This document shows, piece after piece, positions 1-64,000 of a stretch of 64,000 bases of DNA. A model generated the notes under the pieces. It saw nothing but the letters and a program-made list of their open reading frames with translations. It was not told the DNA's origin and ran no database searches. The DNA comes from Chloroflexota bacterium (GTDB taxonomy: Bacteria; Chloroflexota; UBA6077; CF-72): the NCBI GenBank assembly GCA_019247515.1, contig JAFAOS010000191.1, positions 1 through 64,000 of the forward strand. The letters run 5' to 3'. Positions within the stretch are counted from its first letter, which is position 1. Each line of letters starts with the position of its first letter. The position numbers and the translations under genes were made by a program.

Positions 1-1
1 G

Positions 2-490
2 CGGGCCTCGCTCTCGACGCTGCTCGAAGAGCCGGACTTTGCGCTGGCATCGTTCTTGTTGTCGGTGCTGGGGGAGGGCACGTTCTTGAATCTGCTGGCC
101 TTCCTCGAGGTTCACGCGCCGGATCCGATCTCGCGGCGGGTAACCCAGCTGGCGCGGCAGGACGAGTCGCGCCACGTAGCCTTCGGCATGGCGCACCTTG
201 AGCACCAGGGCTCGCTGGACCCCGGCCTGCAGGCGCGGCTGCGCGGCGCCGTCGAGCGGCGTCACGACGTGCTCATGGATACGGCCGGGCTGAACCAGGG
301 CGTCTTCGATGCGCTGGTGCTGCTGGCCGCCGGTTCGTGGCGCCCCGCGGACATCGCCCGGGGCTACCATGCCGTCGAGGAGCTCCAACAGGCCATGGAC
401 GAAGGCCGCCAGCGCCGGCTGGTACGGCTGGGCTTCCCCCACGACGAAGCAGCCGCGCTATCGGCGCTGCACACGCGGAACTTCATGTGA
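2..490 (+). CDS. Ferritin-like diiron protein, C-terminal part (5' end outside window)
   Basis: The reading frame is open from base 2, so the true start lies upstream of the window. The visible 162 or so residues are mostly helical and contain a Glu in GEGTFLN and an ExxH motif (DESRHVAF), spaced as in the second half of a ferritin-like four-helix diiron bundle. Such proteins include oxygenases, oxidases and ribonucleotide-reductase-like enzymes. The stop overlaps the start of an FMN reductase gene by 4 nt, so the two are probably translated together, and a Rieske oxygenase follows. I infer a redox role in that catabolic operon. The substrate and exact family are not resolvable without the N-terminal half. 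Confidence 0.6.
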   Translation, partial: RASLSTLLEEPDFALASFLLSVLGEGTFLNLLAFLEVHAPDPISRRVTQLARQDESRHVAFGMAHLEHQGSLDPGLQARLRGAVERRHDVLMDTAGLNQGVFDALVLLAAGSWRPADIARGYHAVEELQQAMDEGRQRRLVRLGFPHDEAAALSALHTRNFM

Positions 491-990
491 CGCGCGTCAC
501 GGTGGTGTGCGGCAATCCCAGGCCGAAGTCGCGGACGCTCGAGGCGGGGCTCTTCGTCGCGCGAAAGTTGACGGGTGCGGACCCGCAACTCGTGCTCGAC
601 CTGGTCGACATCGGCCCGCATCTCCTCGGCTGGGGCGACCCGGTCGCGCAGCAGGCCGTCGAGTCAGTTCAGGCGTGCGGCATTGCCATTTTCGCCAGCC
701 CTACGTACAAGGGCACCTACACCGGCCTGCTCAAGCTGTTTCTCGACCAGGTGCCCACCGACGGACTCAGCGGCATGATCGCCATCCCGGTCATGCTCGG
801 CGCCGCGCTCGGCCACGCCATGGCGCCGGACCTGCTCCTCAAACCCGTCCTGGTCGAGCTCGGCGCCGCCTGCCCTGCCCGGGGCCTGTACCTCCTCGAG
901 ACCGACTACACCTCAGACGCGATCATCGACCCGTGGCTCTCTCGCGTGCGGCCGTTCCTGCCCAGCACCTACCATACGAAGGAGAGTTAG
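487..990 (+). CDS. NADPH-dependent FMN reductase family protein
   Basis: A 167-residue flavodoxin-like protein. I chose the GTG at 487, which overlaps the upstream stop as GTGA; longer in-frame extensions upstream are out-of-frame translation of the diiron gene. The N-terminus has the phosphate-binding loop GNPRPKSRT, and a second flavin-contact segment SPTYKGTYTG lies near residue 75, both typical of the NADPH-dependent FMN reductase (SsuE/ArsH) family. These enzymes supply reduced flavin to a partner monooxygenase. A Rieske oxygenase gene starts 27 nt downstream, so it could act as electron donor there or serve the flavin monooxygenases elsewhere in the window (inference). Confidence 0.75.
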   Translation: MTRVTVVCGNPRPKSRTLEAGLFVARKLTGADPQLVLDLVDIGPHLLGWGDPVAQQAVESVQACGIAIFASPTYKGTYTGLLKLFLDQVPTDGLSGMIAIPVMLGAALGHAMAPDLLLKPVLVELGAACPARGLYLLETDYTSDAIIDPWLSRVRPFLPSTYHTKES

Positions 991-1017
991 AGAGAGAAAC
1001 CACGGGGAGACCCTGAA

Positions 1018-2403
1018 ATGCTGTCCAAGGAAAACACCGAGCTGCTGTGTCGCGTCGGCCCAGGCACCGTCATGGGCGACCTGATGCGACAATACTGGTT
1101 GCCCTGCACGTATAGCTGGGAGCTGACTGCTGACGGCGACCCGCAGCGCGTCCGCATGCTCGGCGAGGACCTGATCGCCTTCCGCGACTCCAACGGGGTA
1201 CCCGGCTTCATCGTCAACAACTGTCCTCACCGCGGCGCGTCGTTGTTTTTTGGACGCAATGAAGAGGCTGGACTGCGGTGCGTCTACCATGGCTGGAAGT
1301 TCGACACGGCCGGCAATTGCGTCGACATGCCCAACGAGCCGGCCGAGTCCGATTTCAAACACAAGGTCAGGGCGACCGCGTATCGCGGAGCCGACGCGGG
1401 CGGCATCACCTGGATCTACATGGGCGCCAACCAGGCCGACCCGCCCGGTCTGCCCCAGTGGGAGTGGTGCCAGGTCCCCGAGAACCAGCTCCAGCACTCC
1501 CACAAGGCCATCTACGAGTGCAACTTCATGCAGGCGCTCGAAGGCGAGCTCGACACCACCCACGTCTACTTCCTCCACTCGCGCCTCGATCCAAAGGGGG
1601 CGCCGAGCTACGGCCTGTACGCGCCGGATCGCCGCGCCCGCCTGGAGATCGTCGACACCAACTACGGCGTGATGTACGCCGCGCGCCGCAACGAGGAAGT
1701 CGACGACGTGTACTACTGGCGCACCACCCAGTTCCTGTTCCCGATTTACGGCATGTTCCCGGGCGGCGGCGAGGACGGCACCGTGCCGCTGTCGATGTAC
1801 GTGCCCATCGACGACGAGCACACTCTGCACTGGGGTCTGTGGTGGCACCCTAGCGAGGCGATGGCCCGCTTCGGCAAGCCGGTCCAGCAGAAGCTGAATG
1901 ACACCGGCGCGCTGATCGGCGGTGTCGGTCCGATGAAGCCGCGCCAGACTGGCAAGTTCTTCGCCGACTGGTGGCCGGAGGCCTGCCTGGCCAACGACTT
2001 CCTGATGAACCCCGAGGTCAAGAAGACCAAGAGCTTCACCGGTATTCCGAGCGTGCGCATGCAGGACGACGCCGTCATTACCAGCATGGGCCCGATCATG
2101 GACCGCACGAAGGAGCACCTCGGCACCGCCGACGCGACCATCATCCGCGTGCGGCGCCGCATCCTGGAAGCCGCCAGAGCCCTGCGCGATCGCGGCGTCA
2201 CTCCGCCAGGCGTGGACTACCCCGAGCTGTACCGCGTGCGGTCGTGCCAGGCGATCCTGCCCAAGGACGTGAGCTGGCAGATCGCCCTGGATGACTGGCA
2301 TTCGTGCCGCGTCACTGAGCATCCGACCGGCGGCTTCAAGCCAGTGCGCTCGGCGCCCGAGGGCGGCTTCGGCCGTCAGACCCGCTACCAATCGGAATCG
2401 TAA
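1018..2403 (+). CDS. Rieske non-heme iron aromatic ring-hydroxylating oxygenase, large subunit
   Basis: A 461-residue oxygenase of the phthalate-4,5-dioxygenase/vanillate-demethylase type. The Rieske [2Fe-2S] ligands are visible as C69-x-H71 and C88-x2-H91 (CPHRG and CVYHGW). The mononuclear iron motif is D179-x2-H182-x4-H187, preceded by acidic residues. The ATG follows a GGGGAGA ribosome-binding site. The enzyme would use reduced ferredoxin or flavin to hydroxylate or O-demethylate an aromatic substrate in the cytoplasm. No ferredoxin gene is visible; the upstream FMN reductase may contribute electrons. The gene sits between that reductase and an SDR, which suggests one degradation operon. 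Family assignment is firm; the substrate is unknown. Confidence 0.9.
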   Translation: MLSKENTELLCRVGPGTVMGDLMRQYWLPCTYSWELTADGDPQRVRMLGEDLIAFRDSNGVPGFIVNNCPHRGASLFFGRNEEAGLRCVYHGWKFDTAGNCVDMPNEPAESDFKHKVRATAYRGADAGGITWIYMGANQADPPGLPQWEWCQVPENQLQHSHKAIYECNFMQALEGELDTTHVYFLHSRLDPKGAPSYGLYAPDRRARLEIVDTNYGVMYAARRNEEVDDVYYWRTTQFLFPIYGMFPGGGEDGTVPLSMYVPIDDEHTLHWGLWWHPSEAMARFGKPVQQKLNDTGALIGGVGPMKPRQTGKFFADWWPEACLANDFLMNPEVKKTKSFTGIPSVRMQDDAVITSMGPIMDRTKEHLGTADATIIRVRRRILEAARALRDRGVTPPGVDYPELYRVRSCQAILPKDVSWQIALDDWHSCRVTEHPTGGFKPVRSAPEGGFGRQTRYQSES

Positions 2404-2411
2404 ATTTCGCT

Positions 2412-2517
2412 TCACCCACCTCTCCCTCTGGGAGAGGTCGCGCGAAGCGCGGGTGAGGGCTACGTACGAGCCCTGATAAGAGCCCTCACCCCAGCCCTCT
2501 CCCAGCGGGAGAGGGAG
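2412..2517 (+). repeat. REP-like palindromic repeat doublet (family A, copies 1 and 2)
   Basis: Two inverted copies of one GC-rich element lie between the Rieske and SDR genes. Copy 1 (2412-2461) carries CCTCTCCCTCTGGGAGAGG, then GGGTGAGGGCT. Copy 2 (2480-2517) is the reverse complement in layout: AGCCCTCACCC followed by CCCTCTCCCAGCGGGAGAGGG. Each copy can fold into a hairpin, and GGGTGAGGGCT pairs with AGCCCTCACCC to close a larger one. Further copies are at 16109-16150 and 56203-56238. The arrangement is like BIME/REP doublets; here it could modulate mRNA between two co-oriented genes. Confidence 0.85.
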
Positions 2518-2535
2518 CAACTGAGGAAAGGGATT

Positions 2536-3324
2536 GTGGATCTCGGACTTTCGGGCAAGGTCGCGGTTGTTACCGGTGGCAGCGAAGGGATTGGGCGGGG
2601 GGCGGCGCAGTCGCTTGGACGCGAAGGCGTGTCTGTTGTTGTCTGTGCGCGGCGGGAGGACCTGCTGCGTTCGGCTGCCGCGGAGCTCGCGGAGGCGACG
2701 GGTGCGCAGATCGTCCCGGTGCGGGCGGATGTCACGCTCGCCGGTGACGTCGAGCGCGTTATCCAGACCGCCGTCGATCGCTTCGGGCGGCTCGACATCC
2801 TCGTCAACAACGCGGGGACCTCGGCGGCTGGTCCGTTCGAATCCGTCACCGACGACGCCTGGCAGGCCGACCTCGACCTGAAGCTTTTCGGCGCTATCCG
2901 CGCAACTCGCGCGGCGGTGCCGCACCTCCGCAAGGTCGGCGGCGGCAGCATCGTCAACGTGCTCAACGTCGGCGCCAAGCAGCCAGCGGCCCGCTCGGTC
3001 CCGACCTCCGTCTCGCGCGCGGCCGGCATGGCGCTGATGAAGGCGCTGTCCAAGGAGCTCGGCGCCGACAACATCCGCGTCAACGGCATCAATATCGGCC
3101 TGATCAAGAGCGGACAGAATCAGCGGCGCTGGGAAAGTCTCGGCCGACCGGGCACGCTCGAGGAGTTCTACGCCCAGTTGGCCAGGCAGACCAATGTGCC
3201 CCTCGGCCGCGTCGGCGAAGCTGAGGAGGTCGGCGACCTGATCGCCTTCCTGTGCTCGAGTCGCGGCGCGTACATCAGCGGGGTATCGATCAACATGGAC
3301 GGTGGCTCCTCGGGAGTCGTGTAG
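2536..3324 (+). CDS. Short-chain dehydrogenase/reductase family protein with degenerate active site
   Basis: A 262-residue Rossmann-fold protein. The GTG at 2536 is preceded by GAGGAAAGGG. Cofactor motifs are intact: TGGSEGIG near residue 13 and NNAG near 91. The catalytic Ser-Tyr-Lys set is not: the YxxxK position reads T157-x3-R161 (PTSVSRAAG) and the Ser position reads Asn near 144. The rest, including the C-terminal INMDGG stretch, is normal, so this is a divergent subfamily rather than a broken gene. Known SDRs lacking the tetrad may bind cofactor without normal oxidoreductase chemistry. It lies after the Rieske oxygenase, where a dihydrodiol or alcohol dehydrogenase would be expected. 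Confidence 0.85.
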   Translation: MDLGLSGKVAVVTGGSEGIGRGAAQSLGREGVSVVVCARREDLLRSAAAELAEATGAQIVPVRADVTLAGDVERVIQTAVDRFGRLDILVNNAGTSAAGPFESVTDDAWQADLDLKLFGAIRATRAAVPHLRKVGGGSIVNVLNVGAKQPAARSVPTSVSRAAGMALMKALSKELGADNIRVNGINIGLIKSGQNQRRWESLGRPGTLEEFYAQLARQTNVPLGRVGEAEEVGDLIAFLCSSRGAYISGVSINMDGGSSGVV

Positions 3325-3327
3325 CCT
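3322..3327 (+). promoter_or_regulatory. Candidate -10 element (TAGCCT) overlapping the SDR stop codon
   Basis: TAGCCT ends 9 nt before the ATG of the MetE-like gene, and its first three bases are the SDR stop codon. The spacing matches many other starts in this window and would give a near-leaderless transcript. No clear -35 is visible. Confidence 0.4.
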
Positions 3328-3336
3328 GGCACGGCT

Positions 3337-4458
3337 ATGCGCAGGAGCACGGATCGCATACTCGTTTCACACGCCGGTACCGCGCCCCGTCCAGCGGACC
3401 TGACCGACCTGCCCAGCGCCGTGAAAGAGGTCGTCAAACGCCAGGCGCAGGTCGGTATCGACATCGTCAACGACGGCGAGCTCAGCAAAAGCAACTTCAC
3501 CAACTATGTGCGGGATCGACTGGGAGGCATCACGCCCGCCGAACAGGGCGCCACCCTCCCACCACGCAACATCAATGGCCGCGACCTGCGCGAGTTTCCG
3601 GACTTCTTCGCCACCGGCGGTGGCGGATTCGGTCGCAATCGACCTGGCCCCCGCCCGTCCAACATCGTCTTCCCACAACCGATGGTCGTCTCGGGTCCGA
3701 TCACCTACATTGGCGCCGACACGGTCCAGGCTGACGTGGCCAACATGCAGGCGGCGCTCGAAGGTCTCGACGTGGAAGGTTTCCTGCCCGCCGTGGCGCC
3801 CGGCACCGTCGAACACTGGCTGCACAACCAGTATTACGCGACCGACGAGGAGTACCTCTTCGCCCTCGCCGACGCGCTCCACCACGAGTACCGAGCCATC
3901 ACGAACGCCGGGTTGAACCTCCAGATCGACGATCCGGACCTGCCGGACGGCTGGCAGATGTTTCCCGACATGAGCGTCGACGACTATCGCAAGTACGCCA
4001 CGCTGCGCGCTGAGGCGATCAACCACGCCCTGCGGGGTATTCCCGAAGAGCAGATTCGCTTGCACGTGTGCTGGGGCAGCGGCCTCGGTCCGCACAAAAA
4101 CGACATCGACCTGCGCGACATCGTCGACGTCATCCTGCGCGTCAGGGCCTCCGTGTATTCGATCGAGGCCGCCAATCCGCGTCACCAGCACGAGTGGCGG
4201 GTCTGGCACGAGGTCAAGCTTCCGGAAGGCAAGTCGCTGATGCCGGGCGTGATCGGCCACGCTACCGACATCATCGAACACCCGCGGATGGTGGCCGACC
4301 GCCTGATCCAGTACGCCGGGCTGGTCGGTAAGGAAAACGTGGTCGCCGGCACGGATTGCGGCGTCGGCTCGCGCGTGTGGAATGGCGAAATCGCGTGGGC
4401 CAAGTTCGCGGCGATGGCCGAAGGCGCGCACATCGCCTCTCGAGAGTTGTGGAGCTGA
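3337..4458 (+). CDS. MetE/EaCoMT-family zinc methyl- or alkyl-transferase (copy 1)
   Basis: A 373-residue barrel protein of the cobalamin-independent methionine synthase C-domain family. The zinc ligands of that family are present: H243-x-C245 (LHVCWG), E277 (IEAANPRH) and C341 (GTDCGVG). It lacks the N-terminal half of true MetE (about 750 residues) and matches the length of core-MetE proteins and of epoxyalkane:coenzyme M transferase (XecA type). These enzymes activate a thiol on zinc and move a methyl or alkyl group. Its position after a Rieske oxygenase and SDR suggests a catabolic rather than methionine-making role (inference). A paralogue is at 35005-36144, with the same RSTDRIL N-terminus. 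Confidence 0.8.
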   Translation: MRRSTDRILVSHAGTAPRPADLTDLPSAVKEVVKRQAQVGIDIVNDGELSKSNFTNYVRDRLGGITPAEQGATLPPRNINGRDLREFPDFFATGGGGFGRNRPGPRPSNIVFPQPMVVSGPITYIGADTVQADVANMQAALEGLDVEGFLPAVAPGTVEHWLHNQYYATDEEYLFALADALHHEYRAITNAGLNLQIDDPDLPDGWQMFPDMSVDDYRKYATLRAEAINHALRGIPEEQIRLHVCWGSGLGPHKNDIDLRDIVDVILRVRASVYSIEAANPRHQHEWRVWHEVKLPEGKSLMPGVIGHATDIIEHPRMVADRLIQYAGLVGKENVVAGTDCGVGSRVWNGEIAWAKFAAMAEGAHIASRELWS

Positions 4459-4465
4459 GCGCGGC

Positions 4466-5203
4466 GTGAAGTTCCGCGCCGGTGATCTGGAGTTTAACGC
4501 GAGCGTCGTCGAGTCGAGCCAGTCCGCCTCACCTCAGACCGGCAATCCGCTGCAGTTGATGACCATTCAGTTTCGCGCGCAGAAGGAAGGCGTCCACGAG
4601 GCGGCGGTCACCGAGGCATTGCAGCGGCAGTCCGGCGGCCTGTACTCGCTCGACGAGGCCGACCAGCCCGAGATCGAATGGCGCGTTCGCGAGAGCAACT
4701 GGACCTACGTCGGCAGCGAGCCATGGGGCGTCAACCACCACATGTGGCGCATCGAGCAGGTCGAGCGCATCGCCTGCGAGCTGTTGCGACTCGGCGCGCT
4801 GGCGCTCGAGCCCTACGACTACACCGAAGAAGTGTTGCCAGACGGCGGCGTGCGGCTCGCCGCGCGGGCGCTGGTCTCGGAGGTGGACCTCGACGCGATT
4901 GCCCGCCTCATGGGGCCGATCGAGGTGGTGCGCGTGGGCGTGTCGGACACTCCACGCCGTATGCGGCTGAGCGGCTACGTCTGGGGCGAGCGCTTCGAGG
5001 GCCTCGTCGTCGTCGTGGCGTGCGCGGATATCCGCGAGCCGCGGGTGACGCTGGCCGGTTTTGACGGCGATCCCGTGGACGACTTCGAAGACCTGATCGC
5101 CCTGGGCGCGGTCGACGCGGACGCTTTGCGGCAGCGGCGGCACGCGCGACGACGCGTCCAGAACGTCGATGGCTGGGAGCTCATGCCGGCGCCCACTCCC
5201 TGA
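4466..5203 (+). CDS. Conserved-looking protein of unknown function
   Basis: A 245-residue protein I do not recognise. I chose the GTG at 4466, seven bases after the previous stop; the open frame extends upstream only through the neighbouring gene. It has no signal peptide or membrane segment. The middle contains WRVRESNWTYVGSEPWG and a mixed alpha/beta C-terminal half, with an Arg-rich patch (RRHARRR) near the end. Close spacing places it in the same transcription unit as the MetE-like gene. Codon use resembles its neighbours. No function is assigned. Confidence 0.6.
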   Translation: MKFRAGDLEFNASVVESSQSASPQTGNPLQLMTIQFRAQKEGVHEAAVTEALQRQSGGLYSLDEADQPEIEWRVRESNWTYVGSEPWGVNHHMWRIEQVERIACELLRLGALALEPYDYTEEVLPDGGVRLAARALVSEVDLDAIARLMGPIEVVRVGVSDTPRRMRLSGYVWGERFEGLVVVVACADIREPRVTLAGFDGDPVDDFEDLIALGAVDADALRQRRHARRRVQNVDGWELMPAPTP

Positions 5204-5241
5204 CCGACCGCCACCGACGACTGGGCTCGCGGTCAGGGCTG

Positions 5242-5286
5242 TACATTGAACTGCGCGTTGCCGCTCATCTCCAGGGACGGAAAGGT
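5242..5286 (+). promoter_or_regulatory. Candidate promoter -10 (TACATT) and strong ribosome-binding site of the LigJ-like gene
   Basis: TACATT at 5242-5247 is preceded directly by TG. About 30 nt further on, GGGACGGAAAGG (5275-5286) is a good Shine-Dalgarno region before the ATG at 5292. This start therefore has a leader, unlike most others here. Confidence 0.35.
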
Positions 5287-5291
5287 CTCCG

Positions 5292-6287
5292 ATGATTATT
5301 GACATTCACGGCCACACGAACGCCCCGCCGAGCCTGTATGCCTACAAGTCGGGTCTGCTGTCATCCAAGGGTGCGCACGGGAAAGGCAATCCTGGACTCA
5401 ACGAAGAGGCGATGGCCAACACCGTCAAAAACCACCTGGCGAACAACCTGGACAAGGTAGGCACCGACGTCCAGTTCCTGTCGCCGCGTCCGTTCCAGTT
5501 GATGCACTCCGAAAAACCCGAAAAGATCGTGCACTACTGGGTCCAGGCCAACAACGACGCGATTGCCATGAGCGTCAAGGCCGCCCCCAGCCGCTATCGC
5601 GGCGTCGCCGGTCTGCCACAGTGCGCGGGCGTGCCGATCACCAACACCTTCGAAGAGATCGACAGGTGCATCAACCACCTCGGTTTCGTGGGGATCATGA
5701 TCAACCCCGATCCTTATGAGGGAAGTGGGACCCCCACGCCTGGCATGGGCGACGAGTACTGGTTCCCGCTGTACGAAAAGATGATCCAGCTGGATATTCC
5801 GGCCCTGATCCACTCCGCCAGCTGCAAAGACCCGTGGGATACATACTCCAACTACTTCATCACGACGGAGACGCGGTGCATCATCTCGATGGTCGCCTCG
5901 CAAACCTTTGACAGGTTCCCCAACCTGAAAATCATCGTCAGCCACGGCGGAGGCGCGGTGCCGTACCAGGTCGGCCGCTACCGGGCCTTTTTCGGTCGCC
6001 ACTTCGAGAGCAGCGGCGGATTCGACGCGCAGCTCAAGAAGTTCTACTTCGACACGGTGCTGTACAACCCGGAAGCGATTGAGCTCCTGGTGCGCATTGT
6101 CGGCAGCGACCGGTGCATGTTCGGCACGGAGAATCCGGGCACCGGTTCCTATCGCGATCCGGGCTCTGGCAAGATGCTGGACGATCTGAAACCGGTCATC
6201 GAAGGCATCTCGTCGCTGACGGAGCAGGACAAGAAGAACATCTTCGAGAACGTGCCGAAGAAGGTCTTTCCGCGGTTCAAGCCCTGA
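5292..6287 (+). CDS. Amidohydrolase-2 family protein, 4-oxalomesaconate hydratase (LigJ)-like
   Basis: A 331-residue metal-dependent TIM-barrel protein. The predicted metal and catalytic residues are H6 and H8 (IHGHTN), H174 (LIHSAS), H218 (VSHGGG) and E280 (FGTENPG). A Glu where most ACMSD-like amidohydrolases have Asp, and the positions of all five residues, fit what I recall of LigJ from the protocatechuate 4,5-cleavage pathway. LigJ hydrates 4-oxalomesaconate. I therefore favour a hydratase over a decarboxylase, but a related amidohydrolase is possible. It ends the first catabolic block; its last 11 nt overlap the end of the convergent FAD hydroxylase gene. Confidence 0.7.
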   Translation: MIIDIHGHTNAPPSLYAYKSGLLSSKGAHGKGNPGLNEEAMANTVKNHLANNLDKVGTDVQFLSPRPFQLMHSEKPEKIVHYWVQANNDAIAMSVKAAPSRYRGVAGLPQCAGVPITNTFEEIDRCINHLGFVGIMINPDPYEGSGTPTPGMGDEYWFPLYEKMIQLDIPALIHSASCKDPWDTYSNYFITTETRCIISMVASQTFDRFPNLKIIVSHGGGAVPYQVGRYRAFFGRHFESSGGFDAQLKKFYFDTVLYNPEAIELLVRIVGSDRCMFGTENPGTGSYRDPGSGKMLDDLKPVIEGISSLTEQDKKNIFENVPKKVFPRFKP

Positions 6288-7935
6288 GCTGGCCCGAGAC
6301 ACGCTTCAGCAGGCGCAAGGGATCGGGCGGCGGCGCGTCGCCCGACCACGCCACGTACTGGTCCGGACGGACGAGGACCAGACGCGCGGCGTAGGCGGTC
6401 CGCTCGCCCGCGAACGTGTCGCGCACGATTTTCAGCGGCAGCGGCAGACCGCTGGACGTGGCGGCGTCTTCAAGTGGACTGCAGTCGGCATCCAGCGCCA
6501 GCAGCGTAAAGCCGTCGCCTAACTCTTCATAGACGTTGCGGTGGTTAGAAAGCGCGCGCGGCGCCAGGTGGTGGCCGGCCGCCGCCCTGAACGACAGCTC
6601 GCCGTGAATGCTGCACGACGCCCCGGCTGGCCCCATGACCACCGACGAGCCTGCGTAGTGGGGGTCGTACGTGTGGGCCGCCGAGGCCTCGCTGCGCGCC
6701 AGCTCGTCCCACGCACGCCGAAATTCACCCACGTCGCGCTCCGGACTGTAGCGCTCCAGAAACTCGCGATCGCGCTCGATGGCGCCGGCGATCATCGCCT
6801 CGCCGGTTTCGACGAAGATCGGTCGCCGCTCTTGTCCGTAGGAGTCCAGGAGCGCCTCGCCGCCCCAACCCTGGAGGCGCGCCGCCAGTTTCCAGCCGAG
6901 ATTTCTGGCGTCCTCCAGGCCGGTATTCAGACCGAATCCGCCATATGGCGGATGCTGGTGACATGCGTCGCCGGCAATAAACATGCGCGCCTTCCGGTAC
7001 ACGGTGGCAACCATGATGCGCAGGTCCCAGAAACCGACATAGTCCAGCTGGGCCTGAAAGTCGAATCCGGCCGCCTCGTGCAGGAGCCGGAGAAAATCGT
7101 AATTGTCCTGCCGCGTGTCAGCCGGCACCGGCGCGTGGAAGAAAAAACTCTCGCCGACGTCGATGCGACCGAAAAACTGCCAGTAGCCCGCGAGCTCCGG
7201 CTTCATCACTCGGTAGGTGGTGGCGTCCGGAAACCGTTTGAGGAACTCGTGGAGTTCCGTCGACCGGAACACGACGAATACCATGCGCTGGTCGAAGTTT
7301 CGACCACCACGGTCGACGCCCATGCGTTCTCGCACCAGTGAGCGGCCACCATCGCAGCCAACCACGTACCGTGCTTCGAGGCTCCGCGCGCCGCTGTGCG
7401 GGTCCTGGTTCACTTGCTGCTGCGCGTCGGCCGACCAGCTGTAAAACGCGTCCGCGTCCTCGTCGACGCGCGAGATGGCCAGCGTTGCGTGGTCCGCGTC
7501 CTGCGACACGCTGTCCACGTTCCATCCGAACAGCGCGGTGACCGACGGCAGCGCGCTCAGCCGCTGGCGCAGCACGGCCTCCGTGCAGTATTGCGGCAGG
7601 CGCTCGCCACGCTCGTAGAAATAGTCCTGGACGCGCGGACCGCGGCCGCCCCACTGCATCGTTTGAAAATACGGGCTCTTCAGGTCGCGGTAGATCGTGA
7701 CGCCACCGGATGGATAGCCTGGCGGCATGACGCGCGCGGCGCGCAGCTCGTCGACGCAGCGCCAGAAGTAAAAGTGCTCCAGCGTCCGATTGGTCAGGTT
7801 CTGGCCCTTGGGGATGCGCTGCGGCGCGCGGTGGCGCTCGACGAGCACGCTGCGCACACCGCGCTGACCCAGCTCGACCGCCAGCGCCACGCCAACTGGC
7901 CCGCCGCCGACGATGGCGACGTCGTACTCGGACAC
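6277..7935 (-). CDS. FAD-dependent aromatic hydroxylase (PheA/TfdB/MhpA type)
   Basis: A 552-residue class A flavoprotein monooxygenase. It starts at a GTG with the dinucleotide-binding motif GGGPVGVALAVELG, has a central GD motif (VVGCDGGRS) and the FAD ribityl motif GDACHQHPPYGGFGLNTG near residue 325, followed by the NLGWKLA helix seen in phenol and 3-hydroxyphenylpropionate hydroxylases. The C-terminal thioredoxin-like part is short. It would hydroxylate a phenolic ring using NAD(P)H. It is divergent from the luciferase-like gene (48 nt gap) and convergent with the LigJ-like gene. A weak -10 (TACGCT, 7944-7949 on the minus strand) precedes it. Confidence 0.85.
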   Translation of the reverse strand: MSEYDVAIVGGGPVGVALAVELGQRGVRSVLVERHRAPQRIPKGQNLTNRTLEHFYFWRCVDELRAARVMPPGYPSGGVTIYRDLKSPYFQTMQWGGRGPRVQDYFYERGERLPQYCTEAVLRQRLSALPSVTALFGWNVDSVSQDADHATLAISRVDEDADAFYSWSADAQQQVNQDPHSGARSLEARYVVGCDGGRSLVRERMGVDRGGRNFDQRMVFVVFRSTELHEFLKRFPDATTYRVMKPELAGYWQFFGRIDVGESFFFHAPVPADTRQDNYDFLRLLHEAAGFDFQAQLDYVGFWDLRIMVATVYRKARMFIAGDACHQHPPYGGFGLNTGLEDARNLGWKLAARLQGWGGEALLDSYGQERRPIFVETGEAMIAGAIERDREFLERYSPERDVGEFRRAWDELARSEASAAHTYDPHYAGSSVVMGPAGASCSIHGELSFRAAAGHHLAPRALSNHRNVYEELGDGFTLLALDADCSPLEDAATSSGLPLPLKIVRDTFAGERTAYAARLVLVRPDQYVAWSGDAPPPDPLRLLKRVSGQLRA

Positions 7936-7971
7936 CTGCGTTCAGCGTATGCCATTCGGCGGCGCGCGACC

Positions 7972-7977
7972 TAACAT
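7972..7977 (+). promoter_or_regulatory. Candidate -10 element (TAACAT), leaderless spacing
   Basis: TAACAT ends 6 nt before the ATG at 7984. Transcription about 7 nt below the hexamer would begin at the start codon itself, so the mRNA would be leaderless. There is no Shine-Dalgarno. Confidence 0.4.
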
Positions 7978-7983
7978 GAAGAC

Positions 7984-9090
7984 ATGGGTTCGCTGGACTT
8001 CGCATTCTGGGACGTCATTCCACATACGAGCACGGGCACCGCCATTGCCGACGATTACGATGCCCACATCCGACTGGCGCAGCGGCTGGAAGGGCTCGGC
8101 TGGCATTCGTACTTCGTGATCGAGCACCAGAACGCGCCGCAGGGCATCAGCGCGCCCAGCGTGTACCTGACCGCCGTCGCGCGCGAGACGAGCCGTCTGC
8201 GCCTCGGGGCGATGATGTGGCAGCTCCCCTTCTACAACCCCATGCGCCTGGCCCAGGAAGTGGCCATGCTCGACCAGCTTTCGCGCGGGCGCGTGGAATT
8301 CGGGACGGGCATCGGCGTGCACGAGCACGAATTCATCCGCTGGGGAGTCGACTACTACCAGCGCGCCGCGATCTCGGAAGAGGTCCTCCAGGTGGTGAAG
8401 ATGGCGTGGACCCAGCCCGAGGTGACCTTCCAGGGCAAGTATTTCCACTTCGACGAGGCCTTCCCGCATCCCAAACCATTTCAACAGCCGTATCCGCCGA
8501 TCTGGGCCGCCGTCCACAGCGACACGTCGGTCGAGTTTGCGGCGCGCAGCAACTACAACATCGCCAAGAACCTCGACACGGACGACGTGGTGGCCGGCAA
8601 GTTCGACCTGTTCCGCACGGTCTGGCACGCCAGCGGCCATGCTGGCACGCTGCCGCGCGTCTTCCTGATGCGTTCGGTCCATGTCGCGCCGACCGACGAA
8701 CAGGCGCACGCCGAGGCCCGCGAGTTCCTGGCCCCCGGTGGTCAACGCGTGGGTGGCGGACCCATCGCCCAGACCCGCGTCGGCTGGGGCTCGCACGCGC
8801 GGGGCATGGGCGCCGACAGCGAGCGCGCCGACAACAAAGCCCGCGGCCAGACGATGGCCCAGGCCCAGCGTGACTATGAGTTCAATATCGACCACGGCCT
8901 GGCCCTGGTGGGCAGCCCCGAAACGGTGATCCGCCAGCTACAGGCGGGTCAAGCGCGGATGGGCTACGACCTGTTTTGCACGAACCACCAGATCGGGCGC
9001 ATGCCCCGCGAACAGGTGGAGCGGTCGATCGAGCTATTCGGCACGGAGGTCATCCCCGCGTTCGCCGGCGCGCCAGTCGGGCCGCGTTAG
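7984..9090 (+). CDS. LLM-class (luciferase-like) flavin-dependent monooxygenase
   Basis: A 368-residue bacterial luciferase-like TIM-barrel protein. It shows the family pattern: a substrate-face segment YFVIEHQN near residue 47, the conserved LRLGAMMWQLPFYNPMRLAQE region around 75-95, LSRGRVEFGTGIG near 105, and a C-terminal LVGSPETVIRQL segment. These enzymes take reduced flavin from a separate reductase and oxidise substrates such as alkanals, sulfonates, chelators or heterocycles. The FMN reductase at 487 could be a partner (inference). The substrate is unknown. A second family member is at 50980-52095. Confidence 0.9.
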   Translation: MGSLDFAFWDVIPHTSTGTAIADDYDAHIRLAQRLEGLGWHSYFVIEHQNAPQGISAPSVYLTAVARETSRLRLGAMMWQLPFYNPMRLAQEVAMLDQLSRGRVEFGTGIGVHEHEFIRWGVDYYQRAAISEEVLQVVKMAWTQPEVTFQGKYFHFDEAFPHPKPFQQPYPPIWAAVHSDTSVEFAARSNYNIAKNLDTDDVVAGKFDLFRTVWHASGHAGTLPRVFLMRSVHVAPTDEQAHAEAREFLAPGGQRVGGGPIAQTRVGWGSHARGMGADSERADNKARGQTMAQAQRDYEFNIDHGLALVGSPETVIRQLQAGQARMGYDLFCTNHQIGRMPREQVERSIELFGTEVIPAFAGAPVGPR

Positions 9091-9097
9091 CAGGCAC

Positions 9098-9721
9098 TCA
9101 CTCGAAGCTGAATGGCGGGTAGCGGTCCGTCAGGCCAAAAAAGTAGGCGTACACCCGCGTTGACCAGGTGATCGTGCCACCGACGAAGGTGAATGCCCAC
9201 GCCGGATACTGGCCGCCGAAGAGCACCCAGACCCAGATCAGCAACTGGCACGCGGCCACGGCGATACCCAGCGCGTACAGGATGATGTAGTGCGGAATCA
9301 GCAAAATGTATCTCACAATTCCGCCAACAAGCAGGATGGCAAAGAAACGGCTGCTGGACTCTGGCCGTTCAATGAGCATGTCCTCCGGCGCGTCGAAGCT
9401 GAAGGCGGGGTACGCGTCGCTGAGCCCATAGAAATACATCGCGAGGCGGGTAACCCAGCGCAGGTAGCCGGCGACGAGTCCGAACGCCCAACCCGGGTAG
9501 CGGGCCGTGAACAGGACGGGAATCCAGATGACCAGCTCGGCGAAGAACAGCGCGATGCCCAGCACGTAAATGACGATCAGGTGCGGGATCAGGATCAGCA
9601 ACTTGATCAGAAAGCCAAGCACCGGCACCGCCCAGAATCGGGTGCTGCCCACGGGTGGGCTCAGGGTCATCCTGACCGGATAGGCGGGCCTTGCCATTTC
9701 TGACATTGCCATTTCTGACAT
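9098..9721 (-). CDS. DUF4389 membrane protein with two tandem domains
   Basis: A 207-residue integral membrane protein made of two DUF4389 copies (about residues 12-110 and 115-207). Each has two hydrophobic stretches (such as LIKLLILIPHLIVIYVL) and then a GxxYPAWAF element and a GL(S/T)DxYPxFSF ending. Both domains have the same layout, so they arose by internal duplication. The 5' end has a 15-bp perfect duplication (9692-9721) encoding MSEMA twice, which gives two possible ATG starts; the outer ATG at 9721 sits 6 nt below an AGGGAGGAG ribosome-binding site and is preferred. Function unknown. It is convergent with the luciferase-like gene (7 nt apart). Confidence 0.85.
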   Translation of the reverse strand: MSEMAMSEMARPAYPVRMTLSPPVGSTRFWAVPVLGFLIKLLILIPHLIVIYVLGIALFFAELVIWIPVLFTARYPGWAFGLVAGYLRWVTRLAMYFYGLSDAYPAFSFDAPEDMLIERPESSSRFFAILLVGGIVRYILLIPHYIILYALGIAVAACQLLIWVWVLFGGQYPAWAFTFVGGTITWSTRVYAYFFGLTDRYPPFSFE

Positions 9722-9804
9722 TGCATGCTCCTCCCTTTCGGTGTGCGAGGGATGATACGTGGCTTCGTGATAGCGTTTCGGCCAGAATCTTGACCGCCCT
9801 CCCG

Positions 9805-11673
9805 ATGCGACGACTCACCCTGGCCCTCGCGCTCAGCTTGTTGATCGTCGCCAGCGGCACGCTGCCGGCGGCCGCCGATCGCTGGTACGACTCGTCGCCG
9901 GTCCTGGGCATCATCGACGCGAGTCGTCAGCCTGCGGCGGCGCGTCGAGCCGGCGCGACGTGGGATCGAGCCCTGTTCCTGTGGCAGCTCGTGCAACCCA
10001 ACGGCCCCAGCGACTGGGCGCTGGACAGCTATGTCAGCCGCGCCAGGCTGGACACCACGCTGTCGACCGGCCTGCCGGTGGTCGGCGTGGTGCAGGGCAC
10101 GCCGGCCTGGGCTGACACCGACTATCACGACGGCGCCGCGGGTGTTCCGACGGGCCTCGACTACCCGGTCGACGATCCGCGCAACACGTTCGGGCAATAC
10201 ATGTTGCGCCTGGCGCAGGCGTACAAGGGCCGCATCAACACCTGGATCATCTGGAACGAGCCCGACTTCCTGCCCGGTGAGTCCGGAACCTGGTGGACCT
10301 GGTCCGGCAGCGCCGCGGATTTTTACAAGCTGCTCAAGACCGGGTATCGGGCGGTAAAAGAGGTCGATCCCTCCGCCAGCGTCGTGTTCCCGGCTACGAC
10401 GTATTTCGCGGATGCCACGCACAATCGCGAGCTCTTCCTCAAGCGCGTGCTGGACGAAGCCAACAAGGATCCGGACTCGCCGCCGAACGGCTATTTCTTT
10501 GACGCGGTCGGCGTGAACCTGTACTGCTCGCTCGACGCGGTCTATCGCGTGTATGGCATCTACAACTCGATTCTGGCGCAGTTTCAGCTGCAGAAACCGG
10601 TGTGGCTCACCGAGACGAACTGTCCGGTCTACAACGACGCCACCGTGCCCGAACCCGCCTCCGGGCGCATCACCACCAACGAGCAGGCGGCGTATCTGAT
10701 CGAGGCGATCGCGCTGGCCCGCGCCGCGGGCTACCAGCGGATTGGCTGGTACACCATGGTGGACCACGACGCGAGTACCGGCATCGTCGACCGCTGGGGC
10801 TTGTTGCGGGCGGACGACACCCCTCGACCGGCGTACATGGCCCTGGAGGTGGCCAGCCAGTACCTGGCGCGCTCGGACCTGTCGGTGCGGCTCGCGCCGT
10901 ACGGCACGCTGACCGCCAATGGCTGGCCGGTCGCGCGCATCCTGGTGGACGATCCGCTGCAACACACGCGCGTGCAGGTCATGTGGCGGACCGCGGATGG
11001 TCCGTCGACCGTCAACGTGCCGATCAGTGGTAGCTCGGCTGAGCTGGTCGACCCCCTCGGGTTCTCGGCGCCGGCGGTTGCCGCGGACAACGGGTGGACG
11101 GTGCCTCTGCCGCCAGCGCGCGTGGCGCAGCCGTCCGACCCGCCGGGCTTCCAGTCGGGCGGCTATCCGGTGTTGCTGGTCGAATCAGGCGTGCCATTCA
11201 GTGGCTGGACGGCTGATCCACCGCAGTTGACCTCGCCGCTCATGGCGCTGGTCCCCTCGGCGCTTGAACCGGCGCCGTCCGCGCCGATCGTCGCCAGGCC
11301 AGGCGCGCCGGCGCCGCCGCCGATCGCGGCACTGCCGTCCGCGGTCCAGACAGGACCCAGCCTGGTGCTGAGCGTTGGCAACCCGCAACCGGGCGACCTG
11401 CTGCCGCGCGGCAAATACGTGATGCAGGGGCTGGCGTTTGATCGCTCGGCGAGCACGGGCAGCGGCGTCGACAAGGTCTCAGTCTTCGCCGAGGATCGAG
11501 ACGCGGGTGGCCAGCTGATCGGCAGCGGCGTCGTGGGCCAGCCGACGATCGACAGCTTTTCCGCGACGATCGACCTGAGCAAGACCAGCGGTCAGCACAC
11601 GCTGTACGTCTACGCGCGCTCGTCGGTGACCGGCAAGGAGACGATGGTCAATTTGCCAGTGAACGTGAAGTAG
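9805..11673 (+). CDS. Secreted glycoside-hydrolase-like protein with C-terminal Ig-like domain
   Basis: A 622-residue exported protein. I chose the ATG at 9805, which begins a classical signal peptide (MRRLTLALALSLLIV, cleavage near A24); the open frame runs further upstream without support. Residues 30-340 resemble a clan GH-A barrel: the acid/base would be E152 in IIWNEPDF and the nucleophile E270 in VWLTETN, the arrangement of GH39/GH5-like enzymes. A middle beta-rich part and a Pro/Ala linker (about 480-520) lead to a final domain with GVDKVSVFAEDRD and HTLYVYARSSVTGKE. That last domain recurs in the secreted protein at 47725-48579. Carbohydrate substrate unknown; it probably acts at the cell surface. 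Confidence 0.75.
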   Translation: MRRLTLALALSLLIVASGTLPAAADRWYDSSPVLGIIDASRQPAAARRAGATWDRALFLWQLVQPNGPSDWALDSYVSRARLDTTLSTGLPVVGVVQGTPAWADTDYHDGAAGVPTGLDYPVDDPRNTFGQYMLRLAQAYKGRINTWIIWNEPDFLPGESGTWWTWSGSAADFYKLLKTGYRAVKEVDPSASVVFPATTYFADATHNRELFLKRVLDEANKDPDSPPNGYFFDAVGVNLYCSLDAVYRVYGIYNSILAQFQLQKPVWLTETNCPVYNDATVPEPASGRITTNEQAAYLIEAIALARAAGYQRIGWYTMVDHDASTGIVDRWGLLRADDTPRPAYMALEVASQYLARSDLSVRLAPYGTLTANGWPVARILVDDPLQHTRVQVMWRTADGPSTVNVPISGSSAELVDPLGFSAPAVAADNGWTVPLPPARVAQPSDPPGFQSGGYPVLLVESGVPFSGWTADPPQLTSPLMALVPSALEPAPSAPIVARPGAPAPPPIAALPSAVQTGPSLVLSVGNPQPGDLLPRGKYVMQGLAFDRSASTGSGVDKVSVFAEDRDAGGQLIGSGVVGQPTIDSFSATIDLSKTSGQHTLYVYARSSVTGKETMVNLPVNVK

Positions 11674-11675
11674 TC

Positions 11676-12126
11676 TTTCCCCAGAGGGGACCCATAGGGG
11701 AGAACGCGCTTCTTCCAGAGGGTGCGACACAGGCATTTTCCCCAGAGGGGACGCATTCGGGAGCAGGCGCTTCTTCCAGCGGCGTCGACAGACGTTTTTT
11801 CCCCAGAGGGGACCCATTCGGGAGAACGCGCTTCTTCCAGCGGCGTCGACAGACGTTTTTCCCGAGAAGGGACCCATTCGGGAGAACCTCTCTTCCAGGG
11901 AATGCCATGCGTCCCGCACCGGTCATCGGACGAAAAAATGTTCATGATGACTGTCGTCACAAGAGGCGTCGACAGACATTTCCCAGAGGGGACCCATTCG
12001 GGAGAACGCCTTGTTCCACAGAACGTTGCGATGGTCCCCGCACCCGCCATCGGGCGAAGAAAACTGTTCCCCTTGTGGGTCGTCACACCCCGTGTGGTCG
12101 ACGAATGTCCCCGTGGGGCGATCGTC
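11676..12126. repeat. Degenerate tandem array, about 60-bp period (family D), with no gene in it
   Basis: This 450-bp gene-free stretch holds five recognisable copies of a unit opening with TTTCCCCAGAGGGGACCCAT, then TCGGGAGAACGCGCTTCTTC and CAGCGGCGTCGACAGACG, plus a weak sixth. The CCCC(A)GAGGGG cores start near 11679, 11740, 11801, 11860, 11981 and 12109, so spacing is 61, 61, 59, 121 and 128, close to multiples of 60. Copies 4 and 5 carry an extra related stretch (GCACCxGxCATCGGxCGAA, then GTCGTCAC). Each unit can form short hairpins. No convincing reading frame crosses it. It separates two convergent genes. Confidence 0.85.
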
Positions 12127-12753
12127 CTACTCGCTCCGATCCTCGATCTCCCACGCGTGATCCAGCGCGTGCCACGCGATGCGCCTTGCGGCGTACCGCG
12201 TCGGCCACCTCGCGTCCGCGACCGGGTTCTCGAGCGCCTCCACCACAGCCTTGCGAAACCCCGCCACGGCCCGTGCGTCCCCCCGCGCCGGCTGGCGCAG
12301 CTTGAGCCCGAGTCGGCCGGCGTAGGCGACTTCCGCGCCGTACACGTGGTCGACGATTTTGTCGCGATCGCGGCCGCCGCCGCGCGGACCCTTGCGCAGC
12401 TGAGCTGGCGCGCCGGCCACCACGTCGTCGAAAACGTTCCAGGCGGCCTCGACCAGCGCGACGAGCTTCCGCGCCTGCGCCGGCGTCAGCCGCTCAGCGT
12501 CTCGATCTGAAATCGCGCCTGGCGCGCCGAAGTCGGTGGTCGCCGAGCCGGGCAGCCGCTCCACGACCTGCAGCTCCTTCGACGGTGGGCGGAGTTTGGC
12601 GTGCTCGGCCGCGACGGCGTACCGCGGCAAATACTCCCCCAGCGCGTTGAGCGCAGCTTCTTCGTCGCGCCCCGACCGGCACCAGCCGGGCCAGTCGAAA
12701 GCGCAGGCGAAGACGCGTTTGTCGCCAACCTCGAGGTAGACGTCAGTCGGCAA
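12127..12753 (-). CDS. Unknown protein with DinB/YfiT-like helical domain
   Basis: About 208 residues. The open frame continues far upstream only as out-of-frame translation of the molybdenum hydroxylase gene; the protein-like part begins at PTDVYLEVGD, so I place the start at the TTG at 12753 (low certainty; no good ribosome-binding site). The first 60 residues (FDWPGWCRSGRDEEAALNAL) look like a small alpha/beta lead domain. The rest is helical, with His residues in DHVYGAE and in WHALDHAWEIEDR, reminiscent of the metal-binding DinB four-helix fold. It lies 17 bp below the hydroxylase stop, so they may be cotranscribed. Function unknown. Confidence 0.6.
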   Translation of the reverse strand: MPTDVYLEVGDKRVFACAFDWPGWCRSGRDEEAALNALGEYLPRYAVAAEHAKLRPPSKELQVVERLPGSATTDFGAPGAISDRDAERLTPAQARKLVALVEAAWNVFDDVVAGAPAQLRKGPRGGGRDRDKIVDHVYGAEVAYAGRLGLKLRQPARGDARAVAGFRKAVVEALENPVADARWPTRYAARRIAWHALDHAWEIEDRSE

Positions 12754-12770
12754 TATCGCCCACCGTGCCG

Positions 12771-15092
12771 CTACACGGCTTTGCCGTTGACCGATCCGTT
12801 GCTGCGCCCGTTGCTCGGCTCGTCCATGGCGCGGCGAACGCGCTCTGGCGTGAGTGGAAGCTCGGTGACCCGCGCGCCAGTCGCCGCCGCGACCGCGTTG
12901 GCCACCGCCGCCCCGCCGGGAATGACGGGTGGCTCGCCGACCGGCTTGGCGCCAAATGGCCCGATGGGCGACGGCACCTCGACCAGCACCGCCTCCAGCT
13001 CGGGAATCTGGCGGGCCTTGGGCACCGTGTAGTCCATGAAGCTGGAGGTGATCGGCGTACCAGACTCGTCGTGGACGATCTCTTCGTACACCGCCCAGCC
13101 CACACCCTGGGCGCCACCGCCGTGGATCTGCTCCTCGACGGTGGCCGGGTTGATCGCCCGACCCACGTCCTGGACGACCACGTAACGGACCGGTTCGACG
13201 CGGCCCGTCTCGGGATCGACGCGCACGCGGCAAATGTGGACGCCGGTGCCCGGGCTGCGCTCGGTAATGGCCGATTCGCCCTTGCCGACAACCGGCTCGT
13301 GCCTGGCGCCAAACGAGGCGCTCAGGCGGTAGATCTCCTTCAGCGTCTTGACCTTGCCCGGCACGCCTTTGACGCGGACCTCGCCACCGACCATCTCCAG
13401 GTCTTCGACCGACGCTTCGAGCTCGGCTGATGCGATCTTGAGCACACGTTCGCGCGCTTCCTGGGCCGCGCGCAGGACGGCGGGACCCATGGTGTAGATC
13501 GTCTTGCTGCCACCCGTCGCGCCCGAGTACGGCGCGGCGTCGGTGTCCACGGTGGTCACCCGCACCTCGTCGGCGCTGTCCATGCCAAAGGCTTCGGCGG
13601 CGATGACCTGCAGGCCGTTGTTGGTGCCGGTCAGGTCGACCGAGCCGACGGCGACCTTGAGGGTGCCATCGGACTCGAGTCGGCACAGTGCCGACGCCGG
13701 CTCGGTCCCGCCGAACCAGCCGCCGAGCGCCACGCCAACGCCTTCGTTCGGCCCGGCCGCGGCCTGCTCGGCTCGATAGATCGGCTCGGCGCGTTCGAGG
13801 CACTGCATCAAGCCAATCGGCGGCCAGGGTGTGCCGTCGGGCCGAGTGTCGCCGCCGCGCGCGGCGTTCTTCTTGCGGACCTCCATCTGGTCCCCTCCGA
13901 GCTTGTCGATCAGCTCGGCGACCAGGCTTTCTCCCGCGAACATCGCCTGGGGCAGGCCCGGTGCTCGATAGGCGCCCGTCGGGGTCTTGTTGGTGACGAC
14001 CTCGGTGGCATCCAGGTCCAGGTTCTCCCAGCGGTAGAACACGCCGAGACACAGCGCGGCGTGGCCCGCCGGCGAGCCGGCCTTGGCGCCCGAATCAAAG
14101 ATGACCTCGCCCTTGAGCGCGGTGAACGTGCCGTCCTTGCGCGCGCCCGCGGTGACGCGGAACAGCGATGACGGCGCCGGACCGCTGGAGGTGAAGTCCT
14201 CGACGCGCGTATACGCCAGTCGGACCGGCCTGCCGGCGGCGACAGCGCACGCCGCGACGAGCGGCTCGATCAGCCCAAACTTGCCACCGAAGCCGCCGCC
14301 GACCGGCATCGCGTACACGCGCACCTGCGACGGCGACTTGCCGAGCACCGACGCCACGGTGTCCCGCGTGCGGAACATCGCCTGGGTGCAGGCGTAGACC
14401 ACCACGTTGCCGAGCGCGTCGATGGTCGCGGCGCACACCTGGGGTTCCATGTAGCTCTGGTGGACCCACGGCGTGCGGTATTCGCGCGTGACGACGACGT
14501 CCGCCTCGGCCAGAGCCTTGTCGACGTCGCCGCGGTGGTAGCGCTGGTGGCTGGCCACGTTGGGCGCCTGCGGCGCCTCGGCTTCGCTGCCCCGCGCGGC
14601 CGCGCCGTGCATGCCGAGCTCTTCGTCGTTGCCGCCCGTGCGCATGCGCACGACCGGCGCGTCGGGCTTGAGCGCGTCGAGCATGTCGACGGCCGGCGTG
14701 AGCGCCTCGTACTCGACCTCGACAAGCTGCGCGCCGTCCTCGGCGGCAGCCTCGGTGTCGGCGAGCACGACGGCCACGGGTTGACCCACGTACGTCGTGC
14801 GCTCGAAGGCCATCACGATGCTGCGACTTTCGACGGCGCCGCGCAGGTCGCGCACCGGCAGGTCCTGCGCGGTCAGGACGGCCACGACGCCCGGCGTTGC
14901 CAGCGCGGCTTGCTTGTCCACGGACACGATGCGCGCCGAGGCATATGGGCTGCGCACCAGTCGGCCGTGCAACAGCCCGGGCAGGACCAGGTCACCCGTG
15001 TAGCGCACCTGTCCCGTGAGACGTTCGGGCGAATCTGCCCGCCGCATCCGCTTGCCAACCAGGCGCAGCGGAGTCTGCTCTTCCACAGCCAT
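12771..15092 (-). CDS. Xanthine dehydrogenase/aldehyde oxidase-family molybdopterin-binding subunit
   Basis: A 773-residue large subunit of the molybdenum hydroxylase family. It has the N-terminal hammerhead domain (RYTGDLVLPGLLHGRLVRSPYA), the GGGFGGKFG loop near residue 265 that contacts the cofactor, TGAYRAPGLPQAMFAGE near 370, and the C-terminal PVGEPP stretch carrying the catalytic Glu. It lacks the AYRGAGR signature of form II CO-dehydrogenase. Such enzymes hydroxylate N-heterocycles, purines or aldehydes. The matching FAD and [2Fe-2S] subunits are not adjacent; the only small [2Fe-2S] subunit here is at 31530. It is divergent from the thioredoxin reductase-like gene across a shared palindrome. 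Confidence 0.9.
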   Translation of the reverse strand: MAVEEQTPLRLVGKRMRRADSPERLTGQVRYTGDLVLPGLLHGRLVRSPYASARIVSVDKQAALATPGVVAVLTAQDLPVRDLRGAVESRSIVMAFERTTYVGQPVAVVLADTEAAAEDGAQLVEVEYEALTPAVDMLDALKPDAPVVRMRTGGNDEELGMHGAAARGSEAEAPQAPNVASHQRYHRGDVDKALAEADVVVTREYRTPWVHQSYMEPQVCAATIDALGNVVVYACTQAMFRTRDTVASVLGKSPSQVRVYAMPVGGGFGGKFGLIEPLVAACAVAAGRPVRLAYTRVEDFTSSGPAPSSLFRVTAGARKDGTFTALKGEVIFDSGAKAGSPAGHAALCLGVFYRWENLDLDATEVVTNKTPTGAYRAPGLPQAMFAGESLVAELIDKLGGDQMEVRKKNAARGGDTRPDGTPWPPIGLMQCLERAEPIYRAEQAAAGPNEGVGVALGGWFGGTEPASALCRLESDGTLKVAVGSVDLTGTNNGLQVIAAEAFGMDSADEVRVTTVDTDAAPYSGATGGSKTIYTMGPAVLRAAQEARERVLKIASAELEASVEDLEMVGGEVRVKGVPGKVKTLKEIYRLSASFGARHEPVVGKGESAITERSPGTGVHICRVRVDPETGRVEPVRYVVVQDVGRAINPATVEEQIHGGGAQGVGWAVYEEIVHDESGTPITSSFMDYTVPKARQIPELEAVLVEVPSPIGPFGAKPVGEPPVIPGGAAVANAVAAATGARVTELPLTPERVRRAMDEPSNGRSNGSVNGKAV

Positions 15093-15101
15093 ACGTTCAT
15101 C

Positions 15102-15111
15102 ATTCTAGAAT
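15102..15111. promoter_or_regulatory. Palindromic bidirectional -10 element (ATTCTAGAAT)
   Basis: The perfect 10-bp palindrome reads TAGAAT on both strands. On the plus strand it ends 13 nt before the ATG at 15125; on the minus strand it ends 9 nt before the ATG at 15092. A single site could thus start both divergent transcripts with very short or no leaders. Experimental start sites are needed to confirm this. Confidence 0.5.
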
Positions 15112-15124
15112 CCGGACCGCGCAC

Positions 15125-16042
15125 ATGACAGACGATTACGACCTGATCGTCGTCGGCGGCGGCCTGGCGGGGCTCACCGCGGCGATGTACGCCGCGCGCT
15201 TTGGCCTGCGCACCTGCCTGGTGGAGCACATGGCCGCGGGCGGCCAGGTGCTCAACGTGGAGAAGATCGAGAACTTTCCTGGCTTCCCGCAGGGCATCGC
15301 CGGCTTCGATCTCGGTCCGATCGTTCAGGAACAGGCCGAGTCGGCCGGGGCCGAGTTCGTCATGGATACCGCCATTGGCCTGGACCTCGACGGCGAGCGG
15401 CGTGTGCTGCGTTGCGAAGGCGCCGAGCTGGCCGCGCGGAGCGTGATAGTGGCGGCCGGCTCGTCCATGCGCTCGCTGGGCATCCCGGGCGAGGACGAGC
15501 TCGTCGGCAAGGGCGTGTCGCACTGCGCGTCGTGCGACGCGCCGTTTTTCGTCGGCAAGGCGGTGTGCGTCGTCGGCGGCGGTGATTCAGCGCTGGACGA
15601 GGCCGCCGTGCTGGCCGCCTCCAACGTGGGCCATGTGATGGTCGTCCACCGCGGCGCGTCGTTCAGCGCCCAGCGCGTCGCCGTCGACCGCCTGAGCCGG
15701 TTTTCAAACGTCGAGACGCTGTTCAACACCGAGCTGGCGGAGATCGTCGGCCAGGATGCGGTCACCTCGGTCCGCCTGCGAGCTGACGGCGCGACCCGCG
15801 AGCAGCCGCTTTCGGGCGTGTTCATCTTCGTCGGCCTGGAGCCGAACACCGCCTTCCTGCAAGGCGCCCTCGACCTGGACCCGAGCGGCCACGTCGTGGT
15901 CGACGCGCACCTGCAAACCTCTGTCAGAGGCGTCTACGCCGCCGGCGACATCCGCCAGTCCTCCTCCCGCCAACTAGTAGCCGCCGCCGGCGACGGCGCC
16001 GCCGCCGCCGTCCACGCCGCAAGCTACCTCCGCGGGCGATAA
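15125..16042 (+). CDS. Thioredoxin reductase-like FAD/NAD(P) disulfide oxidoreductase
   Basis: A 305-residue low-molecular-weight thioredoxin reductase-type flavoprotein. The FAD motif GGGLAGLTAA is at residues 11-20, the redox pair is C134-x2-C137 (CASCDAPFF), the NAD(P) motif GGGDSALDEA follows at 151-160, and the C-terminal GVYAAGDIRQ flavin motif is intact. Normal TrxB enzymes have CATC; here it is CASC, which is not unusual. It would pass electrons from NAD(P)H to thioredoxin or another disulfide partner. No thioredoxin gene is nearby. The divergent molybdenum hydroxylase shares its promoter region, so the two may be co-regulated. Confidence 0.8.
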   Translation: MTDDYDLIVVGGGLAGLTAAMYAARFGLRTCLVEHMAAGGQVLNVEKIENFPGFPQGIAGFDLGPIVQEQAESAGAEFVMDTAIGLDLDGERRVLRCEGAELAARSVIVAAGSSMRSLGIPGEDELVGKGVSHCASCDAPFFVGKAVCVVGGGDSALDEAAVLAASNVGHVMVVHRGASFSAQRVAVDRLSRFSNVETLFNTELAEIVGQDAVTSVRLRADGATREQPLSGVFIFVGLEPNTAFLQGALDLDPSGHVVVDAHLQTSVRGVYAAGDIRQSSSRQLVAAAGDGAAAAVHAASYLRGR

Positions 16043-16108
16043 CGCCGGCGCGCTTCCTCGCTGGGTGCGAGCGCGAACGCAAAGCTCAGTCCGCGCGCTC
16101 CGCAATCG

Positions 16109-16150
16109 CCTCTCCCTCTGGGAGAGCCGCGCGCAGCGCGGGTGAGGGCT
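16109..16150 (+). repeat. REP-like palindromic repeat (family A, copy 3)
   Basis: CTCTCCCTCTGGGAGAG is followed by a GC-rich spacer and GGGTGAGGGCT, as in copy 1 at 2412. It lies between the convergent thioredoxin reductase-like and miaA genes, where the hairpin could help end transcription. Confidence 0.8.
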
Positions 16151-16167
16151 GCGCGAGGACCAGGGTG

Positions 16168-17079
16168 TCAGACCTCGATCGACAGCCCCGATAGCGCTTC
16201 CTCGACGCCCACCGTGGCGGCGTCCAGCCACGTGATGTTGGCGTGGGCGTTGAACCACGTCATCTGGCGTTTGGCGTACTGGTGAGTCGCCTGTTTGAAC
16301 TCCGCCGTCGCCGTCTCGAGGTCGAGCGTGCCCTTCAGGTACTGGGCCACCTGACGGTAGCCGAGGCCGCTCATCGACGGCAGCTCCGGGGCGTAGCCGC
16401 GCGCCAGGAGGCCCTGCACTTCGTCGACGAAGCCGCCAGTCAGCCAGGCGTCGATGCGCGCGTCGATGCGCGCGTACAGGTCGGCTCGCTCCAGGCGCAG
16501 CCCCACCAGGGCGCATTCCACCGCGCGCGACGGGTCCGGCTTCTGCCACTCTGAGAACGGGCGACCCGTGGCGTGGAAGACCTCCAGCGCGCGGATCACC
16601 CTGCGGACGTTGCGGGGGTCAATCCGCGCCGCACTTTCCTGGTCCACGGTGAACAGGTCGCGCTGGAGCGCCTGCCAGCCCTGTGCTCGGGCTCGGTCCT
16701 CGAGCGACTGCCGATAGGCCGGATCCGGAGGCACGTCAGGAATTGCCAGACCGTCGCACACCGCGCTCACGTACAGCCCCGCGCCGCCCACCAGCACTGG
16801 CAGCCTGCCCCGCTTCTGAATCCGTTCGATCGCGTCACGAGCCTGCTTCTGGTACACCGCCAGCGAATACGTCTCATCCGGATCGACCACGTCGATCAGG
16901 TGGTGCGCTACCCGCCGGCGTTCGTCGAGCGTCGGCTTGGCGGTGCCAATGTCCAGCCAGCGGTACACGGTGCGCGAATCTGCCGAGACCACCTCGACGG
17001 GCATCTGCCCTGCAAGCGCCAGCGCCAGCGCGGTCTTGCCGACTCCGGTCGGACCCACCAGTGCCAGCACCCGCGCCAC
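16168..17079 (-). CDS. miaA: tRNA dimethylallyltransferase
   Basis: MiaA transfers a dimethylallyl group to A37 of tRNAs that read UNN codons. The 303-residue protein has the P-loop GPTGVGKTALA near residue 9, the conserved SADSRTVYRWLDIGTAKP block at about 33-50, HHLIDVVDP, and the C-terminal GLGYRQVAQYL...QYAKRQMTWF tRNA-binding elements. I start it at the GTG at 17079; the frame is open upstream across the recQ region but the MiaA homology begins here. A TAGAAT hexamer lies 8 nt upstream. MiaB, which acts next on the same nucleotide, is encoded at 26879-28153. Divergent from recQ. Confidence 0.93.
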   Translation of the reverse strand: MARVLALVGPTGVGKTALALALAGQMPVEVVSADSRTVYRWLDIGTAKPTLDERRRVAHHLIDVVDPDETYSLAVYQKQARDAIERIQKRGRLPVLVGGAGLYVSAVCDGLAIPDVPPDPAYRQSLEDRARAQGWQALQRDLFTVDQESAARIDPRNVRRVIRALEVFHATGRPFSEWQKPDPSRAVECALVGLRLERADLYARIDARIDAWLTGGFVDEVQGLLARGYAPELPSMSGLGYRQVAQYLKGTLDLETATAEFKQATHQYAKRQMTWFNAHANITWLDAATVGVEEALSGLSIEV

Positions 17080-17087
17080 GCGACGCG

Positions 17088-17123
17088 ATTCTAACGATCG
17101 ACCAGCGCCCGCTCCGGTACAGT
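17088..17123. promoter_or_regulatory. Divergent miaA/recQ promoter region with two -10 hexamers
   Basis: The 51-bp gap holds TAGAAT on the minus strand (17088-17093, 8 nt before the miaA GTG) and TACAGT on the plus strand (17118-17123, 7 nt before the recQ GTG). Both spacings predict leaderless or nearly leaderless mRNAs. No Shine-Dalgarno is seen for either gene. Confidence 0.45.
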
Positions 17124-17130
17124 CGACTCC

Positions 17131-18669
<1,539 letters not shown>

Positions 18670-18678
18670 GCGTGTGCC

Positions 18679-21669
18679 CTAAGCGGGGACTAGTGCGCGT
18701 TTGCGGGTGGGCTTGAGGACGCGCTTGAGGTGCTGGCCCGTGTAGCTGGCGGGGTTGGCGGCCACCTCTTCGGGGGTGCCAACCGCGACGATCTCGCCGC
18801 CGGCGTCGCCGCCTTCGGGCCCCAGGTCGATCACCCAGTCGGCGGTCTTGACCACGTCGAGGTTGTGCTCGATGACCACCACGGTGTTGCCCGCGTCGAC
18901 CAGCCGCCCGAGCACTTCCAGCAAATGCTCCACGTCCGCGAAGTGCAAGCCGGTGGTTGGCTCGTCCAGCAGGTACATCGTGCGCCCTGTGGCACGCCGC
19001 GAGAGCTCCGACGACAGCTTCACGCGCTGCGCCTCGCCGCCCGACAACGTCGTCGCCGGCTGGCCGAGGTGGATGTAGCCAAGCCCGACCTCGCACAGCG
19101 TGCGCAGCTTGGCGGCGATGGCGGGAATGTTTTGAAACACCTCGAGCGCCTCGTCGGCGGTCATCTCCAGCACCTCGGCGATCGAGTAGCCGCGGTACTT
19201 GATCTCCAGCGTCTCACGGTTGTATCGCTTGCCCTGGCACACCTCGCACGGCACGTAGACGTCGGGCAAGAATTGCATCTCGATCTTCAGGATGCCGTCG
19301 CCCTCGCACGCCTCACAGCGGCCGCCCTTGACGTTGAACGAGAAGCGGCCCGGCTGATAGCCGCGCACCCGCGCCTCCGGCACCTGCGCAAACAGGTCTC
19401 GAATCGACGTGAACAGCCCGACATACGTCGCCGGGTTCGAACGCGGTGTCCGACCAATTGGCGACTGGTCGATGTCGATGACCTTGTCCAGGTGTTGCAA
19501 GCCGTCGATGCGATCGTGGTCGCCCGCCGCCTCGCGCGACCGCAGCAAGCGCTGCGACAGCGCCGGGTACAGCGTGTTGGTCACCAGCGACGACTTGCCC
19601 GAGCCCGACACGCCGGTGATCAGCACCAGCCGACCCAGCGGGATCTCGGCGGTGATGTTCTTCAGGTTGTTCTCGCGCGCGCCGACGATGCGCACCCAGT
19701 TGCCGCTGCCTGCCCGCCGTTCCGACGGCAAGGCGACCACCCGCTCACCGCTCAGGAACTGGCCGGTCAGCGAGGCCGGCGTGGCCATGATCGTCTCGAT
19801 CGGACCCTCCGCCACGATGCGTCCACCGTGCTCACCCGCGCCAGGGCCCATGTCGACGATCCAATCGGCCGCGCGCATGGTCTCTTCGTCGTGCTCGACC
19901 ACGATCAGCGTGTTGCCCAGATCGCGCAGCCGTTCGAGCGTGCGGATCAACCGCGCGTTGTCGCGCTGGTGCAACCCGATACTTGGCTCGTCGAGGATGT
20001 ACAGCACGCCCATGAGCCCCGAACCGATCTGCGTCGCCAGGCGAATCCGCTGCGCCTCGCCACCCGAGAGCGTCGCCGCCGTGCGGCTGAGCGTCAGGTA
20101 GTCCAGACCCACGTCGACCAGAAACCGCAAACGCTCGCGGATCTCCTTCAGGATCTGGCGCGCGATGGTGAACTCACGATCGGTGAGCGTTAGCGCCCGC
20201 TCTGCCGCGTACGGATCGACCGCCTGTGCCGCCGCGCCACGTCGACCACGCGTGGCGACGTGCCCGTTCAAACGCTCGCCGTACGGCACGCGCTCCTCGA
20301 GCGCCGTGAAGAACTCGCGCGCCTTGAGCACCGAGTAGTCCACGACCTCGCTGATGTTGCGGCCGGCGATCGTCACCGCCAGCACTTCGGGCTTCAACCG
20401 CGCCCCGTGGCAGGTCGGACACGGCCGCGGCGCCATGTACTTCTGCAGGTCCTCGCGAATGAACTCGCTGTCCGTCTCTTTGAAGCGTCGTTCGAGGTTC
20501 GGAATGATGCCCTCGTAGTGCGCCCGATATTCGCGACTGCGCCCGCTCTTGCTGTGGTACAGCATTACGATGCGCTCGCTGCCCGAGCCGTACAGAATCT
20601 TCTGAATCTGGTCGGGCTTCAGGTCGCGGATAGGCGTGTCCATGGAAAAGCCGTAGTAGCGGGCCACCGACTCGAGCAGCGACCGGTAATACGAGTTGCC
20701 GTTCCAGCCCGCCTTGCCCCAGGCGGCAATGGCGCCCTGGTTGAGACTCAGGTCTTTGTTGGCGAGCACCAGGTCGGGGTCGACCTCCAGTCGCGTCCCG
20801 AGCCCGGTGCACGTGGGGCAGGCGCCGTGCGGCGTGTTAAACGAAAAGCTGCGCGGCTCGAGCGCGGCCAGCGAGGTGCCGTCATACGGACACGCGAAGT
20901 TTTCCGAGTACAGCGTGTCCTTCCAGCCTGACGGGTCGCTGGGTGTCGGCTCGCTGATGATCACTTGGCCCGAGCCGAGCTTCAGCGCTTGCTCGATCGA
21001 ATCGGCGATGCGCGACTTGTCTTCCTGGGCACGCGAGACCACCAGGCGGTCGACGACCACCGCGATCGAGTGCTTGATGTTTTTCTTGAGCTCGATCTTC
21101 TCGGACAGGTCGCGAACCTCGCCATCCACCCGCACCCGAACGAAGCCTGCCTTGCGCACGTCGTCGAAAACCGACTGATATTCGCCTTTGCGGCCTTCGA
21201 CCAGCGGGCCCAGCACCATGATGCGGGCGCCCTCGGGCATGTCCAGGACGGCGTCGATGATCTGCTCCGACGTCTGTTGCTGGATGGGCCGGTGGCACTT
21301 CGGGCAGTGTGGATGGCCGACCCTGGCGAACAACAAACGCAGGTAGTCGTAGATCTCGGTGACGGTGCCGACGGTCGACCGCGGGTTGTGGCTGGCGCCC
21401 TTCTGGTCGATCGAAATCGCCGGCGACAGCCCCGAGATGTACTCGACGTCGGGTTTGTCCATCTGCCCCAGAAACTGCCGCGCGTAGCTCGAGAGCGACT
21501 CGACATAGCGCCGCTGCCCTTCGGCATAGATGGTGTCGAAGGCCAGCGAAGACTTGCCGCTGCCCGACAGCCCGGTAATGACCACCAGCCGGTCCCTGGG
21601 CAACACCAGATCGATGTTCTTGAGATTGTGCTGCCGCGCGCCGCGGATTTCGATCCTATCCAGAGGCAA
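18679..21669 (-). CDS. uvrA: Excinuclease ABC subunit A
   Basis: UvrA recognises damaged DNA and loads UvrB in nucleotide excision repair. The 996-residue protein is full length. It has two ABC ATPase modules (P-loops [13 protein letters not shown] near residue 31 and [13 protein letters not shown] near 690), signature sequences (LSGGEAQRI and [11 protein letters not shown]), the zinc-finger cysteines CPYDGT...CPTCTG and CEACEGDG, and the family block [16 protein letters not shown]. The start is a TTG at 21669 giving [24 protein letters not shown] hexamer lies 12 nt upstream. It runs towards recQ (9 bp apart at the ends). uvrB lies upstream on the same strand, separated by a palindromic repeat. 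Confidence 0.97.
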
Positions 21670-21681
21670 GGTACGGCTAAG

Positions 21682-21687
21682 AGTATC
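21682..21687 (-). promoter_or_regulatory. Candidate uvrA -10 element (GATACT)
   Basis: On the minus strand GATACT ends 12 nt before the uvrA TTG. No ribosome-binding site is seen between, which fits a very short leader. I see no LexA box here. Confidence 0.35.
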
Positions 21688-21731
21688 TCGAAAGGCAGGG
21701 GTAGACGGGTTCCATTTGGCACTGCTTTGGA

Positions 21732-21787
21732 CATCAGGTGATGAGCGTGCATGAGCACGCTCAGAGGCCCGATTTCCAGCGTGCGAT
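21732..21787. repeat. Palindromic intergenic repeat (family B, copy 1)
   Basis: The uvrB-uvrA gap contains ATCAGGTGATGAGCGTGCAT, then GAGCACGCTCAGAGGC and CCAGCGTGCG. GAGCGTGC and GCACGCTC pair as a hairpin. Related copies lie at 24162-24227, 26817-26888 and 28181-28228, all within 6.5 kb. Confidence 0.7.
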
Positions 21788-21791
21788 TATC

Positions 21792-24098
21792 TTATCTGGA
21801 GGCAGTTGCTTTTTTCGGGCGTTGAACTAGTTCGCGGGGGACGATGCGATCGGGCTCTTCGACGGCCAGCGTGCGGCGTAGCTCGATCACCTGGTCGCGC
21901 AGCAGGGCGGCCTTCTCGAACTCCAGCGCTCGGGCAGCTTCCTTCATCTGCATCTCGAGGTCTTTGATGAGCCGGTACAGCTCGTCTCTCGGCAGCTCGG
22001 AGGCGGTCGAGACGTGCGCCGTCTCCTCGTGGGCCTTGGCGACCGCTCGGACGCGCTCGGTGATGTCCCGAATCGCTTTGCGGATGCCCATCGGCGTCAC
22101 GCCGTGCTCCTCGTTGTACGCCTGCTGCTTGGCGCGCCGGCGGTACGTCTCGTCGATCGCGCGTCGCATGCTTTCCGTCAACTGGTCGGCGTACATGATC
22201 ACGTGGCCATCAACGTGGCGCGCGGCGCGACCGATCGTCTGAATGAGCGAGCTGTTCGACCGCAGGTAGCCCTCCTTGTCGGCGTCCAGGATGGCCACCA
22301 GCGAGACTTCCGGCAGGTCCAGACCCTCGCGCAGCAAGTTGATGCCGACCACGACGTCGTAGACACCCAACCGCAGGTCTCTGAGGATCTCGACCCGTTC
22401 CAGGGTGTCGACCTCCGAGTGCAGGTAGTGAACCTTGATGTTGGCTTCGCGCAGAAAATCGGCCAGGTCCTCGGCCATGCGCTTGGTGAGGGTCGTCACC
22501 AGGACCCGCTCGCCGCGCGCCGTACGGTGACCGATCTGCTCCATCAGGTCGTCGATCTGGCCGCGGGTGGGCTTGACCTCGATTTCGGGGTCGAGCAGGC
22601 CCGTGGGCCGAATCAGTTGCTCGGCGCCGTACATGGGCACGAGGCCATCGCGCATGTCGGTATCGGTTGCCGAGGCGCGCTCGTCAGGGGGGGCTCCGTT
22701 CCAAACCGCGTCGGCCGCGTCGGAGGACTCGACCTCGGCGTGGACTTCGAGCTGCGAGGAATCGACGACCGTGTGGCCATTCGAGCGGCGGGCGGCGCCG
22801 GACCTTGTCGACGGGCGCGGCGGCGTGAGCCGTCGCTCCCAGTCAGGTACGGCGAAGCACGCCGCCGGCGACGCGTCTGACCCCGGAATGCGCGAGACCG
22901 AGTACTCGTACGGCCCGGGCGTGGCCGAGACGTAGATCGTCTGCCCCAGGCGCGCCTCGTACTCGTGGAACATCAACGGCCGATTGTCCAGCGCCGAGGG
23001 CAGGCGGAACCCGAACTCGACCAGGATCTCCTTGCGCGCCCGGTCGCCGTTGTACATGCCGCGCACCTGGGGGATGGTCATGTGCGACTCGTCGACGAAG
23101 CACACGAAGTCGTCGGGGAAGTAATCCAGCAGCGTCCACGGCGTGCTGCCGGGCTCGCGGCGCGACAGCGGCCGCGAGTAGTTCTCGACCCCCGAGCAGA
23201 AGCCGGTCTGCTCCAGCATCTCCATGTCGTACTGGGTGCGCTGACGCAGCCGCTGCGCCTCGAGCAGCTTGTCCTGACTTTCGAACAGGCGGACCTGCTC
23301 CTCCATCTCGTCGGCGATGTCCTTGAGCGCTTCCTGCAGCTTCTGTCGGCTGGTGACGAAATAGCGCGCCGGGTAGATGTCGATGGTCTGCCGATCGGCG
23401 AGCACCTCGCCCGTGAGCGGGTCGACCTCGGTGATGCGCTCGAGCTCGTCGCCCCAGAACGACACGCGCACCACGATCTCCTGTGAGGCCGGGTGGACTT
23501 CGAGCGTGTCGCCGCGCACGCGGAACTTGCCGGCCGAGAGGTCGTAGTCATTCCGCTCGTAGTAGATGTCGGTGAGTCGGCGCAGGACCTTGTCGCGCTT
23601 GTAGATCTCTCCAACGCGCAAATTGACGCTGTTCTGGCCGTACTCCTCCGGGTCGCCCAGACCGTAGATGCAGCTGACGCTGGCCACGACCAGCACGTCG
23701 CGGCGGGTCAGCAGCGACTGCATGGCCGAGTGGCGCAGGCGTTCGATGTCCTCGTTGACCAGCGTGTCCTTCTCGATGTACGTGTCGGTACGCGGGATAT
23801 ACGCCTCGGGCTGGTAGTAGTCGTAATACGAGACGAAGTACTCGACCGCGTTGTTGGGGAAAAACTCCTTGAACTCGGACGCCAACTGCGCCGCCAGAGT
23901 CTTGTTGTGCGCCATGACGAGCGTCGGCCGCTGGATCTGCTGGACCACGTTGGCCATCGAAAACGTCTTGCCCGACCCAGTGACACCGAGCAGCGTCTGG
24001 TGCTTGAGCCCGGCGTTGACGCCGCTGGTCAACTGCGCAATAGCCTGCGGCTGATCGCCGGTCGGCCTGAAATCGGAGATGAGGTCAAAGCCGGCCAT
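21792..24098 (-). CDS. uvrB: Excinuclease ABC subunit B with an extra internal insertion
   Basis: UvrB verifies lesions and recruits UvrC. Its helicase motifs are intact: Walker [10 protein letters not shown] near residue 39, the beta-hairpin [12 protein letters not shown] near 93, [43 protein letters not shown] and QTIGRAAR, plus the C-terminal UVR motif ([23 protein letters not shown]). At 768 residues it is about 90 longer than usual. The excess is a low-complexity, Ala/Asp/Ser-rich insertion at about 403-488, between [12 protein letters not shown] and [13 protein letters not shown]. The frame is continuous, so this is an insertion and not damage. A TATAAT hexamer is 14 nt before the ATG. 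Confidence 0.96.
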
Positions 24099-24112
24099 AG
24101 ACGAGAGACAGA

Positions 24113-24118
24113 ATTATA
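24113..24118 (-). promoter_or_regulatory. Candidate uvrB -10 element (TATAAT)
   Basis: A consensus TATAAT on the minus strand ends 14 nt before the uvrB ATG; the predicted leader would be about 7 nt. No LexA-type GAAC-N4-GTTC box is visible nearby. Confidence 0.5.
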
Positions 24119-24161
24119 AGTGTCCCTTCGCTGCGCTCTCGAGGTGACACACGTCTTTATG

Positions 24162-24227
24162 CACGCCGCTGAGAATCAGGCTCTGAGCATGCTTATGCAC
24201 GCTCATAACCTCATGTGCAGCGGCGTG
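24162..24227. repeat. 66-bp palindromic repeat with perfect 10-bp ends (family B, copy 2)
   Basis: The element is bounded by CACGCCGCTG (24162-24171) and its exact reverse complement CAGCGGCGTG (24218-24227). Inside is a second near-palindrome, GAGCATGCTTATGCACGCTC. This is the most complete copy of the family and lies between uvrB and the next gene upstream. It looks like a small non-autonomous palindromic element; no transposase is associated. Confidence 0.85.
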
Positions 24228-24240
24228 AATGCAGGCATGT

Positions 24241-25299
24241 TTAGTCTGCTAATTGCCGGCGGGTGGGGAGCCAGGCTGGTAGGTAGCTGTAGAGCGCCAG
24301 CGCGCATGCCAGCGCCAGGCCGGCCCAGGCCAGCAGCGTTGGAATGCGTGCGTCGCCACCCACGCGGGCTACGAACAGCGCGTTGCCCACGGCGAGTGCC
24401 CAGACCAGGAGGAGGCTCCAGGAACGCGTCGCGAGCAGCGCGGCGGTGATGACCAGGGGAAACAGGGCTTCCTCCATGCGCTCTGGCGAACCGACCAGCG
24501 GTAGCGCGACCGCGGCTATCACATAGACCACCCCGGCGCGAGCCAGAGGCGGCGGCAGCAGCGGCCAGGCGCGCGGCAGCAGCAGCCACAGCGCGCCATA
24601 CGACGCGAACAGCAGGAACACGGCGCGGGCGACCCCATTGGAAAACAGACCATCCTGGACCCACTTGAACACGTACGCGGCGGCGTCGTTGCCCGACCCG
24701 GGGAAGAAAACGGTGAGCGCCAGCGCGACCAGGACGGCCGGCGCCGCGACGCCGACAGCGCGCCAGGGCTTGCGCGACTCAAAGGCCGCCGCGGCGGCGG
24801 CCACCGCGGCCAGGACCACGATCTCTTTGGCCACGACCCCGGCCGCGGCCACGATGGCGGCAAGCCACCACTGACGGCGGATCGTCGCCAGCCAGACTGC
24901 GGCGACGAACGCCCAGGCGAGCGGGTCGATCAGACCGAACTCGCGCAGGTTGGGTGCCACGACCCACGTGCCAAACAGTAAAGGAATCGCGGTCAGGGCG
25001 CGCGCCTCGTCGTTCGGCAGTAATTCGCGCGCCGCCAGCCAGGTCAGCAGCGACGTGACGCCCAGCGAGACGCACGTCAGGAGAAAGAAACCGTCGAGCG
25101 CGTCCATCGGCAGCGCGCGCACAATGAGCGGCCCCAGCAAGCGACGCTCGTGCCAGCTCGAGGCGCCGTGCTGCAGGCCGTTGCGAACGAACTGGATGTA
25201 ATACTGACCGTCGCCCGTCATGGGCGCCGCCGGGATGAGCCATACCAGCAGTGCCAGGCCACCAATCGTCAGGCCCAGGGCCGCCAGCAGCCAGCGCAT
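24241..25299 (-). CDS. Polytopic membrane protein of unknown function
   Basis: About 352 residues. I chose the ATG at 25299 (MRWLLAALGLTIGG), where a hydrophobic first helix begins; the open frame continues 430 bp upstream as non-protein-like sequence. Roughly eight to nine hydrophobic helices are visible. The first loop reads TGDGQYYIQFVRNGLQHG and then ERRLLGPLIVRALP, a layout seen in GT-C-like glycosyltransferase and related integral membrane families, but I see no diagnostic motif. TAGCCT (25308-25313, minus strand) lies 8 nt upstream. Its 3' end is close to the family B repeat. Function unknown. Confidence 0.65.
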   Translation of the reverse strand: MRWLLAALGLTIGGLALLVWLIPAAPMTGDGQYYIQFVRNGLQHGASSWHERRLLGPLIVRALPMDALDGFFLLTCVSLGVTSLLTWLAARELLPNDEARALTAIPLLFGTWVVAPNLREFGLIDPLAWAFVAAVWLATIRRQWWLAAIVAAAGVVAKEIVVLAAVAAAAAAFESRKPWRAVGVAAPAVLVALALTVFFPGSGNDAAAYVFKWVQDGLFSNGVARAVFLLFASYGALWLLLPRAWPLLPPPLARAGVVYVIAAVALPLVGSPERMEEALFPLVITAALLATRSWSLLLVWALAVGNALFVARVGGDARIPTLLAWAGLALACALALYSYLPAWLPTRRQLAD

Positions 25300-25307
25300 C
25301 TGGCCGA

Positions 25308-25313
25308 AGGCTA
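25308..25313 (-). promoter_or_regulatory. Candidate -10 element (TAGCCT)
   Basis: The hexamer ends 8 nt before the ATG of the membrane protein on the minus strand. The remaining gene-free sequence to 25522 shows no further clear element. Confidence 0.3.
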
Positions 25314-25522
25314 CACCGCCCCACCGACTTCGACCCGTACCCGCCACCCGTGTCGACCCGCTCGAAGAGAAAGTGCGGCCGCGACCGGGTACCATACGCG
25401 CCACTGTTTCGACGCGGGCCGGCCCTCCGAGCCCGCCATAATGGGCGCGCCCACGACACATCCCCGCACACTGTGACAAACTGAGAGGGCTACAGACTGA
25501 GCACCTACGGAGACGCCGCTCG

Positions 25523-26011
25523 ATGGCGATGACCGCCAACCTTCGGCCGGCTACGGATGGCGATATCGAGCGGCTGCTTGCCAATCCGTCGGAGATAACC
25601 CGCTTTCTGTACGGTTCGGCGGCGGAGAGCTGCGAACGCGTCGACCTCCACAAGGCGTGGCATGCCATCCACTTTGTGTTGACCGGCTCGCGGCTCGGCG
25701 GTGAGGCGCCGCTGAACTTCCTGGTGGCGGAGGGCACACCGGTGGGCGAGGTGGACGTGGGCTACGGTCCGGCGCGCGTTTTCACCAGCGAGCAGGTGCG
25801 TCAGCTCGCGTCGGCGCTGATTCTGATTGCGCCAGACGAGATCGTTGGGCGTGTGGACCTGGCGCGTTTCGACGCGGAAGGCATCTACCCCGGCTACTGG
25901 CAGAGCAACGGCTACGACGCGAAGTACGTGGTCGACAACTACCGCAACATGCGCGACCTGATCGCCCGCAGCGCCGCGCAGGGGCTGGGGCTGGTGCTCT
26001 ATATCAATTGA
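25523..26011 (+). CDS. DUF1877 (YfbM-like) family protein
   Basis: A 162-residue soluble protein. The pattern ITRFLYG near residue 27, DLHKAWHAIHFVLTGS near 43, the short LNFLVAEGTPVG segment and the C-terminal NYRNMRDLIARSAAQGLGLVLYIN match the DUF1877/YfbM family, whose function is unknown. The ATG at 25523 has no obvious ribosome-binding site. It starts 223 bp from the divergent membrane protein gene and ends 3 bp before the convergent dtd gene. No regulatory motif is clear. Confidence 0.75.
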   Translation: MAMTANLRPATDGDIERLLANPSEITRFLYGSAAESCERVDLHKAWHAIHFVLTGSRLGGEAPLNFLVAEGTPVGEVDVGYGPARVFTSEQVRQLASALILIAPDEIVGRVDLARFDAEGIYPGYWQSNGYDAKYVVDNYRNMRDLIARSAAQGLGLVLYIN

Positions 26012-26014
26012 GTT

Positions 26015-26452
26015 CTACGCCTCGAGCACGATGGTGAATGGGCCGTCGTTGACCAGGCTCACTTGCATGTGCGCGCCGAAGCGGCCTTGGGCGACCTTGA
26101 AGCCCAACTCGCCGAGACGCGCGGCGAAACGATCCACCAGCGGCGTGGCAGCTTCCGGCGCGGCGGCATTGGTGAAGCCCGGCCGCCGGCCGCGGCTGGT
26201 ATCGGCCAGCAAAGTGAACTGACTCACCACCAGCCACTCGGCGCCGACGTCGGCCGCGGACAGGTTCGTCTTGCCTTCGGCATCTTCGAAGCAGCGCAGG
26301 CCGGCCGCCTTCTCGGCCAGCGCGCCCGTGATCGCCTCGTCGTCGGCGTGGCCCACGCCGAGCAGCACCAGCCAGCCGCGGCCGATTTCGCCGACGGTTT
26401 CGCCGTCGACGGTGACCCGCGCTTCGGTGACTCGCTGCAGGACGGCGCGCAT
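26015..26452 (-). CDS. dtd: D-aminoacyl-tRNA deacylase
   Basis: DTD removes D-amino acids from mischarged tRNA. The 145-residue length is typical. It starts [17 protein letters not shown], has the active-site SQFTLLAD segment near residue 78, and the C-terminal Gly-Pro element ([10 protein letters not shown]; often GPVT). The ATG at 26452 fits the family start; a longer open frame upstream is not supported. TATCCT on the minus strand lies 9 nt before the start. The dtd and yjbR-like genes are divergent, 37 bp apart. Confidence 0.92.
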
Positions 26453-26461
26453 GTCCCGAAG

Positions 26462-26467
26462 AGGATA
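26462..26467 (-). promoter_or_regulatory. Candidate dtd -10 element (TATCCT)
   Basis: TATCCT on the minus strand ends 9 nt before the dtd ATG, the same layout as at miaA, miaB and uvrA. Confidence 0.35.
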
Positions 26468-26489
26468 AAGTGCTGCCTGGGAGCCGCAG

Positions 26490-26828
26490 GTGGTCACCGT
26501 CGACGAGGTCCGCGCCGTGGCCCTGCCCCTGCCGCGCAGCTACGAGGTCTTCGTCTACGGCCGCCGCAAGTTCCGCGTTGGACAGATCGTGTATCTCGCG
26601 TTCTCGCGCGACGAAACCACCATCGGCTTCGGTTTCCCGAAGGAGTGGCGCGCGATCGTCGTCGAAGCCGAGCCGCACAAATTCATGCTGCCGAGGGCCT
26701 CGGACATGCGCTTCAACTGGCTGCACGCCCGTCTGGCCGCGCTGGACGCCACAGAGATGCACGACCTGGTGATGGACGCCTGGCGCATGGTGGTACCAAA
26801 ACGAGTCTCCGCCCAGATCAGGTTCTGA
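26490..26828 (+). CDS. MmcQ/YjbR (CyaY-like fold) family protein
   Basis: A 112-residue protein of the MmcQ/YjbR family, which has a double-wing/CyaY-like fold and is often annotated as DNA-binding without firm proof. The pattern includes [20 protein letters not shown], an LAFSRDE strand, a KFMLP segment, and the C-terminal [28 protein letters not shown]. The GTG at 26490 (VVTVDEV) is the best start. The last codons (AQIRF, TGA) fall inside a family B repeat, as does the stop of convergent miaB. Confidence 0.75.
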
Positions 26829-26888
26829 GCATGCTCATCGCCTGATTTTCAGCGGCGTGCATAAGCACGCTTATGGCCTTATGTGCAG
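26817..26888. repeat. Palindromic intergenic repeat (family B, copy 3) holding two stop codons
   Basis: The element contains ATCAGGTTCTGAGCATGCTC, CAGCGGCGTG and the hairpin CATAAGCACGCTTATG. The TGA of the yjbR-like gene (26826-26828) and the TAA of miaB (26879-26881, minus strand) both lie inside it. Placed between convergent genes, its hairpins could act as a two-way terminator. Confidence 0.75.
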
Positions 26889-28153
26889 GGGGTGGCGCTG
26901 AGATACCAGGGCTCGGTGCTGGTGATCTGGACGTCCAGCACCTGGCCCGCGACGGGGGCGGCGCTGGCGAAGTGGACCAGTTTGTTGGTCCGCGTGCGGC
27001 CGTACCAGCGTCCTTTGGCCGTGCCTTCCACCAGGACGTCGACAATGCGACCCAGGTAACGGCTGTTGATGCAGGTCGCGATCCGCTTCTGGAGGTCCTC
27101 CACGGCGTGCAGCCGGCGGCGCTTTTCTTCGCGGGGCACGTCGTCGCTCATCTGGGTGGCCGCCACCGTGCCCGGCCGCGGCGAGTACATCGCGACGTGG
27201 ACCACATCGAAACGGAACTCGTCGAGCATGTCCAGGGTGTGTTGGAACTCCGCTTCGGTTTCGCCAGGGAAGCCGACGATGACGTCGGTGGACAGGCCGA
27301 TCTCGGGCATGCGCTGACGCAGTCGGCCGATCAGCTCGCGATAATGGTCCACCACGTAGCCACGCCGCATCCGCCGCAGCACGTCATCGTCACCCGCCTG
27401 GATCGGCAGGTTGACGTCTTCGCAGACTTTGGGCAGGTCCGCAATCGCGTCGACCAGGTCGCGGCCAAAGTCGCCGGGGTAGCTGGTCAGAAACCGGATG
27501 CGCTCCAGGCCGTCGATCTCGTCGAGCTGTCGGAGCAGCTCCGAGAGCAGCACCCGCGGCCGCAGGTCGCGGCCGTAGCGCTCGACGATCTGGCTCAGCA
27601 GCACCACTTCCTTTGTGCCGCGCTCCACCAGGCGCCTGATTTCGTCGACGATCACGGCCGGCGGCCGACTCCGCTCGCCGCCGCGCGTCGACGGCACGAT
27701 GCAGTACGTGCACGCGCGATTGCACCCCTGGTGAATGGTCACCCCCTCGGAGATGCCCGGCAGGCGGATGGCTTGCTCGGGCTGGAACCGATAGCGTTCG
27801 GACAGGTCCAGCAAGTCGATCAAGCGGTCGCGGACGGTGAGGTCCTGGCCCGGTTCGGCGATCAGGTCGACGAACGGATAGCGCCGCTGCCAATCCGGGA
27901 TGTCGCTGACGCAGCCGGCCACGACGACCTTCATGTGGGGGCGGGCGGCCTTCATCGTCTGCAGCGCGCGCAACTGCCCGTGCACGCGGTGCTCGGCCTG
28001 CTGGCGCACGACGCACGAGTACAGCACCACGACGTCGGCCGCGTGCGGCCCATCGGCCGCCTCGAGGCCGTAGCGTTCCAGGCTCTCCGCCAGCCGCCGC
28101 GAGTCGGCAACGTTCATCTGGCAGCCGATGGTCCAGATGCTGAAGCTGCTCAT
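26879..28153 (-). CDS. miaB: tRNA-2-methylthio-N6-dimethylallyladenosine synthase
   Basis: MiaB is a radical-SAM methylthiotransferase that adds a methylthio group to i6A37 in tRNA. The 424-residue protein has the N-terminal UPF0004 domain with IGCQMNVADSRR, the radical-SAM cluster motif GCNRACTYCIVPSTRG near residue 143, and a C-terminal TRAM domain (about 360-420, WYGRTRTNKLVHF). The GCQMNVADS signature separates it from MtaB and RimO. The final residues (PCT) come from the family B repeat. It acts after MiaA (16168-17079). The ATG at 28153 follows a minus-strand TATAAT by 12 nt. Confidence 0.94.
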   Translation of the reverse strand: MSSFSIWTIGCQMNVADSRRLAESLERYGLEAADGPHAADVVVLYSCVVRQQAEHRVHGQLRALQTMKAARPHMKVVVAGCVSDIPDWQRRYPFVDLIAEPGQDLTVRDRLIDLLDLSERYRFQPEQAIRLPGISEGVTIHQGCNRACTYCIVPSTRGGERSRPPAVIVDEIRRLVERGTKEVVLLSQIVERYGRDLRPRVLLSELLRQLDEIDGLERIRFLTSYPGDFGRDLVDAIADLPKVCEDVNLPIQAGDDDVLRRMRRGYVVDHYRELIGRLRQRMPEIGLSTDVIVGFPGETEAEFQHTLDMLDEFRFDVVHVAMYSPRPGTVAATQMSDDVPREEKRRRLHAVEDLQKRIATCINSRYLGRIVDVLVEGTAKGRWYGRTRTNKLVHFASAAPVAGQVLDVQITSTEPWYLSATPCT

Positions 28154-28165
28154 GCGCGGATCAGC

Positions 28166-28171
28166 ATTATA
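28166..28171 (-). promoter_or_regulatory. Candidate miaB -10 element (TATAAT)
   Basis: A consensus TATAAT on the minus strand ends 12 nt before the miaB ATG. The layout is close to that of uvrB. Confidence 0.5.
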
Positions 28172-28180
28172 AATATCCCC

Positions 28181-28228
28181 CGCTGAGGATTAGGTCTTTC
28201 AACACGCTCAGAACCTGATGTGCGGCGC
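28181..28228. repeat. Degenerate palindromic intergenic repeat (family B, copy 4)
   Basis: CGCTGAGGATTAGGTCTTTC and CACGCTCAGAACCTGATGTG match the arms of the other family B copies, with the central part lost. It lies between the divergent miaB and dinB genes. Confidence 0.6.
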
Positions 28229-28239
28229 TCGACCTGAGC

Positions 28240-28269
28240 TATACTCCTTGCGAACATATGTTCTAGGAG
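28240..28269 (+). promoter_or_regulatory. dinB promoter with SOS (LexA) box
   Basis: TATACT (28240-28245) is a good -10. It is followed at 28251-28264 by CGAACATATGTTCT, a perfect GAAC-N4-GTTC palindrome of the Gram-positive-type LexA operator, sitting where transcription would begin. AGGAG (28265-28269) is the ribosome-binding site for the GTG at 28278. LexA bound here would block dinB until DNA damage. This is the only such box I found in the window. Confidence 0.8.
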
Positions 28270-28277
28270 CACACGCC

Positions 28278-29459
28278 GTGATCCTGCACGCCGATCTCGA
28301 TGCCTTTTATGCTTCTGTCGAGCAGCGGGATGACGCTCGGCTGCGGGGGCGGCCGGTGATTGTCGGGGCGGGGGTGGTGCTCTCGGCGAGCTATGAGGCG
28401 CGCGCCTTTGGCGTGTATACGCCCATGGGCGTCAGCAAGGCGCTGCTGCTGTGTCCCGACGCGGTCGTCCTCCACCCGCGCTTCACGGCTTACTCGGAGG
28501 CCAGCAAGCGCGTCTTCGAGATCTTCGACAACACGACGCCGCTGGTCGAAGGGCTGTCCATTGACGAGGCGTTCCTCGACGTCCACGGGCTCGAGCAGTT
28601 GTCGGGGACGTCCACCGAGATCGCCATCAAGCTGCGCCACGACGTGCGCGAGCAGGTGGGGCTGCCGATCACCGTCGGCGTCGCGCGCACCAAGCATCTG
28701 GCCAAGGTCGCCAGCGGCGTGGCCAAACCGGATGGGCTGCTGGTAGTTCCTCCTGACGACGAGCTTGGCTTCTTACACCCGCTGGCCGTCGAGCACCTGT
28801 GGGGCGTGGGACCGGTCACCGCCCGCAAGCTGCACCAGCGCGGCATCACGCGCGTGGGCCAGCTGGCCGAGCTCGGCGAGGACGGGCTGGTGGCCATTCT
28901 GGGACGCGCCGCCGGTCGACACCTGCACGCGCTGGCTCACAACCAGGACCCTCGGCCGGTGCACGTCCGGCGCCGCCGGCACTCGATCGGCTCGCAGCAC
29001 GCCACGGGGCTGTGTCGCCTGCCGTCCGACCCCGCCGAGCTGGACGCCACGCTCGTCGGACTGGTCGACCGCGTCACGCGTCGGGTGCGGGCGGCGCGCC
29101 GGGTGGGACGCACGGTTGTGCTGCGCATGCGCTTTGGCGACTACACGCGCGCGACGCGGTCGCAGACCCTGGTGATGGCCACCAACGAGACGCAGACCAT
29201 CCTGCGTGCCCTGCGCGGGCTAGTGGTCTCGGCCATGCCCCTCATCCAGCGCGAGGGGTTGACCATGCTCGGCATCACGGTCAGCAACCTGGAAAACGAC
29301 GACGCGGTGCAACTGCCACTGCCGTTCGAGCGCCGGCCGCCGCGCGCGGTCGATCGCGTCGTGGACCAGGTGCGCGAACGATTCGGCGTGAAGGCGCTCA
29401 CGCGCGCCTCGCAGCTCGGGCGCAGCGACGGGCTGGAGGTGCCGTTGCTGTCCGATTAG
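28278..29459 (+). CDS. dinB: DNA polymerase IV (Y-family translesion polymerase)
   Basis: DinB copies damaged templates with low fidelity. The 393-residue protein starts at GTG 28278 with ILHADLDAFYASVEQRDD, carrying the first metal-binding Asp. It has SYEARAFGV near residue 40, the catalytic LSIDEAFLDV near 98, a thumb with two HhH motifs (LWGVGPVTARKL and so on), and a little-finger domain to about 350. The C-terminal QLPLPF near residue 347 fits a beta-clamp-binding motif. The upstream LexA box makes it part of the SOS response. Its stop overlaps by 4 nt the stop of the convergent FmdB-like gene. Confidence 0.95.
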   Translation: MILHADLDAFYASVEQRDDARLRGRPVIVGAGVVLSASYEARAFGVYTPMGVSKALLLCPDAVVLHPRFTAYSEASKRVFEIFDNTTPLVEGLSIDEAFLDVHGLEQLSGTSTEIAIKLRHDVREQVGLPITVGVARTKHLAKVASGVAKPDGLLVVPPDDELGFLHPLAVEHLWGVGPVTARKLHQRGITRVGQLAELGEDGLVAILGRAAGRHLHALAHNQDPRPVHVRRRRHSIGSQHATGLCRLPSDPAELDATLVGLVDRVTRRVRAARRVGRTVVLRMRFGDYTRATRSQTLVMATNETQTILRALRGLVVSAMPLIQREGLTMLGITVSNLENDDAVQLPLPFERRPPRAVDRVVDQVRERFGVKALTRASQLGRSDGLEVPLLSD

Positions 29460-29815
29460 TCCGTCTTGGAGGAGGTCGATGCGGTGCTCGAGCTGGTGCT
29501 GGTGCTCGAGTCCTTGGAGTCCTTGCTCGCGGTGCTCGACGCGTCCTTCGCGCTGCCGGCCGACTCTTTCGAGGCGGTGCTGCCGTCCGACGCCGAAGTC
29601 GACGTCGAGCCATTCGACGACGACGAGCTCGAGGAGGACGAGCGCGAGTCGGTGATATACCAGCCGCTGCCTTTGAACACGATGCCGACAGGATGAATGA
29701 CCTTCCGCAACGCGCCACCGCACTGCTCACAGGTCGTGAGCGGCGCATCGGAAAAGCTCTGACGCTTCTCTATCGTCTCGCTACAGGCGGTGCAGGTATA
29801 GGTGTAGGTCGGCAC
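29456..29815 (-). CDS. FmdB-type zinc-ribbon protein with Ser/Thr-rich tail
   Basis: A 119-residue protein. Residues 1-55 form an FmdB/CxxC zinc ribbon: CTACSE and CEQCGG provide four Cys, followed by VIHPVGIVFKGSGWY, typical of the family. The remaining 60 or so residues are almost only Ser, Thr, Lys, Asp and Ala (a run of nine Ser, then SK and ST repeats), probably disordered. FmdB proteins are described as putative regulators with no proven general function. The convergent 4-bp overlap with dinB means the tail-encoding end is antisense to the dinB end. Confidence 0.85.
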   Translation of the reverse strand: MPTYTYTCTACSETIEKRQSFSDAPLTTCEQCGGALRKVIHPVGIVFKGSGWYITDSRSSSSSSSSSNGSTSTSASDGSTASKESAGSAKDASSTASKDSKDSSTSTSSSTASTSSKTD

Positions 29816-29878
29816 GCTGGTCTCAAGGGCTCCGAGGTGGAGTGTAGCCAGTTAACCGTTTGAATCGCATAAGAGCGC

Positions 29879-30796
29879 TCACGCGGATAAGTCGAACGGC
29901 TGGCCCCGGCCGTTGGCGCGCGCCCAGTTGAAGCCCCACGTTGCGACGAACAGGTCCTGTACGGTGCCGCCTTCGAGGCGATAGATGACGCGCTCGTGGT
30001 CCGAGCCACGCGGGCGCACCCCGTCGACGATGACCGCGCCGAGCGGAACGGACGCCTGCGAGCTGAACTCCGGGATGTCGGCAACCAGCCGCGCGCCGGC
30101 GGTTAGCTCGGGTGGATACTGGTTGTGGGCCATCGAGACGACCAGCGCGCCGGGTGCGACCCAGTCGGCCTCCAGCAGCGGCGTGCGCTCGTCGAAGTGG
30201 CCAGGGGCGCACAGATCGACGATGTCGGCGCCGCGGATCGCCTCTTCGGCCGAGGCCACGCCGACCACCGGCCGGTCATGCCTGAGCGTCATCTCGCGCG
30301 CAAAGGCCTCACGATGCTCGCGAGTTGGGCTGAACACGCGGATCTCTTGGATCGACGGCACGGCCGCGAGCAGCGCGCCCACTTGCGGGGCGGCTTGCCA
30401 GCCGGAGCCGAGCAACCCCACGCTGTGGGCGCGGGACGGGGCGAGGTGGCGCGCCGCCACACCCGCCGTGGCGCCGACCCGCAGCGAGTTCAGCACGCCG
30501 TAATCCATCAGCGCCAGCAGCGCGCGCGTTTCGCCATCGAATAAAAGGAAAGCGCGTGTGTGCGGCGGATTGCCGAAGACGCGCATGCCGCTGAGCAGGC
30601 CGTCGCCCGCCAGCAGGCTGAGCCGGATGCCCTCGAACTCACCAGGCCGACGATCGACCAGTCGACCCTGGCGGACCTCGCCTCTCTGGTGAGCAACGAG
30701 CGCCCCTTCGACGGCCTGCAGCGCATCCTGCATGTGGGCGGGCTCGTCGCGCAGGGGGCGCAGGTCACTCGCCGTCAGCAGCAGCGCCCGCGGCAT
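29879..30796 (-). CDS. Ornithine cyclodeaminase/mu-crystallin family protein
   Basis: A 305-residue NAD(P)-binding protein of the OCD/mu-crystallin family, whose members include ornithine cyclodeaminase, imine reductases and alanine dehydrogenases. Visible features are GEFEGIRLSLLAG, the substrate-side segment TRALLALMDYGVLNSLRVGATAGVAAR (residues 90-115), the Rossmann motif VGLLGSGWQA near 126, and IRGADIVDLCAPG near 188. The substrate cannot be told from sequence. It lies 3 bp below the isochorismatase-like gene, so they form one operon; a role in nitrogen or imine metabolism is only a guess. Confidence 0.8.
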   Translation of the reverse strand: MPRALLLTASDLRPLRDEPAHMQDALQAVEGALVAHQRGEVRQGRLVDRRPGEFEGIRLSLLAGDGLLSGMRVFGNPPHTRAFLLFDGETRALLALMDYGVLNSLRVGATAGVAARHLAPSRAHSVGLLGSGWQAAPQVGALLAAVPSIQEIRVFSPTREHREAFAREMTLRHDRPVVGVASAEEAIRGADIVDLCAPGHFDERTPLLEADWVAPGALVVSMAHNQYPPELTAGARLVADIPEFSSQASVPLGAVIVDGVRPRGSDHERVIYRLEGGTVQDLFVATWGFNWARANGRGQPFDLSA

Positions 30797-30799
30797 GGG

Positions 30800-31417
30800 T
30801 TACTGGAAGGTGATCATATCCGTCTTGCTGAGGGTGGTCGCCGACTTGTGCAGCGGCTCGTTGTTGGCGTTGGCGTTCAGTTGGGTGAGCAACTGGTAGC
30901 GTCCGATGGCCACGTCGGCGTCGGTCGCGGCTGAGGTGCCATCGTCGGCGACGACCACCGTATACGTGCGCAGGTTGCCGCCGACGGCGGTGTAGAGCAC
31001 CGAGCCGTTCTCGCGCCAGCCGACCAGCACCAGGTTCGAGATGTTCCTGGCGCGGAGCATTTCGTCGAGGGCGGTGTCGAAGAAACGGTCCTGACCGAGG
31101 CCGGCGAAGACGGGGTCGCCTTGCTGTGGGGCGACGTCTGGCAGGATGGGCGGCGAGGTGGCGGGCGTGCTGTAGATGACGTAGACGCCCCGGGCGCGCG
31201 CATCTGAGAGCAGGTTGGCGACGCGGGGGACGAATTCCAGGCAGTTGGGCTGCGGACTGCAGGTCTGGGTGGTGATGTCCAGGACGAGGACGGCCGTATC
31301 GGCGTGGTCCAGGGTAACCGGCACGGGCGCGGGCACCGCCGGCACCTGCTGGGCGAGCGCTGGGGTGGCGGCTATTAGCACAAGACCCGTCACGGCAAGC
31401 AGGGATTTGAGCAGCAT
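30800..31417 (-). CDS. Exported isochorismatase-like protein lacking the catalytic cysteine
   Basis: A 205-residue cysteine-hydrolase-superfamily protein. I start it at the ATG at 31417, which begins a signal peptide (MLLKSLLAVTGLVLIAATPALA, cleavage near A22); a longer frame upstream is unsupported. The Asp of the catalytic triad is D47 (AVLVLDIT). The nucleophile Cys position, normally CVxxTA, reads S139 (ENGSVLYTAV). So it may be a non-enzymatic member or use different chemistry. An exported isochorismatase-fold protein is itself unusual. It is the first gene of an operon with the OCD-like gene. Confidence 0.75.
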   Translation of the reverse strand: MLLKSLLAVTGLVLIAATPALAQQVPAVPAPVPVTLDHADTAVLVLDITTQTCSPQPNCLEFVPRVANLLSDARARGVYVIYSTPATSPPILPDVAPQQGDPVFAGLGQDRFFDTALDEMLRARNISNLVLVGWRENGSVLYTAVGGNLRTYTVVVADDGTSAATDADVAIGRYQLLTQLNANANNEPLHKSATTLSKTDMITFQ

Positions 31418-31529
31418 CCCGCCAGGTAAGCGTGCTGCGCGGACGCCGTCAAAAAAAGTGGCGATGCCACTTATTTCCAAAACCGCTGCGCGTTGCGGCA
31501 AGCTATTTGCAGAGGTCCTTCAAAGTCCC

Positions 31530-31991
31530 GTGCCTACACAGATCACCGTCAACACCGTGGCCCACACGGTCAATGCCTCTGACGACACTCCGCTGCTGTA
31601 CGTCCTGCGCAACGATCTGGGTCTCAGCGGACCGCGCTTTGGCTGCGGCCTTTCGCAGTGCGGCGCGTGCACGGTCCTGATCAATGGTCAGGCCACCCGC
31701 TCGTGCGTCTATCCGCTGTCGCGCGTCGGCGACCAGCAGGTCACCACCCTCGAAGGTCTCGGCACGCCCGACGCGCCGCATCCGCTGCAAACCGCCTTCC
31801 TGCTCGAGCAGGCGGGCGAGTGCGCCTACTGCATGAACGGCATGATCATGGTCTCCGCGGCGCTGCTGTCGAGCAATCCGAGCCCGTCCGAAGACGACAT
31901 CAAGCAGGCGCTGAACGGCAATCTGTGCCGCTGCGGGTCGCACCCGCGCATCGTGCGCGCCGTCCAGCGCGCGGCGGGGGCATCGGCATGA
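31530..31991 (+). CDS. Molybdenum hydroxylase [2Fe-2S] small subunit
   Basis: A 153-residue electron-transfer subunit. The N-terminal plant-ferredoxin-type cluster is GCGLSQCGACTVLINGQATRSC, and the second cluster is formed by CAYC and CRCG in the C-terminal helical domain, as in CoxS/XdhC/IorA proteins. I favour the GTG at 31530 (PTQITVNTVAHTV); an in-frame ATG further upstream would add an atypical N-terminus. AGAGG lies about 14 nt before the GTG. Its stop overlaps the ATG of the large subunit (ATGA), so the two are translationally coupled. Confidence 0.9.
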   Translation: MPTQITVNTVAHTVNASDDTPLLYVLRNDLGLSGPRFGCGLSQCGACTVLINGQATRSCVYPLSRVGDQQVTTLEGLGTPDAPHPLQTAFLLEQAGECAYCMNGMIMVSAALLSSNPSPSEDDIKQALNGNLCRCGSHPRIVRAVQRAAGASA

Positions 31992-34288
31992 ACCGCACAC
32001 CACGCGGAATCACTCGACGGGGCTTCATCGGTGGCTCCGGCGCGCTGGTCATCAGTTTCTCCCTCCTCAGCCAGCTACGACCCGTCGTTGCCGATGCGCA
32101 GACCAATCCGGTGCCCCAGGGCGGCGAGGGCGCGCCCAGCGCCGGGACTGGCTCCAACGGCAGCATCGACTCCAAGCAGGTCGACTCCTGGCTGTCGGTC
32201 GGCCAGGATGGCGCGGTGACGATCTACAGCGGCCGCGTCGAGCTGGGGACCGGCACGCGTACGGCTCTGGCGCAGATTGCCGCCGACGAGCTGTATGTGC
32301 CCTTCGAGAGCATCACCATGGTCCAGGGCGACACCGCCCGGGCGCCCGACGAGGGCTATACCGCGGGCAGCAAGACCATCCAGGTCGGCGGCGTAAACGT
32401 CCGCAACGCGGCGGCAACTGCCCGCCAGGCGCTGATGGAGATGGCCGCCGCCCAGTTCGGGGTAGGCCAGGAAAGTCTCTCGATCGCCAACGGGGCGATC
32501 ACCGTCACCGGCAACCCGTCGCAGAGCGTGACCTACGGTCAGCTGATCGGCGGTCAGAAGCTCAACCGCGCGGTCGCCCAGCAGCCGCCGCTGAAGGATC
32601 CATCGCAGTACACGGTGGTCGGCCAGTCGATCTCTCGCCTGGACCTGCCGCCCAAGATGTACGGTCAGCCGGCGTACGTCTCGGACCTGCGCGTGCCCGG
32701 CATGCTGCACGGTCGGACGGTGCACCCGGTCGCCATTGGCGCAACCGTGGCCGACGTCGACGAAAGCTCGGTAGCCAACTCGCCAGACCTGGTGCAGGTG
32801 GTGCGCAACGGCAACTTCGTGGGCGTGGTGGCCAGCAGCGAGTGGGGTGCCATCCAGGCCGCTCGGAATCTGAAGGTGAGCTGGACGACCGGCGACAGCC
32901 TGCCAGACCAGGCGCACCTCTCCGACTGGCTTCGCCAGCAGCCCACCAGCGACAAGCAGCCGGTCAACACGGGTGACGTCGACGCTGCACTCGCCAGCGC
33001 GGGGCAAACGATTGAGGCCACCTACACGCAGCCGTACCAGGACCACGCGTCGATCGGCCCGTCGTGCGCGGTCGCCGATGTCCAGGGCAGCCAGGCGACG
33101 ATTTACTCCAGCACGCAAGGCGTTTATCCATTGCGCGGCGCGATCGCGCAGCTTCTCGGACTGGACGCGAACAACGTCCACGTGGTGCACATGGAAGGCG
33201 CCGGCTGTTACGGACACAACGGCTTCGACGACGCCGCTGGCGAGGCCGCGCTGCTGTCACAGGCCGTCGGTCAACCGGTGCGCCTGCAGTGGATGCGGCA
33301 GGACGAGCACGTCTGGGAGCCGCACGGGCCGGCCATGGTGGTCGACGTCCGTGGTGCCGTCGACGCGCAGGGCAAGGTGAGCGCCTGGGACTACCAGGTG
33401 TGGACGCCAACGCACAGTACTCGCCCGGGTGGCTACGCGGCCAACCTGTTGCCAGGCATGCTGGTGACACCGCCGCCACCCGCCGCGGACAACGGGTTCG
33501 GCGGCGGCGATCGCAACGCGCCCACCAACTACACGTTTGCCAACAACCGGGTGACCGTGCACTGGCTGAGCAACTCGCCGATCCGCGTCTCGGCGCTGCG
33601 CAGCCTGGGCGCGATGGCCAACACCTTCGCGAACGAGTCCTTCATGGATGAGCTCGCGTACCAGGCGGGCATCGATCCCGTGCAGTTTCGACTGAACCAC
33701 CTGGACGATCCGCGAGCCATCGCCGTCATCCAGGCCGCCGCCAATCAGATCGGCTGGCAGCCGCACACCTCGGCCGGATCGACGGGGCGTGGGCAGGGCT
33801 TCGCGTACGCGCGCTACGAGAACACTGAGACGTACGTGGCGACGGCGGTGGACGTGTCGGTCGACGCCTCGAATGGACACATCACGCTGAACCACATCGT
33901 GGTGGCGCACGATTGCGGGCTGATCATCAATCCAGATGGCTTGCGCAATCAGATCGAAGGCAACGTCATCCAGTCGGCGAGTCGGGCGATCCTCGAACAG
34001 GTCAACTTCGATGCGCAGAAGATCAACAGCGTCGACTGGCGGACGTATCCGATCCTGCGCTTCGAGGACATCCCGCAGATCGACGTGCTGCTGCTCAACC
34101 ATCCCGATCAGCCCGCCTGGGGCGCGGGTGAGATCACCACGCTGACGCCCCCACCCGCGATTGCCAACGCGATCTACCACGCCACTGGCCAGCGGCTGCG
34201 CGGCGTGCCGCTGAATCCATCGCAGGGCGCGGCGCGGCAGGGCGGCGAGGGCGGAGGCGACTCCGATCGCGGCGGGCGAGGCGGCTGA
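31988..34288 (+). CDS. Tat-exported molybdenum hydroxylase large subunit (isoquinoline oxidoreductase-like)
   Basis: A 766-residue molybdopterin-binding subunit. It starts at ATG 31988 with a twin-arginine signal (ITRRGFIGGSGALVISF), so it should be exported folded, carrying the small subunit with it. The family features are the LGTGTRTALAQIAADEL segment, the PYQDHASIGPSCAVADV region, GAGCYGHNGFDDAAGEAALL, LRSLGAMANTFANESFMDEL, and the catalytic Glu E715 in GAGEITTL. It ends in a Gly/Arg-rich tail. The two-subunit, Tat-exported form resembles isoquinoline 1-oxidoreductase and periplasmic aldehyde oxidoreductases that pass electrons to cytochromes. Substrate unknown. Confidence 0.9.
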   Translation: MNRTPRGITRRGFIGGSGALVISFSLLSQLRPVVADAQTNPVPQGGEGAPSAGTGSNGSIDSKQVDSWLSVGQDGAVTIYSGRVELGTGTRTALAQIAADELYVPFESITMVQGDTARAPDEGYTAGSKTIQVGGVNVRNAAATARQALMEMAAAQFGVGQESLSIANGAITVTGNPSQSVTYGQLIGGQKLNRAVAQQPPLKDPSQYTVVGQSISRLDLPPKMYGQPAYVSDLRVPGMLHGRTVHPVAIGATVADVDESSVANSPDLVQVVRNGNFVGVVASSEWGAIQAARNLKVSWTTGDSLPDQAHLSDWLRQQPTSDKQPVNTGDVDAALASAGQTIEATYTQPYQDHASIGPSCAVADVQGSQATIYSSTQGVYPLRGAIAQLLGLDANNVHVVHMEGAGCYGHNGFDDAAGEAALLSQAVGQPVRLQWMRQDEHVWEPHGPAMVVDVRGAVDAQGKVSAWDYQVWTPTHSTRPGGYAANLLPGMLVTPPPPAADNGFGGGDRNAPTNYTFANNRVTVHWLSNSPIRVSALRSLGAMANTFANESFMDELAYQAGIDPVQFRLNHLDDPRAIAVIQAAANQIGWQPHTSAGSTGRGQGFAYARYENTETYVATAVDVSVDASNGHITLNHIVVAHDCGLIINPDGLRNQIEGNVIQSASRAILEQVNFDAQKINSVDWRTYPILRFEDIPQIDVLLLNHPDQPAWGAGEITTLTPPPAIANAIYHATGQRLRGVPLNPSQGAARQGGEGGGDSDRGGRGG

Positions 34289-34294
34289 CCCCGG

Positions 34295-34300
34295 TACGAT
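34295..34300 (+). promoter_or_regulatory. Candidate -10 element (TACGAT)
   Basis: TACGAT ends 9 nt before the phosphatase GTG at 34310, matching the leaderless layout common in this window. Confidence 0.35.
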
Positions 34301-34309
34301 CTTCTCATC

Positions 34310-35008
34310 GTGAACAGCCCAACGCTCTTGGGCAGCATCCGCAACTTCGCCTGGGTCGAGCCAGGCGTGGTCGCCCGCGGTGAGCAGCCCGCGCTGGAAA
34401 CTGCAACCTTCGAGGCGCTGCGCGACGCCGGCGTAACGGCGATCGTCTCGCTGCGACCCGATCGCGAGCCGCCTTCGCCGAACTCGCGTCGTCCCTGGCC
34501 GGAGTACCACGTGGAAGACGAGCAAGCGCTCGCGCATGCCACCGGGCTGCGCTTCCGCAACCTGCCGATTACGGATTTTTCGGCGCCCGCACCCGACCGC
34601 GTCGCCGCGGCGCTGAGGATCGTCGACGCGCTCGTCGGCGAGCAGCCGGGCGTGTACATCCACTGTCGGGCGGGCGCCGGCCGCGCCGGAGTGATCAGTG
34701 GCGCCTGGGCTGTGACACGCGGCCAGTCCGGCGACGCGGCCGCCGAGAGTTACCTCCACTTCATGGAACACATCGCGGCAGCCCTGAACCTGAGCGACGA
34801 TGAGTGGGCGCGCTTCGCGCGGCGTGTTGGACAGCCGTACGTGTGGTGGGCGTTGCGTGAGATCGTCGACGCGCTCGGGAGCCCGGTGACGCGCGATCCG
34901 CCGCGGCTCCTGCCAGCCGAACGACCTATCGAGGCCGCTGCCAACGACTGGGAAGGTGGCTACCGCGTGGCGTTGCAGCCGTGGCGCAGAAACGGACATC
35001 GCGCATGA
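34310..35008 (+). CDS. Dual-specificity/tyrosine phosphatase-like protein
   Basis: A 232-residue protein with the cysteine-phosphatase signature HCRAGAGRAG: nucleophile C119 and phosphate-binding R125. An upstream Asp in FRNLPITDFSAP fits the general-acid loop. The N-terminal FAWVEPGVVARGEQP resembles bacterial dual-specificity and phosphoinositide-like phosphatases. It is probably cytoplasmic; the substrate could be a phosphoprotein or small phosphate ester. The GTG start lacks a Shine-Dalgarno. Its stop overlaps the ATG of the MetE-like gene (ATGA), which ties it to a metabolic operon rather than to a kinase. Confidence 0.8.
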   Translation: MNSPTLLGSIRNFAWVEPGVVARGEQPALETATFEALRDAGVTAIVSLRPDREPPSPNSRRPWPEYHVEDEQALAHATGLRFRNLPITDFSAPAPDRVAAALRIVDALVGEQPGVYIHCRAGAGRAGVISGAWAVTRGQSGDAAAESYLHFMEHIAAALNLSDDEWARFARRVGQPYVWWALREIVDALGSPVTRDPPRLLPAERPIEAAANDWEGGYRVALQPWRRNGHRA

Positions 35009-36144
35009 AACGCAGCACTGACCGCATTCTCACCACCCACGTGGGCAGCCTGGCCCGTCCCCACCCGCTGCTGGAGCTCATGCGCTCCAGGGTCGAAGGC
35101 CAGCCGTACGACGCGGCCGAGTTCGAGCGCCGGGCGCGCGAGGCGGTGAAGGACGTCGTGCAGCAGCAGGCCGCCGCGGGCATCGACGTCGTCTCCGACG
35201 GCGAGCAGAGCAAGGCCGGCTTCCTGGGCTACATTTCGGACCGACTCAGTGGTCTGGAGGTGGACACTGTCGGCGTCCCGGATCGTCAGGTCGCCAGGGA
35301 AGAGCTCGAGCAGTTCGGGGAGTATTACGCCGAGTACCTCGGCGGCAAAGCGCAGACGATGGTCCGCAACCCGCCCCTGGTGTGCACCGGGCCAATCACG
35401 TACACCGGGCGCGACGTCCTGCAGACGGACATCCAGAATCTGAAGGCCGCGCTGGCCACCGTCGACGTGGAGGAGGCCTTCATGCCCGCGCTGGCGCCGC
35501 GGATCGTCGGCCGCAACGAGTACTACACGTCCGGGCGGGACTTCCTGGAAGCGACCGCGCGCGCCATGCACGACGAGTACGCCGCCATCGTCGAGGCGGG
35601 CCTGATCGTCCAGATCGACGATCCATGGCTTACCGCCCTGTATTACCAGGACCCGGAGCACCTCGGTCCCGAGGAACACATCGAGATGCTCAATCTGGCC
35701 GTCGAAGGCATTCCGCCCGAGCGCATCCGCTACCACACCTGCTACGGGATCAACGAGGGGCCGCGCATCCACGACGTGCCGCTGCTGGACCTGGTGCCCC
35801 TCCTGTTCCGGATTCGGGCGGGCGCTATCTCGTTCGAGGCCGCCAATCCGCGACACCTGCACGAGTGGCACGTCTGGGAAAGCGTGAAGCTGCCCGAGGA
35901 CAAGCTGCTGATTCCGGGCATGATTTCGCACGCGTACAACATCGTCGAGCATCCGGAGTTGATTGCCGACTTCCTGGTGATCTACGCGGGACTGGTGGGT
36001 CGCGAACGGATCATCGCCGGCGCGGACTGCGGGTTTTCGTCGACGGCTACCTTCTCGCCCGAAGTCAATCCCAAGGTGGTGTGGGCCAAGTTTCGAGCGC
36101 TGGCCGAAGGCGCGCGGCTGGCGTCCGAGCGGCTGTGGCGGTGA
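35005..36144 (+). CDS. MetE/EaCoMT-family zinc methyl- or alkyl-transferase (copy 2)
   Basis: A 379-residue paralogue of the protein at 3337-4458. I use the ATG at 35005, which overlaps the phosphatase stop and yields the same RSTDRIL N-terminus as copy 1; a GTG 24 nt upstream is possible. The zinc ligands are recognisable as H-x-C (YHTCYG), the Glu in FEAANPRHLHEW, and the Cys in GADCGF. Compared with copy 1 the central loops differ, so substrates probably differ. It heads a run ending in a flavin monooxygenase and a metallo-hydrolase. As with copy 1, both a core methionine-synthase role and an epoxyalkane:thiol transferase role are possible. Confidence 0.8.
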   Translation: MKRSTDRILTTHVGSLARPHPLLELMRSRVEGQPYDAAEFERRAREAVKDVVQQQAAAGIDVVSDGEQSKAGFLGYISDRLSGLEVDTVGVPDRQVAREELEQFGEYYAEYLGGKAQTMVRNPPLVCTGPITYTGRDVLQTDIQNLKAALATVDVEEAFMPALAPRIVGRNEYYTSGRDFLEATARAMHDEYAAIVEAGLIVQIDDPWLTALYYQDPEHLGPEEHIEMLNLAVEGIPPERIRYHTCYGINEGPRIHDVPLLDLVPLLFRIRAGAISFEAANPRHLHEWHVWESVKLPEDKLLIPGMISHAYNIVEHPELIADFLVIYAGLVGRERIIAGADCGFSSTATFSPEVNPKVVWAKFRALAEGARLASERLWR

Positions 36145-36153
36145 AGTCCAGCG

Positions 36154-36159
36154 TAAGAT
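36154..36159 (+). promoter_or_regulatory. Candidate -10 element (TAAGAT), leaderless spacing
   Basis: TAAGAT ends 6 nt before the ATG at 36166, so the PEP-synthase-like gene may have its own leaderless promoter in addition to readthrough. Confidence 0.35.
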
Positions 36160-36165
36160 GAGCTG

Positions 36166-37176
36166 ATGGCGAGTGATCCGCACATCCTGTGGCTCGCCGA
36201 GTGCACGAGCGACCGCGAGCCTTGGGTGGGAGGCAAAGCGTCGGGATTGGGAGCGCTGCTGCGGGCCGGGCTGCAGGTGCCGCCCGGGTTTGCGATCACG
36301 ACGTCGGCGTACCGCGAGCACGTCGCACACAATCGCCTCGCGGGCGAGTTGGAGCGGCTGCTGGCCGACTGTCAGACGTTCGCAGCCCAGCAGCGTGGCG
36401 CGGAGGAGATCCGCGGCCTGTTCGAGGCCAGCCGGCCGACGCCGGCGCTGGCGGACGCCATACTCGCCGCGTACGCCGAACTCGGAGCGGGGCGATCGCC
36501 CGAGCCGCTGCCGGTGGCGGTGCGCTCCAGCGCCACCGGCGAGGACTCGGCCACGGCTTCGTTCGCCGGCCAACAGGATACCTACCTGTGGATCCTCGGC
36601 GGCGACGAGGTCCTCCGCCACGTCGTGCGCTGCTGGGCCAGCCTGTTCAGCGCACAGGCGATCGCGTACCGCCAGCAACTCCACACGCCGGTCGACGACC
36701 TGGCCATGGGCGTCGTCGTCCAGCGGATGGTGCCGTCAGAAGCCGCCGGCGTCATGCTGACGCTCGATCCTATTACCGGTGACAGGTCCGGCATCTTCAT
36801 CGAAGCCGCCTTCGGCTTGGGCGCGGCGGTCGTCAACGGCGAGGTGGACCCTGACAGGTTCGTGATCGGCAAAGAGCCGCTCACCATCCGCTCGCGCACG
36901 ATTGGCGTCAAGTCCGTGGCGTATCGGTTCGACCCGGCCGCCCAGGGCACGCGCCGCGAGGAGATTCAGGCCCACCTCCAGGCGCAGCCGTGCATGAGCG
37001 ACGCGGAGGTCCTCCAGATTGCCACCCTGGGCAAGCGCATGGAGCACGCCATGGGTCGCCCCCAGGACATCGAGTGGGCCATCGGTCCAGGAGTCGACGG
37101 CCAGCGACAGGTCTACCTGCTGCAGGCGCGGCCGGAAACCGTCTGGAGTCAGAAGTCATCACCCCTGAGGGCATGA
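36166..37176 (+). CDS. Stand-alone PEP/pyruvate-binding (PPDK N-terminal) domain protein
   Basis: A 336-residue protein matching only the ATP-grasp N-terminal domain of phosphoenolpyruvate synthase and pyruvate phosphate dikinase. Key parts are GGKASGLGALLRAGLQVPPGFAITT (residues 22-46), VAVRSSATGEDSATASFAGQQDTYL near 117, and the C-terminal DIEWAIG...VYLLQARPET. It lacks the phosphohistidine and PEP-binding domains, so it cannot be a complete PEP synthase. Split versions occur in phenylphosphate synthase and in other ATP-dependent dikinase-like systems. Its partner is not visible in the window. The stop overlaps the flavin monooxygenase start (ATGA), suggesting work on the same pathway. Confidence 0.8.
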   Translation: MASDPHILWLAECTSDREPWVGGKASGLGALLRAGLQVPPGFAITTSAYREHVAHNRLAGELERLLADCQTFAAQQRGAEEIRGLFEASRPTPALADAILAAYAELGAGRSPEPLPVAVRSSATGEDSATASFAGQQDTYLWILGGDEVLRHVVRCWASLFSAQAIAYRQQLHTPVDDLAMGVVVQRMVPSEAAGVMLTLDPITGDRSGIFIEAAFGLGAAVVNGEVDPDRFVIGKEPLTIRSRTIGVKSVAYRFDPAAQGTRREEIQAHLQAQPCMSDAEVLQIATLGKRMEHAMGRPQDIEWAIGPGVDGQRQVYLLQARPETVWSQKSSPLRA

Positions 37177-38405
37177 TCCCCGTCCCTGAGCCGGGCCTCA
37201 CCCCCGAGGACATGGTCCGCCGCGCCAGCGCCATGGTGCCAACGTTGCGCGAGCGCCAGATGGAGTGCGAACGGCTGGGACGCATCCCGCAGGTCACCAA
37301 TGACGAGTTCGTCTCCGCCGGGTTCTATCGCATCCTCCAGCCGCGGCGCTTCGGCGGCTACGAGTTCGGCATGCCCACCTTTGCTCGGGTGATGATGGAA
37401 GTCTCGCGCGGCTGCGCCTCCAGCGGCTGGGTCCTGGCACTGACCGGTGGACACGCGATCATGCTGTCGGCTTTCTTTTCGGAGGAAGCCCAGATCGACG
37501 TCTACGGTCCTGACGGCGAGTTCCGCGGCCCGAGCCGTACGCCCCCGTATGTCGTCGCTCAACCGGTGGACGGCGGGTTCATCCTGAACGGCGAATGGAA
37601 CTACGTCTCCGGCTGCGATATCGCCACGCACGTCATCGGCGGCATCAACGTCAAATCCACCACCGGCGACGAGCCGCGCGTTGGCATCGTCGATCGGAAG
37701 GACTTCACGATCGTCGACGACTGGGACACCATCGGCATGCGCGGCACGGGCTCGCGGCGGGTGGTGGTGCGCGACGCATATATCCCGGAGTACCGCACGA
37801 TTCCGCCCATGCGCGACGCGTTTGGCTCGCGCAACGCACCCGGACGGCGGGTCCACCAGAATCCGGTGTACGTCGCCGGTCGACTGGTGAGCGTGCTCTT
37901 CGAAGAGATGGCGGCGGTCGCCGTCGGGCTCGCCAGAGGCGCACTGGACGTGTACGAGCACGAGCTGTGCTCCAGCCGCTTGCAGATGCCACCCTACGCG
38001 CTCCGCTCGGAGACTCCGGACTACCAGCGCCACTTCGGCGAAGCCTGGGCAACCATTCAGGTGGCCGAAGCCACGGTGATGCACATTGCGGAGAAGTACA
38101 TGGAATTCGCCCGGCAGGACGTCGAAGAAGAAATCCCGTTCTCTGACGAACGCGACCTGGAGCTGCAGTTGCTGGAGCAACACGCGACACGCCTGGCGGG
38201 TGACGCGGTCGACCTGATGTTTCGCACCGCGGGGACGCACGTGGCCCAGAGCAACTCGATGCTGCAGCGCTATTTTCGCGACATGGCGGTGATCAAGACG
38301 CACATCGCGGCGCAGACGGACCGCGGCGCGCAGTCCTTCGGCCGCGAACATTTTTCTCAGACTCAGACTCAAACTCAAACTCAAACTGGACTGGAGCGGG
38401 CATGA
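37173..38405 (+). CDS. Acyl-CoA-dehydrogenase-fold flavin monooxygenase (HpaB/HsaA-like), copy 1
   Basis: A 410-residue group D flavin monooxygenase-like protein. The start is the ATG at 37173, overlapping the upstream stop. It shows GFYRILQPRRFGGYEF near residue 51, SSGWVLALTGGHAIML near 87, the beta-domain GEWNYVSGCDIATHVI near 139, WDTIGMRGTGSRRVVV near 184, and a C-terminal four-helix bundle with FRTAGTHVAQSNSMLQRYFRDM. Members oxidise phenols or steroid rings with reduced flavin from a separate reductase. The extreme C-terminus is five QT dipeptides from a hexanucleotide repeat. Its stop overlaps the MBL gene start. A related protein is at 60812-61993. Confidence 0.85.
   Translation: MIPVPEPGLTPEDMVRRASAMVPTLRERQMECERLGRIPQVTNDEFVSAGFYRILQPRRFGGYEFGMPTFARVMMEVSRGCASSGWVLALTGGHAIMLSAFFSEEAQIDVYGPDGEFRGPSRTPPYVVAQPVDGGFILNGEWNYVSGCDIATHVIGGINVKSTTGDEPRVGIVDRKDFTIVDDWDTIGMRGTGSRRVVVRDAYIPEYRTIPPMRDAFGSRNAPGRRVHQNPVYVAGRLVSVLFEEMAAVAVGLARGALDVYEHELCSSRLQMPPYALRSETPDYQRHFGEAWATIQVAEATVMHIAEKYMEFARQDVEEEIPFSDERDLELQLLEQHATRLAGDAVDLMFRTAGTHVAQSNSMLQRYFRDMAVIKTHIAAQTDRGAQSFGREHFSQTQTQTQTQTGLERA
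38358..38387 (+). repeat. In-frame hexanucleotide repeat (five units) encoding a QT tail
   Basis: Two CAGACT units are followed by three CAAACT units at the very end of the flavin monooxygenase gene, encoding QTQTQTQTQT. Unit gain or loss would keep the frame and change only tail length. Confidence 0.9.
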
Positions 38406-39199
38406 ACATTGGAGACCTGGTCGCCGAGCCGATCTACGACGGCGTCATGCGTGCTCCCGCGACGGTGTTTTACCGGGACACCACCACCGAGCAGTGGGCG
38501 CCGCACCAGCGCTTCCTGGAGCCCGACGGCATGATTCGCTTCGACCTGGGCGGCTTCCTGGTACGCGGTCGAGGCGATCGGGTCGTGCTGATCGACGCCG
38601 GCATGGGGCCGCGCTCTGGTCTGATCCGCGACGGTCGGGGCAGTTTCGAAGGCGGCCAACTGCTGAACAATCTCGCCACGCACCGGGTCCGCCCGGAGGA
38701 CATCACCGACGTGCTGTTCACACACCTGCACTTCGACCACGTTGGGTGGGCGGCGAACGAGGGCGACATCGTCTTTCCGAATGCCACGTATCGTTGCGAC
38801 ATCCGCGACCTGGAGCATTTCCGCGACGACGAGCGGGTGCGCGGCACCCTGGCGGTCATCGAGAGCCGCCTCGAGACCTGGGACGGCAGTGGGCCGGTGT
38901 GTCCCGGCATCGACGCCATGAGCGCGCCGGGCCACACGCCGGGCAGCACCATCGTCGTGATGTCGTCGGGCACGGCGCGCGGCATGCTGCTCGGCGACGT
39001 GGTCCACTGCCCGGTCGAGCTGCTCGAGGACGAGTGGGCCGGGGTTGGCGACCTGGACCCCGAGCTGGCCAAGCGCACGCGCACCGCGCTCAATCGCGAG
39101 CTGGAGGGCACCGACACGCCGGTGGCCGCCGCGCACTTTCCAGGCATGGTCTTCGGCCGACTGCTCGCCGCCGAAGGCCGCCGCAACTGGGTCGTCTGA
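38402..39199 (+). CDS. Metallo-beta-lactamase-fold hydrolase
   Basis: A 265-residue MBL-fold protein. The metal motif is THLHFDHVGW near residue 109 (HxHxDH), with further ligands likely in SAPGHTPGS, LLGDVVH and AAHFPG. The family includes lactonases, thiolesterases and others; the N-terminal DGMIRFDLGGFLVRG layout is typical of small-molecule hydrolases rather than nucleases. It ends the operon that starts at 34310, where it could hydrolyse a lactone or ester made by the flavin monooxygenase (inference). Its TGA directly abuts the stop of the convergent gene, giving TGATCA. Confidence 0.85.
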   Translation: MNIGDLVAEPIYDGVMRAPATVFYRDTTTEQWAPHQRFLEPDGMIRFDLGGFLVRGRGDRVVLIDAGMGPRSGLIRDGRGSFEGGQLLNNLATHRVRPEDITDVLFTHLHFDHVGWAANEGDIVFPNATYRCDIRDLEHFRDDERVRGTLAVIESRLETWDGSGPVCPGIDAMSAPGHTPGSTIVVMSSGTARGMLLGDVVHCPVELLEDEWAGVGDLDPELAKRTRTALNRELEGTDTPVAAAHFPGMVFGRLLAAEGRRNWVV

Positions 39200-40819
39200 T
39201 CAGTCGTCGAGCATGAGGGCTTCGACCGGCGCGTCGCCGCTCACGGATTCCACCGACGGCAGGTCGAAGGCCGACGCGAAGCGCTGGTAGGCCTCCAGCG
39301 GATCACCATATTTTCTGTAGCCCGTCAGGTTGACCACGCTGCCGAACAGCAGGCGCTCGCGGTCGACGGCCGTGCTCTGGACGTGATCCTCCAGCAAGCA
39401 CAGACAGATTTCCTGGTTGTGCGGATCGTTGCCAAATTCGGCGGACGCCAGCGCCAGACGCTGCACGAGCGGCTGGGTCGGATAGCCGCTGGCCACATAG
39501 GCGTGGACCAGCGCCAGGCTCTCGTCGGAGTTGCGCGCCAGCAGCGCCTGATGGAGGCGGTCCAGAATGCGCGGGGCGTCCCAGCTGTCCGCCGCGCGCA
39601 GTGAGCGGAGCGTACGCGGCCCGTTCTTGGGATCGGCGGCCTGGTTGTGCGAGGCGGTGTTGACCATCGCGCCCGCCACGAACAGCAGCTTGACCTGGTG
39701 TGGGTGGTCGAAGGCGTCGAAGTACCAGCGCAGCGTGTTGCAGTACTCGGCGGTATGCTGCGGCATCGAGTAGTTCTCGGGTGCGCCGCACTCCAGCATG
39801 AGCTCCGCGGCCGCGACCTGCAGCACGTCGAGAATCTGACGCGGACCCTTGCCGGCTTTCAGCAGGTCGCAGACGTGGTACTGCCAGTCGGGCTCGCGAG
39901 CGTGGAGGATGACGTCTTCGAGCCTGGCTTGCTCATCCGGGCTGAGCGTGCCCTGCGACTGCAGGAAGTCGTGATCCAGTCCTTCGAGCTGCGCCTGGCA
40001 CACGGCGGTGGCCATCTCGAAGGTCGAGTACCAGTGGGGGCCGACGGCCATGTCGGGCACGCCCGCGTACACGACGTCGTGCGCGTTGGCCCAGCCGAAC
40101 AGATTGCCGAGCTCCACCACCGATCGGCCGCGGTAGCCCTTGTGCCCGGTGGTGTACGAGCGGTTGAAGAGCATGCGGTCCTGGACGTCGATCAGGCCGG
40201 CGAAGATCAACTGCGCCAGGATCTTCTGGCGCTCAGCTGGTGAGGCGTGGTCGATCATGCCCAGGAAGACGCGATAGGCGGGGATGATCTCGCTGCGCTG
40301 CACCAGCGTCAGCCACAGGTTGAGGCGTTCGTCGAGGGTGCCGTCGGTTGCCAGCGGCTGCTGGTCTGGACAGTGAACTTCGGGCGCTGGCGGCGCGGCG
40401 GAGACGTCCAGCTTGTACATGCGCGTGTAGTGGCCCGGGGCTTTGCCCAGCAGCTGGTTCCACGGGTCAAGGCCGGTGGGCAGGTACCAGTAGGTCTGCA
40501 TCAGCGGCAGATGCTCGAATTGAGACGGCATCAGGCGGGTCAGCCGCACCGTGGCGCGCGCGCTGAGCAGGCAATGATCGTTGTTGACGAACTTGACCAT
40601 GCCGTCGTCCAGGCGCTGGTGGAACGGCACGTGCGTGTAGGGCGCGTGAATGCGCACCGCCTGGTACAGCAGCTCCGGGACCGATCGGCCCTCACGAGTG
40701 AGATCGAACAGCACGTCGGCGGCGCCGCGCTGGTCGCGGGCGAGGATGCGCTCCTCGAGTCGAGCGTACTGATCGTTCGAACGGTCGCGGACGTCGGCCG
40801 GCGTCAAGGTCACGGCCAT
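39200..40819 (-). CDS. Large helical protein of unknown function
   Basis: I do not recognise this 539-residue protein. The ATG at 40819 has a good ribosome-binding site (GGGAGGTG, 8 nt away), so a longer frame upstream is not used. It has no signal peptide and no clear membrane helix. It is His-rich in places (RIHAPYTHVPFHQRL near residue 48, AHDVVYAG, GPHWYSTFEMA, DWQYHVCDLL, FDAFDHPHQVKLLFVAGAM), and the C-terminal half looks like repeated helical hairpins. The His clusters could bind metal or heme (speculation). It lies between the MBL operon and a P450, convergent to one and divergent from the other. Confidence 0.7.
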   Translation of the reverse strand: MAVTLTPADVRDRSNDQYARLEERILARDQRGAADVLFDLTREGRSVPELLYQAVRIHAPYTHVPFHQRLDDGMVKFVNNDHCLLSARATVRLTRLMPSQFEHLPLMQTYWYLPTGLDPWNQLLGKAPGHYTRMYKLDVSAAPPAPEVHCPDQQPLATDGTLDERLNLWLTLVQRSEIIPAYRVFLGMIDHASPAERQKILAQLIFAGLIDVQDRMLFNRSYTTGHKGYRGRSVVELGNLFGWANAHDVVYAGVPDMAVGPHWYSTFEMATAVCQAQLEGLDHDFLQSQGTLSPDEQARLEDVILHAREPDWQYHVCDLLKAGKGPRQILDVLQVAAAELMLECGAPENYSMPQHTAEYCNTLRWYFDAFDHPHQVKLLFVAGAMVNTASHNQAADPKNGPRTLRSLRAADSWDAPRILDRLHQALLARNSDESLALVHAYVASGYPTQPLVQRLALASAEFGNDPHNQEICLCLLEDHVQSTAVDRERLLFGSVVNLTGYRKYGDPLEAYQRFASAFDLPSVESVSGDAPVEALMLDD

Positions 40820-40892
40820 CAGGCGGCACCTCCCATGCTGTGCATCAGGATAGGGGCCTGCGCGGTGACGATTCAAAGTGCCGCGGGGTGAC

Positions 40893-40898
40893 TAACCT
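40893..40898 (+). promoter_or_regulatory. Candidate -10 element (TAACCT) of the P450 gene
   Basis: TAACCT ends 6 nt before the ATG at 40905. The 15 bases from the hexamer to the ATG (TAACCTGCCTGCATG) are identical to those before the alcohol dehydrogenase gene on the minus strand at 60512-60526. Confidence 0.5.
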
Positions 40899-40904
40899 GC
40901 CTGC

Positions 40905-42119
40905 ATGGCGACGACCGACGCTCCGGTGTTCTCTGACCCGCGCTACCGTGCTGATCCTTACGGCGTGCTGGCTGAAGTGCGCCGCGAACGGCCGGCTTAC
41001 CTCACGCGGCTGCCCAGCGGCGAGCAGGTTTTCCTGGTCACCCGCTTCGCGGACGTCGAGGCGGGGCTGAAAGACGCGCGGCTGGTCAAAAACATCACCA
41101 ATGCCCGCGAGCGGCGACCCGGCATGCTCGCGCGTCTGGGATTCCTCAAAAACTTCGGTAACACCAACATGCTGCGGGCCGATCCACCCGAGCACACGCG
41201 CCTGCGCGCGCTGGCCCACCAGGCCTTTACACCCAGGCTCGTCAACCAGATGCACGACCACATTCAAACGCTGGCCGATCAGCTGATCGACGCTGTCGAG
41301 CCCGCTGGACGGATGGACCTGATCGCCGACTTCGCCCTGCCGCTGCCCATCACCGTGATCTGCGAATTGCTCGGCGTGCCGCGGCAGGACGAGCAGAAGT
41401 TCCGACGCTGGTCAGGCGCGCTGATCGAATCCGGGGCGCTCAGCAGCGAGTCGGTGCCGCTAGTGCCCCAGCTGCTGCTGATGGTCCGCTATGTCCGCAG
41501 GCTGGTGCGTCGCCGACGCGCGCATCCGGCCAGCGGCGAGGACCTGGTGGGTCAGCTCCTCGCCGCGCGTGAAGGCGGACAACAGCTGTCCGAACGTGAG
41601 CTGTTGTCGACCATCATCTTGCTGCTCATCGCCGGGCACGAGACGACCGTCAACCTGATCGGCAATGGCACGCTGGCGCTGCTGCTCAATCCCGACCAGC
41701 TCCAGCGGCTGCGGCAGGACCCAACGCTGGTCAAGCCGGCGGTCGAAGAGCTGCTGCGTTACGTCAATCCAGCCCAGTTGGTGAATCGCTACGCCCGCGA
41801 GGACCTCGACATCGGCGGCGTGCCGATTCGGCGCGGCAGCCACCTGCTGCTGATCCTCGCCGCTGCCAATCACGATCCTGACTTCCTCGAGCGACCAGAC
41901 CAGTTGGACGTCTCGCGCACGGTCAGGCAGCACGTCGCCTTCGGCCAGGGCATCCATTATTGCCTGGGAGCGCCGCTGGCCCGGCTCGAAGGCGAGATCG
42001 CCTTCGCCACGCTGTTGCGGCGGCTGCCCAACGTGCGGCTTGGCGTTCCCGTCGAGGAGCTCGAGTGGCGGTCCGGCATCGAGCTGCGGGGATTACGCAG
42101 CCTGCCGGTTGTGTTCTAA
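40905..42119 (+). CDS. Cytochrome P450
   Basis: A 404-residue bacterial soluble P450. The I-helix motif is IAGHETT (about residue 245), the K-helix ExxR is EELLRY, and the heme ligand is C353 in the loop FGQGIHYCLG. The N-terminus (DPYGVLAEVRRERPAY) and size resemble the CYP107-like class. It inserts one oxygen atom into a substrate such as a terpenoid, steroid, fatty acid or xenobiotic. No ferredoxin or ferredoxin reductase gene adjoins it, so electrons must come from elsewhere. Transcription is probably leaderless. Confidence 0.93.
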   Translation: MATTDAPVFSDPRYRADPYGVLAEVRRERPAYLTRLPSGEQVFLVTRFADVEAGLKDARLVKNITNARERRPGMLARLGFLKNFGNTNMLRADPPEHTRLRALAHQAFTPRLVNQMHDHIQTLADQLIDAVEPAGRMDLIADFALPLPITVICELLGVPRQDEQKFRRWSGALIESGALSSESVPLVPQLLLMVRYVRRLVRRRRAHPASGEDLVGQLLAAREGGQQLSERELLSTIILLLIAGHETTVNLIGNGTLALLLNPDQLQRLRQDPTLVKPAVEELLRYVNPAQLVNRYAREDLDIGGVPIRRGSHLLLILAAANHDPDFLERPDQLDVSRTVRQHVAFGQGIHYCLGAPLARLEGEIAFATLLRRLPNVRLGVPVEELEWRSGIELRGLRSLPVVF

Positions 42120-42135
42120 ACCTTGCTATCCGTGC

Positions 42136-42141
42136 TACACT
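42136..42141 (+). promoter_or_regulatory. Candidate extended -10 promoter (TGCTACACT) of the metal transport unit
   Basis: TG-C-TACACT is an extended -10 (TACACT 42136-42141), 17 bp after the P450 stop. Transcription would start near 42148 and give a leader of about 190 nt, far longer than others here. Confidence 0.45.
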
Positions 42142-42147
42142 GATTGC

Positions 42148-42339
42148 GGCGCGGTGCGCCACAGCATGTCTTCAGAACCTCCAAGTAGTCAAACCACACA
42201 CGCGTTTTCTGATGCGAACCTGCCCCTGGGGGGCTTCGCCTAGTCGTCGCATTCTCTCGCTGAGTCGCTGACGGTCAGGCGGGCGTCCCCGGCGTGGGTG
42301 CGCCCGTTCTTTTTCTCTATCGCACAGGGAGGCCGTCAA
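42148..42339 (+). promoter_or_regulatory. Structured 5' leader with terminator, candidate metal-sensing RNA switch
   Basis: This gene-free leader precedes the MgtE-N/Nramp unit. A hairpin forms from GCGAA (42214-42218) and TTCGC (42235-42239) with an inner GCCCC/GGGGC stem. ATGCGA (42212-42217) can instead pair with TCGCAT (42247-42252), so the two folds exclude each other. Downstream, CGGGCG (42280-42285) and CGCCCG (42301-42306) form a stem followed by TTCTTTTTCT, an intrinsic-terminator shape, just before the AGGGAGG ribosome-binding site. I could not match it to the M-box or yybP-ykoY consensus as I know them. Function is inferred from layout and downstream genes. Confidence 0.5.
42280..42316 (+). 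terminator. Putative regulated intrinsic terminator in the leader
   Basis: A 6-bp GC stem (CGGGCG/CGCCCG) with a 15-nt loop that can partly pair internally is followed by a T-rich run. It lies between promoter and coding sequence, so it would act as an attenuator rather than a true gene end. Confidence 0.55.
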
Positions 42340-43590
42340 ATGCAGTACGTCAGCGAACTTCTCGGAGCGCCCGTCCGTGACCCGGACGGGAACGTCGTCG
42401 CGCGAGTATCCGATGTGTTGGTACCCGCCGACGCAGACTATCCGGCCGTCGACGCTGTCGCCCTCAAGCCTCCCAAGGGCGAGACGCGTATGGTTCCCTG
42501 GTCCGCGCTGCAGGTGCAGGAAAACGGCGGCGTCTCGCTGTCCACCGCCCTGGCCCAGACGCCGACGTTCGATCCGCCGCCGCACGAGCTCTCGCTGGCT
42601 CGGCAGGTGATGGACCACCAGATCATCGACGTCAATGGCGTGCGCGTCGTGCGCGTCAATGACCTGCAGCTGGCGCCCACCGAGGGCGCGTACCGGCTGA
42701 TCGGCGTCGACATCTCGACCGCCGGCCTGCTGCGCCGGCTGGGCGCCGCGCGGGTCCTCAGCGCGCTCGGCGTCAAGCTGACTCCCACCGCGATCGCCTG
42801 GGAAGCCATCGAGCCGGTCGAGTCCGGCGAAACAGGCGTCAAGCTCAAGGTCTCGCACGAGGATCTCGCCAGGCTGCACCCGTCGGACATCGCCGAGATC
42901 ATCTCGCAGCTCGACCAGCACCACGTGCAGGAAGTGCTCGAGACGCTCGACGACGAGGCGGCCGCCGACACCATTGGCGAGGTCAGTCCCGACCTGCAGG
43001 TGCAATTGCTCGAGGGCATGGAGCCCGAGCGCGCGGCGGACATCCTCGAGGAGATGGACCCCGACGATGCCGCCGACATCCTCGGCGACATGGAGCCCGA
43101 CAAGGCGCACGACCTGCTCAGTCGCATGGAGCCCGACGAGGCCGAGGACGTGCGCGAGCTGCTCAGCTATGACGAGGAGACCGCCGGCGGGCTGATGACC
43201 AACGAGGTCGTCACGGTGCCCGCCACGGCCACCGCCGCGCAGGCGATGCGCCTGGTGCGCACCCAGGCGGCGGAAATGGAAAACGTGTATTCGGTCTACG
43301 TCGTCGACGAAAACGAGGTGCTGCTCGGCGAGCTCTCCTTGCGCGAGCTGATCGTGGCCGACCCACAGGTGCCGATTGGCCGCGTCATGCACCGCGAGCT
43401 GATCCGCGGCCGGCTGGACGATACCGACCAGGAAGTCGCGCGGCTGATCGCCAAGTACAACTTGCTGGCGCTACCAATCGTCGACGACGTGGGCCACCTG
43501 CGTGGCATCGTGACCGTCGACGACGCGATGGACGTGATCCTGCCCGACGATTGGAAGGCGCGCATTCCGCGCGTCTACGCGCATGGGTAA
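42340..43590 (+). CDS. Soluble PRC-barrel/MgtE-N/CBS protein, likely divalent-metal sensor
   Basis: A 416-residue protein with a good ribosome-binding site before the ATG at 42340. Residues 1-75 are a PRC-barrel (LLGAPVRDPDGNVVARVSDVLV), with a second barrel-like part to about 170. Residues 185-285 are the MgtE N-terminal superhelix, rich in acidic residues (EEMDPDDAADILGDMEPDKA). Two CBS domains complete it (about 290-410; MTNEVVTVPATATAAQAMR). In MgtE these cytosolic domains bind Mg and gate the channel; here the MgtE membrane domain is absent. The next gene is an Nramp-like transporter, so this is probably its separate regulatory subunit (inference). Confidence 0.85.
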   Translation: MQYVSELLGAPVRDPDGNVVARVSDVLVPADADYPAVDAVALKPPKGETRMVPWSALQVQENGGVSLSTALAQTPTFDPPPHELSLARQVMDHQIIDVNGVRVVRVNDLQLAPTEGAYRLIGVDISTAGLLRRLGAARVLSALGVKLTPTAIAWEAIEPVESGETGVKLKVSHEDLARLHPSDIAEIISQLDQHHVQEVLETLDDEAAADTIGEVSPDLQVQLLEGMEPERAADILEEMDPDDAADILGDMEPDKAHDLLSRMEPDEAEDVRELLSYDEETAGGLMTNEVVTVPATATAAQAMRLVRTQAAEMENVYSVYVVDENEVLLGELSLRELIVADPQVPIGRVMHRELIRGRLDDTDQEVARLIAKYNLLALPIVDDVGHLRGIVTVDDAMDVILPDDWKARIPRVYAHG

Positions 43591-43609
43591 CCCTCGGCAG
43601 TAAGACTGC

Positions 43610-44857
43610 ATGCGCCTGCCCCGGTCGCGAGGTCTCCGCGCGGTCTGGGGGTTTCTGGCCGTGCTCGGACCTGGCGTCATCACCGGGGCCGCTGGCGACG
43701 ACGCTGGCGGAGTCGCGACATACGCGTCGGTGGGCGCCCAGTACGGCTACACGCTGCTGTGGATCATGGGCCCGATCACGGTGGCGCTGATCATCGTCCA
43801 GCTCCAGGTCGCCCGCATGGCAGTCGTGACGGGCAAGGGCTTCGCCGAGCTGATTCGTGAAGAGTTCGGCGTGCGGTGGACGGCCGTCGCGATGGTCGTG
43901 TTGATCGTCGCCAACGGCACGGTGACAATCGCCGAATTCGCGGGCATTGCCGCGGCGGGTGAGCTGTTCGGCATTCCCAGACCGATCAGCGTGCCGCTCA
44001 TGGCGGTTGTCGTCTGGCTGATCGTGGTGCGAGCGTCGTACACGGTCGCGGAAAAGATCTTCATTCTCTTGTCGACGGCGCTGCTCACGTACGTGGGCGC
44101 GGCGATCCTGGCGCAGCCGGACTGGAAGGAAGTCGGGGTCGCGCTGGTGACGCCGTCGTTCCAGTTCGACCCGGGCTACCTGGCGACCTTCGTCGCGCTG
44201 GTCGGCACCACGATCACGCCCTACATGCTGTTCTATCTCCAGTCGTCGCTGACCGATAAAGGCGTCGACGTGACCGACTACCCCCGGGAGCGAACCGACG
44301 TCATCGTCGGCTCGCTGCTCACCACCATCATCGCCGTGTTCATCGTCGTTTCGACCGCCGCGACGCTGCACGTCAACGGCGTGGTCATCGACACCGCCGA
44401 AGACGCCGCTCGCGCCCTCGAGCCGCTGGCCGGACCCTACGCGTTCCTCCTGTTTGGCCTCGGCCTGTTTGGCGCGAGCATGCTGGCAGCCAGCGTCCTG
44501 CCCCTCAGTACGGCCTACGCGGTGTGCGGCGCCTTCGGCTGGGAGCGCGGCGTGTCGCGATCGTGGTCCGAAGCGCCGATCTTCAACACGCTGTATACGG
44601 CGCTGATCGCCATTGGCGCCGCCTTTGTCCTGATCCCGGGCCTGCCGCTGATTCAGGTCATCGTCGCGACCCAGTTCCTCAATGGCGTGCTGCTGCCCGT
44701 GGTGCTCATCTTCGTTCTCAAGCTGGTCAACGACCACGAGCTGATGGGCGACTACACCAACAATCGTCTGTTCAACGTGCTGTCGTACGCGACCACGGGC
44801 GTGCTCGTGCTGCTGACCGTGGCGCTGCTGGCGTTTTCCGCGTTCGGAATCGGCTAG
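43610..44857 (+). CDS. Nramp/NRMT-family divalent metal transporter, divergent metal site
   Basis: A 415-residue membrane protein with about 11 helices of the SLC11/Nramp fold (GPGVITGAAGDDAGG in helix 1, TTITPYMLFYLQSSLTDKGV in helix 6). Canonical Mn/Fe Nramps have DPGN in helix 1 and a metal-binding Met in helix 6. Here helix 1 reads GDDAGG and helix 6 reads TTITPY with no such Met. Loss of that Met is a feature of Nramp-related Mg transporters, so Mg or another hard divalent ion is a reasonable guess. The gene begins 19 bp after the MgtE-N/CBS gene. The stop overlaps the convergent VWA gene by 4 nt. Confidence 0.85.
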   Translation: MRLPRSRGLRAVWGFLAVLGPGVITGAAGDDAGGVATYASVGAQYGYTLLWIMGPITVALIIVQLQVARMAVVTGKGFAELIREEFGVRWTAVAMVVLIVANGTVTIAEFAGIAAAGELFGIPRPISVPLMAVVVWLIVVRASYTVAEKIFILLSTALLTYVGAAILAQPDWKEVGVALVTPSFQFDPGYLATFVALVGTTITPYMLFYLQSSLTDKGVDVTDYPRERTDVIVGSLLTTIIAVFIVVSTAATLHVNGVVIDTAEDAARALEPLAGPYAFLLFGLGLFGASMLAASVLPLSTAYAVCGAFGWERGVSRSWSEAPIFNTLYTALIAIGAAFVLIPGLPLIQVIVATQFLNGVLLPVVLIFVLKLVNDHELMGDYTNNRLFNVLSYATTGVLVLLTVALLAFSAFGIG

Positions 44858-47670
44858 CGTCGCGACGCGCGGCGCTTGGCCGCCAGCAGCCGGCCCGAAT
44901 GGGTGGCCACCGACGGATCACGCCCGGCGCCGCCCAGCGCGCGGGGCGCCAGGCCGGACACCAGGCCGACAGGCGTGGCCGTCTCTCCGCCGCGGGGAAT
45001 CGGGGCGATGAAGGTCCGCGTCGCGGACGTCGGGCGCTCGTCGACGTAGCCAAGCCGTCGTCGGATCGCGGTGTAGCCCGCCCGAATTTCGGGCGCCGAG
45101 ATGCGCACGCGGCGAACGCCGACGTCAGCCACCAGCAGGATCGCCGTCAGCAGCAACAACAGCGGCCAGAGCGGCTGTGGCGCGCCGACGGATGGCAGCG
45201 AGTGCGCGAAGGCGTCGTTCGGGTCGCTGATCAGGCCGCCGCCCGTACGCCGGGCGATAGTTTGCAGGAGCGTCTGGTCGGTACCGGTCAGCCCGTACTC
45301 CGGCGAGTACGGCACCACGAACCCGCTCGAGACGACGGCCTGGTCGCCGGTCGTCGAGTCCGTCTGCGTGGCCGTCAGCGTGTAGACGCCGTCACTCTGC
45401 ACCGGCAGGCTCGCTTCGTAGCGGCCGGGCGCAACCTGCGGCAACTGGACCGTGCTTTGCGCGCCATTGGGATCCACGATGACGGCCTGCGTGGGCTGGA
45501 AATTCAGGTAATGGCGGTCCGGCTGCTCGGCGCCGGTCTGCGCGTCCAGCGTGATGCGCGCCTGATCGCCGTCGATGCTGACGGTGACCTGGCGGTTGGG
45601 GTCTTCAGGGGGCCGATCGACGCGTTTGACCAGTTGCGCCCAGAACTTGCTGAAGTCCGGCCACTCCAGCCAGCGCGACGCCCACACGTTGGTGGCGTCC
45701 GAGGTCCAGGCCATGACGCGGCCAAGCCCGTACTGCCACTCGGAGAGGACCGGATCCAGCTCGCGCGACGCGAGCAGCACCGTGCTCTGTGGCTTGGGTG
45801 TGGTGGCAACGTACCCCTTCAGTTGCGGCGCGCTCTTGAGATCGATGCCCTGTGTCGCCGGGTCGGCGCTCACGACCTGTGGGGTGAAGTCCTCTTCGAC
45901 GATCGCCGCGCGCTGGACCTGCTGCGTCTCCTTGACCAGCAATTGGGGCAGGTCGAACGGGTCGTTGCCGTCGTAATAGCGGCCGTGCATGAGCTGGGCA
46001 AGCTCCTGCAGCAGATTCGTATCGGCGTCCGAACCGATGCCGACCGTGCTGACCGTCACCTGCGAGGCTTCCATCTGGGCCGCCAGGTCTTCGTACGGTC
46101 CGCGCGGAGCTTCACCGTCGGTGAGCAGGATGATGTGCTTGACCTTGGCGTCGAGCGGCGAGATGGTATCGAAGGCTTCCTTCAGGGCCGGGTAGATCTC
46201 GGTCCCACCGCCTGGCTGCATGCGACCAATCGCGTCTTCGACGGGCGTCAGGTCGTTGGCAAACGTGGGCCGGATCATCCACTGATTGTGATCGTCGAAG
46301 GCGAGGATGCCGATCTGGTCGTATTCGCCCAGCTGCTCGACGGCTGCCAGCGCCGCCTCTTTGGCCAGATCCATCTTCGAGGCGCCGCCCGGGCCGCCGC
46401 CCATCGAACCTGAAACGTCCATGACGAGGATGAGCGCCACGCTCGTCGACAGGCTCTTGCCGCGCAGGTCCATGCGGACCGGCAGCATGTCTTCGAGAGG
46501 TGTTCGCGCGTAGGCACCGGGCCCGTACGCTTTGTCACCGCCCACCACCAGCAGTCCGCCGCCGTGGTCGCGCACGTAGCTCTTCAACGTGTTCATGCGG
46601 CCGGTCGGCAGGCTGTCGGCGGGCACGTCGACCAGGATCGTGCTCGCGTAGCTCAGCAGGTCGCCACCATCCAGTGCGCCGCCGTCCGGCGTCGTGACGT
46701 CGACCTGGAGGCCCATCGCCCGCAGCGCGTCGGTCAGATACTGGCCCTCGCCGGGCGTGCCTTCGACGACCAGGACCTTGGGTGGTCCCTGGACGATGAC
46801 GTATGCACCCGCGCTGTTGTTCTGGGCGAGGGTGTCCTGGTCGGTCTGCAGTTGCACACGCAGCACATGGTGACCGTTGTCGAGCGGATCGACCGGCAGG
46901 ACGAAGCGGCTGGTACCCGGCTGGACCGTCACGTTCTGCGTGGCGACGAGCGTGCCGTCGACCAGCAGGTACAGGTTGCCGCTGGTGCTGACGTTGGACT
47001 CGACCTCAGCGCTGACGGAAAAGCGCTCGCCCTCCCGCAGTTGGGTCGGCGCATCCAGTCCGCGGACGAGCACCTCGGGTCCGCGGACGGAATCCAGTGG
47101 CACCGCCATAAGCTGGACGCCTGCGGCGGCGGCGAGCGCGGCGGCGGCATCGGCCTTTTCCTGGTTTTCCTGACCGTCAGAGAGCAGCACCAGTCTTCGG
47201 GCCGAGGAGGGCGGCAGAACCGCGAGGCCGGCGCGCACGGCCGCGGCGATGTCCGTCGAGCTTGGATCGACATTCGACGGCGGACTGAGCCGCGGCGGGT
47301 CGGACTCGGTCGAGAGTGCGCGGTCGACCGCTGGCTCACCACCGAACGAGATAACGGCCGCCTGATCCTGTTGCGCCTTGTGCGACAGAGCGTCGGCCAG
47401 CCACTGCTCCTCGTTGGTCTGCATGGCCGGGGTGATGCTGTCGGAGCGGTCGAGCAGGAAGGCAACCGCCAGGTCGTTGGCAGGTAGCTGCACGCGCGGC
47501 TCGGCCAGGACGGCGACCAGCAGTCCGACGATCATGACTCGCAGCGCCAGCGAGATGCGACGGCGGACTGGCGGCATGTACACCCGACTCGTACGCCACA
47601 GCGCGTAGACGATGCCGACGCACACTGGCAACAGCAGCAGCAGGAGCGGCCGATCGAACGCCAGACTCAA
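44854..47670 (-). CDS. VWA-domain membrane protein (CoxE/BatA-like with glutamine-amidotransferase-like domain)
   Basis: A 938-residue protein starting at a TTG (MSLAFDRPLLLLL). Two N-terminal helices (about 8-27 and 42-60) are followed by a VWA-like region (VAFLLDRSDSIT), an Ig-like part, a DUF1355/class I amidotransferase-like segment (VLVVEGTPGEGQYLTDALRAMG, then VVGGDKAYGPG), and a complete VWA domain with the MIDAS motif DVSGSMGGG near residue 410. A beta-rich stretch and a last helix (LWPLLLLLTAILLVADV) end the protein. Similar proteins are annotated as chloride-channel-like or BatA-like without proven function. TAGACT lies 10 nt upstream. Confidence 0.8.
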   Translation of the reverse strand: MSLAFDRPLLLLLLPVCVGIVYALWRTSRVYMPPVRRRISLALRVMIVGLLVAVLAEPRVQLPANDLAVAFLLDRSDSITPAMQTNEEQWLADALSHKAQQDQAAVISFGGEPAVDRALSTESDPPRLSPPSNVDPSSTDIAAAVRAGLAVLPPSSARRLVLLSDGQENQEKADAAAALAAAAGVQLMAVPLDSVRGPEVLVRGLDAPTQLREGERFSVSAEVESNVSTSGNLYLLVDGTLVATQNVTVQPGTSRFVLPVDPLDNGHHVLRVQLQTDQDTLAQNNSAGAYVIVQGPPKVLVVEGTPGEGQYLTDALRAMGLQVDVTTPDGGALDGGDLLSYASTILVDVPADSLPTGRMNTLKSYVRDHGGGLLVVGGDKAYGPGAYARTPLEDMLPVRMDLRGKSLSTSVALILVMDVSGSMGGGPGGASKMDLAKEAALAAVEQLGEYDQIGILAFDDHNQWMIRPTFANDLTPVEDAIGRMQPGGGTEIYPALKEAFDTISPLDAKVKHIILLTDGEAPRGPYEDLAAQMEASQVTVSTVGIGSDADTNLLQELAQLMHGRYYDGNDPFDLPQLLVKETQQVQRAAIVEEDFTPQVVSADPATQGIDLKSAPQLKGYVATTPKPQSTVLLASRELDPVLSEWQYGLGRVMAWTSDATNVWASRWLEWPDFSKFWAQLVKRVDRPPEDPNRQVTVSIDGDQARITLDAQTGAEQPDRHYLNFQPTQAVIVDPNGAQSTVQLPQVAPGRYEASLPVQSDGVYTLTATQTDSTTGDQAVVSSGFVVPYSPEYGLTGTDQTLLQTIARRTGGGLISDPNDAFAHSLPSVGAPQPLWPLLLLLTAILLVADVGVRRVRISAPEIRAGYTAIRRRLGYVDERPTSATRTFIAPIPRGGETATPVGLVSGLAPRALGGAGRDPSVATHSGRLLAAKRRASRR

Positions 47671-47680
47671 GAGACCGTAC

Positions 47681-47718
47681 AGTCTAGTCGGCCTGCCTCA
47701 GGTGCGGCGAGGTACTCT
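47681..47718. promoter_or_regulatory. Divergent -10 pair between the VWA and secreted-protein genes
   Basis: TAGACT on the minus strand (47681-47686) is 10 nt before the VWA TTG; TACTCT on the plus strand (47713-47718) is 6 nt before the GTG at 47725. Both spacings suggest very short or no leaders. Confidence 0.4.
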
Positions 47719-47724
47719 GACCAC

Positions 47725-48579
47725 GTGATGCAACTGGGTTGGCTCCGCCTGATCCGAGGCTTGATGGTTGTAGCGTTGAGCGCGGCGCTGCCGGCAGGCG
47801 CCGCAATGGCCCAGGCGCAAGGTCTGCCTGGCGCCAACTGGTCCCCAGCCGCTGGGGCGATGGGTGACAACACCTACCAGGGCTTTATCGATCATCCGAG
47901 CGTGGGTCAAACCCTGCAGGCGGGCGCCGCCTTCCAGGTTGGCGGCTGGATCGTCGACACTACCGCACAGGGCTGGTCCGGGATCGACGACGTTCAGGTC
48001 ATGCTGGGCGGCCAGACACTCGGCCATCTGTCGGTCGGGCAGAGTCGGCCGGACGTCGCCGCGGCGCTCAACAACCCGTACTTCACGAATTCGGGCTTCA
48101 GCGGCACCATCTCCAGCGCGCTGCCAACCGGCAACCAGACGCTGACCATCGTGGCGCACACGCCCGATAAGGGCTCGTGGTCGAAGACCGTCCCGGTGAC
48201 GGTGACGGGCACGTCGGGGTCCGTGTTGAGCCCGGCCGCCGCGGCCAACGAGGGCCTGGTTCTGAGGGTCATCTCGCCGACGTCGAGCGACGTCATCCCG
48301 CCCAATAGCGGCCAGGCCATCTTTGGCGTGGCGTACGACACCCGCACGCGACCGGAGCTGGGCACCGGCGTCGACCGGGTGTCCGCGTACCTGGACGGCC
48401 CGCGCGGCACGGCCGGCAGTCAGAACCTGGGCAACGCCACGTTCAATGGCACGACCTGGTCAATCACCTGGGACCCCGGTCGCTGGAGCAGCGTGAAGCA
48501 CCGCAACCTGTGGGTATACGCGCACTCTGCCGTGACTGGCGAGGAGGTGCTGTTCCAGGAAGAAATCCATTTCAGCTAG
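47725..48579 (+). CDS. Secreted protein with two Ig-like domains
   Basis: A 284-residue protein. The GTG at 47725 or the adjacent ATG at 47728 starts a signal peptide (LIRGLMVVALSAALPAGAAMA). Residues 40-165 form one beta-rich domain (GWIVDTTAQGWSGIDDVQVMLGG). Residues 180-284 form a second domain (GVDRVSAYLDGPRG, then NLWVYAHSAVTGEEVLF), which matches the C-terminal domain of the glycosidase-like protein at 9805-11673. No catalytic motif is visible. It probably binds or decorates the cell surface. It is divergent from the VWA membrane protein, so the two may be co-regulated. Confidence 0.7.
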   Translation: MMQLGWLRLIRGLMVVALSAALPAGAAMAQAQGLPGANWSPAAGAMGDNTYQGFIDHPSVGQTLQAGAAFQVGGWIVDTTAQGWSGIDDVQVMLGGQTLGHLSVGQSRPDVAAALNNPYFTNSGFSGTISSALPTGNQTLTIVAHTPDKGSWSKTVPVTVTGTSGSVLSPAAAANEGLVLRVISPTSSDVIPPNSGQAIFGVAYDTRTRPELGTGVDRVSAYLDGPRGTAGSQNLGNATFNGTTWSITWDPGRWSSVKHRNLWVYAHSAVTGEEVLFQEEIHFS

Positions 48580-48896
48580 ATGCGCAGCTCGGCCACCGCT
48601 CCCGCGGCGACGCTCACGCGCGGCGAACCTTCGCACCACACCTGGTACTCGCCCGCGGGCAGCTCCGGATACGTCGCCGCGTAGAAGGTGTGCCCGTTGA
48701 GGCTGCGCTCGAGCACCGCGGAGTGAACCCGCCGGGCGTCGCCCTCGGCGTCGAGCAGGCTCACTTCGATCTCGTGCGTGTGATGGTCCGCCGAGGTGTA
48801 CAGGATCAGCGCGCCGACGTCGTCGCCGATGTCGAGCACGACGGATTCCGTGTGGCGGCGCGTCCAGTAGCTGGGGTGGTGATGGGTGTGGCTCAT
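48576..48896 (-). CDS. Small His-rich protein of unknown function
   Basis: A 106-residue protein beginning MSHTHHHPSYWTRRHTE. The body is a beta-rich domain (VVLDIGDDVGALILYTSADHHTHEIEVSLLD, then YAATYPELPAGEYQVW). Small proteins of this shape are common in GC-rich bacteria, sometimes called phospholipase without evidence. The N-terminal His cluster could bind metal. Its stop overlaps the convergent secreted-protein gene by 4 nt. No function is assigned. Confidence 0.65.
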   Translation of the reverse strand: MSHTHHHPSYWTRRHTESVVLDIGDDVGALILYTSADHHTHEIEVSLLDAEGDARRVHSAVLERSLNGHTFYAATYPELPAGEYQVWCEGSPRVSVAAGAVAELRI

Positions 48897-48976
48897 GTGG
48901 ATCGGGAGACGCGAGTATGTGTTGCGCGATCTTCGAGGGGCTATACGCCAGGCAGCCGGAGGCGGATCACATGCGA

Positions 48977-50959
48977 TTACGTGACGAGCGCCGGCACGAT
49001 CGCGTCGTACCGCTCGGCGGCCAGCTCGGCCGCGACGTCGACGTCTTCGGCCACGATGTAGCCTGCCTCCGCCAGGGCTTGCGCCGCGGCGCGGGCGCGC
49101 GCGACGTAGTCGTCGCGGTCGCGGTAGCGCTCGGCGATGGCCGGCCGCGGATCATGGTGCGCCTGCCGCTCGCTCGCGGTGGTCGCAAACGCCAGGCTGA
49201 TGCCCTTCATGTCCAGGAGCTGGCCAGCGCCGCCGGTCGACGGGTCGCGCGCCACCCAGCCGGTGTGAGTTGCCACGGGCACGCTGACGTCGGGGACTCG
49301 AATGCCGGCCACCTCGTTGCCGTCGGCGTCCACCGCCGAGGCGAAGCTCGGGTATGCCTCGCCGGTGACCGCCGGCAGGCGCGCGATGCCCTTGTCGGTG
49401 TCCGGACCGAGGTCGAGCTGACGCAGGCGCGGCATGGCCGCCTCGTCGAGCAACACCAGTCCAGGAATCGCCGAGAGCGTTGCCAGGATCGACTCGCGCG
49501 TCGCGGCGGTGCCATCCGCCAGTCGCGGAAACGCGCTCGGCGGCGGCTCGACGCCTTCGGACACCCAGCGGTCCAGGTTGATGAGGAACGCCCGCAACGC
49601 GGTGCTGCCGTCGACAATGTTGAAGTTGTTCGCGCCGCGCGCGCCAATGTCGGTGGCATTTTTCACCAGCGGCGCGGCCTCGCTGCCGTGCTGGTGGCCG
49701 GCGATCATGTAGATGCGTTCCTCGGCGGGCGGCTCGACGTCGCGGGTGCCGGCCAGGTCGGTATGAATCAACGAGCAGTCCGACCGCCAGTACTCCGAGG
49801 ACGTATTGGTGCTGAAGATGCGGGGCACGCCACCGAGTTGTCGCTGGCGGCGCAGCAGTCCATCGGTCTTGCCCGTCGCCGAATCGGTCTGGTCGTCGGA
49901 GGTGAACGGAAAGAGGCCACCGAAACCGCGCGGACTGGTCTCGGACGGCTGTCCGTAGCGCTGGTTGAATTCGCCGCGCCGAGCGCCGGCGACGTCCGGA
50001 ATGAGGCCGTCGAAGACCTGGCGTCCATCCTCGTCCAGGTTCAGGCCCTCGTACACGAACTGGCGCAGGAAGCGCCCGCACTGCGAGCGCCCGTGTCCAT
50101 ACGTGAAGTCGAGGCGGCGGTCGAAGGGGTTGGCGTTACGCAGCCAGCCGACCGAATCGCGGGTCGCCAGCAGGCCGGTGCCGACGACCGGGCAGATGCG
50201 CGTGGTATACGTCACCTCGTACCAGCGGCCGGCTTCGAAGCCGCCCTCGAGCCACACGTGCGAGTCGTCGGCAACGGGCTTGCCGTTTTCTTCGCGTGCG
50301 AATCGCCAACGCCCGCGGGGGATCAGCGTGGTCGGTCCATTGCGGCTGTCGGCGACGGTCAGCTGCGCGTCGGCCTCGTCGAGGTCCGCGGCCGGGTACG
50401 GCTGGTGGTAGTACGCCTGTGCGCCCGGAGCCGGGTGCAGCGGCCAGTGCGCCAGACGATGGAACGTGTGGGGCTGGTTGGGCTGGAAGGCGACCGCGAC
50501 GCGGCCGCGGATGGGCTGGCCATCTGGTCCGAGCGCTTGCGGCGCCTCGAGCCCCATGAGCCCGGGCTGACGCTCGACGTCCCACTGCCAGCCGCACATC
50601 GCCACCGACCAGCCGCGTCGCATCAGAAAGCCGTCGCCAACGTCGATGTCGTCGGTGGGCGGCAGCTTCGGCCCTCGCGATTTGCCGTGGTTCAACGGCA
50701 CACTGACACGCAGGCCGCGATTGACGACGTAGTACAGCAAGCGCCGGTTGCTCTTGCCGGCGTCGGCCGGCTGGAGCAGGACGAAATCCGCCCAGAACCT
50801 GACGCGGCCCGCGTGATCACGCGGGGCTTTGTCGAGGTCGACGATGCGCGCGTTGGCTGGATGAGTGGGATCGACCGCGAAGTGGAGCTTGCCGTCGATC
50901 CGCTCGTAGTCGAAGGGGAACGGGCCTCGATGAGTGACCTCGAGATGCGCAACAGCCAT
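48977..50959 (-). CDS. Alpha/beta hydrolase domain-containing protein (Abhydrolase_10-like)
   Basis: A 660-residue protein. I use the ATG at 50959 (MAVAHLEVTHRGPFPFDYERIDGKLHF); the frame continues a little upstream without support. The nucleophile elbow is GHGRSQCGRFLRQF near residue 300, that is G-x-S-x-x-G. LLYYVVNRG, RRGWSVAMCGWQWDV and a late AGHQHGS segment match a poorly characterised large alpha/beta hydrolase family found in catabolic clusters. It is probably cytoplasmic, since no signal is seen. It is divergent from a luciferase-like monooxygenase gene with which it shares a palindromic -10. Substrate unknown. Confidence 0.75.
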   Translation of the reverse strand: MAVAHLEVTHRGPFPFDYERIDGKLHFAVDPTHPANARIVDLDKAPRDHAGRVRFWADFVLLQPADAGKSNRRLLYYVVNRGLRVSVPLNHGKSRGPKLPPTDDIDVGDGFLMRRGWSVAMCGWQWDVERQPGLMGLEAPQALGPDGQPIRGRVAVAFQPNQPHTFHRLAHWPLHPAPGAQAYYHQPYPAADLDEADAQLTVADSRNGPTTLIPRGRWRFAREENGKPVADDSHVWLEGGFEAGRWYEVTYTTRICPVVGTGLLATRDSVGWLRNANPFDRRLDFTYGHGRSQCGRFLRQFVYEGLNLDEDGRQVFDGLIPDVAGARRGEFNQRYGQPSETSPRGFGGLFPFTSDDQTDSATGKTDGLLRRQRQLGGVPRIFSTNTSSEYWRSDCSLIHTDLAGTRDVEPPAEERIYMIAGHQHGSEAAPLVKNATDIGARGANNFNIVDGSTALRAFLINLDRWVSEGVEPPPSAFPRLADGTAATRESILATLSAIPGLVLLDEAAMPRLRQLDLGPDTDKGIARLPAVTGEAYPSFASAVDADGNEVAGIRVPDVSVPVATHTGWVARDPSTGGAGQLLDMKGISLAFATTASERQAHHDPRPAIAERYRDRDDYVARARAAAQALAEAGYIVAEDVDVAAELAAERYDAIVPALVT

Positions 50960-50965
50960 ACGCGA

Positions 50966-50972
50966 TAGCCTA
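50966..50972. promoter_or_regulatory. Overlapping divergent -10 elements (TAGCCTA)
   Basis: TAGCCT on the plus strand (50966-50971) ends 8 nt before the ATG at 50980. TAGGCT on the minus strand (50967-50972) ends 7 nt before the ATG at 50959. The whole gap is only 20 bp, so one partly symmetric site must serve both genes. Confidence 0.5.
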
Positions 50973-50979
50973 CCCCCCA

Positions 50980-52095
50980 ATGAGCCGAACCGGGCGGGAC
51001 ATCGAGATCATCGGCATGATCGCCACCCAGGAGGCCTCCGAAATCCTGCCCGCGCAGGGCCCGCTCATCGACCCCGAGTTCACCGCGCGCTTCGCCCAGG
51101 CCCACGAGGACGCCGGCTTCGACCGCGTCCTCATCGGCTACGGCACGTACTGGGCCGACGGATGGCAGGTGGCCAACCACGTCGCGCGCGCGACTCCTCG
51201 GGTGAAGCTGCTTCTGGCGCACCGGCCCGGGTTCGTCGCGCCGACCCTCACCGCCCGCCAGGCCGTCACCTTCGACCACCTCGCCGGCGCCGGACGGCTG
51301 GCGCTGCACATCATCACCGGCGGCGACGAGGCCGACCAGCGGCGCGACGGCGACTTCGTTCCCCACGACAGTCGGTATCGAAGGACCGCGGAATATCTGC
51401 ACATCCTGCGGGCACTGTTCGATGGTCCCGAGCCGCTGGACTTCGAGGGCGAGTTCTATCACGTCGAAGGCGCCTCGCTGCCCGTGCGACCCGCAACGGA
51501 GGCGGGCATTCCCCTCTATTTCGGCGGCGCGTCGTCATTCGCGGTGGACGTTGGTGGGCGGTACGCCGACGTGTACATGTTGTGGGGCGAGCCGCTGGCC
51601 GCGGCGCAAGCGCGGATCGAACAGGCGCGGGCCGCCGCGACGCGCTTTGGGCGTACGCTGCGCTTCAGCGTGTCGGTGCGACCAATCATCGCGCCCACCG
51701 AGGCCGCCGCCTGGGCGCGAGCGGAGGAAATTGCCGAGCGGGCGGCCGCTCAGCGCGCCCGCTTCCTGGGGGCGCGGGGTCGGCGCGACTCGACCTCGGT
51801 GGGCTCCGAGCGGTTGCTGGCCGCGGCGGCCGAGTCTGACGTGCACGACGAACGGTTGTGGACGCGGGTCGCGGCCATCACCGGCGCGGCGGGCAACTCC
51901 ACGGCACTGGTTGGTACCCCCGAGCAGGTGGCCGAGGCACTGCTGCGCTACGTGGACATCGGCTGCGACACGCTGCTGATCCGCGGCTTCCTCCCATACC
52001 AGGATGCGGTGGAGTACGGCCGCGAGCTGGTCCCGCTCATTCGCGCAGCAGGTGGGCCTCCTGCGGCCGGTTGCGACGCACCGCCTCGTGGTTGA
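50980..52095 (+). CDS. LLM-class flavin-dependent oxidoreductase (SsuD-like)
   Basis: A 371-residue luciferase-family protein of the alkanesulfonate-monooxygenase-like branch. Features are DRVLIGYGTYWADGWQVANHVARATPRVKLLLAHRPG (residues 48-85), ALHIITGGDEADQRRDGDF near 108, SRYRRTAEYLHILRALFDGPEPLDFEGEFY, and a C-terminal VGTPEQVAEALLRYVDIGCDTLLIRGF segment. It needs reduced FMN from a reductase. Substrate unknown. Its last 59 nt overlap the convergent FAH-family gene in antisense, and both protein ends look genuine. Confidence 0.9.
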   Translation: MSRTGRDIEIIGMIATQEASEILPAQGPLIDPEFTARFAQAHEDAGFDRVLIGYGTYWADGWQVANHVARATPRVKLLLAHRPGFVAPTLTARQAVTFDHLAGAGRLALHIITGGDEADQRRDGDFVPHDSRYRRTAEYLHILRALFDGPEPLDFEGEFYHVEGASLPVRPATEAGIPLYFGGASSFAVDVGGRYADVYMLWGEPLAAAQARIEQARAAATRFGRTLRFSVSVRPIIAPTEAAAWARAEEIAERAAAQRARFLGARGRRDSTSVGSERLLAAAAESDVHDERLWTRVAAITGAAGNSTALVGTPEQVAEALLRYVDIGCDTLLIRGFLPYQDAVEYGRELVPLIRAAGGPPAAGCDAPPRG

Positions 52096-52981
52096 CGGAG
52101 TCCACTCCCATGTAAATGCCGCGCTCCCAGCTGCGCCCTAGCGGATCCTCCACGCGCACCGTGAGCTTGCCGATGCCGTGGATCAGCAGCTCCAGCGTCT
52201 CACCGTTCTGCACCGGGCCGAGCCCCTCGTGGTTGGTGCCGCCACAAATCAGGTCACCCGAGCGGAGCGTCAGCGTACGTGAAGCGAACTCCACCAGCTC
52301 CGGTACGCGATGCTCCATGTCGTCGGTGTTGTAGTTGTGGCGGAGCTGCCCGTCATTCCAGAACTGGACCCACAGGTCGTTCGGGTCGTCAATTTCGTCG
52401 GCGGTGGCGATGCACGGGCCGATCGGACAGAACGTGTCGAACGACTTGCCGATCCACGTGCCGCGGCCCCAGGTGGAGCGGCCCTCACCGCGGCCGGTGA
52501 TATCCATCATGCCCGTGTAACCGAAGACCGCCGACCGCCAGTTCTCGGCTTTGACTCCGCGTGCGGGTCCGCGCAAGACGATGCCAAGCTCTGCCTCGTG
52601 CATGAACATCCACGGCACGGTGAAATTCGGCAAGCGCACGGTATCGCCGTCGCCAATTACCGCGTCGGGATTCTTGAGAAACATGTTCAACGGTCGCGCC
52701 TCGCGCTGCGCGTGCTCCCAGTAGTTGGCGATGCAACACATGATTTTGCTGGGGCGCGGCAAGGGCGAGCGCAGCCGGACCTCGTCCAGCGGGATACGCC
52801 TGCCACTTGCCATCGTCTGGTCCAACCGTGGACGCAGGTCGTCGAAGCCGTCGATGATGGATTGCATGGTGGCCTGCGGCGTTTCGGCCGAGGGCACACT
52901 GGCGCTCAGGTCCACAACACCCGCATCGGTGAGCGCACCGGGCTGGACGACGGAGTTGCGTTCGAACATGACCAGTTTCAT
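52037..52981 (-). CDS. Fumarylacetoacetate hydrolase family protein, copy 1
   Basis: A 314-residue FAH-fold protein. The N-terminal cap is short, then SKIMCCIANYWEHA near residue 78 and the metal-binding HEAELGIVLRGPARGV near 127, in which two Glu bind the divalent ion. GKSFDTFCPIGPCIATADEI and RSGDLICGGTNHEGLGPVQNGE follow. The family cleaves or hydrates beta-diketo acids in ring-cleavage pathways (fumarylpyruvate hydrolase, 2-hydroxyhepta-2,4-diene-1,7-dioate isomerase and others). It is translationally coupled to copy 2 upstream through a 4-nt overlap. Exact reaction unknown. Confidence 0.9.
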   Translation of the reverse strand: MKLVMFERNSVVQPGALTDAGVVDLSASVPSAETPQATMQSIIDGFDDLRPRLDQTMASGRRIPLDEVRLRSPLPRPSKIMCCIANYWEHAQREARPLNMFLKNPDAVIGDGDTVRLPNFTVPWMFMHEAELGIVLRGPARGVKAENWRSAVFGYTGMMDITGRGEGRSTWGRGTWIGKSFDTFCPIGPCIATADEIDDPNDLWVQFWNDGQLRHNYNTDDMEHRVPELVEFASRTLTLRSGDLICGGTNHEGLGPVQNGETLELLIHGIGKLTVRVEDPLGRSWERGIYMGVDSVNHEAVRRNRPQEAHLLRE

Positions 52982-53823
52982 GCACCCACCTCCGAAAGTG
53001 CCGCGACGCGTATCTGCAGACGGCCAACGCCGCTGATTTCAACCTGCACGTCGTCTCCGTTGGAAATCGGCCGCAGTCCGGCGCGGCTGGTGCCACACGC
53101 CAGCACGTCACCGGTCTGCAGCGTCATGATGGTCGTCGCCAGTTCGATCTGCTCGCCGATGGTGTAGTCGGCGTCGGCCATGGCGTAGTCCTGGGCGAGC
53201 TGACCGTTGATCCACGACCTGACTTTCAATGCCTGTGGGTCGGGAATCTCGTCGGCGGTGACAATGCACGGACCGAGCGGCCCCAGCGTGTCGGATTTGG
53301 CCAGCCAGAAGTCGCGACCGAACTGTGTGTCGCCGCTGGCCATGACGTCGACGACACACGTGTAGCCAAAGACAGCCCGCTGCCACTCGGCGGCGGTGAC
53401 ACCGCGCGCTGGTCCTCGAATGACGAGCCCGAGCTCGGCCTCCGGCTGGAACTGCCACTGGTCGCCGACTCCAGGCAACTGGACCGTCTGGCCGGGCCCG
53501 ATCACCGACTCGGCGCTCTTGAGCGTCAGCAACAATTGCGCCCGCTCCGGGGCGCCGCGTCCACCAGCATATGTGGCGGTGCTGCACAGGATCTTGCCCG
53601 GCCGCGGCAGCGGTGGCAGCAGCTGGACCTGCGCAACGGGCACGCTAGCCGCCGTCTCGCTGAGGCGCTCCAGCTCCGCGCGCGACTCGGCGAATCGGTC
53701 GATGAACGACACCATTTCCGCCTGAGGCGACACACCCCGACGCGCGAGAGGCACCACTCCACGCTCGGTCAGCAGGCCGACGGCCGGTTCCGAGCCCGCG
53801 TGTGTGAACAGGACCAGCTTCAC
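52978..53823 (-). CDS. Fumarylacetoacetate hydrolase family protein, copy 2
   Basis: A 281-residue FAH-fold protein, first gene of a two-gene operon; its stop overlaps the start of copy 1 (ATGA). Motifs are GKILCSTATYAGG near residue 77, PEAELGLVIRGPARGVT near 125 with the metal-binding Glu pair, and TGDVLACGTSRAGLRPISNGD. It differs from copy 1 mainly in the segment before the metal site. Two FAH paralogues in one operon may act on successive pathway steps or form a heteromer, as with HpaG-type isomerase/decarboxylase pairs (inference). A GTG start follows TAGGCT by 7 nt. Confidence 0.9.
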   Translation of the reverse strand: MKLVLFTHAGSEPAVGLLTERGVVPLARRGVSPQAEMVSFIDRFAESRAELERLSETAASVPVAQVQLLPPLPRPGKILCSTATYAGGRGAPERAQLLLTLKSAESVIGPGQTVQLPGVGDQWQFQPEAELGLVIRGPARGVTAAEWQRAVFGYTCVVDVMASGDTQFGRDFWLAKSDTLGPLGPCIVTADEIPDPQALKVRSWINGQLAQDYAMADADYTIGEQIELATTIMTLQTGDVLACGTSRAGLRPISNGDDVQVEISGVGRLQIRVAALSEVGA

Positions 53824-53830
53824 ACTAGCC

Positions 53831-53836
53831 AGCCTA
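53831..53836 (-). promoter_or_regulatory. Candidate -10 element (TAGGCT) of the FAH operon
   Basis: On the minus strand TAGGCT ends 7 nt before the GTG at 53823. The divergent FAD oxidoreductase starts further off (53928), with its own GAGGAG ribosome-binding site. Confidence 0.4.
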
Positions 53837-53927
53837 CATCACCCCACGTTGATCCGATCAGCGCGAACGCACGTAGTCCACTCCGAGCACCCGAAAGCAC
53901 CAACTCCCGAGGAGCATATCCACCACC

Positions 53928-55139
53928 ATGTACGATGCGATCGTCGTCGGCGCCCGTGTTGCAGGCTCGCCAACCGCCATGCTGCTCGCCCGCAAGGGCT
54001 ACCGTGTTCTCCTGGTCGATCAGACCTCGTTTCCGAGCGACACGATCTCGACCCACCACATCCACCGCGCCGGCCTGGCCACCGCCAACCGCTGGGGCCT
54101 CCTCCCGCGATTAGTTGGGACCGGTGGTCCGCGCATCCGTCGCTGGACCTTCGACGTTGGGCCGTTTGCGCTGACCGGCAATCCACTCCCGGCCGGCGAC
54201 CTGGACTTCGACCTGTGCCCACGCCGCACCGTCCTGGACAGCACGCTGCTCGACGCCGCCGCCGAAGCCGGAGCGGAGGTCCGCGAAAACTTCGCGGTGC
54301 GGGGCATTCTGTCCGACGGCGACCGCGTATGCGGCATCCAGGCCCAGACCGCCGACGGCAAAATCATCCAGGAACGGGCGCGCATCGTGATTGGCGCCGA
54401 CGGCCGCCGTTCGCGCATTGCCCGCCTGGTGGACGCCCCGACGTACCATGCCCGCCCGGCGCTGAGCTTCGGGTACTACAGCTACTGGAGTGGCGTCGAT
54501 CTGCACGGTATCGAGCTGTACCCGCGCGAGGGCCGCGGCATCGTCGCCGAGGTCACCAACGACGGGCTGGTGTACGTGGCGGTCGGCTGGCGACGGGCCA
54601 TGTTCGAAGCCGTGCGCGCGCATACCGAGCGCCACGTCTGGCAGGTGCTCCACGACTGCGCTCCGCAACTCGCCGAGCGCGTGCGCCAGGGCCAGCGTGT
54701 CGCGCCCTTCAAAGGCGCGGACTTTCCCTTCTTCTTCCGCCAGCCCCACGGCTCGGGCTGGGCGCTGGTGGGCGACGCCGGCTACCACCGCGACGCGATC
54801 ACGGGGCAGGGGATTACCGACGCCTTTCGCGACGCGGACCTGTTAGCCGCGGCCGTGGACGCGGGTTTCAGCGGCCGCCAGCCGCTCGCCCACGCTCTGG
54901 CGGCCTACGAGCAGGCACGCAACACCGCGGTCATGCCCATGTACGAGTTCACGTACAGGCTGGCCCAGCTCGAGGCGCCGTCCGAACAGGAACAGCAACT
55001 GTTCGGCGCCCTGCGGACCAACCACTACGAGACCGAGCGCTTCCTGAGCATCATGGCCGGCACCGTGCCCGTCGCCGAGTTTTTCGACCCCGCCAACCTC
55101 GAGCGGATCATTCGCGGGTCAGCAGCCCTGGCCGCCTAG
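53928..55139 (+). CDS. FAD-dependent oxidoreductase (geranylgeranyl reductase/monooxygenase-like)
   Basis: A 403-residue class A-type flavoprotein. The N-terminus has the FAD motif VVGARVAGSPTAMLLARKG. A GADGRRS motif lies near residue 155, and the second flavin motif GDAGYHRDAITGQGITDAFRDA lies near 280. DTISTHHIHRAGLA near 45 is a family element. A GAGGAG site 12 nt before the ATG supports the start. It could hydroxylate or reduce a ring or isoprenoid substrate. It is divergent from the FAH operon and followed at 9 bp by the carboxymuconolactone decarboxylase-like gene, which suggests aromatic catabolism. Confidence 0.85.
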   Translation: MYDAIVVGARVAGSPTAMLLARKGYRVLLVDQTSFPSDTISTHHIHRAGLATANRWGLLPRLVGTGGPRIRRWTFDVGPFALTGNPLPAGDLDFDLCPRRTVLDSTLLDAAAEAGAEVRENFAVRGILSDGDRVCGIQAQTADGKIIQERARIVIGADGRRSRIARLVDAPTYHARPALSFGYYSYWSGVDLHGIELYPREGRGIVAEVTNDGLVYVAVGWRRAMFEAVRAHTERHVWQVLHDCAPQLAERVRQGQRVAPFKGADFPFFFRQPHGSGWALVGDAGYHRDAITGQGITDAFRDADLLAAAVDAGFSGRQPLAHALAAYEQARNTAVMPMYEFTYRLAQLEAPSEQEQQLFGALRTNHYETERFLSIMAGTVPVAEFFDPANLERIIRGSAALAA

Positions 55140-55142
55140 AAT
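55137..55142 (+). promoter_or_regulatory. Candidate -10 element (TAGAAT) overlapping a stop codon
   Basis: TAGAAT starts with the TAG stop of the FAD oxidoreductase and ends 6 nt before the ATG at 55149, so the next gene may have an internal, leaderless promoter. Confidence 0.4.
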
Positions 55143-55148
55143 CGGCGC

Positions 55149-55688
55149 ATGCCTCGCGTCGAACAGATCACCGACAAGGCGCAAATTCCGGCGGAGTGGT
55201 ACCCACTGTACGATCGCATCGCCGCCGCGCGGGGCCGGGTGGCCGGCCCCTACAGCATTCTGCTGCACGCTCCCGCCGTCGCCGACCGCGTCGACCAGCT
55301 TTCTCAAGTCCTGCGCTCCGACACCGAAGTGGACGCGCAGGGCTTTGTGCTGGCGGCGCTGGCGGTCGCCCGCGCGAAGGACTGCCTGTTCGTGTGGAGC
55401 GTCCAGGCGCCCAATGCGCGACGCGCCGGCCTCGCCGACGACGCCATCGCCGCCATCCGCAATCGGCAGACAACCGGACTGACGGACGATCAAAAGGACA
55501 TCATCAGCTACTGCCAGCAATTGGCCAGCGCTAATCGCGTCGACGCGGCAACGTTCGATCGCCTGAAGGCCCGCCACGGTGCGCGCTGGCTCGTCGAGCT
55601 GACGACGATCGCGGGCCATTTCGGATTGATCTGCGGCGTCAACAACGCCTTCGAAGTGCCGCCCTCTCCGCAGGGGGATCAACTGTGA
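55149..55688 (+). CDS. Carboxymuconolactone decarboxylase (AhpD-like) family protein
   Basis: A 179-residue all-helical protein of the CMD/AhpD fold. The typical helix pair is VLAALAVARAKDCLFVWSVQAPNARRAGLADDAIAAIR (about residues 73-110), followed by a second helical domain (LTTIAGHFGLICGVNNAF). The Cys pair of peroxidase-type AhpD (CxxC) is absent, so a decarboxylase or other non-redox role is more likely. Its stop overlaps the DinB-fold gene start (GTGA). The neighbouring flavoprotein and FAH genes suggest a role in ring-cleavage product processing. Confidence 0.8.
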   Translation: MPRVEQITDKAQIPAEWYPLYDRIAAARGRVAGPYSILLHAPAVADRVDQLSQVLRSDTEVDAQGFVLAALAVARAKDCLFVWSVQAPNARRAGLADDAIAAIRNRQTTGLTDDQKDIISYCQQLASANRVDAATFDRLKARHGARWLVELTTIAGHFGLICGVNNAFEVPPSPQGDQL

Positions 55689-56203
55689 GCCAGAGCTTTA
55701 CGCCAGGCGAGATCGCGGCGTTGCTGGAGGCGATGCGTTCGGCCGTGGAGTCCGAGCTCAGCGCGCTGCCCGACGCGGCGCTCGCCTGGCACCCCGCGGC
55801 GGGCGAGTGGTGCGCCAAAGAGTGCGTCGGGCACGTCGTGGAAGCGGAGCGACGCGGGTTCAACGGTCGAATCCGCACGATCCTGGCGGAGTCCGAGCCG
55901 GACCTGGCAGGCTGGGACCAGCAGGCCGTGGCGCGGGAGCGCAACGACTGCCAGCGCAACCTCGGCGACCTGCTGGCGGAGTTCGGAGCGCTGCGCGAGG
56001 ATTCGGTGGCGCTGGTCCGCAATCTGGCGCCCGCCGACCTGGCGCGCGGCGGCACGCATGAAAAGGTCGGCCACGTCACGGTCGAGAACCTGCTGCACGA
56101 GTGGTTGCACCATGACCGCAATCACTTTCGTCAACTGCAGGCGAATGTGCAGGCGTACGTCTGGCCGACGATGGGCAATTGCCAGAAGTTCGTCGGCGAA
56201 TAA
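55685..56203 (+). CDS. DinB/YfiT-superfamily metal-binding helical protein
   Basis: A 172-residue four-helix protein. The likely metal-binding His residues are in ECVGHVVEAER (near residue 50) and in LHHDRNHFRQL (near 145), the usual DinB superfamily pattern. Members include mycothiol- or bacillithiol-dependent transferases and many of unknown function; they are unrelated to DNA polymerase IV. The GTG start overlaps the upstream stop, so it is translated together with the CMD-like gene. A family A repeat follows directly. Confidence 0.8.
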   Translation: MSQSFTPGEIAALLEAMRSAVESELSALPDAALAWHPAAGEWCAKECVGHVVEAERRGFNGRIRTILAESEPDLAGWDQQAVARERNDCQRNLGDLLAEFGALREDSVALVRNLAPADLARGGTHEKVGHVTVENLLHEWLHHDRNHFRQLQANVQAYVWPTMGNCQKFVGE

Positions 56204-56238
56204 CTCCCTCTCCCTCTGGGAGAGGGCGGGGGTGACCC
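56203..56238 (+). repeat. REP-like repeat (family A, copy 4) supplying a gene start
   Basis: CTCCCTCTCCCTCTGGGAGAGGGC is followed by GGGGGTGACCC. The best start codon of the BMP-type lipoprotein (GTG at 56232) and the purine-rich GGGAGAGGGCGGG before it both lie inside the repeat. Confidence 0.75.
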
Positions 56239-57524
56239 ACGGCGCTGCCGGTACCCCGTCTCGCCGACACCTCCTGCTCCTGGCCGGTGGGTGGTTGTGC
56301 GCCGGTGCCGCCGGCGGACTGCTTGGCGCGTGCAGCCCACCACAAGGTGTGACGGTGACGCCCACCACGGCCACGCGCGCGCCGGGGGCTCCGGCCATCA
56401 GCCCGATCACGGGGCCAAGCGGCGCAATCGCTCCGACCGCTGGCCCCGTCGTCGTCTCCGGCACGACCCGGGTGCGCGCCGCATTCGTGTACGCCGGCTC
56501 GATCAAGGACCACGGCCGCACCAACGCCCACGACGACGGTCGCAAGGCCCTCGAACAGGCCCTCGGCTCGAACGTCGAAACGGCCTACACCGAAAACGTG
56601 CCCGAGACCGCCGAGGCACAACCCGTCTTCGAGGACTACGCCCGCAAAGGCTACGCGGTCATCTACGGCGCCAGCTACGGCTTCATGGACGCGATGCTTC
56701 AGGTTGCAAGCTCCTCTCCGGATGTCAAGTTCGAGCACTGCTCCGGCTTCAAAGTCGCGCCCAACCTGGCGACCTACAACGCGGCGCAGGAGGAGCCTCG
56801 CTACGTCTCGGGCACACTCGCCGGCAAGCTGACCAGAACCAGCACGCTGGGCTTCGTCGGCTCATTCCCGATTCCGGAAGTCCTGCGTTCCCTGAACGCC
56901 TTTGCCGCTGGAGTGCAGTCGACTAACCCGGCCGCCACGCTCCTCACGCTCTGGATTGGCACGTGGCTCGATCCCGTCCAGGAGAAAGCCGCCGCCGAGT
57001 CGCTGCTGGACCTGAACGCCGACGTGCTGACCGGCGCCACCGGTTCACCGGCGCTCGCGCAATCCGCCGCCGCCCGCGGCAAGTTCGTCGTCGGCGCCGA
57101 CTACGACCAGTCGGCGTACGCGCCCCAGGCGGTTGTGCAATCCGACCGGTTCGTGTGGGGTGCGCACTACATCAACAGCGTGAAATCCATCCTCGACGGC
57201 ACGTGGCAACCGGTGCAGCGCTATTACCATTTGAAAGACGGCCTGGTGGAGGCAACCCCGCCCGCGGACCTGGTGCCCGCGGACGTGGCCGCGGCGGCGA
57301 CAGGCGTGGCGACCCAGATCAGGACCGGCGCGCTGAACATCTGGAGCGGGCCGCTGACCGATAATCACGGCAACGTCAAAGCACCCTCGGGCGCCACGCT
57401 AGGCGACTTCCTCGATCCAGCAATAACCCCCGCACCCGGCCAGACCCGAGACGACGCCTACGTCCAGTCCGCACAGATGAACTGGGTGCTCAACAACGTG
57501 GTCGGCGATCTCCCGCCGAGCTAG
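56232..57524 (+). CDS. BMP/PnrA-family substrate-binding lipoprotein
   Basis: A 430-residue lipoprotein. The GTG at 56232 gives a short N-region with RR, a hydrophobic stretch (HLLLLAGGWLCAGAAGG) and the lipobox LLGAC, so the Cys would be lipidated. After a Thr/Pro-rich linker, residues 80-420 are a basic-membrane-protein (BMP/PnrA) periplasmic-binding fold: RAAFVYAGSIKDHGRTNAHDDGRKAL, then YGASYGFMDAMLQVA and TLGFVGSFPIPEVLRSLNAFAAG. Family members bind nucleosides or related compounds for ABC uptake. No permease or ATPase gene is visible here, so it is an orphan binding protein in this window. Confidence 0.85.
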   Translation: MTHGAAGTPSRRHLLLLAGGWLCAGAAGGLLGACSPPQGVTVTPTTATRAPGAPAISPITGPSGAIAPTAGPVVVSGTTRVRAAFVYAGSIKDHGRTNAHDDGRKALEQALGSNVETAYTENVPETAEAQPVFEDYARKGYAVIYGASYGFMDAMLQVASSSPDVKFEHCSGFKVAPNLATYNAAQEEPRYVSGTLAGKLTRTSTLGFVGSFPIPEVLRSLNAFAAGVQSTNPAATLLTLWIGTWLDPVQEKAAAESLLDLNADVLTGATGSPALAQSAAARGKFVVGADYDQSAYAPQAVVQSDRFVWGAHYINSVKSILDGTWQPVQRYYHLKDGLVEATPPADLVPADVAAAATGVATQIRTGALNIWSGPLTDNHGNVKAPSGATLGDFLDPAITPAPGQTRDDAYVQSAQMNWVLNNVVGDLPPS

Positions 57525-57532
57525 CCCCGCTC

Positions 57533-57550
57533 CCTCGATGCGTCGAGGGG
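57533..57550 (+). terminator. Hairpin after the BMP lipoprotein gene (no T-run)
   Basis: CCCTCGA (57533-57539) and TCGAGGG (57544-57550) form a 7-bp stem with a 4-nt loop just after the stop. No T-tract follows, so termination is plausible but weakly supported. Confidence 0.4.
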
Positions 57551-57587
57551 TAATGGCCGCGACGGGCTGCTCCGATTCTGTATACCG

Positions 57588-59303
57588 ATGCCGCAGCTTT
57601 TCATGCCCACTGCTCGGACTTCTCAAAGGCGACTCAACCGCTTCACCCAGATCGTCCGCTTCTTTCGGGTGTCGCGCCTGCTGTTGTGGACGCTCTGGGT
57701 CATGTATCACGAACGGCGGCGCGTGCTGCGCGCCCGAGCGCGCGGTGACCTGGAGGCGCAGCCCAACGTCGAGCGGCTGATCGAGGTCCTGGTTGCCTTC
57801 CGCAAGACCGCGGTCGACCTGGGCGTGCTGATGATCAAACTGGGACAATTTCTCAGCTCGCGCGCCGACCTGTTGCCGCAGCAAGCCCTGGATGTTCTGG
57901 GCTCCCTTCAAGACGAAGTCCCGCCTGCTCCATTCACCCACGTGGTCTCGGTCATCGAATCGGAGCTGCATCGACCCGTGGCAGAGCTGTTCAGCTCGCT
58001 GGAGCCGACCGCCACCGCGGCCGCCTCACTCGGTCAGGTCCACAAGGCCGTACTCCCGGGTACGGGCCAGGTGGTGGCGGTCAAAGTGCAGCGCCCGGAT
58101 ATCGAGCGTCTGGTCAACATGGACCTGAGCACGATCCGCTTCGTCATCTGGGTCATCTCGCGGTTCGTCGACACGTCCGAGTTCATCGACCTGCGCGCGT
58201 TTTATCGCGAGTTTCGCCGCACGATCTTCGAAGAGATCGACTATATCCGCGAAGCCGCCAACGCGCGGCGATTCGCCGAAATCTTCAAGGACAAGCCGTA
58301 CATTCGCATCCCGCCGGTCATCGAGGGTTACGTGTCGCGCCGCGTCCTGGTGCTCGACTGGGTGGACGGCATCAAAGTCAACGATTACGTCGAGCTCGAG
58401 GCGAAGGGCGTGAGCCGCATGGCGGTGGCCAGGCGGACGGTGGAGGCGTATTTCTATCAATTCTTCGAAATCGGCTTTTTCCATGCCGACCCCCACCCGG
58501 GCAACATCTTTGTCCAGCCCGGGCCGACGCCTGGCTCCGAGCCAACCGTGGCCTTCGTCGACTTCGGCATGGTCGGTTCACTCACCCGCGCAACCAAGCA
58601 AGGCTTGCGCGACCTGTTCCTCGGCTTCGTCGTCAACAACCCGCACAACATGGTGAGCGCGCTCGCGCAGCTCGGCTTCATCGGCGAAGGCGCCAATCTC
58701 AACGCCATCGAACGTGGCGTCACTCTGATCATGGGTCAATACCACGGCATGACCCTCGGCGAGGCGCGCGACATGAACGTTCGCGAGGTCGCGCACGAGA
58801 TCGAGGACCTGTTCTATCGCCAACCGTTCAGGGTTCCAGCGCAGTTCGCGTTTGCGGGCCGAGCCGTTGGCACGTTGTCGGGTCTGGCCACCGGCCTGGC
58901 GCCCGAATTCAACCTGGTCGAAGTCGCGGTGCCCTACGCTCAGACCTTCCTGGGATTGAACCGCGAGGGCGCCGGGCAAACGGTGCAACAGGTGTTGCGT
59001 CAGGTGGTCGACGCCGGCCGCGTGAGCCTTACCTTGCCGAGCACCCTGGATCGCGTCCTCGCCAAGCTCGAGGCGGGCGAGCTCGAGTTTCAATTTGGTG
59101 AGGATGGTCGGAATGGGACCTCACGGCGGGGGCGTCGCTCGTCATCGTCGCGCGCGTCGTCGGGAACGCTCGTCGCGCTGATCGCGTGTGTTGCACTGCT
59201 CGTGGCCGGCGTCGCCCTGGGGCTGAACCAGCTCACGCTGCAGAGCTGGTTCTGCCTGGGTCTGGGCGGACTGGCCGCGGCGAGCCTGGTCGTACGCCGC
59301 TGA
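57588..59303 (+). CDS. ABC1/UbiB (AarF)-family protein kinase-like protein
   Basis: A 571-residue atypical kinase of the UbiB/ADCK family. Family motifs are the KxGQ helix (LMIKLGQFLSSRADLLPQ near residue 83), the Ala-rich nucleotide loop (AAASLGQVHKA near 145), the lysine strand (VAVKVQRPDI), FHADPHPGNIFV near 300 and VAFVDFGMVG (DFG-like) near 325. Two C-terminal membrane helices follow a Ser/Arg-rich linker. Members support isoprenoid quinone synthesis or lipid handling. The ATG at 57588 follows TATACC by 1 nt; the in-frame ATG at 57603 would suit that promoter better. Confidence 0.9.
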   Translation: MPQLFMPTARTSQRRLNRFTQIVRFFRVSRLLLWTLWVMYHERRRVLRARARGDLEAQPNVERLIEVLVAFRKTAVDLGVLMIKLGQFLSSRADLLPQQALDVLGSLQDEVPPAPFTHVVSVIESELHRPVAELFSSLEPTATAAASLGQVHKAVLPGTGQVVAVKVQRPDIERLVNMDLSTIRFVIWVISRFVDTSEFIDLRAFYREFRRTIFEEIDYIREAANARRFAEIFKDKPYIRIPPVIEGYVSRRVLVLDWVDGIKVNDYVELEAKGVSRMAVARRTVEAYFYQFFEIGFFHADPHPGNIFVQPGPTPGSEPTVAFVDFGMVGSLTRATKQGLRDLFLGFVVNNPHNMVSALAQLGFIGEGANLNAIERGVTLIMGQYHGMTLGEARDMNVREVAHEIEDLFYRQPFRVPAQFAFAGRAVGTLSGLATGLAPEFNLVEVAVPYAQTFLGLNREGAGQTVQQVLRQVVDAGRVSLTLPSTLDRVLAKLEAGELEFQFGEDGRNGTSRRGRRSSSSRASSGTLVALIACVALLVAGVALGLNQLTLQSWFCLGLGGLAAASLVVRR

Positions 59304-59311
59304 GCAGCCTT

Positions 59312-59370
59312 CGCGGGTTGCCGAAAACGTCTCGAAGGGCTCCACCGTAGGTGGAATCAGTGAACCTGCG
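59312..59370. repeat. Palindromic intergenic repeat (family C, copy 1)
   Basis: The element runs from CGCGGGTT to AACCTGCG (near-matching inverted ends) around the core TCTCGAAGGGCTCCACCGTA and GGTGGAATCA. The core has an inner TCCAC/GTGGA hairpin. It lies between the convergent UbiB-like and alcohol dehydrogenase genes. Related copies are at 62071-62169. The rest of this 161-bp gap shows nothing else. Confidence 0.75.
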
Positions 59371-59464
59371 TTCGTCACAGGGCGTTAGCTCACGTTTGTG
59401 GCCGCCAGCTTTCGAAGTGCCGGCAATACTTCTCTGCAGAGAAGCAGACTCGTTCGGCGACGTG

Positions 59465-60514
59465 TCAGGGCACAATGACGACCTTGATCGGGTCGCCCTC
59501 GCGCTCGCGCACCACCCGAAAGGCCTCCTGGATCTGCTCGAGTCCAAAGCGGTGCGTCACCAGCTCGCGGCCGCGGATGCGTCCCTGCGCCGCCAGCGAG
59601 AGTGCACGCCGCACCGCGCCGGCGCCCTCGCCACGCGTCGTGTACAGCGTCACGTCGTCGCGAATGGCCGCGCTCAGGTCGAACGTCACCGGCGCGGGAT
59701 AAAAGCCCAGGAACAGGATCTTGCCGCCGCGCTTGACCATTTCGACCGCCTGTTGTGGAGCGCTCATCGCGCCTGACGCTTCGATGACCACGTCCGCGCC
59801 GAGTCCGTGCGTGATGCGCCTGACGGCGACGACCGGGTCTTCGGAGCGGACGTCGATGGTGCAGTCTGCCCCCAGCCGCTGGCCAAGCTCCAGACGCGAG
59901 CGACGCGTACCGAGCAGCACCACCGGATCGGCGCCCAACGCTTTGCACGCCTGGGTCGTCATCAGGCCAACCGGACCGGGTCCAACGATCGCCACCGACT
60001 GACCCGCCACGTAACCACCAATCGCGTCCAGCCCGTACAGGCTGGTGCCGGCGGTCGTCACCAGCACGGCGTCCTCCCATGTGAGGTTGTCGGGCAGTCG
60101 GTACAGCGAGCTGACATGGTGGAGCGCGAACTCGGCGAAACCGCCGTCGACGGACATCCCGCTCGCGCGATGGCCCTTGGCAACATTGCCGTAGTTCAGG
60201 CAGGCGGTGTACATGCCCAGCACGCAGTTGTCGCAGCGGCCGCAGCCTCGGTGCGCCTCGATCGCCACGCGGTCGCCGATGGCCAGCTCGTCGACGGTTT
60301 CGCCCAGCGCGGCGACGGTACCGGTCCACTCGTGACCCGGCGTGAACTGACCAAAGGGCGGTTGATTCGGAAATGGATGCGTCTGCAGCTTCAAATCCGT
60401 GCCGCACGTGCCGCACATGGCGACTTTGACCAGCACTTCGCCCGCTGCCGGCGCAGGAACAGGCTTGTCGACGACACGGAGGTCGTCTGGTCCGAACAGC
60501 ACCGCGGCCCGCAT
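59465..60514 (-). CDS. Zinc-dependent alcohol dehydrogenase (MDR family)
   Basis: A 349-residue medium-chain dehydrogenase. Catalytic zinc ligands are in CGTCGTD near residue 35 and PGHEWTG near 60. The structural zinc site is CGRCDNCVLGMYTAC near 92-106 (four Cys). The NAD(P) motif is VAIVGPGPVGLMTTQA near 173. It would oxidise an alcohol or reduce an aldehyde; the FTPGHEW pattern suits sorbitol/threonine-dehydrogenase-like members, but the substrate is open. The ATG at 60514 follows TAACCT by 6 nt within a palindrome shared with the neighbouring amidohydrolase remnant. Confidence 0.9.
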   Translation of the reverse strand: MRAAVLFGPDDLRVVDKPVPAPAAGEVLVKVAMCGTCGTDLKLQTHPFPNQPPFGQFTPGHEWTGTVAALGETVDELAIGDRVAIEAHRGCGRCDNCVLGMYTACLNYGNVAKGHRASGMSVDGGFAEFALHHVSSLYRLPDNLTWEDAVLVTTAGTSLYGLDAIGGYVAGQSVAIVGPGPVGLMTTQACKALGADPVVLLGTRRSRLELGQRLGADCTIDVRSEDPVVAVRRITHGLGADVVIEASGAMSAPQQAVEMVKRGGKILFLGFYPAPVTFDLSAAIRDDVTLYTTRGEGAGAVRRALSLAAQGRIRGRELVTHRFGLEQIQEAFRVVREREGDPIKVVIVP

Positions 60515-60520
60515 GCAGGC

Positions 60521-60530
60521 AGGTTAACCT
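60521..60530. promoter_or_regulatory. Palindromic bidirectional -10 element (AGGTTAACCT)
   Basis: The perfect 10-bp palindrome reads TAACCT on both strands: 6 nt before the alcohol dehydrogenase ATG (minus strand) and 12 nt before the GTG of the amidohydrolase remnant (plus strand). It is the third symmetric divergent site in the window. Confidence 0.5.
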
Positions 60531-60542
60531 GATTGGCGCCCC

Positions 60543-60825
60543 GTGACGCGCATCCGCTTCGAAAACGCCTCGATACTCGATCCCGACACCGAGCGCCTGG
60601 TGCCCGACCAGTCCGTCAGCGTGCTCGACGATCGCATCGGCGACCACGTCGACCGCGGCACGGCTGTTGCGCATGGAAGGTCAGATCGGCACGATCGCGC
60701 CGGGCGCTTTTGCGGATCTCCTCGTGCTGGACGGCAACCCCCTGGAAGACATCAACATCCTGGCGGAGCCGCCCAGGCATGTCCGCATGCTGGTGAAGGC
60801 TGGTCGCGTCGTTATCGATCGGTGA
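60543..60825 (+). pseudogene. Amidohydrolase remnant with the catalytic core deleted
   Basis: The first part (GTG at 60543) reads TRIRFENASILDPDTERLV, then DQSVSVLDDRI, a typical amidohydrolase N-terminal beta-sandwich. Near 60645 the homology jumps to another frame reading TAARLLRMEGQIGTIAPGAF, ADLLVLDGNPLEDINIL and VKAGRVVIDR, the typical C-terminal end, stopping at 60823-60825. About 300 residues, with the whole metal-binding barrel, are missing. So this is a deletion derivative, not a frameshift alone. Its promoter palindrome is intact. Its end overlaps the convergent flavin monooxygenase gene by 14 bp. Confidence 0.85.
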
Positions 60826-61993
60826 GCCGCGGGCCCGCTTCCAGGCCCAGCAAATGGCGACCGACCACCGGGTACCAATCCGGATTTACGGCCCCCGCCT
60901 GACCGACGACCTGCAGATCGCGCCAGCAGTGCGCCAGGCGGTGCTTCCGCTGCGTCGACGTGGTGCCACCCGCGCGGAACATCAGGTCCATCGCCTGACG
61001 CGCGGAGTCCGCCGCGAAGCTGCCGGCCAGCCGGCAGCGGGCGCACAACTCCAGACCGGGTGTCTGGCCGGCGGCCGCGATGGTCCACGCCTCCCGCACC
61101 ACTCCGTCGCGGTAGGCCCGACCGCCACCCAGGTGCGCTTCCGCGCGGGCAACCGCGTCCTGAATGTGCGGCTGGTCGCGCAGCAGCGTGCCCACCCGCC
61201 CGCGCGGGACCTTGCCGCCGGCCAGCTCCACCAGCGCGTCGATGCCCGCGCGGGCGATGCCGGTCGCGATCATGCTGTGGTGCGGCCCGATGATCGTGTG
61301 CACCGGTAGCTGGTAGAGCGTGCCCTGCCAGCGCTGCCACTGATTGAGCAGCACGCGACCTGGCACAAACACGACGCGTCGGTCCGGCACGAACACGTTG
61401 GTCACGCTCCAGTCGTGACTGGCGGTGCCGCGCATGCCGGTCATGTCCCAGGTGTCGATGATGGTGACTTCTTCGATCCGCACCGCCATCCGATAGACAC
61501 CCGGAGTTTCAGACGTCTCGTCGTCCAGGTCGAAGTTGGCAATCATCCAGCTCGCCTCGCGGCAGCCGCTGCCGAACCGCCATCGGCCCGAAACCTCGTA
61601 GCCGCCCTCGACGCGCCTGCCATGCCCGCTGCCCGGCACCAGCGTGCCGGCGATGATCTGATCGGGACCTCTGGCGAAGATCTCTTCGATGCCCGCGTCC
61701 GGAAAGGCCAGCGACGACAACTGGATGATGCTGTTGTTCATCAGATTCCAGCCGACCGAGCCATCCGCTTCTGCGATCAACTCGACCACCCGAAAGAGCG
61801 TGGGAATGTCGAGCTGCAGACCGCCGAGCACGCTTGGCAGCAGCATGCGGTGCATGCCCGCCTCGTCCAGCTGCGCGACCAGGGGCTTCGGGATGCAGCG
61901 CTCGCGCTCGGTCTCGGCCTGGTAAGCGCGGACCGTCTCAAAGAGCGCGGCGGCGCTGTCCAGGACTGGATGCGGCTCGGTCGTCTGCAACAC
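60812..61993 (-). CDS. Acyl-CoA-dehydrogenase-fold flavin monooxygenase (HpaB/HsaA-like), copy 2
   Basis: About 393 residues, related to the protein at 37173-38405. I prefer the GTG at 61993 (LQTTEPHPVLD), since it gives an N-terminus of the same length as copy 1; a GTG at 62020 is the alternative. Motifs are AGMHRMLLPSVLGGLQL near residue 46, SVGWNLMNNS near 80, GRWRFGSGCREASWMIANF near 135, DTWDMTGMRGTASHDW near 180, and the C-terminal MDLMFRAGGTTSTQRKHRLAHCWRDLQVV. It would be a reduced-flavin-dependent hydroxylase. No reductase adjoins it. Confidence 0.85.
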   Translation of the reverse strand: MLQTTEPHPVLDSAAALFETVRAYQAETERERCIPKPLVAQLDEAGMHRMLLPSVLGGLQLDIPTLFRVVELIAEADGSVGWNLMNNSIIQLSSLAFPDAGIEEIFARGPDQIIAGTLVPGSGHGRRVEGGYEVSGRWRFGSGCREASWMIANFDLDDETSETPGVYRMAVRIEEVTIIDTWDMTGMRGTASHDWSVTNVFVPDRRVVFVPGRVLLNQWQRWQGTLYQLPVHTIIGPHHSMIATGIARAGIDALVELAGGKVPRGRVGTLLRDQPHIQDAVARAEAHLGGGRAYRDGVVREAWTIAAAGQTPGLELCARCRLAGSFAADSARQAMDLMFRAGGTTSTQRKHRLAHCWRDLQVVGQAGAVNPDWYPVVGRHLLGLEAGPRLTDR

Positions 61994-62070
61994 GACCAGC
62001 GTACCGCGCAGGCCGTACACCCGTCACCGCGAACCATCCCCTGACGGCTCAGCGCGACCCATCGCCTGAC

Positions 62071-62169
62071 AGCAGGTTGATCAAAGACCTCTCGAAGGGC
62101 TCCACTTACGCAGGTTGATGAAACACGTCTCGAAGGGCTCCACCGTACGTGGAATCACCGAACCTGCGT
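62071..62169. repeat. Palindromic intergenic repeats (family C, copies 2a and 2b)
   Basis: Copy 2b (62108-62169) is bounded by ACGCAGGTT and its exact reverse complement AACCTGCGT, with the core CTCGAAGGGCTCCACCGTAC and GTGGAATCA. Copy 2a (62071-62108) is a 5' partial unit with the same CTCTCGAAGGGCTCCAC. The two are joined head to tail. The 178-bp gap between divergent genes is otherwise featureless apart from a -10 for the radical SAM gene. Confidence 0.8.
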
Positions 62170-62180
62170 TCCTGACGTAA

Positions 62181-62186
62181 TAGACT
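62181..62186 (+). promoter_or_regulatory. Candidate -10 element (TAGACT)
   Basis: TAGACT ends 13 nt before the ATG of the radical SAM gene, just after the family C repeat. It is a candidate only; no -35 is recognisable. Confidence 0.3.
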
Positions 62187-62199
62187 CAGACGGACTGCG

Positions 62200-63525
62200 A
62201 TGCGAGTCGTGTTCCTCGAAGTCGACACCGAGCGCTCGTGGGCGGTCGCCTCGATCGGGCCGGCCTTCATCGGCGCCTATCTGCGCGCGCACGGCCACGC
62301 CGTCGGCTTCGTGCGCGCCCACCTGGATGCGGCTGATGCGGACGTCATGCTGGATGTCGGTGCCGCGCGGCCGGACCTGCTCGGCGTCTCGCTCACCACC
62401 CGCCAGTGGCTGCGAGCGCGGCGCCTGGTCAAGGCGATCCGCGACCACCTGGACGTCCCGGTCATCGCCGGCGGGCTGCACGCCACCTTCGCCCCCGAAG
62501 TCGTGCTGGCCAGCCCTGGTTTCGACTACGTCTGCCTGGGGGAAGGCGAACAGCCGATGCTGGACCTCGTGCGCGCGCTGGAATCCGGAGCAGCGACGGA
62601 TCGCATCGACAACGTCTGGAAACGCGACTCCCGCCAGCGGCCAGCGCTCCGGCCGCCGCTGGCGCCACTGGACCGTCTGCCCTTTATCGCGCGCGACCTG
62701 CTCGACGAACCGACCGGAACGGTGCACATGACCACCCAGCGCGGGTGCCCATTCCCGTGCACCTATTGCGCGGCGCGCATGTACAATGAGCTGTACGCCG
62801 CCGGCGGTGAGGACTACGGCCGACGCCGCTCGCACGCGAATGTCCTGGCGGAGCTGCACGGACTCCACAACTCGGGTAATCTCGCGTACGTCATCTTTCT
62901 GGATGACACCTTCACCATCAATCACTCCTGGGTAATGGAGTTTTGCCGACTGTACGGCGCGGAGGTCCACGCGCCCTTTTCGCTCCACGCGCGAGTGGAG
63001 ACCGTCAACGAGCGTTTGCTGCAGATGCTAGCCGACGCCGGCTGTCACCAGATCACCTACGGCGTGGAAAGCGGCAGCGAGCGCGTGCGGCGCGGCATCA
63101 TGCATCGACAGGTCACCAACCAGCGCTTTAAAGACGTTTTCCGCTGGACCCGCGACGCGGGCATCATGCTCACCGCGAATTTCATGCTCGGGCTGCCGGG
63201 CGAGACCCGCGACGACCTGGAGCAAACGCTGGAGCTGGCGGAGGAGCTGAACGTCGCGGATTTCGGCTACTTCGTGTTCTATCCATATCCTGGCACGCGT
63301 CTGTTCACCGAATGCCTGGAGCGCGGCTATTTGCCGCCAGACTACCTGGAGCGGCCGGCCAACCACCGCGAATCAATTCTGAGTCTCCCGGACCTCAGCC
63401 GCGACGACATCGGCGAGTTCTACGATCGCTTTACCGCCCTGCGCCAGCGACTGCACGTGGCGCGCTATGGCGCCCCCCAGCCAGCGGCGCTCGCCACCGT
63501 CGTCGACGCTGCCCGCACGGGCTAA
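62200..63525 (+). CDS. B12-binding-domain radical SAM protein
   Basis: A 441-residue protein. Residues 1-140 form a cobalamin-binding-like Rossmann domain (GPAFIGAYLRAHGHAVGFVRAH, VPVIAGGLHATFAPEVVL, YVCLGEGEQPMLDLV). The radical-SAM cluster motif CPFPCTYC is near residue 185, followed by the barrel with FLDDTFTINHSWV, QITYGVESGSERVRRG and NFMLGLPGETRDDLEQTL. This architecture covers methyltransferases and ring-modifying enzymes in lipid, hopanoid or secondary-metabolite synthesis. The DxHxxG B12 motif is not clear, so cobalamin use is unproven. Its end overlaps the convergent methyltransferase-like gene by 4 nt. Confidence 0.88.
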   Translation: MRVVFLEVDTERSWAVASIGPAFIGAYLRAHGHAVGFVRAHLDAADADVMLDVGAARPDLLGVSLTTRQWLRARRLVKAIRDHLDVPVIAGGLHATFAPEVVLASPGFDYVCLGEGEQPMLDLVRALESGAATDRIDNVWKRDSRQRPALRPPLAPLDRLPFIARDLLDEPTGTVHMTTQRGCPFPCTYCAARMYNELYAAGGEDYGRRRSHANVLAELHGLHNSGNLAYVIFLDDTFTINHSWVMEFCRLYGAEVHAPFSLHARVETVNERLLQMLADAGCHQITYGVESGSERVRRGIMHRQVTNQRFKDVFRWTRDAGIMLTANFMLGLPGETRDDLEQTLELAEELNVADFGYFVFYPYPGTRLFTECLERGYLPPDYLERPANHRESILSLPDLSRDDIGEFYDRFTALRQRLHVARYGAPQPAALATVVDAARTG

Positions 63526-64000
63526 CAGGTGACCGGGCGGCGCTGCAGGCGCAGCAGGTGGACCGCGTAGTCCATCGACGCCCGCTCGTTGACGTACACG
63601 CGCCAGGGGACCCGATCCCGCTCGGCGACAATCGATAGCCCCGTATCGACCGTCTTCAGCGCGCGACGCAGTTCGGCGGCGCTGGAGCCATGCGCCTCGC
63701 CTCGCTGCGAGTGTCCGCCCAGCCACTGCGCCACCGGCGTGGCAGTGGCGGCCCAGTCGTACGGCGTCGACAGCAGCGCCGAAGCTCCCGTCGACAGCAC
63801 CCGACCCATTTCCACCAGGTGCTGCAGCGGCGATGCCACGCAGTCCAGCACGTTCAGACTCAACGCACCGCCGGACGTGCCGTCGGCGAACGGTAGATTA
63901 CCCACGTCGCAACACCAGAAGCTCATGTGCGCGGCGGGCGTGTCTGGCACGACGATCTCGTGCCGGTCGAAGACCAGGCCGACGCGGCGGATCGGCAAGC
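63522..64000 (-). CDS. SAM-dependent methyltransferase, C-terminal part (5' end outside window)
   Basis: The frame is open to the window edge, so the N-terminus with SAM-binding motif I is missing. The visible 159 residues read CCDVGNLPFADGTSGGALSLNVLDCV, then LVEMGRVLSTGASALLSTPYDW, the motif II to post-motif region of class I (type 11) methyltransferases, and end in a short strand-helix segment. Overlap with the B12-type radical SAM gene is convergent, so the pair is adjacent but not one operon. The substrate is unknown. Confidence 0.7.
   Translation of the reverse strand, partial: LPIRRVGLVFDRHEIVVPDTPAAHMSFWCCDVGNLPFADGTSGGALSLNVLDCVASPLQHLVEMGRVLSTGASALLSTPYDWAATATPVAQWLGGHSQRGEAHGSSAAELRRALKTVDTGLSIVAERDRVPWRVYVNERASMDYAVHLLRLQRRPVTC

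What the first reader, a model, noticed from the sequence alone, without database searches (positions are those of the whole stretch)
11676..12126. Gene-free array with a period near 60 bp and extended units
Cores at 11679, 11740, 11801, 11860, 11981 and 12109 are spaced near one or two times 60 bp. Copies 4 and 5 gain an extra conserved block. Units share an inverted CCCC/GGGG core and GTCGACAGAC. They are too diverged for a fresh microsatellite and too regular for chance. This could be a protein-binding array, a recombination array, or eroded MITE-like units.
Basis: seen in the sequence. Interest (0 to 1): 0.6.

Follow-up and report, generated by a model that had tools for sequence, protein, structure and literature searches.

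The report
Gene-end palindromic repeat with nested insertions
The array is one local, expanded copy of a short palindromic DNA repeat that is scattered between genes of one soil Chloroflexota genus, sits right next to gene ends, and has been invaded by a second tiny mobile element; it is a new family of a broadly familiar kind of bacterial intergenic repeat.

Summary
The array is real and intergenic. It consists of five copies of a 17-bp core, TTCCCCAGAGGGGACCC, at 11677, 11738, 11799, 11859 and 11979, plus two copies of a separate ~90-bp block ("B"). The sixth "core" (12109) is the end of the second B copy. The core occurs 216 times (<=1 mismatch) in this 8.3-Mb genome, 25 and 4 times in two congeners, and nowhere else found. 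In 1.08 Mb fetched because it carries hits, none of 227 cores lies in a gene. Orientation and position are strongly constrained: the TT side faces a gene, usually 0-15 bp past its stop codon (54 of 66). The gene-proximal core is the best preserved; the rest of each array decays and duplicates with locus-specific spacers. Three of four core loci in a congener have a core or core-like sequence at the orthologous junction here. B is a miniature mobile-type element: it sits in three palindromic repeat families, each time with GAG duplicated. The 61-bp unit is core + spacer + a B remnant; the 120-bp unit keeps B. This works like REP, NIME or BOX repeats but fails their sequence tests (tags, RAYT, dRS3 pattern). 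The mobilising enzyme and any function remain unknown.

The parts
11674..12126 (+). whole intergenic composite (core array plus two B blocks) between convergent genes
   Evidence: orthologous junction in congener G002 has the flanking genes nearly abutting
11677..11693 (+). core 1, gene-proximal, 3 bp after the stop codon at 11673, perfect match
11738..11754 (+). core 2 (1 mismatch)
11799..11815 (+). core 3 (perfect)
11859..11875 (+). core 4 (2 mismatches)
11979..11995 (+). core 5 (1 mismatch), overlaps the end of B copy 1
11713..11722 (+). half-core TTCCAGAGGG in unit 1; counterparts at 11774, 11835, 11893 and 12014; the B copies sit after the last two
11781..11797 (+). remnant of the right tail of B (GGCGTCGACAGACGTTT) inside the 61-bp unit; again at 11842-11858
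   Evidence: 1 mismatch to the tail of B copy 1
11899..11981 (+). B copy 1 (diverged; its right terminus is merged with core 5); boundaries approximate
12022..12118 (+). B copy 2 (diverged); holds the CCCCGTGGGG read as a sixth core; boundaries approximate
   Evidence: query 358-420 = window 12033-12095 matches places elsewhere in the genome that one search lists as B copies; sequence
9790..11673 (+). upstream gene (627 aa, no Pfam family at E<=0.001), stop TAG 3 bp before core 1
12127..12753 (-). downstream convergent gene (208 aa, no Pfam family at E<=0.001); absent from the orthologous junction in G002

Best explanation
The array is a locally amplified member of a dispersed, genus-restricted intergenic repeat family. 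The family's conserved part is an oriented 17-18-bp palindromic core, TTCCCC(A/G)GAGGGGACCCA. A core sits with its TT side a few bases from a gene end, usually just past a stop codon. Shown: some such positions are inherited by descent between species and others are lineage-specific; cores and neighbouring DNA are duplicated in tandem, so each locus has its own spacer and period; inner copies decay while the gene-proximal core stays near perfect. Shown by comparing filled and intact targets: a second miniature element, B (~90 bp), sits in the middle of palindromic repeats, the core among them, with GAG on both sides. Inferred for this locus: B inserted into a half-core, giving ~120-bp core+B units; one unit lost most of B by internal deletion, giving a 61-bp unit that was then duplicated. 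Inferred: both elements were spread by enzymes acting in trans that are not identified here, and the short hairpin promotes slippage. Possible but untested: as for E. coli REPs within 15 nt of a stop codon, the transcribed hairpin may tune translation or stability of the upstream gene.
For: Copy number and restriction to one genus. Never in called genes; convergent IGRs enriched (32 of 133), tandem 41 of 393, divergent depleted (5 of 160). Orientation: all 19 opposite neighbours are TT-outward. Anchoring: 54 of 66 stop-facing edge cores within 15 bp; one-sided clusters <=15 bp in 38 of 60 against 5.9 expected. Gene-proximal core best preserved: 0.47 versus 1.05 mismatches, 0 of 10000 permutations as extreme. 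Gain and loss between species. Descent: orthologous core or core-like sequence at 3 of 4 G002 loci, the fourth not resolvable. Tandem length variants. B with GAG on both sides in three target families with intact versions known. Unit anatomy in the window.
Against: No enzyme found: no Y1 transposase in the assembled genome, no core-bounded autonomous element seen among the fetched regions. No convincing target duplication for the core element (shared 4-mers in 10 of 20 versus 5.7 expected, p 0.022; 5-mers 2 of 20, p 0.22). 60 of 78 core-bearing IGRs have cores in one orientation only, so the core is not a simple terminal inverted repeat. The genomes are fragmented MAGs (G000 93% complete, 6% contamination), so length variants could be strain mixtures or assembly faults. 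Assignment of the 61-bp unit to a deleted B rests on one locus.
Confidence: 0.72

Rival explanations
1. The core is a host regulatory or architectural site (for a nucleoid, termination or mRNA-end factor) kept by selection at gene ends; arrays are by-products.
For: Tight spacing to stop codons, preservation of the gene-proximal core, persistence at 3 of 4 orthologous junctions, a seemingly concerted A/G state at position 7: G in 4 of 4 matches in G002 and 5 of 25 in G001, 3% of 221 in G000.
Against: Most gene ends lack it; in tandem pairs TT faces the stop in 18 and the start in 16 IGRs, both in 7; G000-specific gains at junctions that are empty in congeners; no excess of compensatory changes in the stem; no terminator- or promoter-like site in the array.
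Confidence: 0.3
2. A classical MITE: TTCCCCAGAGGGGACCC is the terminal inverted repeat of a transposon moved by a DDE transposase in trans.
For: 18 IGRs have cores in both orientations, TT-outward, 135-501 bp in the clusters printed; clean two-ended examples in G001.
Against: Interiors look unrelated between loci; no consistent target duplication; 60 one-sided IGRs, most without a matching inverted core at the far end; no autonomous partner seen.
Confidence: 0.2
3. A hairpin-driven satellite: replication slippage at a chance palindrome makes arrays, without any mobility of the core.
For: Spacers and periods are locus-specific and homogeneous within a locus; 1 versus 3 units in overlapping contigs.
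Against: The same core recurs 216 times and about half of the clusters (44 of 89) hold a single core: slippage alone cannot spread it between loci.
Confidence: 0.1
4. A structured non-coding RNA or terminator array.
For: The whole 453-nt stretch folds better than shuffles (z -3.74).
Against: No Rfam match, no terminator-like site, almost no consensus structure in 49 aligned B copies, single core, unit and B z-scores only -1.06 to -1.37; the array z-score is expected from repeated palindromes.
Confidence: 0.05

Closest known systems
NIME / dRS3 arrays of Neisseria (passages of PMC3898611 read)
   Same: short repeat with inverted ends alternating with other sequence in intergenic arrays of hundreds of bp; also a landing site for another mobile element (there phage Nf1)
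   Different: dRS3 is ATTCCC(N8)GGGAAT; that pattern has 0 hits in 1.08 Mb here; here spacers are locus-specific rather than a set of RS families
REP elements (E. coli REP; GTAG- and CGTC-tagged families; abstract and passages of PMC3733652, passages of PMC12306157 read)
   Same: 20-40-bp palindromes in high copy, between convergent and unidirectional genes; many within 15 nt of a stop codon
   Different: no enriched GTAG or CGTC tag, no Y1/RAYT gene in the assembled genome; mostly head-to-tail arrays
BOX elements of Streptococcus pneumoniae (passages of PMC3049150 read)
   Same: modular intergenic element, conserved ends, variable number of internal tandem modules, elements inserted into one another
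   Different: BOX has shared boxA, boxB and boxC modules and target duplications; here only the core is shared
Insertion sequences that target REPs (IS1397, IS621, ISRm22; abstract and passages of PMC1525189 read)
   Same: insertion in palindromic repeats, for ISRm22 at the palindrome axis
   Different: B is ~90 bp and non-coding; its mobilising enzyme is unknown

Membership tests
REP, GTAG/CGTC super-families | unpaired GTAG or CGTC tag at one end of the palindrome | tested here: not met
   GTAG within 10 bp upstream 6 of 221 (control 3), downstream 6 (control 3); CGTC upstream 7 (control 6), downstream 1 (control 8)
REP with RAYT | Y1/RAYT transposase in the genome | tested here: not met
   PF01797 0 matches in G000 (93% complete); rings in 5 of 14 control genomes
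REP (general sense) | short palindrome, high copy, extragenic | tested here: met
NIME/dRS3 | 20-bp repeat ATTCCC(N8)GGGAAT | tested here: not met
   0 hits in 1.08 Mb
MITE (core element) | paired terminal inverted repeats | tested here: inconclusive
   18 of 78 IGRs two-sided, 60 one-sided
MITE (core element) | target site duplication | tested here: not met
   no consistent duplication in 20 two-sided elements (4-mers 10 of 20, p 0.022; 5-mers 2 of 20, p 0.22)
MITE (B element) | target site duplication with intact target known | tested here: met
   GAG on both sides in core, CATTCTGAG and CAGAGAAGAATTGCC targets; 19 of 36 parsed copies (of 49) show identical 3-mers at machine-called ends
MITE (B element) | terminal inverted repeats shared with an autonomous transposon of the genome | not tested
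   ends GACTCC and CGTGG show no clear inverted repeat by eye; no genome-wide transposon survey was made
Intrinsic terminator | GC stem followed by a T run | tested here: not met
   0 found, shuffles 0.7
Rfam RNA family | match above gathering score | tested here: not met
   0 in the window

The most novel reading that the evidence does not exclude
The core is not a passive parasite but a gene-end anchored signal: an oriented motif that a genus-specific factor recognises just past stop codons, that changes in concert across loci between species (position 7 A or G), and from which new intergenic DNA grows inward, so that nearly abutting genes become separated by hundreds of bases of rapidly evolving arrays that in turn serve as landing pads for a palindrome-targeting miniature element.
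Probability: 0.18. Interest if true: 0.68.

Novelty: new variant of a known kind. Interest (0 to 1): 0.42.

Why it matters
It gives a traceable case of how intergenic DNA is born and grows in a compact bacterial genome: orthologous junctions with genes nearly abutting in one species and separated by 200-450 bp of core arrays in another, with position, orientation and order of events still readable. It also supplies a non-coding miniature element that targets the centre of three palindromic repeat families, a property described for full insertion sequences. It extends REP/NIME-like biology to a soil Chloroflexota genus in whose assembled genome no Y1 transposase was found. If the gene-end anchoring reflects recognition of a site near stop codons, the responsible factor would be new.

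Tried and rejected
REP/RAYT membership: rejected for lack of Y1 transposase and of tags. NIME/dRS3 membership: pattern absent. Terminator: none found. Conserved RNA: the core stem shows no clear excess of double changes over chance at any of five pairs; the B alignment gives almost no consensus structure (its flanks are variable, so this is weak). Target duplication of the core element: inconclusive to negative. Purifying selection on the core within arrays: core 0.13 versus spacer 0.18 mean pairwise difference in 17 of 20 arrays (three with spacer difference of 0.35 or more were dropped), p 0.089, core lower in 11 of 17, and this test favours the core because units were chosen by core match. 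Autonomous element: the one gene I saw between inverted cores of neighbouring junctions (L111 4799-6115) matches PMT_2, a mannosyltransferase family, not a transposase. L139 junction: uninformative, because the congener has another gene there. Fourth G002 core locus (L208): flank not resolvable in G000. One search was read in the wrong orientation and replaced. Literature: the searches listed no description of these repeats in Chloroflexi in the held library; subscription journals are largely not held.

Full report
OBSERVATION. The window stretch 11674-12126 is intergenic between a + gene ending at 11673 and a - gene whose stop lies at 12127. It holds five copies of a 17-bp core TTCCCCAGAGGGGACCC at 11677, 11738, 11799, 11859 and 11979 (0, 1, 0, 2 and 1 mismatches), spacing 61, 61, 60 and 120.

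DISPERSAL. Searching the window's own genome (G000, 8.3 Mb, 579 contigs) with the array gave 44 matches (40 of 146 candidates were scored, so a lower bound). The 18-mer TTCCCCAGAGGGGACCCA with up to one mismatch has 105+111 matches in G000, 12+13 in G001 and 2+2 in G002 (both same genus), 0 in the other 26 of the 29 genomes of the class examined, and 0 for the reversed-pattern control in all 29. An exact scan of genome contigs (one genome each for about 85,000 species) gave 5 contigs, all from one MAG, Chloroflexi bacterium CF_72 (the window's own genome may be left out there). The core is thus confined to one genus as far as these collections show.

POSITION AND ORIENTATION. I fetched 80 stretches of G000, nearly all because they carry hits, and used them with the window (81 stretches, 1,082,855 bases) and called genes with my own hexamer caller. 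Of 227 cores with <=2 mismatches, 0 lie inside called genes; 20 shuffled cores gave 0-3 hits each. Of 686 intergenic regions 78 carry cores: 32 of 133 convergent, 41 of 393 tandem, 5 of 160 divergent. Of 138 neighbouring core pairs in clusters, 119 are same-strand and 19 opposite, all 19 with the TT ends outward. The TT side faces the nearer gene in 50 of 60 one-sided regions; the distance is <=15 bp in 38 of 60 against 5.9 expected for uniform placement. For edge cores whose TT side faces a stop codon, 54 of 66 distances are 15 bp or less. In tandem regions TT faces the stop in 18, the start in 16 and both in 7, so the anchoring is to gene edges, with the tightest spacing at stops.

TERMINI VERSUS INTERIOR. 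In 32 same-strand arrays with at least two cores of <=2 mismatches, the gene-proximal core has 0.47 mismatches against 1.05 for the others, and none of 10,000 within-array permutations was as extreme; with a looser threshold the best core is the gene-proximal one in 50 of 62 arrays against 18.9 expected. Spacers differ from locus to locus and are homogeneous within a locus, with periods from 25 to 84 bp. Within arrays cores diverge almost as fast as spacers. This fits one maintained gene-end core per locus and dispensable inner copies.

COMPARISON WITH CONGENERS. The window junction in G002 has the upstream gene and the next gene but one (window 12771-15086, which I read as a xanthine-dehydrogenase-like gene; that name comes from no call) nearly abutting; both the array and the gene 12127-12753 are absent. 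The L146 element (convergent genes) is absent from G001 and G002, where the genes abut. The L088 8831-9041 element is absent from both congeners, and a G001 element (L203) is absent from G000. On the other side, three of the four G002 core loci have a core or core-like sequence at the orthologous place in G000: L161/L209 (region 277 bp in G000; in G002 the downstream alignment resumes 26 bp after the core), L088/L206 (277 versus 59 bp between alignments) and C355/L207, where the G000 copy is degenerate; the fourth was not resolvable. All four G002 matches have G at core position 7, as do 5 of 25 in G001, against 3% of 221 in G000. This looks concerted, but numbers are small.

INSTABILITY. The end of contig C463 and the start of C277 overlap at 97-98% identity over the two flanks but carry three and one copies of an 84-bp unit. 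In G001, contigs C328 and C659 overlap with 164- and 273-bp versions of one two-ended element. These are probably strain variants; assembly artefacts are not excluded.

BLOCK B. The 'extra conserved block' is an element of about 90 bp, GACTCC...CGTGG, with 49 matches in the genome (40 of 79 candidates scored) and one 41-bp partial match among 60 relatives. In the 1.08-Mb sample 53 hits were found, 49 near full length, 0 in genes, 33 in regions with a core and 20 without. It interrupts three repeat families whose intact forms exist in the genome: the core (TTCCCCAGAG / GAGGGGACCC), a CATTCTGAG...GAAGAATC repeat (intact in L134, minus strand) and a CTTCTCTTCAGAGAAGAATTGCCGGC repeat (20 copies with <=2 mismatches to its AGAGAAGAATTGCCGGC part, a few of them next to B), each time with GAG on both sides. 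An automatic comparison of end 3-mers parsed 36 of 49 copies and found them identical in 19; several of the rest have mis-called ends, but true departures also occur. In the window, B copy 1 (about 11899-11981) and B copy 2 (about 12022-12118) each follow a half-core. The 61-bp units 2 and 3 keep only the tail GGCGTCGACAGACGTTT of B. I therefore infer that 120-bp core+B units came first and that a 61-bp unit arose by deletion within B and was then duplicated.

FUNCTION. No Rfam family, promoter-like or terminator-like site was found. Core stem changes are not clearly compensatory. The single core folds as a five-pair hairpin of -7.1 kcal/mol (z -1.37); the whole stretch folds with z -3.74, which palindromic repeats explain. 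In E. coli, REPs within 15 nt of a stop codon are reported to stall ribosomes (passages of PMC12306157); the spacing here is the same, so a similar effect is possible but untested.

COMPARISON WITH KNOWN KINDS. It works like REPs, NIMEs and BOX elements: short, intergenic, repeated, modular. It is not a tagged REP, no Y1 transposase was found and it lacks the dRS3 pattern. Insertion of mobile DNA at the axis of palindromic repeats is known for insertion sequences; B is a non-coding counterpart. I rate it a new variant of a known kind.

LIMITS. Genomes are fragmented MAGs; counts from the sample are not genome-wide; gene calls are my own; no enzyme was identified; the literature library lacks most subscription journals, so absence of a description is weak evidence.

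Noticed in passing
window 59417-59447 (-): One copy of a third dispersed palindromic repeat, CTTCTCTGCAGAGAAGTATTGCCGGCAC-like; 19 copies with <=3 mismatches to a 19-mer of it in the 1.08-Mb sample, none in called genes.
   Followed up: partly
window 12127-12753 (-): 208-aa gene without a Pfam match; absent together with the array from the orthologous junction in G002.
   Followed up: partly
L170, intergenic stretch near its end (congener G002): A different tandem array (TGAGAGGTCCAGGATCC units) shortly after what looks like a stop codon, suggesting that gene-end arrays with other cores occur in the congener.
   Followed up: no
L111 4696-6173: A PMT_2-matching gene lies between inverted cores of neighbouring junctions; its called start lies about 90 bp past the core.
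   Followed up: partly
window 43009-43144: 36-bp period tandem repeat, 3.8 copies, in a region of long ORFs, probably coding.
   Followed up: no

Follow-up and report, generated by a model that had tools for sequence, protein, structure and literature searches.

A candidate leader-peptide attenuator upstream of an MgtE_N and NRMT-type Nramp gene pair in a Chloroflexota bacterium

Results

The leader precedes genes for a soluble MgtE_N protein and an NRMT-type transporter

We analyzed a 64-kb stretch of Chloroflexota DNA (the window), in which a P450 gene ends at 42119 and a gene whose product combines PRC, MgtE_N and two CBS domains starts with an ATG at 42340; the leader occupies the interval 42120-42339. 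An Nramp gene follows on the same strand, and Pfam searches bore out the gene pair as the initial annotation had described it. The features below were compared with L005, the same-genus genome that is the nearest relative and whose MgtE_N-type protein is 84% identical to that of the window.

42136..42141, + strand: predicted −10 element TACACT, conserved with L005; predicted transcription start at ~42148
42148..42160, + strand: 5′ hairpin GGCGC/GCGCC directly before the uORF start, also in L005, where the loop differs
42166..42243, + strand: upstream ORF (uORF) of 25 codons plus TAG, MSSEPPSSQTTHAFSDANLPLGGFA and stop; equally long in L005, without indels
42175..42189, + strand: E-P-P-S-S codons (GAA CCT CCA AGT AGT), corresponding by alignment to the P-S motif in related uORFs
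42226..42292, + strand: predicted antiterminator hairpin of 27 pairs, −33.9 kcal/mol; same hairpin in L005
42278..42318, + strand: predicted intrinsic terminator, stem 42278-42308 and then a U-tract, −21.7 kcal/mol; also in L005, where the stem differs
42327..42332, + strand: Shine-Dalgarno (SD) sequence GGGAGG of the main gene, read from the sequence, ~7 nt before ATG 42340
42340..43590, + strand: soluble PRC/MgtE_N/CBS protein, 416 aa (Pfam MgtE_N 1.4e-28, CBS 6.6e-16, PRC 2.9e-5)
43610..44857, + strand: Nramp-related transporter, NRMT type, 415 aa (Pfam Nramp 2e-93)

Among PDB entries, the window Nramp protein matched Eggerthella lenta EleNRMT best (7qia, E = 1.2e-119), the other Nramps reaching 7e-25 or weaker. 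In its TM1, D-A-G-G (DDAGG) replaces D-P-G-N; the TM6 metal site contains no Met, with GTTITP where MntH has M-P-H. The closeness to EleNRMT, the DAGG in TM1 and the lack of Met at the TM6 site place the protein in the NRMT type by sequence. Where the transition-metal-selecting Met would sit, the window Nramp has Thr, in contrast to the Ala of the reported NRMTs. NRMTs are a proven class of Mg2+ transporters (PMC4072509; PMC8806188), of which the EleNRMT structure has been solved (Ramanadane et al., 2022, PMC8806188), and NrmT transporters encoded beside an MgtE-like fragment are controlled by the M-box (Shin et al., 2014, PMC4072509). The window shares the gene pair and the Nramp subfamily with these reports, but the M-box is the sole leader described there (PMC4072509; PMC8806188). 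Magnesium is likeliest the metal of the transport pair, judging from the closeness of the Nramp protein to EleNRMT and from the M-boxes on homologous operons, but it is not certain because a relative without an M-box, that of A. capsulatum, probably moves manganese according to Shin et al. (PMC4072509).

Two more MgtE_N genes, each adjoining an Nramp gene, are located on contigs C364 and C561 of the same genome. The encoded MgtE_N proteins are ~32% identical to that of the window, and the genome contains six Nramp genes in total.

The leader matches no Rfam family

An Rfam covariance search of the 64 kb yielded no gathering-score match. At E ≤ 10, the region 41900-42450 gave a single match, a minus-strand stretch inside the P450 gene, and the leader gave none, including with the covariance models of the M-box (RF00380) and the Mn2+ riboswitch yybP-ykoY. 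The initial annotation was right in assigning the leader to no known class and to neither of these two. The M-box was not found in the window's own genome either.

At homologous genes elsewhere, the leader contains the M-box Mg2+ riboswitch or else a short uORF. The M-box is present on seven homologous loci, including L160 from the window's phylum, and M-box and uORF leaders were interspersed in a tree of 79 proteins, with nine changes of leader type. Mainly because the two leader types exchange on homologous operons, we infer that the window leader also senses Mg2+.

If the RNA itself bound Mg2+, Mn2+ or another ion and the uORF were incidental, the leader would be a riboswitch, as could be expected from its terminator and antiterminator (below), its metal-transport context and the M-box on homologous operons. 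However, Rfam gave no match, and no elaborate aptamer fold is conserved ahead of the switch. The leader as a whole folds no better than shuffled sequences (z = −0.23), the blocks that are conserved correspond to the two uORF ends and the switch, and the conserved element is plainly coding in other lineages. We consider this explanation very unlikely; the sequence comparisons suggest that the leader is most likely a translated uORF switch, not a metal-binding RNA. The earlier proposal of a regulatory leader before a metal-transport pair thus holds, but not its proposal that the RNA senses the metal through short stems, as the orthologous leaders conserve a short uORF instead.

The end of a short uORF overlaps alternative terminator and antiterminator structures

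The blocks conserved between the window and L005 are the −10 box, the short hairpin, the ATG and next codons, the TAG region and the terminator. In L005 the promoter must lie here because the gene upstream is divergent, and a strict promoter scan of the leader region found nothing.

The 25-codon uORF at 42166-42243 had been absent from the initial annotation. Its counterpart in L005, MSSKPPSTQPNFTSFGAVPSRGGLA and stop, also spans 25 codons from ATG to TAG, the two peptides being conserved at their N- and C-terminal ends and diverged in the middle. The uORF of L006, from the same order (MDSDRPSDRFIQ...), can be aligned with that of the window without gaps. In these alignments the EPPSS segment of the window corresponds to MSSKPPST in L005 and MDSDRPSD in L006; comparable segments are EPGPS/ETGPS (L008, L043) and KPHS (Eggerthellaceae). 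EPPSS is a loose fit to a motif of acidic start and Pro-Ser, and does not match the strict pattern M[DE]..PS. No SD is visible before the uORF. A GTG at 42154 was rejected as an alternative start, since it is not kept in L005.

The terminator and U-tract that had been noted around 42280-42316 were confirmed, and the region contains two terminator-like sites where 0.2 are expected. The antiterminator at 42226-42292 has a z-score of −2.6, and 4 of 200 shuffled sequences folded as well. Its 5′ arm consists of the last five or six uORF codons and the stop, and its 3′ arm overlaps the 5′ arm of the terminator, so that the two structures are mutually exclusive; both alternatives are kept in L005. 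Mutually exclusive structures, as proposed in the initial annotation, are thus supported in the form of antiterminator versus terminator. The inverted repeats it had listed, ATGCGA/TCGCAT at 42212-42217 and 42247-42252 and GCGAA/TTCGC at 42214-42218 and 42235-42239, are where it placed them, but stems of five or six bases are unremarkable alone in 190 nt.

Folding of the leader up to the middle of the terminator gave a single long hairpin in both the window (42226-42292) and L005. When the stop region was masked, as by a ribosome, the terminator formed, whereas a free or early-stalled leader folded into the antiterminator in both species. Inner pairs of the antiterminator are replaced on both sides between the two (C-G to T-A). 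When the upstream segment was shuffled, the observed gain from the antiterminator was reached in 43 of 1000 cases for the window and 2 of 1000 for L005 (p ~0.04-0.06 and ≤0.002, respectively). The arrangement of the window was seen in these two genomes only; with L006 added, a three-way alignment diverged too far for the switch to be located.

The moderate p-value of the window, the comparison of just two genomes and the uORF without an SD would also fit a leader that is simply constitutive, with a partial terminator and a chance ORF as the uORF. Against this stand the equal uORF length without indels, the conserved ends and the antiterminator in L005, as well as uORFs with frame conservation before the same gene in other clades, and we regard a chance ORF as quite unlikely. 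As in leader-peptide attenuators, a conserved short ORF lies upstream and the exclusive antiterminator and terminator overlap its end.

In the nearest relative (L205; G002:C358, ~7640-8100), short GGAGTGATG-like repeats form an array after the MgtE_N gene, which is also followed by a convergent Nramp gene with only 55% identity to that of the window. The Nramp gene of L005 is convergent to the MgtE_N gene and not cotranscribed with it.

Ribosome position on the uORF may determine termination

We hold, with somewhat more belief than doubt, that the window leader is a transcription attenuator worked by the 25-codon leader peptide, with low cytoplasmic Mg2+ as the likeliest trigger, as for MgtL. 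We infer that the uORF is translated and that its complete translation turns the genes off: a ribosome at the stop codon (42241-42243) would sit on the antiterminator's 5′ arm, leaving the terminator (42278-42308) to form and the mgtE_N-Nramp genes off. A ribosome that stalls at or drops off the early P-P-S (codons 5-8) would leave this arm free, and the antiterminator would then capture the 5′ arm of the terminator and allow transcription to continue.

This logic resembles that of MgtL, the leader peptide of enterobacterial mgtA, for which complete translation means repression and loss of the ribosome early, at EPDP, means induction (PMC11282234), and that of MgtQ ahead of mgtB, which acts through an anti-SD (PMC8092293). 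In each case a short uORF precedes a Mg2+ transporter gene, with full translation as the off state and early ribosome loss as the on state, here as proposed. Early P and D/E residues are also shared: the acidic residues are Glu2/Asp4 in MgtL (EPDP motif) and Asp2/Glu5 in MgtQ (PMC11282234; PMC8092293), and many uORFs here read M[DE]x[DGP]PS. Unlike MgtL and MgtQ, the leaders here belong to MgtE_N/NRMT genes of other phyla, with no sequence homology shown, and rely not on Rho but on an intrinsic terminator or an anti-SD.

The acidic pair is a further difference. The only early acidic residue of the window uORF is E4 (MSSEPPSS), which is K4 in L005, where no early acidic residue is left. Two acidic residues and a Pro near the N-terminus, as in MgtL-type IRD peptides, are found in neither uORF but occur in other homologs, e.g. 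MDADPSGD and MDADGSKS. An acidic IRD peptide was rejected for the window genus because of K4 in L005. As the acidic residues of many homologs are absent in L005, the chemistry at the window uORF may be proline-based or otherwise different from that of MgtL and MgtQ.

The amino-acid attenuators trpL and the Corynebacterium ilvB uORF likewise combine a uORF with a choice between antiterminator and terminator, but the window uORF contains no series of codons for a regulatory amino acid, and its downstream genes concern metal transport. The M-box (ykoK, RF00380) governs the same MgtE-like and NrmT operon in other bacteria (PMC4072509) and is also a terminator-based off-switch; it is absent from the window leader and genome, where the conserved element is the uORF. 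A search of non-subscription literature found no report of such uORF leaders of MgtE_N/NRMT genes. From its sequence, the window leader is a credible, apparently undescribed leader-peptide attenuator.

Short uORFs recur upstream of homologous genes

We collected 186 homologous leaders from genome contigs and whole genomes, of which 162 were non-redundant. What such leaders conserve is a short uORF, and the window switch itself is kept in L005. An unsupervised search for N-terminal uORF motifs in the 162 leaders retrieved M[DE][ATN][GD]PS[ST] with a logL of 264.7, compared with 119-139 in eight shuffled sets. A Chloroflexota clade, family f32 with its neighbours, provides most of its support and is dominated by one uORF family, e.g. 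METGPSTPGATGAQSHDEVRPAL. In this main clade, a conserved C-terminal GGTCC element follows the start codon at a distance of 47, 53, 71 or 80 nt, each value being 2 modulo 3, and only L152 departs from this. As the frame is maintained although the lengths differ by 6-33 nt, this distance points to a coding element. RNAalifold on 19 main-clade leaders found conserved stems with almost no covariation.

Outside the main clade, M[DE]x[DE] uORFs were present in 13 of 142 leaders versus 2.9 (sd 1.5) in shuffled sequences. The weight matrix of the main clade did not recover uORFs there, with 4 versus 1.95 expected. We therefore claim a recurring type of uORF and not homology of all uORFs. The 36 uORF-bearing loci have an Nramp gene downstream on the same strand in 28 cases and convergent in one; it is absent within ~1.5 kb in five, and two loci are cut.

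The Ser after Pro is encoded by AGT in 22 of 24 main-clade uORFs (L043, L036, L050 and others), while AGT makes up 3.7% of the Ser codons in the adjacent genes and the third base of the Pro codon varies. This preference points to a codon- or RNA-level constraint. It would suit an attenuator that senses translation capacity (e.g. charged tRNA-Pro, tRNA-Ser(GCU) or EF-P activity at P-P-AGT) and not Mg2+ directly. The leader of mgtP, which responds to tRNA-Pro, is a precedent, and in the window genus P-P-S is conserved and the acidic residue is not. However, the genes concern Mg2+ uptake and are controlled by the M-box in relatives, and there are one or two Pro codons only, with a variable third base; we think that sensing of translation capacity is unlikely.

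The uORF is nearly invariant in Eggerthellaceae

The best-conserved member of this uORF kind is found in Eggerthellaceae (the family of L095; L212-L241), where 29 of 30 leaders encode MKVRKxKPHSx, 11 codons with the stop at codon 12. At the thirtieth locus, L228, no leader was assigned since the presumed upstream sequence reads as coding. The codons are TTG/GTG AAG GTT CGA AAA NNN AAR CCT CAC AGT NNN stop, in which positions 6 and 11 are variable and the stop is fixed, and the uORF has a AGGAAAGG-like SD. The arms of a hairpin after the uORF covary (CTTCGACT/AGTCGAAG, CTTTAACC/GGTTAAAG and CTTCCGGCT/AGCCGGAAG). An anti-SD, likewise after the uORF, matches the SD of its own gene over 7.4 bases on average, compared with 6.2 for the SDs of other leaders and 4.7 for shuffled sequences. 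An Rfam search of the Eggerthellaceae leaders returned no family.

The same logic in Chloroflexota and the near-invariant 11-codon version in Eggerthellaceae suggest that the ribosome-based Mg2+ sensing known from enterobacteria, here at another class of transporter, arose repeatedly or is old. Far more tentatively, and with more doubt than conviction, we propose that leader peptides ahead of MgtE_N/NRMT genes form one class across phyla, in Chloroflexota, Eggerthellaceae and single cases elsewhere. Its members would share a Pro-(x)-Ser(AGU) nascent-peptide or codon motif at which the ribosome pauses at low Mg2+, would use terminator/antiterminator or SD/anti-SD outputs interchangeably, and would replace the M-box. 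The structurally solved NRMT comes from Eggerthellaceae as well, and the uORF leaders make it directly testable how NRMTs lacking an M-box are regulated.

Terminator-arm partners vary among the other terminator-bearing leaders, and a uniform antiterminator at the uORF stop was not found in them. In L018, L144, L148 and L154, CCACCTT in the 5′ arm of the terminator could pair with the AAGGAGGTGG-type SD of the uORF itself (seen in L018 and L148), so that termination at these four loci may depend on whether the uORF start is occupied.
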